Source: a virus. From it: DNA of 28,215 nucleotides. The position numbers and the translations under genes are program-made. The notes below the pieces were generated by a model. It had not been told where the DNA came from. It saw only the letters and a list, made by a program, of their open reading frames with translations, and did not search any database. Numbering within the stretch: position 1 is the stretch's first letter; the number at the start of each line of letters is the position of its first letter. Of the stretch, positions 1-28,215 are shown piece after piece. The stretch spans positions 1 to 28,215 of the IMG/VR virus record IMGVR_UViG_3300031162_000755, one strand, 5' to 3'.

Positions 1-387
1 ATAGAGTGTGTGGAAGAATTTAGCGAAGTTAAAAAGGGAGAGCTAGGAGGGTATGTACAAAAAGAAGATAACCTAAGTCACGATGGTGATGCTTGGGTAT
101 ACGATGATGCTTGGGTATCAGGTAATGCTTGGGTATCCGGTAATGCTAATGTATCAGGTAATGCTTGGGTATACGATAATGCTAGGGTATTCGATAATGC
201 TTGGGTATACGATGATGCTAGGGTATACGGTAGAGCTATGGTATCCGGTGATACTTGGGTATCCGATACTGCTAGGGTATTCGGTAGTGCTAGGGTATCC
301 GATACTGCTAGGGTATACGATGATGCTAAGGTATCAGGTAATGCTTGGGTATGCGGTGATGCTTGGGTATGCGGTGTAATTATTTGA
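1..387 (+). CDS. Hexapeptide-repeat (left-handed beta-helix-like) phage protein, 5' end missing
   Basis: The reading frame is open to the first base of the window, so the true start is probably upstream; a GTG at 10 is the only in-window start before the conserved part. The N-terminal visible part (FSEVKKGELGGYVQKEDNLS) matches the lead-in typical of phage proteins that precede G-[DN]-A-x-V-x repeats. About 16 perfect-length six-residue repeats follow (GDAWVY, DDAWVS, GNAWVS, GNANVS and so on) to the C-terminus. Hexapeptide periodicity of this kind suggests a left-handed beta-helix or polymer-forming fold. Function is unknown; such genes are common in phage accessory regions. A good ribosome site for the next gene lies just after its stop. 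I am confident in the repeat architecture, not in a role. Confidence 0.75.
   Translation: MECVEEFSEVKKGELGGYVQKEDNLSHDGDAWVYDDAWVSGNAWVSGNANVSGNAWVYDNARVFDNAWVYDDARVYGRAMVSGDTWVSDTARVFGSARVSDTARVYDDAKVSGNAWVCGDAWVCGVII
60..380 (+). repeat. Degenerate 18-bp tandem repeat array encoding hexapeptides
   Basis: About 16 tandem copies of an 18-bp unit resembling ggtaatgcttgggtatac encode the hexapeptide repeats. Because the unit is a multiple of three and lacks stops in several frames, another plus frame and a minus frame are also open across the array; these are by-products of periodicity, not genes. Confidence 0.85.
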
Positions 388-406
388 AGTACAGGAAGGT
401 TTAACA

Positions 407-796
407 ATGAAAACTAAGCTCACAGCAAAGACGTTGAAGTATTATTTTGGTAGGATATTTATAAGTCAATTCTTAAAAAAAGCAATATCTCTATTATTCG
501 TATCCAACAAACACAACAAGGATATTGATAAGCAGTATTTGGTGAGGATATTCAGCTTTGAATTATCTAAAAAACTAACTTGTCTATTATTGGGATCTCA
601 CAAACACAAAAAGGTTATTGAGAAGCTTTGTTCAAATGTTGACCTTGTTACTTGTTCTAGGTGCGGAGAAAAGTTTTTGTACCACACTAAAATTAATGTA
701 TACGAAAAATACACACAAGAAAAGGCCGATATGGAGAGGGAGTTTAATAAGGTTGAGTTAGCATTGGGGTTAGATACATGTATGAATACAAAGTAA
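407..796 (+). CDS. Hypothetical protein with a CxxC motif
   Basis: 129 residues, preceded by GGAAGG at good spacing from the ATG. I do not recognise the family. The protein is Lys-rich and basic. It holds two similar segments, FLKKAISLLFVSNKHNKDID and a later one with KKLTCLLLGSHKHKKVIEK, which suggests an internal duplication. A possible half zinc-knuckle, CSRCGEKF, lies near residue 85, and the C-terminal 30 residues are charged and helical. The 3' end overlaps the start of the nuclease gene by 19 bp, so the two are probably translationally coupled. The small, basic, Cys-pair character fits a nucleic-acid-binding accessory protein, but that is inference. Confidence 0.6.
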   Translation: MKTKLTAKTLKYYFGRIFISQFLKKAISLLFVSNKHNKDIDKQYLVRIFSFELSKKLTCLLLGSHKHKKVIEKLCSNVDLVTCSRCGEKFLYHTKINVYEKYTQEKADMEREFNKVELALGLDTCMNTK

Positions 797-1188
797 AAGA
801 AATAGTTAGGGTTATAGACGGGGATACCGTTGACATGGTCTTAGACCTAGGGTTCGGACTCTACAAAAAGGAACGTGTAAGACTAGCTGATATTGATGCG
901 CCAGCAACAAGGACTCGTAATCCACTAGAAAAAGAGTATGGTTATTCAGCTAAGGTATACCTAGAGGAATGGTTTAAAAATGATGATGAATTTATATGCC
1001 GGACTGAAAAGGAAGGAAAGTATGGGCGTATAATAGGGTATATTAGAAATAGCGATAATACCTACATTAATGATATTATGGTTCAGGAAGGCGTAGCTTG
1101 GAAGTATCAAGGGGAAAAAGACTTTAATTTTTTGCACTTGCATAACTTTAAAGGACAAGACTCTGATTTGCTGCACTTGGAGGTCTGA
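778..1188 (+). CDS. Staphylococcal nuclease-like (SNase/thermonuclease family) protein
   Basis: 136 residues with the SNase fold signature: VIDGDTVDMV (residues 12-21, metal-binding Asp region), KERVRLADIDAPA (31-43), and GKYGRIIGYI (80-89). By alignment with S. aureus nuclease, the catalytic arginines are present (R35 and R84), but the catalytic glutamate that follows D-T-P (E43 in the type enzyme) is Ala here. Phosphodiesterase activity may therefore be lost or changed. The C-terminal tail contains an in-frame duplication (DFNFLHLHN and DSDLLHLEV). The gene sits in the early nucleic-acid block and overlaps the preceding gene. The family assignment is solid; activity is doubtful. Confidence 0.8.
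   Translation: MYEYKVKEIVRVIDGDTVDMVLDLGFGLYKKERVRLADIDAPATRTRNPLEKEYGYSAKVYLEEWFKNDDEFICRTEKEGKYGRIIGYIRNSDNTYINDIMVQEGVAWKYQGEKDFNFLHLHNFKGQDSDLLHLEV
1119..1182 (+). repeat. Imperfect 24-bp direct repeat in the nuclease 3' end
   Basis: The segment gactttaattttttgcac.. and a second copy gactctgatttgctgcac.. start 39 bp apart. Both are in frame and encode the two DxxxLHL tails of the SNase-like protein. This looks like a recent local duplication. Confidence 0.6.
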
Positions 1189-1207
1189 TGTTTGCAAGGA
1201 CTGGATT

Positions 1208-1810
1208 ATGAAGGTAAGTAAATTAGATTTAACATCATACGACATGGGGAACAGCTGTAGCTTAACTTATGTTGATAGCGATAACGATACTCATATACTT
1301 GACTTTGAGTTTAAGGATCTTATCGTCTTACAAGATGCTATTAACAGCATCCTTAATGAACGAAACAAATCACAGTTAGGTTTGTTTGATGTCGAAGTTA
1401 AAGAGACTGCAAAACAAGATATCTACAGCTTTGATATGTTCTGGAAACGTTTCCCTGAAAAGAGAGGCAAGACTAACACTCAAAAGATGTGGAAACGTGA
1501 AATCAAAAACGATCCAGAAAAAGTTATCAGGGTTTACAACTGCTTATACTTTTACTTGAAGGATGTTAGAGATGCTAGACGTAGAGGGTTTATGCAGAGA
1601 TTCTGTGCTGGGGATAAATTCTTTAGAAACAGAGAAGATTTTATTGGGTATCATGACACATTAATTACAAACCTAGGTGAAGCGATTACAAAAGTCGATA
1701 TCATCAACGAACAAATCAAGCAGGAAGAGTCAATTAATGAGAATATTATGAAGGCTAGGTCAAATAAATTTATTGACTTGAGTTCTAAGTTTAATGAAAG
1801 GGAATGGTAA
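1208..1810 (+). CDS. Phage replication-context protein with FWKRFPEKRGK motif
   Basis: 200 residues. The central segment FDMFWKRFPEKRGKTNTQ (about residues 76-93), followed by KMWKREIKND, resembles the F-W-x-x-[YF]-P-x-K-x-G-K-x-x-A-x-x-x-W motif found in many phage replication and DnaD-like accessory proteins. The N-terminal 50 residues look like a small beta domain, and the C-terminal half is helical and charged. AAGGA stands about 8 nt before the ATG. The stop overlaps the next start as TAATG. Its position directly before a helicase-loader-sized protein and a primase supports a role in initiation, but the exact function is not shown by the sequence. Confidence 0.55.
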   Translation: MKVSKLDLTSYDMGNSCSLTYVDSDNDTHILDFEFKDLIVLQDAINSILNERNKSQLGLFDVEVKETAKQDIYSFDMFWKRFPEKRGKTNTQKMWKREIKNDPEKVIRVYNCLYFYLKDVRDARRRGFMQRFCAGDKFFRNREDFIGYHDTLITNLGEAITKVDIINEQIKQEESINENIMKARSNKFIDLSSKFNEREW

Positions 1811-2067
1811 TGGATAAACAAGAATTTTTAAAAGAGTTAACACGATTACTTCAGTTTTTATTTGCAGATCGCAACTATAAAAATCCGCAAGGAAAAGCTG
1901 AGATTTGGGCAGATATTTTATTAGAAGACGTAAATAAAGGGAGCTACTCATATGAAGAAATTCTATGGGCAGTAAACGATTTATTAAGATCAGATAAAAG
2001 TTTTGTGAATATTGGAGATGTATTTAAGCGTCTTAACCAACTGAAAGAAATTAAACTTTCCAGTTAA
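1810..2067 (+). CDS. Small helical protein, possible helicase-loader-like replication accessory
   Basis: 85 residues. An in-frame ATG at 1804 exists, but GAAAGGGA at 1795-1802 is well spaced only for the ATG at 1810, and that ATG forms TAATG with the previous stop; I choose it. The protein is helical (MDKQEFLKELTRLLQFLFA), with a middle region YSYEEILWAVNDLLRSDKSF and then an I-G-D-V-F-K-R-L segment. The layout recalls small phage loader or replisome-organiser proteins in which a helical bundle binds the helicase, but I cannot assign a family. Its position between a replication-type protein and a primase supports the context. Confidence 0.55.
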   Translation: MDKQEFLKELTRLLQFLFADRNYKNPQGKAEIWADILLEDVNKGSYSYEEILWAVNDLLRSDKSFVNIGDVFKRLNQLKEIKLSS

Positions 2068-2076
2068 GGTAAAGGT

Positions 2077-2961
2077 ATGAATAACACGTTTTACTATGCT
2101 AAACATGACTCTGAACCTACCGGGTTCTTCCATATAAGGCCAGATGAAGCAGAAGCTTACAACAAGGCAGGTCATGGGATATTCTATAATATCCAAGCAA
2201 TGAAGACGTGTAATAGACGAATGGATAACATACATTCAATTCGATGTGTAGCGATTGACATTGATGCCGGTGATGAAGGGTTAACTAAGTCTGACATGCA
2301 AACAATGATTGCTAACTCACCACTTAGACCAACATTAGTGAATGAGTCCAAGAATGGATACCACTTATATTGGATTCTAAAAGAAGATAGCAGAGTCGTT
2401 TGTACTAATAATAAAAGGGAGATATCAAAGTACTATCAGCAGTTTTTAAAGGAAAGATTCATTCCTCTATTCAAAGCTGATAAGCAAGCTTGTGATGTAT
2501 CTAGAGTTTTAAGAGTTGCAGGATACTACCATATGAAAGATCCATTCGATCCTTTCTTAATACAAACGGTAGACCAATCAAATATCAAATACTCCATACA
2601 AGAACTCAAAGAGGCGTTCCCTAAAATCGTTACGCTTAAAACGTACACACCAAGACCTAAACCAATACTAGAGGAAGGAAGTGATTTAAACTTTTGTAAG
2701 GAGTTAAGCATACTAGATGTAGCTCATAAGTATCGCGTTACCCCACTCCAAATAGGAAATAGATGGAAAGCGAAATGCACACAACCTATTCATAGGAATC
2801 AAGATAGAACACCTTCATTGGTGTTTTACGAAGAGACCAATAGCTACTATTGTTATGGATGTGGAAAAGGAGGAGATGTAATTAATTTTTACCAGCATTA
2901 TGTAGAAGAGGTTAGCTTTAAAGAAGCTATTCAAAATTTAAGACAAGATTTCGGAGGATAA
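2077..2961 (+). CDS. AEP/RepB-type primase with C-terminal CHC2-like zinc finger
   Basis: 294 residues. The N-terminal domain carries archaeo-eukaryotic primase (AEP) motifs: motif I AIDIDAG (D61, D63), motif II NGYHLYW (H96) and motif III CDVSRVLRVAG (D140). This is the pattern of RepB-like and Prim-Pol primases, which make primers on single-stranded DNA. The C-terminal 65 residues form a zinc-binding module like the CHC2 domain of DnaG: C234, H239, the TPSLVF strand, YYCYGCGKGGDVINF (C259, C262) and FKEAI. In DnaG the CHC2 finger is N-terminal to a TOPRIM domain; here it follows an AEP core. The gene ends in GGAGG, which serves as ribosome site for the next gene. It probably works with the helicase encoded downstream. 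Confidence 0.8.
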   Translation: MNNTFYYAKHDSEPTGFFHIRPDEAEAYNKAGHGIFYNIQAMKTCNRRMDNIHSIRCVAIDIDAGDEGLTKSDMQTMIANSPLRPTLVNESKNGYHLYWILKEDSRVVCTNNKREISKYYQQFLKERFIPLFKADKQACDVSRVLRVAGYYHMKDPFDPFLIQTVDQSNIKYSIQELKEAFPKIVTLKTYTPRPKPILEEGSDLNFCKELSILDVAHKYRVTPLQIGNRWKAKCTQPIHRNQDRTPSLVFYEETNSYYCYGCGKGGDVINFYQHYVEEVSFKEAIQNLRQDFGG

Positions 2962-2962
2962 A

Positions 2963-3142
2963 ATGTCAAAAACAAAAGTTACTGTATACCCAGCACCATC
3001 TTTAAACCACGGTTATGATCCCGTTAAATTTAAAGAAACACAACGAGAAATAAGCCATACTTACCATAGAAAAACACAATTCTATAAAAAATATGGGCAA
3101 GACGTATTAAGACAACATGAATGGTCTAGAAAAGATTTTTAG
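2963..3142 (+). CDS. Small hypothetical protein (59 aa)
   Basis: An ATG lies 5 nt after a perfect GGAGG that overlaps the end of the primase gene, and the frame stays open for 59 codons to TAG. The product begins MSKTKVTVYPAPSLNHGYDP and is basic, with a His/Lys/Tyr-rich second half ending in HEWSRKDF. No family is recognised. The perfect ribosome site, the 1-bp spacing after the primase stop and the 26-bp overlap with the following gene make it a likely real gene. Confidence 0.65.
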   Translation: MSKTKVTVYPAPSLNHGYDPVKFKETQREISHTYHRKTQFYKKYGQDVLRQHEWSRKDF

Positions 3143-3341
3143 GTCACAAGCTATGTTAAATAATAAGCTATGCCCTACCCTTCAAGAAGAGTTGCAATGT
3201 GAGTACGGACAAGTTAAATGGATACTGAACTATAAGCTAGCAATGGATCAAAAAATTGCTGAAATGGGAGATTCATTGCCTTGGAAGTGGTGGAAAAAAC
3301 AAGAGTTAGAGGGTAATGAGGATAACAGGAGAATAACGTGA
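3117..3341 (+). pseudogene. Truncated dUTPase/MazG-like nucleotide pyrophosphohydrolase (N-terminal part)
   Basis: 74 residues that read like the N-terminal half of an all-alpha dimeric dUTPase or MazG-like enzyme: LEKIFRSQAMLNNKL, then helix KLAMDQKIAEMGDSLPWKWW and KKQE. In that superfamily the first ExxE metal motif lies just before the P-W-K-W-W block and a second ExxD motif follows about 20 residues later. Here the first Glu of ExxE is Lys (DQKIAEM), and the protein stops (NRRIT) before any ExxD. The HNH homing endonuclease gene starts at once, overlapping the stop by 4 bp. I searched the sequence after the HNH gene by eye for the missing E-x-x-D-x-x-H-F block and did not find it. Probably a remnant; a functional short protein is possible. 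Confidence 0.5.
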
Positions 3342-3814
3342 TACGAACACTCAAGGTTAATGGTTGTGAGGTTTTAATAGATGAGGATGATTACGAATTG
3401 GTTAAACAATATTCTTGGCATATCAACCCAAATAGAAAAGATAGAAAAACAGTTAGAGGCGTTGTTAATGGCAAGAAGGTGTACCTACACAGATTCTTAT
3501 TAGGTGTTACCAATAGAGATGTCCTAATTGATCACATTAATAGGAATCCTCTAGATAACAGAAAAAGTAATCTTAGGTTATGTACACCAAGTCAAAACCA
3601 ATATAACAGAGGTCCAAACAAGAATAGTACTAGCAGATATGTTGGAGTTCATTTTTGTAACGCTAGAAAAAAGTTCGTTTCACAAATTTGCTTTAAAAGA
3701 AAAGGTACTACTATAGGTGCTTTTGATTGTGAAGTTGAGGCTGCAAAGGCTAGAGATAAACAAGCAAAAAAACTATTTGGTGAATTTGCTTACATAAACA
3801 TTAAGGAGGATTAA
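3338..3814 (+). CDS. HNH homing endonuclease with AP2 DNA-binding domain
   Basis: 158 residues from a GTG start preceded by AGGAGA. The HNH nuclease core is seen as VYLHRFLLG (H51), VLIDHINRNPLDNRKSNLR (D65, H66, N81-type region) and CTPSQNQYN. The C-terminal AP2/ERF-like DNA-binding domain reads SRYVGVHFCNARKKFVSQIC, then FDCEVEAAKARDKQAKKLFG and YIN. This is the standard free-standing phage homing endonuclease family, which cuts cognate alleles lacking the insertion and spreads by repair. It sits directly against the truncated dUTPase-like gene, which suggests it inserted there. AGGAGG for the next gene overlaps its 3' end. Confidence 0.9.
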   Translation: MIRTLKVNGCEVLIDEDDYELVKQYSWHINPNRKDRKTVRGVVNGKKVYLHRFLLGVTNRDVLIDHINRNPLDNRKSNLRLCTPSQNQYNRGPNKNSTSRYVGVHFCNARKKFVSQICFKRKGTTIGAFDCEVEAAKARDKQAKKLFGEFAYINIKED

Positions 3815-3815
3815 G

Positions 3816-4199
3816 ATGAATCAAAGAGCTTACGAATATATACAAGAAACTTTAGAGCCAGTATTTGAACGCCATGACTGGTACCAGCATAACAAAGCTA
3901 CAGAAGATGATATGCCAACAGAAATATTTAATGCAGTGTATGATCTTGTTATGCACCCAATACACAAGAAGTACCTATCTGATGATGACAGTGTTAATAA
4001 CCCAGCTCATTACACTCAAGGAGGGATCGAAACAATTGATATCCTTAAACAAAAATTAAATGCTGACGAGTTTAAAGGATTCTTAAAAGGGAATGTTATC
4101 AAGTATATTACTAGATCAACTCATAAGGGTAATGAACTAGAAGACTTGAAGAAAGCTCAATGGTATATATCAAAAGCTATTGAGACATTGGAGGGATAA
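3816..4199 (+). CDS. DUF3310 protein (T7 gp1.7-like nucleotide kinase family)
   Basis: 127 residues. The C-terminal half carries the DUF3310 signature: VNNPAHYTQGGIETIDIL, F-K-G-F-L-K-G-N-V-I-K-Y-I-T-R, then DLKKAQWYISKAIE. In T7 the related gp1.7 phosphorylates dGMP and dTMP; transfer of that activity to this protein is inference. The N-terminal 60 residues (NQRAYEYIQETLEPVFERHD onward) are an extra helical region I do not recognise. AGGAGG lies 6 nt before the ATG. It is adjacent to replication genes, as is usual for this family. Confidence 0.75.
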   Translation: MNQRAYEYIQETLEPVFERHDWYQHNKATEDDMPTEIFNAVYDLVMHPIHKKYLSDDDSVNNPAHYTQGGIETIDILKQKLNADEFKGFLKGNVIKYITRSTHKGNELEDLKKAQWYISKAIETLEG

Positions 4200-4204
4200 A
4201 AGAC

Positions 4205-5191
4205 ATGTCGTACTTTTTACAGCCTGAACAATACATCAGGCAAAGTACGCAAAATCGAACATCAATTGATCCTGAGAATTTATGCACCTGGGGCGTTGAC
4301 TATCTAGACTACCACTTTGGAGGTGGTATTGCTCCTAGAAGTTTCAACCTATTAGCCTGTGAAAGTGGACACGGTAAAACAACATTCGTATCCAATATGG
4401 CAGTCCAGAATAGCATTAAAGGTAAACGAGTCGCTTTTGTTAGGCTTGAAGGAGATATGGGAGATTTTGCTGATACTGAGAAATGGAAGCTTATTTATCC
4501 AGCTATACAGAAAATGTATCAAAATGAAATATTGGATCATATGCCAGACTATCAGGAATATAGATTGAATCGTATTCCAGGCATAGAAGGAATTGAAAAG
4601 GCAGCTGAAAACCAGCTATTACCAATGCTTAAAAATATTCAGCTGTTTGATAAAACGAATTACAACAATGTTAATAGAAACAATATCGAAGAAATACTAT
4701 CAAGCCTTAATGGTAATACTGACCTTATTATTATCGATCACCTTCATTACTTTGAAATTGTTGATGAACGTCAACAGTACAGAGAGCAAATGGAAACTGT
4801 TAAGATAATTAATGAGTTTGTAGATAAGTACGGGATACCGGTAGTGCTTGTCTCACATGTTAGGAAAAGGGATTCAAAGAGCGCTAAGCAGCTTCTAAAG
4901 ATGGAAGATATACAAGGTAGCTCAGATATCTTTAAAATAGCTCACACTGTGATTATGATGTCTCCACATTATGAAGCCTACAATATGGAGAGTAAGCTAT
5001 TTCCAACATTACTATACACTCCTAAGAGTAGATATGGAGCTCCTAAAACACGTATTGGCATAAAGACATTTGATGGTAAGTCAAAACGATATTTAGATGG
5101 TTACGATATTGCAGAGCATGTTAACGAGAAAGGGGAATGGAAGATTGTCAAACGACCAAAATCCACAGGTGAACCAAAGAATAGTTTTTAA
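4205..5191 (+). CDS. Replicative DNA helicase, DnaB/RecA-fold C-terminal type
   Basis: 328 residues. A hexameric helicase ATPase core is visible: Walker A ACESGHGKTT (51-60), the catalytic Glu region VRLEGDMGD (78-86), Walker B LIIIDHLHYFE (D177), sensor-like VVLVSHVRK (212-220) and an SSDIFKIAHTVIMM strand. DnaB's N-terminal primase-interacting domain is absent, as is a T7 gp4 primase domain; the separate AEP primase upstream presumably supplies that function. The length matches phage DnaB-like helicases limited to the C-terminal domain. GGAGGG stands 8 nt before the ATG. The 3' end overlaps the RusA-like gene. Confidence 0.85.
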   Translation: MSYFLQPEQYIRQSTQNRTSIDPENLCTWGVDYLDYHFGGGIAPRSFNLLACESGHGKTTFVSNMAVQNSIKGKRVAFVRLEGDMGDFADTEKWKLIYPAIQKMYQNEILDHMPDYQEYRLNRIPGIEGIEKAAENQLLPMLKNIQLFDKTNYNNVNRNNIEEILSSLNGNTDLIIIDHLHYFEIVDERQQYREQMETVKIINEFVDKYGIPVVLVSHVRKRDSKSAKQLLKMEDIQGSSDIFKIAHTVIMMSPHYEAYNMESKLFPTLLYTPKSRYGAPKTRIGIKTFDGKSKRYLDGYDIAEHVNEKGEWKIVKRPKSTGEPKNSF

Positions 5192-5639
5192 AGCTGAATT
5201 TGAGATGGTTGAAAAAGTTAGCACAAATAGAATATATTCAGGAGTTCACTATAGAACACGAATGAAGCATAAAAAGCAGTATATTCAAGTTGTTAAAAAT
5301 GCTATTAAGAAGCAAAAGCTAAAACCTGTTACTGAGTACCCTGTCATCTTGAGATTTACATTCAGTTATCAAAAGAACCAATTAGATGCATCTAACGGTT
5401 CTTACATGGCAAAGATAATAGAAGACTTGTTAGTTAAGAATGGGATATTGGAAGATGATAGAGCTAAATTCGTATCAGGAGTAGAACTACATTCCCTTAA
5501 AGGAAAAGAAAATAAAATACTATTAGAGGTTATTAAATATGAAAGCAATGAAAGTAAACGAGATTGTAAGACTGTTCGACAACCAGTACGACCATTTAGT
5601 AGGGGTGCAACCGACAAAAAAGAAAGTCTCTTTGAATGA
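5169..5639 (+). CDS. RusA-like Holliday junction resolvase
   Basis: 156 residues from GTG at 5169. An earlier ATG at 5097 would add 24 residues unlike the family, and an ATG at 5205 would remove the first beta strand (RIVFKAEFEMVEKVSTNRIY). The RusA catalytic pattern is present: QLDASN (D73), IIEDLL (D86) and GILEDDRAKFVSG (D96, D97). Lys residues lie at the positions expected for DNA binding. RusA-family dimers resolve four-way junctions during recombination and before packaging. The last 30 residues are an extension that overlaps the next gene by 101 bp. No clear ribosome site was found, so the start is uncertain. Confidence 0.75.
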   Translation: MNQRIVFKAEFEMVEKVSTNRIYSGVHYRTRMKHKKQYIQVVKNAIKKQKLKPVTEYPVILRFTFSYQKNQLDASNGSYMAKIIEDLLVKNGILEDDRAKFVSGVELHSLKGKENKILLEVIKYESNESKRDCKTVRQPVRPFSRGATDKKESLFE

Positions 5640-5904
5640 TGTATTAAACTCATTTTGTCAGACAGCTAAAATACCTAACTGGAAGCAATTTAAATTAAGT
5701 AAGCAAGTTGTAGCTTTTTATTCTAAAGCGCTAAATAAACAATGCTATGTTTACGGTAATGCGCTAAAGAATCCAAACCCTACACATTATTCAGCTACCG
5801 AACTTGAAGAAATATTTAGTAACGGAATTAATAAAAAACAATTACAAGTCATACACGAAATTAAGCAGCTTTTTGGTGGGCAGATAATAAAAAAGGAAGA
5901 CTGA
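5539..5904 (+). CDS. Hypothetical protein, last gene of the early block
   Basis: 121 residues, starting MKAMKVNEIVRLFDNQYDHL; AGAGG lies 9 nt before the ATG. The second ATG at 5548 is an alternative. No family recognised. The protein is helical and basic, with NWKQFKLSKQVVAFYSKALN in the middle and a C-terminal QLQVIHEIKQLFGG helix. The 101-bp overlap with the RusA-like gene is long; either the resolvase tail is non-essential or the true start lies further in (a GTG at 5605 is in frame). Its stop codon lies inside the terminator stem. Confidence 0.55.
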   Translation: MKAMKVNEIVRLFDNQYDHLVGVQPTKKKVSLNDVLNSFCQTAKIPNWKQFKLSKQVVAFYSKALNKQCYVYGNALKNPNPTHYSATELEEIFSNGINKKQLQVIHEIKQLFGGQIIKKED

Positions 5905-5928
5905 GGTGGTTAGTCTTCCTTTCTTTTA
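5892..5928. terminator. Bidirectional Rho-independent terminator between converging blocks
   Basis: A perfect 11-bp stem (aaaggaagact / agtcttccttt) encloses a 9-nt loop and is followed on the plus strand by TTTCTTTT. Read on the minus strand the same stem is followed by a run of T. It lies between the plus-strand early block and the minus-strand late block and contains the stop codon of the last early gene, so it can end both transcripts. Confidence 0.85.
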
Positions 5929-5977
5929 TAAGTGAAACCTCACTCAAGGTTGGTTGTAGCTATATTATAGCCAACAA

Positions 5978-7615
5978 TTAAAATGCTGACAATGAGTTGA
6001 GAAGTGAGCCGCCAATAGCTGGTGCTTCTTTTGCCAGCTCTCTTACTGGATCAGATGTTCTTATTCCTCCTCTTAATACCGATGTTGGAGTAATTGCATT
6101 GCTAACAGGTTGCATGAATGATTGACCAGCCTTACCAATTAGGTTCATACCGATTCTAGTAGTGCTGATATCTTTTGTTGGTAGAATAACGCCAAGCTCA
6201 TCTCCTGCTACTTTACTGATAACAGAATCCATAAATCTTCTTTCTTCAGGCATAACACTCTCAAGGTTACGAAGCTGTTTATATGTTTCTTGACGACCTG
6301 TCTTTAAACTTCTTGTTAAGATAGATGCTGCATTATCAGGTCCTTTTGTTATTAAATGGATTTCAGGTTCATCTAATGCTCGTCTGAACTTAGCATAGTT
6401 TCCTTTAGCTTCTGAGAATCCAGTATCATCTAATGCCTTTACAACCGCATCATCAATACTATCTCTGATTTTATTACGTATCTCTAGAGCTTGTCGCTTA
6501 ACATTTGTTAGATTTCCAGAACCTCTCTCTGATGCATCTTTATAAATAGCTTGAAACGCATCTGACTCATCAATGTTTTGTAAAACACGATTAAGGTTGT
6601 CCACTTCAGTAATGTCAACGTTAGGAAAATCCTCTAAAGTCTTTAAAACAGTTTCGCCGCCCTCAGATACTGGCACCTCTAAATTAGATGGACCAGGACT
6701 CTTTGTTAGGCTAGAGAATGCATCATCAAGAGTTTGTATTGCTTTATATCCTACTTCATCAGCACTCTGAGGTATAAAACCAGTCTTAGCACCTCTCTCA
6801 GAAGCCTCTCTTACAGATGGAGCAACCATATCCTTTAGAATGTTAATCTCATCAATTACTGGGGCGATATCAGCTTTGATACTTTGTCCTTCAACCGACT
6901 TCTTAACATCACCAACTAATCGACCTAACTCTTTTTTAGTTTCTACGATGCTAGCATGAGCTTTTGCAGCAATAGAATCTATTGTCTTGGGAGCTTCTTT
7001 AAGTTTTTTAGGATCTACTAATTCTGGCCTTTTAATAACCTCATCAACAATCTCATCACTGAATCGTTGTGATTTTCCAAGCGATAATTTTGAGGCTGCT
7101 TCTCCAGCAACTCCAAACAGACCTTTTTGAGCTAAAGTACTTTCTGCTACCTTCTTAGCAACATCTGGGGCAACGCTTCCAACTTTTTGAGCTGCTTTAA
7201 CTCCAAATTTACCAAACGCACTGGGTAGACCACCTAGAGCTAATCTAAGACCAAAATCAATACCAGCAGCAGTCATGCCTGCTTTATTAGCCTCTTCAAA
7301 GTCCTCGCCATCAATTAATGATTTCGCACCCTCTCCTAAGTATTCTGTTATTGGAGACGTTGGTAATGGTGATAGTAGCAATTGAGCAGCTGATATTCCA
7401 CTTTTAATGCCTTCAGGAGTAAACCTAGCCCCAGGACCTACAGCATCAGTTGTTTGTGCTGATGGTGTAGGAGTTGCAGGTAATGCTGATACACTTGCTG
7501 TCTCAGGAGCAATATCAGGAGAATCTACGTATTCAAACGATAATTGTCCTTGTCCAGTATCATAAACAGTATCAGGCTCTATTGGGTCATCAATATATTC
7601 AAAAAAATTTGCCAT
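5978..7615 (-). CDS. Putative DNA ejection (internal virion) protein, third of three
   Basis: 545 residues, last gene of the late operon. AAAGGA stands 8 nt before the ATG; 5 bp separate it from the gene before it. The N-terminus is acidic with a short imperfect repeat (FFEYIDDPIEPD and LSFEYVDSPDIAPE). A Gly/Ala-rich, partly hydrophobic stretch (residues 70-170) and long helical segments rich in Glu, Lys and Ala follow. I know no enzymatic motif in it. Three large Ala-rich helical proteins in a row downstream of head and tail genes match P22-type ejection proteins (gp7, gp20, gp16), which leave the virion with the DNA. The assignment rests on position, size and composition. Confidence 0.55.
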   Translation of the reverse strand: MANFFEYIDDPIEPDTVYDTGQGQLSFEYVDSPDIAPETASVSALPATPTPSAQTTDAVGPGARFTPEGIKSGISAAQLLLSPLPTSPITEYLGEGAKSLIDGEDFEEANKAGMTAAGIDFGLRLALGGLPSAFGKFGVKAAQKVGSVAPDVAKKVAESTLAQKGLFGVAGEAASKLSLGKSQRFSDEIVDEVIKRPELVDPKKLKEAPKTIDSIAAKAHASIVETKKELGRLVGDVKKSVEGQSIKADIAPVIDEINILKDMVAPSVREASERGAKTGFIPQSADEVGYKAIQTLDDAFSSLTKSPGPSNLEVPVSEGGETVLKTLEDFPNVDITEVDNLNRVLQNIDESDAFQAIYKDASERGSGNLTNVKRQALEIRNKIRDSIDDAVVKALDDTGFSEAKGNYAKFRRALDEPEIHLITKGPDNAASILTRSLKTGRQETYKQLRNLESVMPEERRFMDSVISKVAGDELGVILPTKDISTTRIGMNLIGKAGQSFMQPVSNAITPTSVLRGGIRTSDPVRELAKEAPAIGGSLLNSLSAF

Positions 7616-7620
7616 TTTTA

Positions 7621-8808
7621 TTATCCTTTAATTCTTATTAATTTACCTTTTAAACGGACTTTATCTCCATCTTTTAATTTGAAAATATCAATCGAATCTT
7701 TAACTTCTTTTTCAGAATTAAAATCTAAAAATGGAATCAATGGCCTAACTACTTTTTCAAACTTCATTCCTGAGCTTTCAGCTCTACTAGATGCAAAGTC
7801 AAATATTTCCTGATTCCTTGTCCTTCTCGCTGCAGTAACAAGAGTATCTACCAGCTTAGTCATATATTTCTTATTTGCTTCTGTTAACTTGCCGTCAATA
7901 AGCTTTCTTTGAGTAAATTGATCGATTTGCTCATAAATCAATTCTGTGCCACTAAATGCGTCTTGTTCCTGCTGGTTAAGGTTTCCTACTTCTCCAAATA
8001 ATCTAGGCAACAATGTTCTAACAGATTTGGGAGCCATAGGACTATCACTCTGAATGAGTTCATGAATAGGGGGAGCAGCAGCAATCGCCGCTGTTGCTTT
8101 TTGCCATTTAGTTCTTATTTTTAAATCATCAGCAATCTTCATAACTTGCTTTTTACCTTCCCCGCCTAATTTGACATCTAAGCGTTCTTGCGCTTTTTCG
8201 CCCGTCGTCTTTCTTTCTTTAATCAATTCAGGTTCTTCATCACTTAGAAGGTCGAATCTATAAAATCCATCATCTGTTGTAATTAAACGAACATCTCTCT
8301 TATTCTCTTTGCCAAGCTTCAGAGTAGATCGATTATCTGCTAAGTATTGCAACATCGGTTGAACTTCTTCAGATAAATCACTTTGTTTTAAAGCTTCTAA
8401 TAATGAATTAGCTTGTTCATCGCTCTCAGTTGCTTCAAATAGCTTAGATAGTGATGTTATCGTATTGATCTTTCGATTTCTTTCTCTATCAGCTTCTGCT
8501 CCAGCTTGTTGTCCCAATTGGGCGCCTGCCGACAATTCTCCGGCTACTCCAGCTGCTTGACTAAGTTGTCTAAGTCGTTCGCTAGATGATAAACCTGGCG
8601 TATTAAAAATCTCACCTGTTCGTTGGCGCAATGCTTGTTTTCTACCACGTTCTTCACCCCTCGCAAATCGTTCAGGTGCATTTGAAATAGCATCAGCTAA
8701 AGACATAGATAACTGCCTTTCAGCAGCAGGGTCTCCAAACTGTTGTTTGCTTGCAGCTAATCGTTCCTGTCTTTGTAATACAGGATTTACAAATTGTCCT
8801 AAACTCAT
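7621..8808 (-). CDS. Putative DNA ejection (internal virion) protein, second of three
   Basis: 395 residues. The start overlaps the stop of the preceding gene as ATGA. The sequence is almost entirely helical and polar, rich in Gln, Ala, Glu and Arg (MSLGQFVNPVLQRQERLAAS; RKQALRQRTGEIFN; a Q-A-G-A-E-A-D-R-E-R-N-R segment), with a small basic C-terminus (DGDKVRLKGKLIRIKG). No family motif is recognised. Its place between two other large Ala/Gln-rich proteins at the end of the structural operon fits the middle ejection protein of P22-like podoviruses; function is inferred from this context only. Confidence 0.55.
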   Translation of the reverse strand: MSLGQFVNPVLQRQERLAASKQQFGDPAAERQLSMSLADAISNAPERFARGEERGRKQALRQRTGEIFNTPGLSSSERLRQLSQAAGVAGELSAGAQLGQQAGAEADRERNRKINTITSLSKLFEATESDEQANSLLEALKQSDLSEEVQPMLQYLADNRSTLKLGKENKRDVRLITTDDGFYRFDLLSDEEPELIKERKTTGEKAQERLDVKLGGEGKKQVMKIADDLKIRTKWQKATAAIAAAPPIHELIQSDSPMAPKSVRTLLPRLFGEVGNLNQQEQDAFSGTELIYEQIDQFTQRKLIDGKLTEANKKYMTKLVDTLVTAARRTRNQEIFDFASSRAESSGMKFEKVVRPLIPFLDFNSEKEVKDSIDIFKLKDGDKVRLKGKLIRIKG

Positions 8809-10907
8809 GCTTGTACTCCATATGTGAAATTACCAGCAGTGGATTGTCTTGGAGTAAACCCTGACGGCTGCTGATTGTATCCTAATGATTGACTTAAGAA
8901 GCTAGGTTGCCCATAGCCTCCAGATTGCTGATAAGGAGGATATTGTTGGTAAGGTGAGTATTGTTGCTGATATTGGAACTGAGGCATCATTTGCCCTCCA
9001 GCCGCGGCTCCTTGAGGTCCTCCAGCAGCAAAGCCAGCAACTTGGCCAGCAGTTTGATTTAATGAGTTAACTAAACTAGTACCAATACCACCTAACTGGT
9101 TAATATAACCAAGTTGAGCATCAGTTAAATTTGCACGTCTTTCAGCTTCAACATTAGCTCTGTTTAATGCACTAGATGCATCTACAGCAGCTTGTTGGCC
9201 TACAGTGCCTGCTTCTAATTCTGCTTGAGCTCTAATCTCATCAAGTTGCGACTGCCCAATACCTTGCAACTGATTAATATCAATCCCTGCTTGTGCCCCT
9301 ACTTGATTGGCATATAATTGACCAAGATTTAAATATTGTTGAGCCCCTAATTGTCCAAGTCCAGAGGCCAGTGAAGACTGAAGCTGACCAACATTACCAG
9401 CAGTTAAAGCATTGATTCTAGAAGTATCAGAAATTTGACCTGATTCTATCTGACCTTGAAGTGTTGCTCTTTGAGTCTCAATATTAGCAATCTGTTGCTC
9501 TGACTGAGACTGGATATCACCTAACCTTCTTTGTAATTCAGCCTGTCCTTCTGCCGTATTTAAAATCCCCTGTGCTTCTAGTTCTTGAACAGCTTGTAAT
9601 GATCTTGATTCAGCATCAGCAACAAACTCTTGTCTTTGAGCCTCTAAATCACCTATTTCCGACTGTAGCCTAGCTTGTAAGTCAGAAGTACTTAATGCAC
9701 CAGCAGCTCTTTGTGATGCGATATCAGACGCTGTCTGCCCAGTAATTTGACCAATATTACGTAGTTGATTAGCAGTATACTCTCCACCAAGAACTCCCAA
9801 CTCTGTTAGTCCTCGACCAGTTTGAGCGATAGCGCTACCAACTTGCTGTTGTCCAAATTGACCAGCTTGTAATGCATCTCTTAATAAACCTTCTCTTCTT
9901 AATGTTTCTTCAGCAACAATATTTCCCGCAATATCGGCCTCTAACTCTAATGCTGCTCCAGAATTTAACATGCCTCTAGCCGCCAAAGCTTGCTTTGCAG
10001 CTTCAGTTTCAGCTTCAAGTCTCCTTTGAACAAATGGAGAGTCCATAATATCAGCACTTAATGATTGAAGTAATAAATCTCCGCCAGTTTCACCTAATTG
10101 AAGGTTTTGTGCTTGGATGTCTTCAACGCCTGTTCTAATACCTGATAAGTCTTCTCGTGCTTGTGATAAAGATGATTGGAATGCAGTTCCAGCTTCTTGT
10201 TCAGCTCCTGTTAAGATATCTGCTCTTTCTTGAAGACCTCCTGTGCTAAGACCTAATGCTTCCTCTGCGCCTTCTTGTAATATTCCTGTCGCGCCTGTTA
10301 ATGCTTGTACCCTAGTATCTGTAGCGCTTTGTGATGCGTCAGTAATAACTGAAGTAGCATCTTGTATTGCAAGCTGTCTAACATCGGTTGAATCTTGCAT
10401 TGCTTGTATCTCTTGGAATGTAGCACCAGAGTATGCGTCTTCAAGTGCTGCTGATGATGCGATTATTCCGTTTGTTTGAGCAATGGCAGCTAGATTTAAA
10501 GCCTCCGACTCTGCCATCCCAGCATCTGTAAAACCTTGAACAAGGATGTCTCTTTGTGATTGAGCTGATCTTGTTGAAATATCAGTAGCTAAACGTATAG
10601 AGTCTTCTAAAGTCTGGCCAGCATCCTGATAAGCATTACTTAATAATCTAGTTTTCTCTTGACCAGAACTTGATAATATCTCCGCTGTTTTTGAAAGAAT
10701 ATCTCTTTCTAATACACCAGCTTCTCGTAATGACTCACTAACAATATTATATTGTTCTTCAAGCGCTGCGTTTTGAATATCTTGAGCCTGATTAATAGCC
10801 CCAACTTTAGTTTTTGCTATTGATCTTGCTGCACGTTTCTTTTCATCTTCTGCTGAGACCCCTGCTATTACGCCAATCCCAGCTGCTATTGCTGCTCCCG
10901 CACCCAT
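8805..10907 (-). CDS. Putative DNA ejection/DNA-transfer protein, first of three, with Q/Y-rich C-terminus
   Basis: 700 residues. The N-terminus is hydrophobic and Gly/Ala-rich (GAGAAIAAGIGVIAGV), like the membrane-active ends of ejection proteins. A very long Ala/Gln/Glu-rich helical region follows, including FVQRRLEAETEAAKQALAAR and GMLNSGAALELEADIAGNIV; this ARG-x-x-NSG-A pattern is typical of phage internal virion and DNA-transfer proteins. The last 70 residues are a low-complexity Gln/Tyr/Pro/Gly tail (QQQYSPYQQYPPYQQSGGYG). The start overlaps the GNAT-like gene stop as TAATG with AAGGAG upstream. Confidence is good for a virion-internal role, low for detail. Confidence 0.6.
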   Translation of the reverse strand: MGAGAAIAAGIGVIAGVSAEDEKKRAARSIAKTKVGAINQAQDIQNAALEEQYNIVSESLREAGVLERDILSKTAEILSSSGQEKTRLLSNAYQDAGQTLEDSIRLATDISTRSAQSQRDILVQGFTDAGMAESEALNLAAIAQTNGIIASSAALEDAYSGATFQEIQAMQDSTDVRQLAIQDATSVITDASQSATDTRVQALTGATGILQEGAEEALGLSTGGLQERADILTGAEQEAGTAFQSSLSQAREDLSGIRTGVEDIQAQNLQLGETGGDLLLQSLSADIMDSPFVQRRLEAETEAAKQALAARGMLNSGAALELEADIAGNIVAEETLRREGLLRDALQAGQFGQQQVGSAIAQTGRGLTELGVLGGEYTANQLRNIGQITGQTASDIASQRAAGALSTSDLQARLQSEIGDLEAQRQEFVADAESRSLQAVQELEAQGILNTAEGQAELQRRLGDIQSQSEQQIANIETQRATLQGQIESGQISDTSRINALTAGNVGQLQSSLASGLGQLGAQQYLNLGQLYANQVGAQAGIDINQLQGIGQSQLDEIRAQAELEAGTVGQQAAVDASSALNRANVEAERRANLTDAQLGYINQLGGIGTSLVNSLNQTAGQVAGFAAGGPQGAAAGGQMMPQFQYQQQYSPYQQYPPYQQSGGYGQPSFLSQSLGYNQQPSGFTPRQSTAGNFTYGVQA

Positions 10908-11425
10908 TATTTCATCTCCTTAATAAAGTGTAATTCTTTCTGTATAAATCCCTTTTTTTGCAAGTATCGGCATACAGCCTGATTTTCTATAGGGATGCTA
11001 ATGTGGGCGGTGTCTGCAATATTTTCATAGTATTCTAACACATACCTAAGCAAGGAGACCATAATCTTTGACTTTTTCACTTTGCTAATATGTGGCCATA
11101 CATCCCAACATACCTCATATAAATGCTTATGCCTGATGTTTTTAATAGATGGAACCATCATAAAAAGAGCAACGCCTAATATAAGGCCATTCTCTTTATA
11201 AACAACTGCTAGATGCTCTCTACCGTCAATAATAGCTTTTACTGTACCTGAAACAGTATCAACATCAAATCCCCAATCAAACCCTGTATGGTCATGACAT
11301 TCCTGACACAGCTTTACAACTGAATCTAATTCATAACTCTCTAAAAAACTAATACGCTTGCGTAGATCGGTATACCCCAGAGACTCTAATTTCTCTTGAA
11401 GCACCTGCATTCCAGTTGGACCCAT
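10907..11425 (-). CDS. GNAT-like acetyltransferase-fold protein
   Basis: 172 residues from the ATG at 11425. Starts at 11428 and 11440 are in frame, but AGGAG at 11431-11435 has suitable spacing (5 nt) only for 11425. The pattern resembles phage GNAT proteins near the tail genes: LCQECHDHTGFDWGFD, then AVVYKENGLILGVALFMMVP, then VCWDVWPHISKVKKSKIMVS, then AVCRYLQKKGFIQKELHFIK. The strand order (ENGLILGVA as beta4, the CRYLQKKGF end helix) fits the fold. The acetyl-CoA Q/R-x-x-G-x-G/A loop is replaced by HISKVKKSKI, so enzymatic activity is uncertain. The first 77 bp overlap the preceding structural gene in another frame. Confidence 0.5.
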   Translation of the reverse strand: MGPTGMQVLQEKLESLGYTDLRKRISFLESYELDSVVKLCQECHDHTGFDWGFDVDTVSGTVKAIIDGREHLAVVYKENGLILGVALFMMVPSIKNIRHKHLYEVCWDVWPHISKVKKSKIMVSLLRYVLEYYENIADTAHISIPIENQAVCRYLQKKGFIQKELHFIKEMK

Positions 11426-11819
11426 CATATCTCCTAACACTTACTGTAGCATCCCCTGACTCAAGCAATGCAAAACCTGATAATTCATTACCACCATCAA
11501 CAACAACACTTGGCATCATTAATGCTCCGCTAGCTGTTAATGGTAACTCAAATTGTACAGATAAATCAGGAGTTCCGCCAACTGTAAACGTAGCGGCTAC
11601 CTCTATAAATACTAGTTCACCTATTGCGGCATGCCTAGCAACTGATATTGTTGGGCTAGATATTGTCATACTACCAGACCCAGATAAAGTAGGAGTAAAA
11701 TCTGTAAATGTCTTCGTTTTAAGGTCTTCTGTTAACTTGTTATAAACAGTAAAGAACCAGTTCTTCTCTCTTGAATTGCTCTCAAACAATCCGAATGGAT
11801 TTGGGACAATTACCGTCAC
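11349..11819 (-). CDS. Beta-sandwich structural protein, probably tail- or fibre-associated
   Basis: 156 residues from a GTG that overlaps the previous stop (GTGA). The N-terminus has a helical anchor (NSREKNWFFTVYNKLTEDLK); the rest is beta-rich: FTPTLSGSGSMTISSPTISV, GELVFIEVAATFTVGG, LSVQFELPLTASGALMMPSV, then DGSNWNAGASREIRVSGVYR. Ser/Thr/Gly-rich strands of this kind occur in phage tail-fibre tips and head-decorating proteins. The final IRVSGVYRS strand is the expected end of the sandwich, so the overlap with the next gene seems real. It sits directly after the gp10-like gene; a tail-associated role is inferred. Confidence 0.5.
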   Translation of the reverse strand: MTVIVPNPFGLFESNSREKNWFFTVYNKLTEDLKTKTFTDFTPTLSGSGSMTISSPTISVARHAAIGELVFIEVAATFTVGGTPDLSVQFELPLTASGALMMPSVVVDGGNELSGFALLESGDATVSVRRYDGSNWNAGASREIRVSGVYRSTQAY

Positions 11820-13255
11820 GAAAGAACCTCATACTCTTCTTGAGCTTCAACTATTTCTACATCAATTGCGTCTGTGCACGATAGTTCGTGTTGCATTATG
11901 TTGTAAATACCCTGTCTGTAAACTTTTGCAAGAGGATAATTAAAGCCTAGCTTTTGTGCTGGTATCTGATGCTCATTTGACCATCCTCTGTAGTCGTTAT
12001 TTCTTCTGTACATATAGTAAGGCATTGCATTGCCAGTGATAGTATGACCAGATTTAATTCTGAATGTAATTTTATCGCAACGTTTTCTAACTAAAGAAGC
12101 TCCATGATCAACAAACCCAGTTCTTCTAAGCCACTTCATTAACGTGCCATCATCGTCATAATAATCAAAAGACGACTCATAAATCTTATCGTCATTGTAA
12201 TCGCCAACTAAATGCTTGTTCCATCCAGCCGCATAAGCGTAGTTATTACCTCTATATCTAGCAAAGTCAGAACTTTCCCAGTACGCCCATTCAGCCCAAT
12301 AGTCATTCTTGTAATCATATACCCATGTCTTAGCATCTGTAGGGAACGTAATAACATAAAACCCTTTTCCGCCAACAACATAATGGTCTGCTATAGCATT
12401 ATCTGTAGCTGTTAGATCTTGAAGATTAGAAGCTATTGTTTCAGATATTGGGGTCTCCACTAACTGCCCAGATCGAGTAATTAACTTAATCTCTCGATTA
12501 TTATTCAAGAAGAATATCCCTTTAGGAGTATCTACGGCTGAATAAGCTGCAAAAGTACCGTCGTTAATAAAGATATCATTACGCCGTCTAAATGGTGTAA
12601 CACCATCGTTATACCAAAACTCAACACTAGACTCTCCAAATATAACAATATTTCTATCCTTTACCATTAAAGCTTTAGAAATATCAAAACTAGACTCTGC
12701 TGTTGCAAAATCTAAGTTTGACCAACTAAAAGGGTCTCCTACAGCTGAATAATAAAACTTATCGTTATTTGTATCGTTAGCTACTAAATATTGGTCAATA
12801 AATGACAAATGAGTACAATTAGTAGGGGCATCAGGGTCAGATAAAAAAGCAGGAGCAGTTGTTCCCTCAGTATAAGCAATTTGTCCTCCATTACACATGA
12901 AAAGGTAATCTGTACCACTAGAACTTGCTTCTGCAAATGTAACACGAGTTCCAGTGCTTAAAGATACACCGCCAAGACTAACTAAAGTTCCACTGCTATC
13001 TGTTATCTTATATATACTACCACCTGATACAACTACCAATATACTTCTACTTGCCCACCAATGCATCCCATCTATTGGAGACGAGGATGCAATTTCTTTG
13101 AACTCTAAAAGACCAGGCCGTCGTTTAAGTATATAACCACCTTTATCTCTAGGTACCATAATGCCATTAATATAGCTTTCAGCGGCTACAGTGTTAGATA
13201 TACCACTTACATCCTGGTACGGTTTAGAATTGATTGGTAATTCAGATACTGGCAT
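11816..13255 (-). CDS. Packaged DNA stabilisation protein, P22 gp10-like
   Basis: 479 residues, close to P22 gp10 (472). The sequence follows the Phage_stabilise family: N-terminal INSKPYQDVSGISNTVAAES, then NGIMVPRDKGGYILKRRPGL, a beta-propeller-like run including HWWASRSILVVVSGGSIYKI, LSFIDQYLVANDTNNDKFYY, VIFGESSVEFWYNDG, GIFFLNNNREIKLI, and a C-terminal beta domain beginning around RKRCDKITFRIKSG. In P22, gp10 joins the gp4 adaptor to close the portal channel after packaging and receives the needle. The gene starts by TAATG overlap with the previous stop. Confidence 0.8.
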   Translation of the reverse strand: MPVSELPINSKPYQDVSGISNTVAAESYINGIMVPRDKGGYILKRRPGLLEFKEIASSSPIDGMHWWASRSILVVVSGGSIYKITDSSGTLVSLGGVSLSTGTRVTFAEASSSGTDYLFMCNGGQIAYTEGTTAPAFLSDPDAPTNCTHLSFIDQYLVANDTNNDKFYYSAVGDPFSWSNLDFATAESSFDISKALMVKDRNIVIFGESSVEFWYNDGVTPFRRRNDIFINDGTFAAYSAVDTPKGIFFLNNNREIKLITRSGQLVETPISETIASNLQDLTATDNAIADHYVVGGKGFYVITFPTDAKTWVYDYKNDYWAEWAYWESSDFARYRGNNYAYAAGWNKHLVGDYNDDKIYESSFDYYDDDGTLMKWLRRTGFVDHGASLVRKRCDKITFRIKSGHTITGNAMPYYMYRRNNDYRGWSNEHQIPAQKLGFNYPLAKVYRQGIYNIMQHELSCTDAIDVEIVEAQEEYEVLS

Positions 13256-13605
13256 TAGCTGTCAGACTTCTTAGCAAAAGTAATATTAGCATTGATAAGA
13301 TCTTTAAGTTTTTTCTTAGTTTCTGAATCTAAACTTTTAGTTCTCCAGGTAATATAAGTACTCAAGTAAGATAATGCTTGATCGTCTAATTTAGTTTTAG
13401 TCTTAGATGTTATTTCTTTTGCAATATCCAAATATGTAGAGGCTACCTCTGCTGCCTGCTTGCTAAATAAAATCAAAAATAGTTTCTTAATGTATTTCAT
13501 ATCTATCTCTGCTGTTTGCTTTCTAAATAAAATCAAAAATAGTTTCTTAATGTATTCTGTCTGCTTTCTAAATAAAATTAAAAATAGTTTCTTAATGTAT
13601 TGCAT
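13255..13605 (-). CDS. Small protein with triplicated N-terminal YIKKLFLILF segment
   Basis: 116 residues. AGGAG lies 5 nt before the first ATG. The N-terminus holds three copies of a hydrophobic/basic segment (MQYIKKLFLILFRKQ, EYIKKLFLILFRKQ, MKYIKKLFLILFSKQ). The third copy has its own ATG preceded by AGAGATAGAT, matching the sequence before the first ATG, so an 81-residue ancestral form probably started there (MKYIKKLFLILFSKQAAEVA). The rest is helical (LDIAKEITSKTKTKLDDQ; SETKKKLKDLINANITF). The hydrophobic stretches are too short and charged to be sure transmembrane helices; membrane binding or a holin-like role is possible given the neighbouring DUF5675 gene, but not shown. Confidence 0.6.
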   Translation of the reverse strand: MQYIKKLFLILFRKQTEYIKKLFLILFRKQTAEIDMKYIKKLFLILFSKQAAEVASTYLDIAKEITSKTKTKLDDQALSYLSTYITWRTKSLDSETKKKLKDLINANITFAKKSDS

Positions 13606-13612
13606 ATCTATC
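13451..13612 (-). repeat. Triplicated gene-start segment (60 bp, 46 bp, about 56 bp copies)
   Basis: Three tandem copies share the plus-strand core ctaaataaaatcaaaaatag followed by tttcttaatgtatt. The outer two also share atctatctc next to the start codons. The copies begin near 13451, 13511 and 13557. They are nearly identical, so the duplication is recent and preserves the reading frame. Confidence 0.85.
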
Positions 13613-13614
13613 TC

Positions 13615-14010
13615 CTAACTTATAACTAACATGAAAGGCTCATGCTTTGTAACTTGATGTAATGAACTCATTGCATTCTTTGAGTTCAGAACAGCAGGTT
13701 TACTTTTAAGTATACCATACTGAAGACCAGGCAATATGCAGCCACTAGTGTCATCAGATGTGTTCCCCGCATGAATTAGAATCGATGTTCTACCAGGTAC
13801 ACCATTTACCTCATAAACATTTTGGAACTTCTCACTACAATATGGAGCGCAATAATATGCCCCTTTAGGGATGCATGACATGCCTTTTTCATTATTTCTA
13901 TCTGGGGCTTCTAAGGTTAAACATATAGGCATATTATCTTCAGAGTTAATCAGAACTCCTAATGCGCAATCTGGTCTATACGATATTCGTTTAAGTTCTA
14001 TTTTTTTCAT
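13615..14010 (-). CDS. DUF5675 family protein, possible cell-wall-active enzyme
   Basis: 131 residues from the ATG at 14010, which overlaps the tail-fibre stop as TAATG with AAAGGA upstream; an in-frame GTG at 14025 is less likely. The family signature is clear: ICLTLEAPDRNNEKGMSCIP (residues 28-47), then KGAYYCAPY, VNGVPGRTSILIHAGNTSDD and TSGCILPG. The S-I-L-I-H-x-G-N and S-G-C-I blocks recall the His/Ser-Gly-Cys active-site arrangement of L,D-transpeptidase-type folds, which suggests a peptidoglycan-related role; this is inference, since the family is formally uncharacterised. Position among tail genes fits a lysis or host-entry function. Confidence 0.7.
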   Translation of the reverse strand: MKKIELKRISYRPDCALGVLINSEDNMPICLTLEAPDRNNEKGMSCIPKGAYYCAPYCSEKFQNVYEVNGVPGRTSILIHAGNTSDDTSGCILPGLQYGILKSKPAVLNSKNAMSSLHQVTKHEPFMLVIS

Positions 14011-16775
14011 TATCCTTTGTTCCACATCCCTACCACTGTTGTCCCATTAGATGCACTTGATGTTGTAACATTTAAACTCCCAGATGACACTGCGAATGTA
14101 GCTGTAACACCTGACCCTGCGGACCCAAGAGAAGTTTGATTTACAGTAGTACCATCATCTTCAATAGATACCATATAAGCCTCTGATCTCATATCAGTAG
14201 ATGAAATACGTTGTGAGACAACAAATAACCCTCCGCCCCTACCTGATTCTACAATTTTTGTGCCAGTAGTTCCCACAAACCTCCCAGTATTAACGATTAT
14301 TGCATTGGATGTTGAATACTCTCCAGAAGTTGTTAATTTTATACCTTGATCATCCTCTGTTCCATCTAACCCACTTATATGTAATGCAGCAGAAGGACTA
14401 GCAGTCCCCACCCCTACTCGATTATTGGTTACATCTACATGAAAAACACTTGTATCTACTGTAAAGTCTCCAGGTATAAACCACTCGCCATTATTGTCAC
14501 AATATGAGCGAATATTGGCATCCCCATCTGAGAATACTATGTAATTACTAGATGTTCTAATATCAAGCCCACCTTCATTGCCATTATAATCACCTATAAT
14601 TACATTTTCAGCGCCAGTAGTAATTTGGCTCCCAGCAGTATGCCCAATAGCAAGGTTGCCACTTCCAGTTGCACTATATAGTGCCTGGTACCCAATGCCG
14701 ATGCTGTTGCTGTTTGTTGTTATGGAAAATAAAGATTCAGCCCCAATAGAAACATTATATTGTCCAGTAGTACAAGAATATTGGGAGTTAATACCAATGG
14801 CCACTGCACGGTCTCCACCACCGCCAGTATAAAGTGCTCTTCTACCTATAGCGATACAAGATGAAACACTTGTTCCACCATTTGCAGCTTGATACCCAAT
14901 CACTACTGAGCTATCTACTGTAGTGCCTGTTGCCGCTGCACTTCTTCCAATAACTACATTTGTATTGTCTCCAGCACCTGCTGCTGCAAAAGATCCTTGA
15001 CCAATAATGATGTTATCAGTCCCTGTAGGATGTGTGCCCTCTAATGTTATATCACCAGAAACGTCTAATGATGTTAACGTACCAACTGCTGTAATATTAG
15101 TTTGTGATGCTGTTTGAAGCGTGCCTGTTAGGTTTGTTGCTGTTAATGCGTTTATGCCTGTCAAGTTGCCAGAGTTATATGCCCAGTTACCATTGAAGTT
15201 ACCATCAGTTACAGTATTTGTACCTAAGTCTAACGTTGTAACATTAGCTGTTGTAATAGTAGCTGCTGTTATTCCAGTTAATGTACCAGCATTAAACGCC
15301 CAGTTACCTGTGAAGTTGCCATCATAAATTGTATTAGTTCCAACATCTAAAGTTCCTGACATCGTTATGTTTATAAGTGAACTTATAGATCCTAATGTCA
15401 TGGTTGCCACACCATCAGTTAATGATGTGCCTTGGACAGCTCCTGTAGACGTTATAGCTCCAGAACCAATAGTGCCTACACCTGATAAGTTACCGCTATT
15501 AAACGCCCAATTACCTGTGAAATTGCCATCATAAACAGTGTTTGTTCCCAAATCAATCGTATTTGGAACGATTAAGTTTTGAGAAGAATCTATAGTTAAT
15601 CCAGTAGTTAATGTGTTAGACCCATCTGGGCATGTTTTAAATACAATTGCACCAGGAGAACTAGTTGCTGATACTGTGCCTGTTGAGTCTACAATATGTT
15701 CAATAGATGTGAATAGATCATAATGTGATCCAGTCCAGCCAGCACCATGTATAGAAAAAACAATTTGACTATTTGTTACGGCTGTATGAGAGGATGTATC
15801 ATCATTAGTTCTAGCGCCTAAAATAGTAGGATAAAGCGTCGTTGAATGACGATGAACAATAACTTGAGCAGGGTGAGAGCCACCAATATCGTTTACTCTA
15901 AGTGCGCTATCATATGTTGTACCACCAATATTGATACCGACGCTCTCAGAACCAGGATCTCCAATATCAACATGCCCAGTCCCATTAGGTATTAAGTTAA
16001 TGTTTCCATTACTATCTTCAGAACTAATAGTATTCCCAGTAAGTTTTATATTCCCAACAGCAATGCTATTGCCTATTGTTAGGTCGCCTTCAGACGTTAA
16101 TGTTAACTGTGTTGCAGAAACTAATGGAGAAGCTGCATCTTTTAGTTGAATATGAAAATCAGTTTCATCTGTTCCAACACGCTCTGTTATTAATCTAGCA
16201 AATCCGGGATCAGCACTATTAACTTCCATTAAGATGCTAGCAAAGGCTGCTGACGCATTCTCATTATAAAGTCTTAAAATATCAGAACCAACAGGCGCTA
16301 CATTAATACTAGCTGCATATGCAGTAGCATCAGAATCTGTAACATCAAGCTGAACTTGAGGCGTTGTAGATGTCCCGATAGCAACATTCCCGCCATCTGC
16401 TACTAAAATACCATAATTACTATCATCATCTAGAATAGATACACCGTTAGCATCAATAGCATTAATCGTAGTGGCTTGAGTAATTGTTGCCGATATGAAG
16501 AAGTACTGTAAGTTATCTAGTGTTGCTATTAAATTATCATCAGAGTCTCTAAGAACAAACTTATATAAGCCATCTGCATATACAGTAGCCTGTCCTTGAG
16601 CATCTAATATAACAGGGTTTGTATGTGGCGTTGTTTTATTAACGTCTTGCCACGTTGTCTGATTAGTTGTAGTACCTGCTTCATACGTGTAAAGCTTCCC
16701 CCCCGACAATGGGGCCCCCGAGTTATTTAAAAATCCAGCTAACGCTGATTCTACTTGAGCTGCATTTGTCGCCAT
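14010..16775 (-). CDS. Tail fibre/tail spike with YadA-like beta-roll repeats
   Basis: 921 residues, AGGAG 8 nt before the ATG. Residues 1-95 form a known phage tail-spike head module: ALAGFLNNSGAPLSGGKLYT, then TNPVILDAQGQATVY and GLYKFVLRDSDDNL. A beta-rich shaft follows. Three modules near residues 405-430, 475-497 and 515-537 repeat the pattern [IL]D[LV]GTNT[VI].DGNF.GNWA[FY]N. Residues about 585-730 carry YadA-head-like repeats (NIIIGQGSF, NVVIGRSAA, SVVIGYQAA, CIAIGRRAL, AVAIGINSQ, NVSIGAESL, SIGIGYQAL, NLAIGHTAG, NVIIGDYNG), a trimeric left-handed beta-roll fold. The C-terminus is a beta domain ending VVGMWNKG; no S74 chaperone motif is seen. Likely the receptor-binding fibre. Confidence 0.8.
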   Translation of the reverse strand: MATNAAQVESALAGFLNNSGAPLSGGKLYTYEAGTTTNQTTWQDVNKTTPHTNPVILDAQGQATVYADGLYKFVLRDSDDNLIATLDNLQYFFISATITQATTINAIDANGVSILDDDSNYGILVADGGNVAIGTSTTPQVQLDVTDSDATAYAASINVAPVGSDILRLYNENASAAFASILMEVNSADPGFARLITERVGTDETDFHIQLKDAASPLVSATQLTLTSEGDLTIGNSIAVGNIKLTGNTISSEDSNGNINLIPNGTGHVDIGDPGSESVGINIGGTTYDSALRVNDIGGSHPAQVIVHRHSTTLYPTILGARTNDDTSSHTAVTNSQIVFSIHGAGWTGSHYDLFTSIEHIVDSTGTVSATSSPGAIVFKTCPDGSNTLTTGLTIDSSQNLIVPNTIDLGTNTVYDGNFTGNWAFNSGNLSGVGTIGSGAITSTGAVQGTSLTDGVATMTLGSISSLINITMSGTLDVGTNTIYDGNFTGNWAFNAGTLTGITAATITTANVTTLDLGTNTVTDGNFNGNWAYNSGNLTGINALTATNLTGTLQTASQTNITAVGTLTSLDVSGDITLEGTHPTGTDNIIIGQGSFAAAGAGDNTNVVIGRSAAATGTTVDSSVVIGYQAANGGTSVSSCIAIGRRALYTGGGGDRAVAIGINSQYSCTTGQYNVSIGAESLFSITTNSNSIGIGYQALYSATGSGNLAIGHTAGSQITTGAENVIIGDYNGNEGGLDIRTSSNYIVFSDGDANIRSYCDNNGEWFIPGDFTVDTSVFHVDVTNNRVGVGTASPSAALHISGLDGTEDDQGIKLTTSGEYSTSNAIIVNTGRFVGTTGTKIVESGRGGGLFVVSQRISSTDMRSEAYMVSIEDDGTTVNQTSLGSAGSGVTATFAVSSGSLNVTTSSASNGTTVVGMWNKG
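15163..15565 (-). repeat. Three diverged copies of a tail-fibre shaft module
   Basis: The plus-strand pattern gcccagttacc.tgaagttgcc.tca occurs near 15181, 15298 and 15507, each encoding the GNF-x-GNWA-[FY]-N block. Copies are separated by 117 bp and about 209 bp, consistent with module duplication in the shaft. Confidence 0.7.
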
Positions 16776-16795
16776 ATACTTTACTCCTAGTTAGG

Positions 16796-17122
16796 TTATT
16801 TACCCTCTAAAACTTCGTTTATTCTAGCGTACGTTAGTGGTGGGAAACCAGCTTTATTAACGTAGTTCTTAATAAAAGAGATTTCATCAGTAGATAATTC
16901 AATAGCCCCTTCTGATTCACTGATTTTCTTTGAAATATCAAATCTTTTCAATTTGTCTTCTCCAGAACATTTGTCATCGTCTTTATATGCTGCCATTAAT
17001 GCATTGATGATAGGGCTACTAATAAGAATTGACTCAATCTTAACGTCTCCATCAGTACTAACTTCCTGGCGCATCTCATTTCCTGAAAAATCTTTCATTG
17101 GCTGTTTAAAATTAATTTTCAT
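16796..17122 (-). CDS. Conserved-type phage protein of unknown function between adaptor and fibre
   Basis: 108 residues; GGGAGA lies 7 nt before the ATG. It begins MKINFKQPMKDFSGNEMRQE, contains SPIINALMAAYKDDDKCSGE and DKLKRFDISKKI, and ends in a FIKNYVNKAGFPPLTYARIN helix. Many podo- and siphoviruses encode a small protein with this layout (K-x-x-F-x-x-P-L-K-D-F, then a D-K-L-K-R-F-D-[IL] helix) near their head-tail connector genes, but no function is established that I can name. Spacing is short on both sides, consistent with one operon. Confidence 0.6.
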   Translation of the reverse strand: MKINFKQPMKDFSGNEMRQEVSTDGDVKIESILISSPIINALMAAYKDDDKCSGEDKLKRFDISKKISESEGAIELSTDEISFIKNYVNKAGFPPLTYARINEVLEGK

Positions 17123-17140
17123 TTCGGTTCTCCCTTGTTT

Positions 17141-18169
17141 TTAATATGATCCCTTAGTAAAACGACGATCAACATGATTACCGTCACGTATTATAGCAAA
17201 CTTTTTATATTCCTTCGCCTTTCTTTCAAGACGAACAAGTTTGCCATCAGGAATCTGATATTCTTCACCTAAATGAACAGCTAATTCATACGATAAATAT
17301 TTGATCCATCGATTTAAGAAGTTCTCAGTGCTTAGGCCAGTATCTGCGCCTAAATCCATATCATTAAAGACTGTTACAGCCTCATACATAATCAAGTAGT
17401 CTGTACTATCAGGTTGTGGCCATATTCGTAATGTTGGCGTAAATGAATCGTCAAAAAACGCATATAACGGCTTACCTGTATCTGTCTTATCAACAATATT
17501 ATTGTATTCTTTACTAGATATAAGCTTGATAGCATTATCATCATCTACATTGTCACGATACCAGACCTGCCTAACCTCTAAAACGTCAGAATCTAATCTA
17601 ACATCGCCAGCAGATCGATATTCTGTATTTTGTGCATAAGAACCGCCTGTAGAACCTTCTTGATTCCAATATTGCTTATAAGCAGCCCCTGTTACTGGCT
17701 TTGTATCTGCGTAAGCTTTCCATGTTATGTCATTATCAACAACAGTAGCGCCTGGCTGTGAAGGGAATGTAGGTTCTGAACTATCAGAGGTCCCAGCACC
17801 TTGAGCTTCATAATAATATCCTCCACGAGAAGATGGGAAAACAAGATCACCTTTTGAGTAAGAAGTAGACATAACCCATGTGGAGGCATTTGGTGATGTA
17901 TGTGTGCGTATTGCAGTATATATATTACTATCTGAACCCGTAACCTCTTCAGCTGAAATAACTGGAGACGAAAGAGTTTTTGTTCTAAATGGAGAAGATG
18001 TTTCGTTTTGTAGGGCATGTAAAATCATATTCAGAGCATTTTGAGCTTCATCCGTCTGATTTGTAATAAAGTCAGAGGAAGTATCTTCCCCAGTAGGGAG
18101 GACACCTATTAACCTTAACGCTAATGATATGATTTCAGCTCTAGTGAGCGTCCAATCATTTACTGTCAT
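17141..18169 (-). CDS. Head-tail adaptor, P22 gp4-like, with inserted carbohydrate-binding-like module
   Basis: 342 residues. The N-terminal helical part (TRAEIISLALRLIGVLPTGE; DEAQNALNMILHALQNE) and the C-terminal part (FTPTLRIWPQPDSTDYLIMY; EAVTVFNDMD; NRWIKYLSYELAVHLGEEYQ) match portal-binding adaptors of P22 type that cap the connector after packaging. Residues 80-155 are an extra beta module: SYSKGDLVF, GGYYYEAQGAGTSDSSEPTF, GATVVDNDITW. This W/Y-x-x-Y-x-x-G-[TS]-x-x-x-x-E-P pattern is a widespread phage carbohydrate- or host-surface-binding-like repeat. P22 gp4 is only 166 residues, so the extra length is explained by this insertion. The start overlaps the 56-aa gene stop as TAATG. Confidence 0.7.
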   Translation of the reverse strand: MTVNDWTLTRAEIISLALRLIGVLPTGEDTSSDFITNQTDEAQNALNMILHALQNETSSPFRTKTLSSPVISAEEVTGSDSNIYTAIRTHTSPNASTWVMSTSYSKGDLVFPSSRGGYYYEAQGAGTSDSSEPTFPSQPGATVVDNDITWKAYADTKPVTGAAYKQYWNQEGSTGGSYAQNTEYRSAGDVRLDSDVLEVRQVWYRDNVDDDNAIKLISSKEYNNIVDKTDTGKPLYAFFDDSFTPTLRIWPQPDSTDYLIMYEAVTVFNDMDLGADTGLSTENFLNRWIKYLSYELAVHLGEEYQIPDGKLVRLERKAKEYKKFAIIRDGNHVDRRFTKGSY

Positions 18170-18339
18170 TATACAGTTACCTCATTCCCACTTACTGTTC
18201 CTGGATCAGATGCTGTTAGAGTTGCAGCTGGACTAGTAGCTACCGCTGCTGTAATTGCATCATCATCAGAACCGCCTGAACCTAAAACAGAATTATAATC
18301 AACAGATGCATTTGTAACATCTGCAAAAATTTTACCCAT
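18169..18339 (-). CDS. Small acidic virion-operon protein (56 aa)
   Basis: An ATG preceded by AAGGAG opens a 56-codon frame ending in TAA that overlaps the adaptor start (TAATG). The product begins MGKIFADVTNASVDYNSVLG, continues with GSGGSDDDAITAAVA and ends DPGTVSGNEVTV: Ala/Ser/Thr/Asp-rich, with no hydrophobic segment. I do not recognise a family. The strong ribosome site and exact stop-start coupling in the middle of the head operon make it a likely real minor structural or assembly protein. Confidence 0.7.
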   Translation of the reverse strand: MGKIFADVTNASVDYNSVLGSGGSDDDAITAAVATSPAATLTASDPGTVSGNEVTV

Positions 18340-18357
18340 TGTGATCTCCTTAATATA

Positions 18358-18379
18358 GAGCAGGAGTCTCCCCCTGCCC
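18358..18379 (-). other. Intergenic hairpin after the accessory capsid gene
   Basis: On the transcribed strand GGGCAGG and CCTGCTC can pair (one G-U) around an 8-nt loop. No T run follows, so it is not a complete intrinsic terminator; it may protect the abundant capsid mRNA 3' end or attenuate read-through. Confidence 0.35.
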
Positions 18380-18393
18380 TATTTCAACACTAA

Positions 18394-18861
18394 TTACGAA
18401 GCGTAGTTAGTATCAGATGCAACAACGTAATACACAAGTGTTACATGTGCTTTACCATCTTCAAGAGCGTGGTCAGCTGTCATGTAAAGTGTAGCTCCAT
18501 TGTCGATATCGATACGAGCGCCCATTTGAGCGTCTGTACCAACAGCGCCTGCACTTACTCCTGTAGCGTTTAAATCTACAGCGTCATCTAAACCGTTTGG
18601 ATCAGCAGTGAATGCAGAACCAGAAGTTGGTTTAAGACCAAAGTCAGCAGTTGCTGTTTCGCCGTCAGCTGTTTCAACTTCTACAGCGAAATATGTAGGA
18701 ACCAAGAATTTGCCATCGGCAACTGGAAGGTCCGCAATTTCAACTGTGTCAGAAGCCCCAACGTTTGTACCAGAAAAATCCAACTCTACTTGAATTAAGT
18801 TTGGTTCACCTTCAATTTGTTGTCGGATATGAGATTGTTTCATAGTTGTGATATTTGCCAT
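18394..18861 (-). CDS. Putative capsid accessory/decoration protein
   Basis: 155 residues, GGAGG 7 nt before the ATG, immediately downstream of the major capsid gene. After a short basic N-terminus (MANITTMKQSHIRQQIEGEP) it is an acidic, Ala/Asp/Thr-rich beta protein: IQVELDFSGTNVGASDTVEI, then FLVPTYFAVEVETADGETAT, and a final HVTLVYYVVASDTNY strand. Composition and position next to the coat gene resemble phage head-decorating or minor head proteins. No specific family was recognised, so the role is contextual. Confidence 0.55.
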   Translation of the reverse strand: MANITTMKQSHIRQQIEGEPNLIQVELDFSGTNVGASDTVEIADLPVADGKFLVPTYFAVEVETADGETATADFGLKPTSGSAFTADPNGLDDAVDLNATGVSAGAVGTDAQMGARIDIDNGATLYMTADHALEDGKAHVTLVYYVVASDTNYAS

Positions 18862-18876
18862 TTTCTATCCTCCGAA

Positions 18877-19908
18877 TTATGCGTCAGAAACTTGAGTTCT
18901 ACCAACAAATACGCCAACACTTCCATAGTCTAAGCTATTGAATTGTGGCTTGCCAGCAGCGTAGTTAAGACCTAGAGAGAATCCAACTTCTTCACCGTAG
19001 TCGAAGTCTTTTTGAACCATCTCTTCTTTCATGCCCCATGCCCAGCATAATGCTTGTGCACCAAGTAGGAAACACTCAGCATATGGCTGATCAGAACTTG
19101 AACCAGCATCTGTGCCGATATGAACGTTCTCATGCTCATGAATAACAATATTATCAATTACAGCAATAGCGCCGCTGAAAAGTGGGTTAGATTCACCACG
19201 AACTTCTGCATCACGCGCGTATTGAGTGTATGTTGAATCTTGCTTAAGATCGAATGCTACATCTGGGTGAACAAGAAGAATAAATGTGTCTCTTCCATCT
19301 ACTTTAATTGGACGTAGAGGAGTTTGAGAACGGTTACCACCTGTTCTAGCCCAAGCACGAACGCCTGAAACTAACTTAGGAGTGATTTTATCTTCAGCCG
19401 CTACGATAGCTGCTTTAGCGTTTGCCGCAGTATCTTTTGTTAGCGTACCGTTGTTGTTGTACCAAACAGCTGTAGGAGTAGTACGAAGAGATGAGAATAA
19501 TTGCTCATCAATGTACTCTGTCATTTTGTCTTTAAGTGCTTCACGAGCTTCTTGCTCCATGTCAGCTTGGATACGTTGCTTAGAAAGACCACGCTCAACA
19601 CGAACACCGAAACGACGACGATCCATTGTTACTGAGTAGTCATGAGTTGTTAACGATTCTTCGTTACCTTCTAATGTTTGACCAGCACCAACGCCTGAGC
19701 CGCTTAATCTCATTCTGATACCGAATGTGATTTTGTCTCCAGCTTCTCTTTTAAGCTCTTCCTTTTCATAAACGATAGAGTTTTTCCCCTTGCCCATGAA
19801 ACGTGAAAAATAAGATTCTTTCGCTACGTCTCTGAATAGCTGTTCGTTTTCAGCCATCCACAGCTTGCGAGTCAATGCATCAGTTGTTGCAAAACTTTTA
19901 ACTGCCAT
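18877..19908 (-). CDS. Major capsid protein, N4-gp56/DUF4043-type (HK97 fold)
   Basis: 343 residues; AGGAAGG before the ATG. Family features include ATTDALTRKLWMAENEQLFR at the N-terminus, DKITFGIRMRLSGSGVGAGQ, an L-E-G-N-E-E segment, DYSVTMDRRRFGVRVERGLS and FILLVHPDVAFDLKQDSTYT, with IAVIDNIVIHEHENV and AQALCWAWGMK near the C-terminus. This is the N4-gp56 family of coat proteins (HK97-like fold), which assembles icosahedral heads around a scaffold. It follows the scaffold gene directly, the usual order. I am confident in its identity. Confidence 0.85.
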   Translation of the reverse strand: MAVKSFATTDALTRKLWMAENEQLFRDVAKESYFSRFMGKGKNSIVYEKEELKREAGDKITFGIRMRLSGSGVGAGQTLEGNEESLTTHDYSVTMDRRRFGVRVERGLSKQRIQADMEQEAREALKDKMTEYIDEQLFSSLRTTPTAVWYNNNGTLTKDTAANAKAAIVAAEDKITPKLVSGVRAWARTGGNRSQTPLRPIKVDGRDTFILLVHPDVAFDLKQDSTYTQYARDAEVRGESNPLFSGAIAVIDNIVIHEHENVHIGTDAGSSSDQPYAECFLLGAQALCWAWGMKEEMVQKDFDYGEEVGFSLGLNYAAGKPQFNSLDYGSVGVFVGRTQVSDA

Positions 19909-19914
19909 TTTAGA

Positions 19915-20847
19915 TTACCTTCCTTGTAACTTTTTTAATTTTTTTGTATATGAAGCTAAATCTTCGTCTGACATATTAGCGATATCACTATCGGATATTG
20001 CTTCTAAGCTATTCGAAGATGCCCCACTTGGTCCTGCAGTTGCTGTTCGATACTGGGCAGCATTATTAACTTTGTTAATAGCTCTTCTAGATTTTTCAGA
20101 TTCAAGTTCTTTTTCTAATTTTGTTTTTTGTACTTCTTTAAGTAGCTTTGCCCCTGTGTATGCCTGAAACGCAGCTTGTGGGTTCATTGCATATGGGTCT
20201 TTTTTAAACTGCGCAATTGCTTCGTCAGTAGTCCCTTTAGGGTCTATGACTTTAAAGTACTCAACAATATCATCAACGATATCAGCAAAATCAGGAATTT
20301 GGCTATCAATAACCGCCTTTTGATTTCGGTATGCTAACTCACGTTCAGTATCTTGAATCTGTTTTTCTATTGTATCTTTTTGAAGTTCTGCCTTCATTGC
20401 TTGTTGAGGAGCTTTCCAAAACTGTTCATTAGAAGATGCTTCATCTAGCTGCGTCTTTGTTTGCTGCAAGCTATCTAATTTAGATTTAAGTGACTCTATC
20501 GTGCTACTTTGCTTCTCGATATAGTCTCCTCGATCTTTTTTGACCTTCTCTAAATCTTTAATTTGCTTTTCCAAAGATGCTATCCGCTCTTCAGCTGTTA
20601 AGTTTTTAGTATTATCCTCAGTCTTCTCTTCCGGCTGTCCCTCATCAGTAGTCTCCTCTTCAGGAGTATCCCCTTCTTGATTAGGTTGTAAGTTTCTCAG
20701 CTTCTCTAAATCTTCATCGCTTAAATTAGCAATTTCATCTTCAGGTAATGCTGCTAAATCAAATTCTTCAGGTTCAGCAATAGCTTCATCCTGAGCACCT
20801 TCATTAGTTTGTTCTTCGGTAATGTCTAAGTTTTCAGTTTCTGACAT
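19915..20847 (-). CDS. Scaffolding protein
   Basis: 310 residues, very acidic N-terminus (MSETENLDITEEQTNEGAQD), a central coiled coil (EERIASLEKQIKDLEKVKKD; STIESLKSKLDSLQQTK) and a basic C-terminal helix (YTKKLKKLQGR). These are classic traits of a podoviral scaffold, and it lies between portal and coat genes. The motif [DE]-[IL]-A-N-[LM]-S-D-E-D-L occurs twice, near residue 39 (DEIANLSDEDLEKLR) and near the end (SDIANMSDEDLASYT), so the coat-binding helix-loop-helix may be duplicated at both ends. AGGGAG stands 7 nt before the ATG, and a promoter candidate lies about 45 bp upstream. Confidence 0.75.
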   Translation of the reverse strand: MSETENLDITEEQTNEGAQDEAIAEPEEFDLAALPEDEIANLSDEDLEKLRNLQPNQEGDTPEEETTDEGQPEEKTEDNTKNLTAEERIASLEKQIKDLEKVKKDRGDYIEKQSSTIESLKSKLDSLQQTKTQLDEASSNEQFWKAPQQAMKAELQKDTIEKQIQDTERELAYRNQKAVIDSQIPDFADIVDDIVEYFKVIDPKGTTDEAIAQFKKDPYAMNPQAAFQAYTGAKLLKEVQKTKLEKELESEKSRRAINKVNNAAQYRTATAGPSGASSNSLEAISDSDIANMSDEDLASYTKKLKKLQGR

Positions 20848-20889
20848 TTTATTCTCCCTTTCGGCTGTTTTTTAGTTATCAGTATTACC

Positions 20890-20919
20890 ATAATAGCATT
20901 GTTGATAACTTGTGGACAA
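20890..20919 (-). promoter_or_regulatory. Candidate late promoter for scaffold/capsid genes with DnaA-box-like core
   Basis: On the minus strand TTGTCC (-35), 18 bp, then TATTAT (-10) stand in the 94-bp gap upstream of the scaffold gene. The spacer contains GTTATCAACA. The same arrangement with the same spacer core occurs upstream of the portal-proximal gene (23556-23585). A second TTGTCCACA copy lies 11 bp further upstream. Confidence 0.55.
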
Positions 20920-20941
20920 CCTGTGGACAACCTGTGAAAAA

Positions 20942-23107
20942 CTATTGAAGTTGAACAGGACCTTGAGGAAGAGGTTGCAATGTATTTGGATCTCTATCTT
21001 TAGCTAATACAGTTCTAGCAATTTGTGCTTGGTTATCCATCTGCTTTAACTGCATCTCTTGCTGAGATTGTTGTGATAGCATCTGTTTATACTTTTCAGC
21101 ATCTGATGGGCTAACAATACCTGCTTGTTTAGCTAAATCAATTGAAATTGGGTTAAGTGAACCCGATTGCATTAACTCAGTCATAACTGCAAACCTATCA
21201 AGGTTCTTAGTTGGACTATTTGCAGACTCTGATATAGAGATATCATACTTAGTAAAATCAATATTTTCTAAGAACTGACGAATAAATGCTGGGTCAATTT
21301 CACTAAAATTCATTTGTTGCCCATCATCGCCAGTTAATTGGAACGGCTCCATAGCATTTTGATCATGAAGAATTTGCATAATACGATCAACAGTAAATAC
21401 ATCCTGAATGATCTTAACAAGGACTTTCCCTAATCTCTTTTTAGCTAGAGATAAATTATCAAACAAATAATCATTTGTAGTTAGACCCTGTCTTAACCTA
21501 CGAGCAATAGCAACTCCAGACTTAGCATTAGACTCTTGGCCTAGTATCTCATTACTAATACCAGATACCTCTCTCATCTTCTGAGAGCTTAACTGCATCA
21601 TATTAACAAGCTCTGATGGGAACCTATTCCTATCTGCTTTTTGAGGCGTTCTAGATAAATCTGTAACTTTAACTGCCCAACCTGGAGTATTGCAATTATC
21701 TAGAAAATTATTCTCTTCTTCTTGAGACGCAAATGTTTGATCATCAAAGAACCAGCCATCATTGTTAGACCTATTAACAACATCAATAGCTTGGCTATGA
21801 CGCTTATTAATCTCTTTTTGAAGGTCAATTAACGGCTCAACTTTACCTTGAACGTAATCATCCTCTTTAGATGCATACACTGGCACAACATTAAAGTCAT
21901 GTAGTGTTGAAACTCTTTTATCTAATAATGTCTTCCCAGCAATTGTTATAACTTCCATCTGCCATTTAGGTACTGACCTATCTTGCATGCCTGGAATATT
22001 TTTTGCTTTTTTGAAATCCTCTTTAGATAACCTTGAACTGTCATCATAAATAAACTCATTCTCAGAATCCTCAATATTAATTAGAACCTTAACTTCTTCA
22101 TAACGCTTGCGCCACATCTCAAGAATCTTAAAATTCTTCTTCTGAACATCAACAACCATCTGCCCACCAATCTCAGTAGGTACAGCCATTCCTGTAGCAT
22201 ATTGGTCGCCAGGATTATCAATAATTGGATTTTGAACCTTATTCTCAGCTAAATTCATATCAGCAGAAAGCTCTTCAGCCTTTTCTGGATACATAGCCGA
22301 TAGCTTGCCTTGTGAATACCATTTTGTTTTAACAAGATACTCTAAATCTGAACAATCTTCATAATCATGTGGTCCTAAGAAAATGTTATCCCATTTGTAT
22401 CGTACAATCTTAATATCACCTTCGGAAGAATCCTCAAACGTAACATAAACATCAAAAAACCCACGACCAGTAATAATTTGGTCTAAAAACACCTTAGATT
22501 CGTGTTGAGCAAAATTAGCAGTATCTAGCACATACTTCAAAATAATATTTGCCAGCTCTGCGCCTCTTGGATCTGCATCTTCAATAGGAAATGTTTTGAT
22601 ATCTGTTCTGTTTTGTCTTTGATGTCCCGACAAGGCCTGCATTAAAGGTCGAATCTCATTCGATGTAATACATGCCCTTCCATTAGCCTCTAAATATTGC
22701 TTTGTAGCTGTATCCCATTGATCGCCATTATAAAAGCTATATGCATTATCACCACGAGTCCTGAAATTATATTCAAGCTCTGATGATTGCGTAAAAAGAG
22801 CATGGACCTCATTAATAAGGTCTTCATCGTCACCAGAAACTACAGGGTCTTCCTTTTCTTCTAATTGCAACTCAATAACTTCATGAGTATGACCCTCTGA
22901 CTCTAATAACCTAATACGCTGGGGGGAGCCTTCTTGTACAACTTGCCCAGTCTCAAGGTTTATAATCTCAGGAGTAGCAAATTGAACCTCAACTTCATGA
23001 GAATGCTGGTTCTCCTCATCTGGAGATGTATAACCTGTACCATCATCTCTGATGTATACAACGTGATAATGGTCGTTATGATATGTCGTTTTTTTAAGTT
23101 GTGGCAT
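20942..23107 (-). CDS. Portal protein, P22 type
   Basis: 721 residues, nearly the P22 portal length (725). A His-rich N-terminal extension (TTYHNDHYHVVYIRDDGTGY; HSHEVEV; GHTHEV) precedes the core: YSFYNGDQWD, then CITSNEIRPLMQALSGHQRQ, FDVYVTFEDSSEGDIKIVRY, then KWDNIFLGPHDYEDCSDLEY, YVQGKVEPLIDLQKEINKRH, then VNRSNNDGWFFDDQTF and GISNEILGQESNAKSGVAIA. The C-terminus is a Gln-rich helix (KQMLSQQSQQEMQLKQMDNQ), like the P22 barrel region. It forms the dodecameric DNA channel. The start codon lies inside the 3' end of the scrambled gene upstream, and its ribosome site (TTAGAGGA) sits at the junction with a copied fragment of this same gene. Confidence 0.85.
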   Translation of the reverse strand: MPQLKKTTYHNDHYHVVYIRDDGTGYTSPDEENQHSHEVEVQFATPEIINLETGQVVQEGSPQRIRLLESEGHTHEVIELQLEEKEDPVVSGDDEDLINEVHALFTQSSELEYNFRTRGDNAYSFYNGDQWDTATKQYLEANGRACITSNEIRPLMQALSGHQRQNRTDIKTFPIEDADPRGAELANIILKYVLDTANFAQHESKVFLDQIITGRGFFDVYVTFEDSSEGDIKIVRYKWDNIFLGPHDYEDCSDLEYLVKTKWYSQGKLSAMYPEKAEELSADMNLAENKVQNPIIDNPGDQYATGMAVPTEIGGQMVVDVQKKNFKILEMWRKRYEEVKVLINIEDSENEFIYDDSSRLSKEDFKKAKNIPGMQDRSVPKWQMEVITIAGKTLLDKRVSTLHDFNVVPVYASKEDDYVQGKVEPLIDLQKEINKRHSQAIDVVNRSNNDGWFFDDQTFASQEEENNFLDNCNTPGWAVKVTDLSRTPQKADRNRFPSELVNMMQLSSQKMREVSGISNEILGQESNAKSGVAIARRLRQGLTTNDYLFDNLSLAKKRLGKVLVKIIQDVFTVDRIMQILHDQNAMEPFQLTGDDGQQMNFSEIDPAFIRQFLENIDFTKYDISISESANSPTKNLDRFAVMTELMQSGSLNPISIDLAKQAGIVSPSDAEKYKQMLSQQSQQEMQLKQMDNQAQIARTVLAKDRDPNTLQPLPQGPVQLQ
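22340..22420 (-). repeat. Donor copy of an 81-bp portal segment duplicated upstream of the gene
   Basis: This segment of the portal gene, encoding about GDIKIVRYKWDNIFL onward to DCSDLE, matches 23115-23195 in the same orientation with only 4 mismatches by eye. Confidence 0.9.
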
Positions 23108-23114
23108 CGTAATC

Positions 23115-23195
23115 CTCTAAATCTGAACAATCTTCATAATCATGTGGTCCTAAGAAAATGTTATCCCGTTTGTATCGTGCAATCTTAACATCCCC
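23115..23195 (-). repeat. Copied 81-bp portal segment
   Basis: Second copy of the portal segment at 22340-22420, offset by 775 bp. The four differences include two amino-acid changes (W to R and V to A). It joins the repeat module at shared GAT-x-TTAAGATT, which suggests microhomology-driven recombination. Confidence 0.9.
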
Positions 23196-23390
23196 ATCAG
23201 CCTCAAAAATACGGTGAATAACCCCAGCTGCTAAGTTAGTAGATGTAACATCTGCTCCTAATAATGTATCAATCTTAACATCCCCATCAGCCCCATCAGC
23301 CTCAAAAATAGGGCAAATAACCCCAGCTTTTAAGTTAGTAAATGTAACATCTGTTCTTGATAATGTATCAATCTTAATCAATCTTAACAT
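23184..23390 (-). repeat. Nested tandem duplications in the spike-base-like gene
   Basis: Two diverged units of 90 and 99 bp run from 23184 and 23274, both starting cttaacatccccatcag and ending ataatgtatcaat. The second unit has an extra 9-bp copy (ccccatcag). A 10-bp duplication (aatcttaatcaatcttaa) at about 23370-23389 causes the frameshift. Confidence 0.85.
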
Positions 23391-23555
23391 CCCCATCAGC
23401 TCGAAAATAAATGCCTCGAGCAATTGTAGATAAACCTGTTGAATCATTAGGTGTTATAGAAAAAGCATCTGTAGCTGGCTTTGTAACATCAACTGACCGA
23501 TGCAAGTCGGATTCATTAGGTATTGCCATATCAATCTCCTATAGTGTTTTTCAAT

Positions 23556-23585
23556 ATAATAACACTGTGGATAACACATGGACAA
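23556..23585 (-). promoter_or_regulatory. Candidate late promoter upstream of the spike-base-like gene and portal, with perfect DnaA box
   Basis: On the minus strand TTGTCC, 18 bp, TATTAT; the spacer contains GTTATCCACA, a perfect DnaA box (TTATCCACA). The predicted start point near 23549 is 20 bp before the ATG at 23529. It has the same layout as the site at 20890-20919. Confidence 0.55.
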
Positions 23586-23597
23586 GCTGTTAATAAC

Positions 23598-25211
23598 TTA
23601 TGCTCTCATCCAGCTATCTTTTGATATTCTACTCTGTCTACGCTGCCTCAATCGCTCCTTCTCATATTCATCTACTGCAACACGACTCCGATACGTAGAA
23701 TCATTGAAATAAAACGTCAAAACAAGGGCATCTGCCTTATTAGGGGATGCAACACCCCTTCTCCTCATATCTCTTTTCGACTCAATCTTAATTTTACCGT
23801 TACTTTCGATCTTATATTTTACATTTGACAACTCAAATATCAATTCTTCATCATCTGGTATTGAAATAAAACCCTCTTCAAAGGTTTTTCGCATCTTCCA
23901 CCATAATTCATCCCTTAACCGTTCAAACTTATCTTTCCTGCTCGTACTCTCAGAGACATTAATACCAGTAACTCTATGTCCCATCTCTCGTACCCTGTCA
24001 AAAACTCCATACCCCATACCAATCAAGTCAATTCCAACACAATGAGGCTCTTCTTCACCCATATGCAGGCCAATCCACCCCGCCATCTCCATAGTATTCT
24101 GGCCATTAAAGGATTTTATATTCTTATCGACTTTCATGCCCTGTCGAGTCAAAATGACTGACTTATCGTCCCCTTGACGAGCTAAATCCACCGCACTAAT
24201 AATCGGGTCATCTGACTCAATATGAATATCTCGGTTAACAGCTGACATAACCCATTCAAGTGGGATAACAGAATCACTATCACCAACTGGCTCTAACCCA
24301 AGAACGCTAATACGGTAGGCGTTGGAATCCTTTCCGTATTTTCTAGCAACTCTCTCAATCGATTCTTTAGATACGTTTTCAGACTCTTCACAATTCCATC
24401 GATATGTAAGCCACTCATCTTTATGTTTATGTTGTGATCGATACGCAAATCCACTTGTCCTTGTCGGGTTATAAGTCATGACAAGGAAGTTAACAGGGTC
24501 TGTTAACGTCTGATCTAACGGTGCAAATACATTATCTGCAACCCCAGTCGCCTCATCAACAATAATCATCATATGCTTTGAATGGAATCCTTGCAATGTC
24601 TCAGCAGGAGTATCAGCAGAACCAGAAGTAGCCGCAGACCGAGCAATCGCATACCAGTCTCTACCCTCATTGCCAGAATGCCCCTTCATGAACACCTTCT
24701 CGCCATGCACTTCTAATGAATCTTTAACCAATGTCCCAAACTTACCCTTATCGACACTATTCTTAATCCACTTCGAAATCTCTCGCCATAAAACGTCCTT
24801 AACATGATCAAGCTTAGGTGCCGTACATGGAACTAACGCTTCATCAAAACACATCAAAAACCAAATAACTAACCATGCTTCAGTAGTCGTTTTACCAGGT
24901 CCTTTACCAGACTTAATTGAAACGCCCGTCTTCTTTTGAAAAATACAAGCCTCTTCATACGTAATATTTAAATCAACAGACTTCGCTAACTTCGGGACAT
25001 CTATCTCATTTAACTTATTTAACTCCAAACACTTCTTAGAAAAAACTAATTTACCAATATCCCTCAACACTGTGAGCTGCTGCGTTGTCATCGTCTTAGC
25101 ATAAGGGTCTTCATTCTTATAACTAAGTGTCTTAACTCCTAACACCTCCACAACAAATACGTCGGGATGGTATCTCCAGTACTTAATTCTATCTAATACC
25201 TTTGCTGACAT
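23598..25211 (-). CDS. Terminase large subunit
   Basis: 537 residues. ATPase domain: Walker A-type SGKGPGKTT (101-109), Walker B MMIIVDE (D219, E220) and coupling segment FLVMTYNPTRTSG (242-254). RNase H-like nuclease domain: ISAVDLARQGDDKS (D342), CVGIDLIGMG (D395) and SPNKADALVL (D494), giving the three expected acidic residues. The protein translocates DNA into the prohead and cuts it. The start forms TAATG with the stop of the membrane protein gene, and TerS lies two genes upstream. Order and size are standard for the podoviral packaging motor. Confidence 0.9.
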   Translation of the reverse strand: MSAKVLDRIKYWRYHPDVFVVEVLGVKTLSYKNEDPYAKTMTTQQLTVLRDIGKLVFSKKCLELNKLNEIDVPKLAKSVDLNITYEEACIFQKKTGVSIKSGKGPGKTTTEAWLVIWFLMCFDEALVPCTAPKLDHVKDVLWREISKWIKNSVDKGKFGTLVKDSLEVHGEKVFMKGHSGNEGRDWYAIARSAATSGSADTPAETLQGFHSKHMMIIVDEATGVADNVFAPLDQTLTDPVNFLVMTYNPTRTSGFAYRSQHKHKDEWLTYRWNCEESENVSKESIERVARKYGKDSNAYRISVLGLEPVGDSDSVIPLEWVMSAVNRDIHIESDDPIISAVDLARQGDDKSVILTRQGMKVDKNIKSFNGQNTMEMAGWIGLHMGEEEPHCVGIDLIGMGYGVFDRVREMGHRVTGINVSESTSRKDKFERLRDELWWKMRKTFEEGFISIPDDEELIFELSNVKYKIESNGKIKIESKRDMRRRGVASPNKADALVLTFYFNDSTYRSRVAVDEYEKERLRQRRQSRISKDSWMRA

Positions 25212-25504
25212 TACTTATATAAAGATGCTATAACGGCAATAAGAATTGATATAACTGTTGCCATACCAATAAGGTAAAAACGATATTTCTCTAATATCAC
25301 AACCCTAGATTGTAAATCTTCTATTGCCCGTTGGTCATTACTACGAATAGATTCATGATGCTTACGCCACTCCTCTAAAGCAACCGTCTTATTATCTATA
25401 TTATTAATCTTCGTTAACACGGCATCCAACTTTGTTGATAGCGATGACATTGAGTCTCTTAACAACTCGTATTCTGAACGACTTAAACTGATATTATTGC
25501 TCAT
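25211..25504 (-). CDS. Coiled-coil protein with C-terminal membrane helix (XhlA/holin-like?) between terminase genes
   Basis: 97 residues. The N-terminal 70 residues are a polar coiled coil (LRDSMSSLSTKLDAVLTKIN; RSNDQRAIEDLQSRVVILEK). A single transmembrane helix follows (FYLIGMATVISILIAVIASL) and ends with YK. The layout resembles XhlA/hemolysin-type and other phage lysis-accessory proteins. The ATG overlaps the TerS stop (ATGA) with GGGGAAGG upstream. A membrane protein inside the terminase pair is unexpected unless lysis and packaging genes are expressed together; a holin or antiholin role is inference. Confidence 0.6.
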   Translation of the reverse strand: MSNNISLSRSEYELLRDSMSSLSTKLDAVLTKINNIDNKTVALEEWRKHHESIRSNDQRAIEDLQSRVVILEKYRFYLIGMATVISILIAVIASLYK

Positions 25505-25983
25505 AATCCTTCCCCTTTCGATAAATCTTCAACCATTTGAGCAAAGCTATGAGCCACATTCTGGGTAGACTCGTTATTCTCTAGCCTTAACTGCTCATGC
25601 AACAACTTCGCCGTCATCGCATTATCTTTAGCACTTTCATCACTTAATTTACTAGGTGTAATCGCCTGCAATGAATGGATATGCTTCTCCTGAATGAGCT
25701 GGACCTTCATATCCTTTTGCAATTCAGCTGAATAACCTGGGTCCAATATCTTTTGATCAACATCACCAACAGAGTTCAAATGCTTCTTAACACATTTATG
25801 GATCGCTTGAGCGGTGATTGGCTTCTCGCCGTCAGGAGTCAATGCCTTACCAATTTGAGCATACGTTAACCCAGCCTTCTTTAAGGCGATCGCTTGCACT
25901 GGATTAACACGAGCATCAGCACGAACACCTAACTTTGCTCGCTGCTTTGCTGACATCTCTTTCGGACTTCCTGCTCGTGGCAT
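25501..25983 (-). CDS. Putative terminase small subunit
   Basis: 160 residues. After a basic N-terminus (SPKEMSAKQRAKLGVRADAR) comes a helix-turn-helix-like segment: NPVQAIALKKAGLTYAQIGK, then ALTPDGEKPITAQAIHKCVK. The middle is helical (SAELQKDMKVQLIQEKHIHS; ITPSKLSDESAKDNAMTAKL), and the end is acidic (MVEDLSKGEGL). A DNA-binding HTH plus an oligomerisation helix, encoded just before the large subunit, is the typical TerS design, which recognises the packaging site. It starts by TAATG overlap with AAGGGATG upstream. Confidence 0.65.
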   Translation of the reverse strand: MPRAGSPKEMSAKQRAKLGVRADARVNPVQAIALKKAGLTYAQIGKALTPDGEKPITAQAIHKCVKKHLNSVGDVDQKILDPGYSAELQKDMKVQLIQEKHIHSLQAITPSKLSDESAKDNAMTAKLLHEQLRLENNESTQNVAHSFAQMVEDLSKGEGL

Positions 25984-26201
25984 TAATTCTTCATCCCTTT
26001 ACTCACAATCTCTAATTTCCTAGCAACATCTTCCAATATTGGTCGGATTTCTTCAAGTAAATGCTCATCCTGCTCTGTCTTCTCAACAAACATATTAATA
26101 AACAAATAAATGCCTTTAACATCACTCTTAACTCGCTTTATATCATATTCGAGCTTCCATACCAACTCTTGTAACTCTTCTATCTTGCCTTGCTTGAACA
26201 T
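25983..26201 (-). CDS. Small coiled-coil protein, first gene of the terminase operon
   Basis: 72 residues from ATG at 26201, with GGGGA 5 nt before it. A longer in-frame reading from a TTG at 26288 would run through the predicted RNA pseudoknot and add an unlikely Pro/Ser-rich leader, so I reject it. The sequence MFKQGKIEELQELVWKLEYD, then IKRVKSDVKGIYLFINMFVE and HLLEEIRPILEDVARKLEIV, is almost continuous amphipathic helix. No family is recognised. It leads the TerS-TerL operon, with TAATG coupling to TerS, so a role in packaging is possible. Confidence 0.6.
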   Translation of the reverse strand: MFKQGKIEELQELVWKLEYDIKRVKSDVKGIYLFINMFVEKTEQDEHLLEEIRPILEDVARKLEIVSKGMKN

Positions 26202-26220
26202 GTTGTCCCCACTTATTAAT

Positions 26221-26273
26221 TTCCCCCTTAGCGTTTGGACAAGGCTCCAAGGCAAGGGGGAAGACCTTGGAGC
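26221..26273 (-). ncRNA. Predicted H-type pseudoknot in the terminase operon 5' leader
   Basis: On the transcribed strand stem 1 is GCTCCAAGG with CCTTGGAGC (9 bp, perfect). Its 12-nt loop contains TTCCCCCTT, which pairs perfectly with AAGGGGGAA 14 nt downstream (stem 2, 9 bp). The order and the connecting loops of 2, 1 and 14 nt are those of a classical H-type pseudoknot. The first base of stem 1 is 7 nt after a TATACT box, so it may be the 5' end of the mRNA. The Shine-Dalgarno GGGGA and ATG follow 9 and 19 nt after stem 2. Confidence 0.6.
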
Positions 26274-26279
26274 AACCAT

Positions 26280-26308
26280 AGTATACAAAAAAAGAACGCT
26301 CCAGTCTA
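26280..26308 (-). promoter_or_regulatory. Candidate promoter at the pseudoknot leader
   Basis: Minus-strand TAGACT, 17 bp, TATACT. The -10 differs from TATAAT at one base. The predicted start, 7 nt later, coincides with the first base of the pseudoknot stem. Confidence 0.5.
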
Positions 26309-26356
26309 TTACGCTAACACTAACGAATCGATGAAACGAAACATGCTAGACAAACT

Positions 26357-26390
26357 AAGGTCGGTTTACCTTCGAACGTGACTCACGTTC
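26357..26390 (-). other. Tandem dyads upstream of the terminase operon
   Basis: GAACGTG-act-CACGTTC is a perfect 7-bp inverted repeat (26374-26390), next to AAGGT-6 nt-ACCTT (26357-26372). They lie downstream of the candidate distal promoter at 26400-26429. They could be RNA hairpins in a long leader or protein operators. Confidence 0.5.
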
Positions 26391-26399
26391 CTTAACACC

Positions 26400-26429
26400 A
26401 CTATAACCCAAAAAATATCTTCCAAACAA
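26400..26429 (-). promoter_or_regulatory. Candidate distal promoter of the terminase operon
   Basis: Minus-strand TTGTTT, 18 bp, TATAGT, with a T-rich spacer. The -35 side overlaps the motif AAGGTTGTTATTGT, which recurs on the plus strand upstream of the early promoter at 28088. Transcription from here would give a leader of about 190 nt. Confidence 0.45.
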
Positions 26430-26492
26430 TAACAACCTTCACCTTAATCGCTATTAAAACAGCAATCGTTCTCTTATTTATATCATACTCCC

Positions 26493-26524
26493 AAAATAAA
26501 AACCCCCGGCATTACACCAGGGGC
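26493..26524 (-). terminator. Rho-independent terminator of the small right-hand minus operon
   Basis: On the minus strand CCCCTGG-7 nt loop-CCGGGGG forms a GC-rich stem (one G-U) followed by TTTTTATTTT. It lies about 30 bp after the stop of the 13-residue peptide gene. Confidence 0.8.
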
Positions 26525-26552
26525 AAGAAGTTATCATATACTAATATACCAC

Positions 26553-26594
26553 CTACTTTTTCTTTTTACCAGTCTTTTTCTTCCCGTACGCCAT
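26553..26594 (-). CDS. 13-residue Lys-rich micropeptide
   Basis: A perfect AGGAGG stands 8 nt before an ATG that encodes MAYGKKKTGKKKK and stops. Very short Lys-rich peptides of this type (MAYGxKKxxKKK) are annotated in various phage genomes. The strong ribosome site, which overlaps the stop of the gene before it, and the terminator soon after it support translation. A role in binding DNA or RNA is conceivable from the charge alone. Confidence 0.6.
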   Translation of the reverse strand: MAYGKKKTGKKKK

Positions 26595-26606
26595 AACCAA
26601 CACCTC

Positions 26607-26897
26607 CTAACTGGTCGCCATATGATCCATAACCGCAAATACTACCGATAATGCCAATATCATCATAAACATCCAATACGTGAATGAACTCTGAATCATG
26701 CTACCCTTTTCTTCTCCCGGCATAGGGTTATTTGTTGAACTCGTCTTGTAATATCCCTTACTCTTCAATTCCTCCATATGGGCATGCTCTTCATTAATCC
26801 TGTCTATACGCTTCTGCAAATATTCCTCTGTCACATTCGGATTAAACATCTTCCAATTAGATTTGAATATCGCAATCATCTTATCTGTTAATGCCAT
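26607..26897 (-). CDS. Single-pass membrane protein, unknown function
   Basis: 96 residues from the ATG at 26897, which forms TAATG with the previous stop and has AGGTG upstream; a GTG at 26903 is in frame but too close to that site. The N-terminal two thirds are polar (TDKMIAIFKSNWKMFNPNVT; EEYLQKRIDRINEEHAHMEE). A C-terminal transmembrane helix (SFTYWMFMMILALSVVFAVM) and a short DHMATS tail follow. No family recognised. Holin or membrane-anchored accessory protein are options; the sequence does not decide. Confidence 0.6.
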   Translation of the reverse strand: MALTDKMIAIFKSNWKMFNPNVTEEYLQKRIDRINEEHAHMEELKSKGYYKTSSTNNPMPGEEKGSMIQSSFTYWMFMMILALSVVFAVMDHMATS

Positions 26898-27169
26898 TAC
26901 CACTTCACCTTATCCGCCCAATACGCCGCACTCATCTTACCCTTCGCTATATTCTTAGCATGCCGAGCCTTAAACGACTTTTGCCTCGACTTCTCACTAG
27001 ATGTCTTAGGATTACTCCCAGCACCACTTACTCCTTGTTGCCCAAATCGAATCAGCTTAACCTGATCACCTTCTTTAGCTAATACCGCATGACTCTTAGT
27101 CGGATGGCTCTTTGTTCTCTTAGGCTTATTATAACCACTAAACCTCTCTCCAGCTCTCTCTACTGACAT
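26897..27169 (-). CDS. DUF6321-like phage protein
   Basis: 90 residues, basic. Conserved-looking blocks are ERFSGYNKPKRT, HPTKSHAVLAKEG, VKLIRFGQQGVSGAG, then KSFKARHAKNIAKGKMSAAY and WADKVKW. I recognise this series from the DUF6321 family in diverse tailed phages; its function is unknown. The many Lys/Arg/Gly residues and the Cys-free sequence suggest nucleic-acid contact. GGAGGAG lies 8 nt before the ATG. A short leader frame overlaps its start. Confidence 0.7.
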   Translation of the reverse strand: MSVERAGERFSGYNKPKRTKSHPTKSHAVLAKEGDQVKLIRFGQQGVSGAGSNPKTSSEKSRQKSFKARHAKNIAKGKMSAAYWADKVKW

Positions 27170-27204
27170 TTATAATCACTCCTCCAATTTTCTCCAATTT
27201 TCAT
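27160..27204 (-). CDS. Possible 14-residue leader peptide overlapping the DUF6321-like start
   Basis: AGGAGG lies 5 nt before an ATG encoding MKIGENWRSDYKCQ and a stop 10 bp inside the next gene. It contains a tandem 10-bp repeat (GAAAATTGGA). Translation of this frame would overlap initiation of the DUF6321-like gene, suggesting coupling. It may also simply be a chance frame with an extra ribosome site. Confidence 0.35.
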   Translation of the reverse strand: MKIGENWRSDYKCQ

Positions 27205-27218
27205 AACATCCTCCTAAT

Positions 27219-27246
27219 ATACGCAGACTAACCATATCTTGCGTAT
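27219..27246 (-). promoter_or_regulatory. Perfect 7-bp inverted repeat upstream of the right-hand minus operon
   Basis: ATACGCA and TGCGTAT are separated by 14 bp. The dyad ends just before the AGGAGG of the leader frame. It looks like a repressor operator, or in RNA a hairpin adjoining the ribosome site. Confidence 0.5.
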
Positions 27247-27369
27247 GTATTTTGTATTTTAACAGCGGTTCATGGATGGGGCTACTTGTTTTTTGTGGGG
27301 GTTGGAGGTGGGTATATGACTATATTGTATTCCTTATATCCCCCCCTACCCCCTATACCCCCCCCTAAC

Positions 27370-27456
27370 TTTTCCACAACTTTTCCACAACTAAAACAGC
27401 CTCAATTATCAATGTTATCCACAGTTTATCCACATTTTATCCATAAGTTTTCCACA
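27370..27456 (+). other. DnaA-box array, candidate replication origin
   Basis: Six 9-mers lie in the same orientation: TTTTCCACA at 27370 and 27381 (11-bp tandem repeat), perfect TTATCCACA at 27415 and 27426, TTATCCATA at 27437 and TTTTCCACA at 27448. Next to them lie the C8/C5/C7 tracts, and an AT-rich stretch follows. Host DnaA binding is the natural prediction. Confidence 0.6.
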
Positions 27457-27588
27457 GGCTAAAGAATTATTAATTGTTCCTCGCAACTTTAATAACTACA
27501 AACACTACTCACTATTTGCAAAACAACAACCTCTACAACATATATCAAGTCAAAACCAATACATCACTACCATAAAACGATTACCACA

Positions 27589-27608
27589 TTAATTCATTCG
27601 TGAATTAA
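27589..27608. other. Hairpin with TTCG loop
   Basis: TTAATTCA-TTCG-TGAATTAA is a perfect 8-bp inverted repeat around a 4-nt loop. It could be an RNA tetraloop hairpin or a protein-binding dyad. Confidence 0.45.
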
Positions 27609-27949
27609 CACTGTAACTATTGCTGTAGAGACTGGAGTTTTTACTTACCCAATCACCACATAAAATAGTTAATAACTCCTCAATTAATGATCTAATCAAC
27701 AAATTTCTAACAGTGTAGAAGTAATAGTTTTAACTATAGAAGTCATAATCGCTATTAGTTGTTTTATTGTATGTATTAACCTCAAACATGTTAGTAGTTT
27801 AAGTTGTTATTGAGTGTTAGAAATCGATATTTATTATCGGAAAGAAGTTGTTATCGTTGTAGTATTTTCTGATATCAAACAACGCTATTAATTGTTATTG
27901 GGAAGTAAACTATAGCTACTGAATATCAACTGATATTGGTTAATATATT

Positions 27950-27995
27950 AAGATGCACGAGCTGGAACCGTCGTGGGGCATCTTTTTGTTTTTGT
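27950..27995 (+). terminator. Plus-strand terminator with no gene upstream
   Basis: AAGATG-CACGA, loop gctggaaccg, then TCGTG-ggg-CATCTT forms an 11-bp stem with a 3-nt bulge, followed by TTTTTGTTTTTG. It is more GC-rich than its surroundings. Since about 800 bp upstream lack a plus-strand gene, it may end a non-coding RNA. GGGCATCTTT can alternatively pair with AAAGATGCCC at 28007-28016. Confidence 0.65.
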
Positions 27996-28087
27996 TAACC
28001 ATCTTTAAAGATGCCCTTTATTTTACCAGGTAATTTATATTTTGTCTATATTAAATATTTAAGGTTGTTATTGTATGAAAATAGGTG

Positions 28088-28116
28088 TTTACATTATAAC
28101 TATAACAGGTTATAGT
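28088..28116 (+). promoter_or_regulatory. Early plus-strand promoter with operator dyad
   Basis: TTTACA, 17 bp, TATAGT: a strong sigma70-type promoter 32 bp before the ATG at 28148. A perfect dyad ACTATAA-cagg-TTATAGT (28099-28116) covers the spacer and the whole -10 box, so a repressor bound there would block RNA polymerase. Confidence 0.65.
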
Positions 28117-28147
28117 ATTAACATCTTAAACAAAAGGAGTTATCGAA

Positions 28148-28215
28148 ATGAAAGAGTTGAGAGACCGAGTACAATCTATTGCTAATGAAATTACAGAAGG
28201 GGAATATGATGTGTC
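28148..28215 (+). CDS. First gene of the next plus-strand block, cut by the window end
   Basis: AAGGAG lies 8 nt before the ATG; 22 codons are visible, starting MKELRDRVQSIANEITEGEY and continuing DV. The frame is open to the window edge. No family can be called from so little, but promoter, ribosome site and start are all well formed. It probably begins the early transcript that continues beyond the window. Confidence 0.6.
   Translation, partial: MKELRDRVQSIANEITEGEYDV

Follow-up and report, generated by a model that had tools for sequence, protein, structure and literature searches.

A head-spike-base gene of the RcGTA Rcc01079 family, recently decayed and carrying a templated insertion of portal sequence, probably accounts for the locus between the terminase and portal genes of a 28.2-kb uncultured virus record (the window, meaning the whole stretch of DNA analysed), as read from the sequence. 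The locus is on the minus strand, on which the structural genes follow in the order terminase, spike-base locus, P22-like portal, scaffold-like gene and major capsid protein. The terminase large subunit (23598..25211, minus strand; PHROG 2, E 6e-35) and the intact P22-like portal gene (20942..23107, minus strand; Pfam PF16510, 311.7 bits) enclose ORF1 (51 aa, 23374..23529, minus strand), which has the ribosome site AGGAG, starts with ATG at 23529 and encodes the N-terminal part of a spike-base protein (profile positions 6-45 of 85). ORF2 (117 aa, 23094..23447, minus strand) is open across two repeated modules and the portal copy, and its stop sits within the portal gene start.

Previous work described the RcGTA spike-base protein as a jelly-roll pentamer on the capsid vertices that carries a single fibre for binding to the host capsule (PMC7296036). 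The family is covered by NCBIfam NF048002 (85 profile positions, curated cut-off 28 bits), and the spike-base-like start reported by the initial annotation is genuine, since the first 51 residues alone pass this cut-off (38.2 vs 28 bits). The read-through frame matched the profile at positions 6-66 of 85 with E 8.5e-19 and 61-68 bits, and the PDB chain of the RcGTA spike base was matched at 12-71 (E 0.029). Like Rcc01079 (NF048002; PDB 6tb9, 6tba, 6tsu, 6tui), with which its first 51 residues and module A align at profile positions 6-66, the window gene is a small gene within a virion operon; unlike Rcc01079, it is stopped after residue 51, has a duplicated core, has lost the last 19 of the 85 profile positions, ends in a portal-derived tail and has no recognisable adjoining fibre gene. 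It is not the single open reading frame typical of the family, because the 10-bp duplication causes a stop at codon 52, nor a complete 85-position jelly roll, because coverage ends at position 66 and is split near position 45. The C-terminal strand ATxTTATxIVGLV was found in no minus-strand frame of 23050-23600.

The two diverged module copies (90/99 bp) and the 9-bp and 10-bp duplications that had been described are all present. Module A (23288..23377, minus strand; internal repeat comparison and NF048002 profile) extends to family profile position 66, and module B (23189..23278, minus strand; internal repeat comparison) is the second copy of this 90-bp unit, 89% identical to the first. Their spacing is 99 bp because of a perfect, in-frame 9-bp tandem duplication of CCCCATCAG (x2.2, 23282..23301), while the perfect 10-bp tandem duplication of ATCAATCTTA (x2.1, 23367..23387) shifts the frame and brings the TAA that ends ORF1 into frame after residue 51. 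The spike gene has three occurrences of the word CTGATGGGGATGTTAAGATTG (23378-23399, 23269-23290 and 23179-23200), the last of them a partial copy on the minus strand, found by word search, where spike-gene sequence passes into that of the portal. Each occurrence has a lesion within or next to it, which is the 10-bp duplication for the first, the 9-bp duplication for the second and the portal joint for the third. Outside the spike gene, a fourth occurrence, near-identical (20/22) to CTGATGGGGATGTTAAGATTG / CTGATGGGGATGTTAAGATTGA, lies at 17034-17055 inside an unrelated gene (16796-17122), where relatives vary in length, and may be a chance match at DGDVKI codons.

Repeats were also seen elsewhere. 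Another nested duplication in this genome is found in a 116-aa gene on the minus strand (13255-13605), which begins with three near-copies of YIKKLFLILFRKQT produced by 60-bp and 45-bp tandem duplications, and a beta-solenoid gene at the left window edge (10-387; YdcK-type repeats, PF18836) is built of 18-bp repeats. In the distant relative L005, an 85-bp direct repeat (6957-7041 / 7354-7438) is 87% identical over copies 397 bp apart. Among the early genes, 3338-3814 encodes a free-standing HNH endonuclease, possibly a homing endonuclease, whose AP2-like domain scores under the AP2 cut-off.

When the record was searched against itself, 23112-23198 matched 22337-22423 of the portal at 93% over 87 bp with E 5e-33, and the match is therefore not due to chance. 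The 81-bp portal copy claimed earlier is thus real and of the same source, and its length needs trimming: only the 66 bp of 23115..23180 (minus strand), equal to 22340-22405 with 2 mismatches (V to A, W to R) in the alignment to the portal, must come from the portal, and the rest is the shared junction word GATRTTAAGATTG. This word is common to both partners (portal 22405-22417) over 13 bp with one mismatch, which bears out the microhomology proposed for the joint. The donor in the portal gene is 22340..22417 (minus strand), which includes the microhomology word GATATTAAGATTG at 22405-22417. At the junction word the copy reads as the spike gene does, and therefore the switch occurred within or at the edge of the word; the joint peptide spans FEADGDVKIARYK. 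At the downstream end, the portal match finishes with TTAGAG and the copy runs on as GATTACGATG into the portal start, with the AGAGGA at its end serving as the predicted portal ribosome site. The left joint is thus readable as a 13-bp shared word with one mismatch, and the sequence that stood at the right joint before the event is lost. The two differing residues, V235 and W239 of the portal, are invariant in the aligned portals (L006, L007) and are A and R in the copy, and the portal is therefore the donor, in agreement with the source first proposed. As expected of a templated insertion, an intact donor is close by, the portal gene being intact and the 66-bp copy lying 775 bp away. The junction pattern had 0 matches in IMG/VR.

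An assembly artefact or strain chimera has to be considered, because the source is an uncultured virus contig and short-k assembly may go wrong over repeats of 50-90 bp. We regard it as quite unlikely: the copies have private substitutions, 2 in the portal tract and 9 between the modules, where re-used reads would be identical, both portal-tract substitutions fall within 13 bases of the left joint, and the joint word (13 bp, one mismatch) is shorter than the usual assembly words.

Modules A and B have 9 nucleotide differences over 75 aligned nt, in 7 codons, and the portal copy has 2 differences from the portal in 2 codons. Every one of these changes alters an amino acid, so that 0/11 changes among the copies are synonymous, and 0/11 are at third codon positions. 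In a selection-free simulation, the probability of no synonymous change was 0.04-0.11 and that of no stop was 0.57-0.80; random substitution thus leaves the frame open in 57-80% of trials, and the open ORF2 is therefore no evidence of function. Neutrality is not clearly rejected by these comparisons, and purifying selection is not indicated. The absence of third-position changes is a mild oddity that mildly suggests change-promoting selection over plain drift. Near-identical copies whose differences are all amino-acid-changing could also be expected from a diversity-generating retroelement or another variable-repeat system, which we consider exceedingly improbable; the differences extend beyond the adenines of any single strand, and the window proteins searched included none recognised as a reverse transcriptase. 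We rejected the retroelement because the mixed substitutions contradict its adenine-specific pattern.

The initial annotation allowed for two outcomes, a new fusion protein or simple decay, of which decay fits much better and fusion is poorly supported, because the frame is stopped after residue 51, 19 profile positions are gone, and neither a fibre partner nor a sign of purifying selection is seen. Two points count against decay: ORF2 runs for 117 codons without a stop, and the reading frame is preserved at the 90-bp, 9-bp and portal joints alike, both of which a selected fusion would show. A new functional protein would have ORF2 expressed by reinitiation or +1 frameshift, with the duplicated module replacing the lost jelly-roll strand and the portal peptide as its tail. 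Every joint except the 10-bp duplication keeps the frame, an alignment pairs module B (TLLGADVTSTNLAAGV) with the C-terminal strand that intact homologues have, and no change falls in a third position, all as such a protein would have it; we nevertheless judge it unlikely, as ORF2 scores 21.1 bits, under the NF048002 cut-off, module B and the portal copy alter conserved residues, and the partner fibre gene was not recognised in the window. The GAT-TAA-G at the frame break is not known as a slippery +1 site. The read-through model also speaks against a functional protein, with pLDDT lowest after module A (mean 44.2, and 29-40 for the blocks from module B on, from a shallow alignment), whereas an intact homologue with a similarly shallow alignment reached a mean of 64.9, with 84-86 for the last strand and the expected strands. 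This contrast agrees weakly with decay, and the low confidence of the fold may stem from how shallow the alignment is; the read-through model was too uncertain to be a basis for interpretation and was set aside.

Phase variation, in which the 10-bp duplication would gain or lose a copy by slippage and so toggle the spike-base frame, would draw on two perfect copies right at the frame break, behind a promoter-like element. It is highly improbable, because the ON state would still be truncated and portal-tailed, the family C-terminus being missing even without the 10-bp insertion, and two is a small copy number for a contingency locus. The combined history, in which template switching rebuilds a virion gene, a module replaces the lost strand, portal sequence forms the tail and 10-bp slippage acts as an on/off switch, seems very unlikely to us as well.

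Decay of a once intact gene remains the preferred reading when the homologues are compared. All intact homologues scanned (L013, L014, L075, L077 and L080) extend to the end of the NF048002 profile. The spike-base genes of L080 (a Nitrospina MAG contig) and L075 belong to the same family as the window gene, and in L080 the base and Laminin_G_3 pair also lies between terminase and portal; unlike the window gene, both are full-length and single-copy with a Laminin_G_3 protein coming next, and the L080 portal is of another family (PF04860) than the window portal. In the window, the portal directly follows the spike-base gene with no spike-fibre gene between. The RcGTA fibre starts with IALGLGLGL (PMC7296036), and no such start was found among the window ORFs of at least 90 aa; the window may be less than the whole genome.

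The nearest phages by portal identity were L009 and L006 (65%), L010 (62%), and L011 and L007 (49%). Their terminase-portal gaps and those of further relatives differ: other small genes occupy the gap in L009, L010, L011, L021 and L032, and there is almost no room in L028 and L030. The exact arrangement, whose conservation over large divergence had been named as a refutation, was not seen in relatives, an NF048002 match over the cut-off occurring in 0/20 related phage records, several of which are fragments. A fragment just past the terminase of L009 (GGVKVVASGANTHVAAGIMGYLAKVV, alternate frame) was tried as a spike-base remnant and left unused, its PHROG search being empty. The portal region had no match to deposited phages at the DNA level, ORF2 as a query found no relative in IMG/VR, and the portal alignment searched in genome contigs found none. 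With the closest relatives found at only ~65% portal identity, the ancestral state at the locus is unseen, which counts against the decay reading. In L009, L010 and L011, the stop of the upstream gene is at or just within the portal start, as for ORF2, and translational coupling of the upstream gene and the portal is possible.

A promoter-like element stands before the spike-base gene (23556..23594, minus strand), consisting of the 11-bp repeats TTGTCCATGTG and TTATCCACAGT followed by TATTAT preceded by TG. The predicted hexamers (TTGTCC-18-TATTAT) agree with the consensus at 9/12 positions, with TG before the second hexamer; hexamer matches in the region reach a chance number, and such a match alone is weak. 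The core TTATCCACAGTGTTATTAT is exact at the window element and has another exact occurrence between the portal and scaffold genes of L009 (5808-5826), and none of the window shuffles gave 2 matches of it within 3 mismatches. With such an element before it, and a core that recurs in L009, the spike-base remnant probably lies at the beginning of a transcript that also carries the portal. An Rfam search of the window returned no RNA family. Intergenic 11-bp-period repeats (TTATCCACAGG/T, DnaA-box-like) are present at 20890-20936, 23556-23594 and 27367-27457, two of these three sites being followed by TATTAT, and the element is also found between portal and scaffold in L009 (5764-5827) and L010 (3435-3477). 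These sites may be a phage promoter equipped with phased operator repeats, the cluster at 27367-27457 being origin-like.

We infer slippage and microhomology-driven template switching as the mechanism. A spike-base gene would have been acquired in the terminase-portal gap, and replication slippage or end misalignment in the repeated word GGGGATGTTAAGATTG may then have produced the module and the short duplications. Separately, a 3' end that had broken or stalled within the spike gene may have paired with GATATTAAGATTG of the portal, either in its own genome or in a sister genome, been extended by 66 bases copied from the portal, ~0.8 kb downstream, and then been joined back at a match of the AGAG type immediately ahead of the portal start, where the original sequence was lost. 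Such rejoining would have removed the end of the spike gene, perhaps together with the fibre gene, and would have left the AGAGGA ribosome site for the portal. In the simplest history, ordered by divergence on few changes, the 90-bp duplication would be the oldest event (12% diverged over the compared 75 nt), the templated portal insertion would be next (3% diverged), and the perfect 9-bp and 10-bp duplications would be the youngest. The remnant may now be mainly a 5' leader of the portal message behind the conserved promoter-like element, and translation of ORF1 into a non-functional fragment may still take place.

Templated (filler) insertions and microhomology-mediated template switching are known in break repair and replication in many organisms. 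The locus resembles such insertions in its short, nearby, same-strand donor, the short shared word at the joint and the adjacent local duplications, and differs from them in being set in a phage virion operon and in drawing on the adjacent portal gene. Our literature search for templated insertions or portal fragments in phages found nothing directly on point. The parts are of known kinds, and their stacked combination is a good example and no new phenomenon. At a single sequence word in a phage structural operon it captures several short-homology rearrangements piled on one another, with donor, joint and drift all readable, and it is a natural case for asking how phages lose or remake surface-decoration genes. 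Further, it raises the question of whether the terminase-portal gap generally serves as a docking place for small and dispensable virion proteins.
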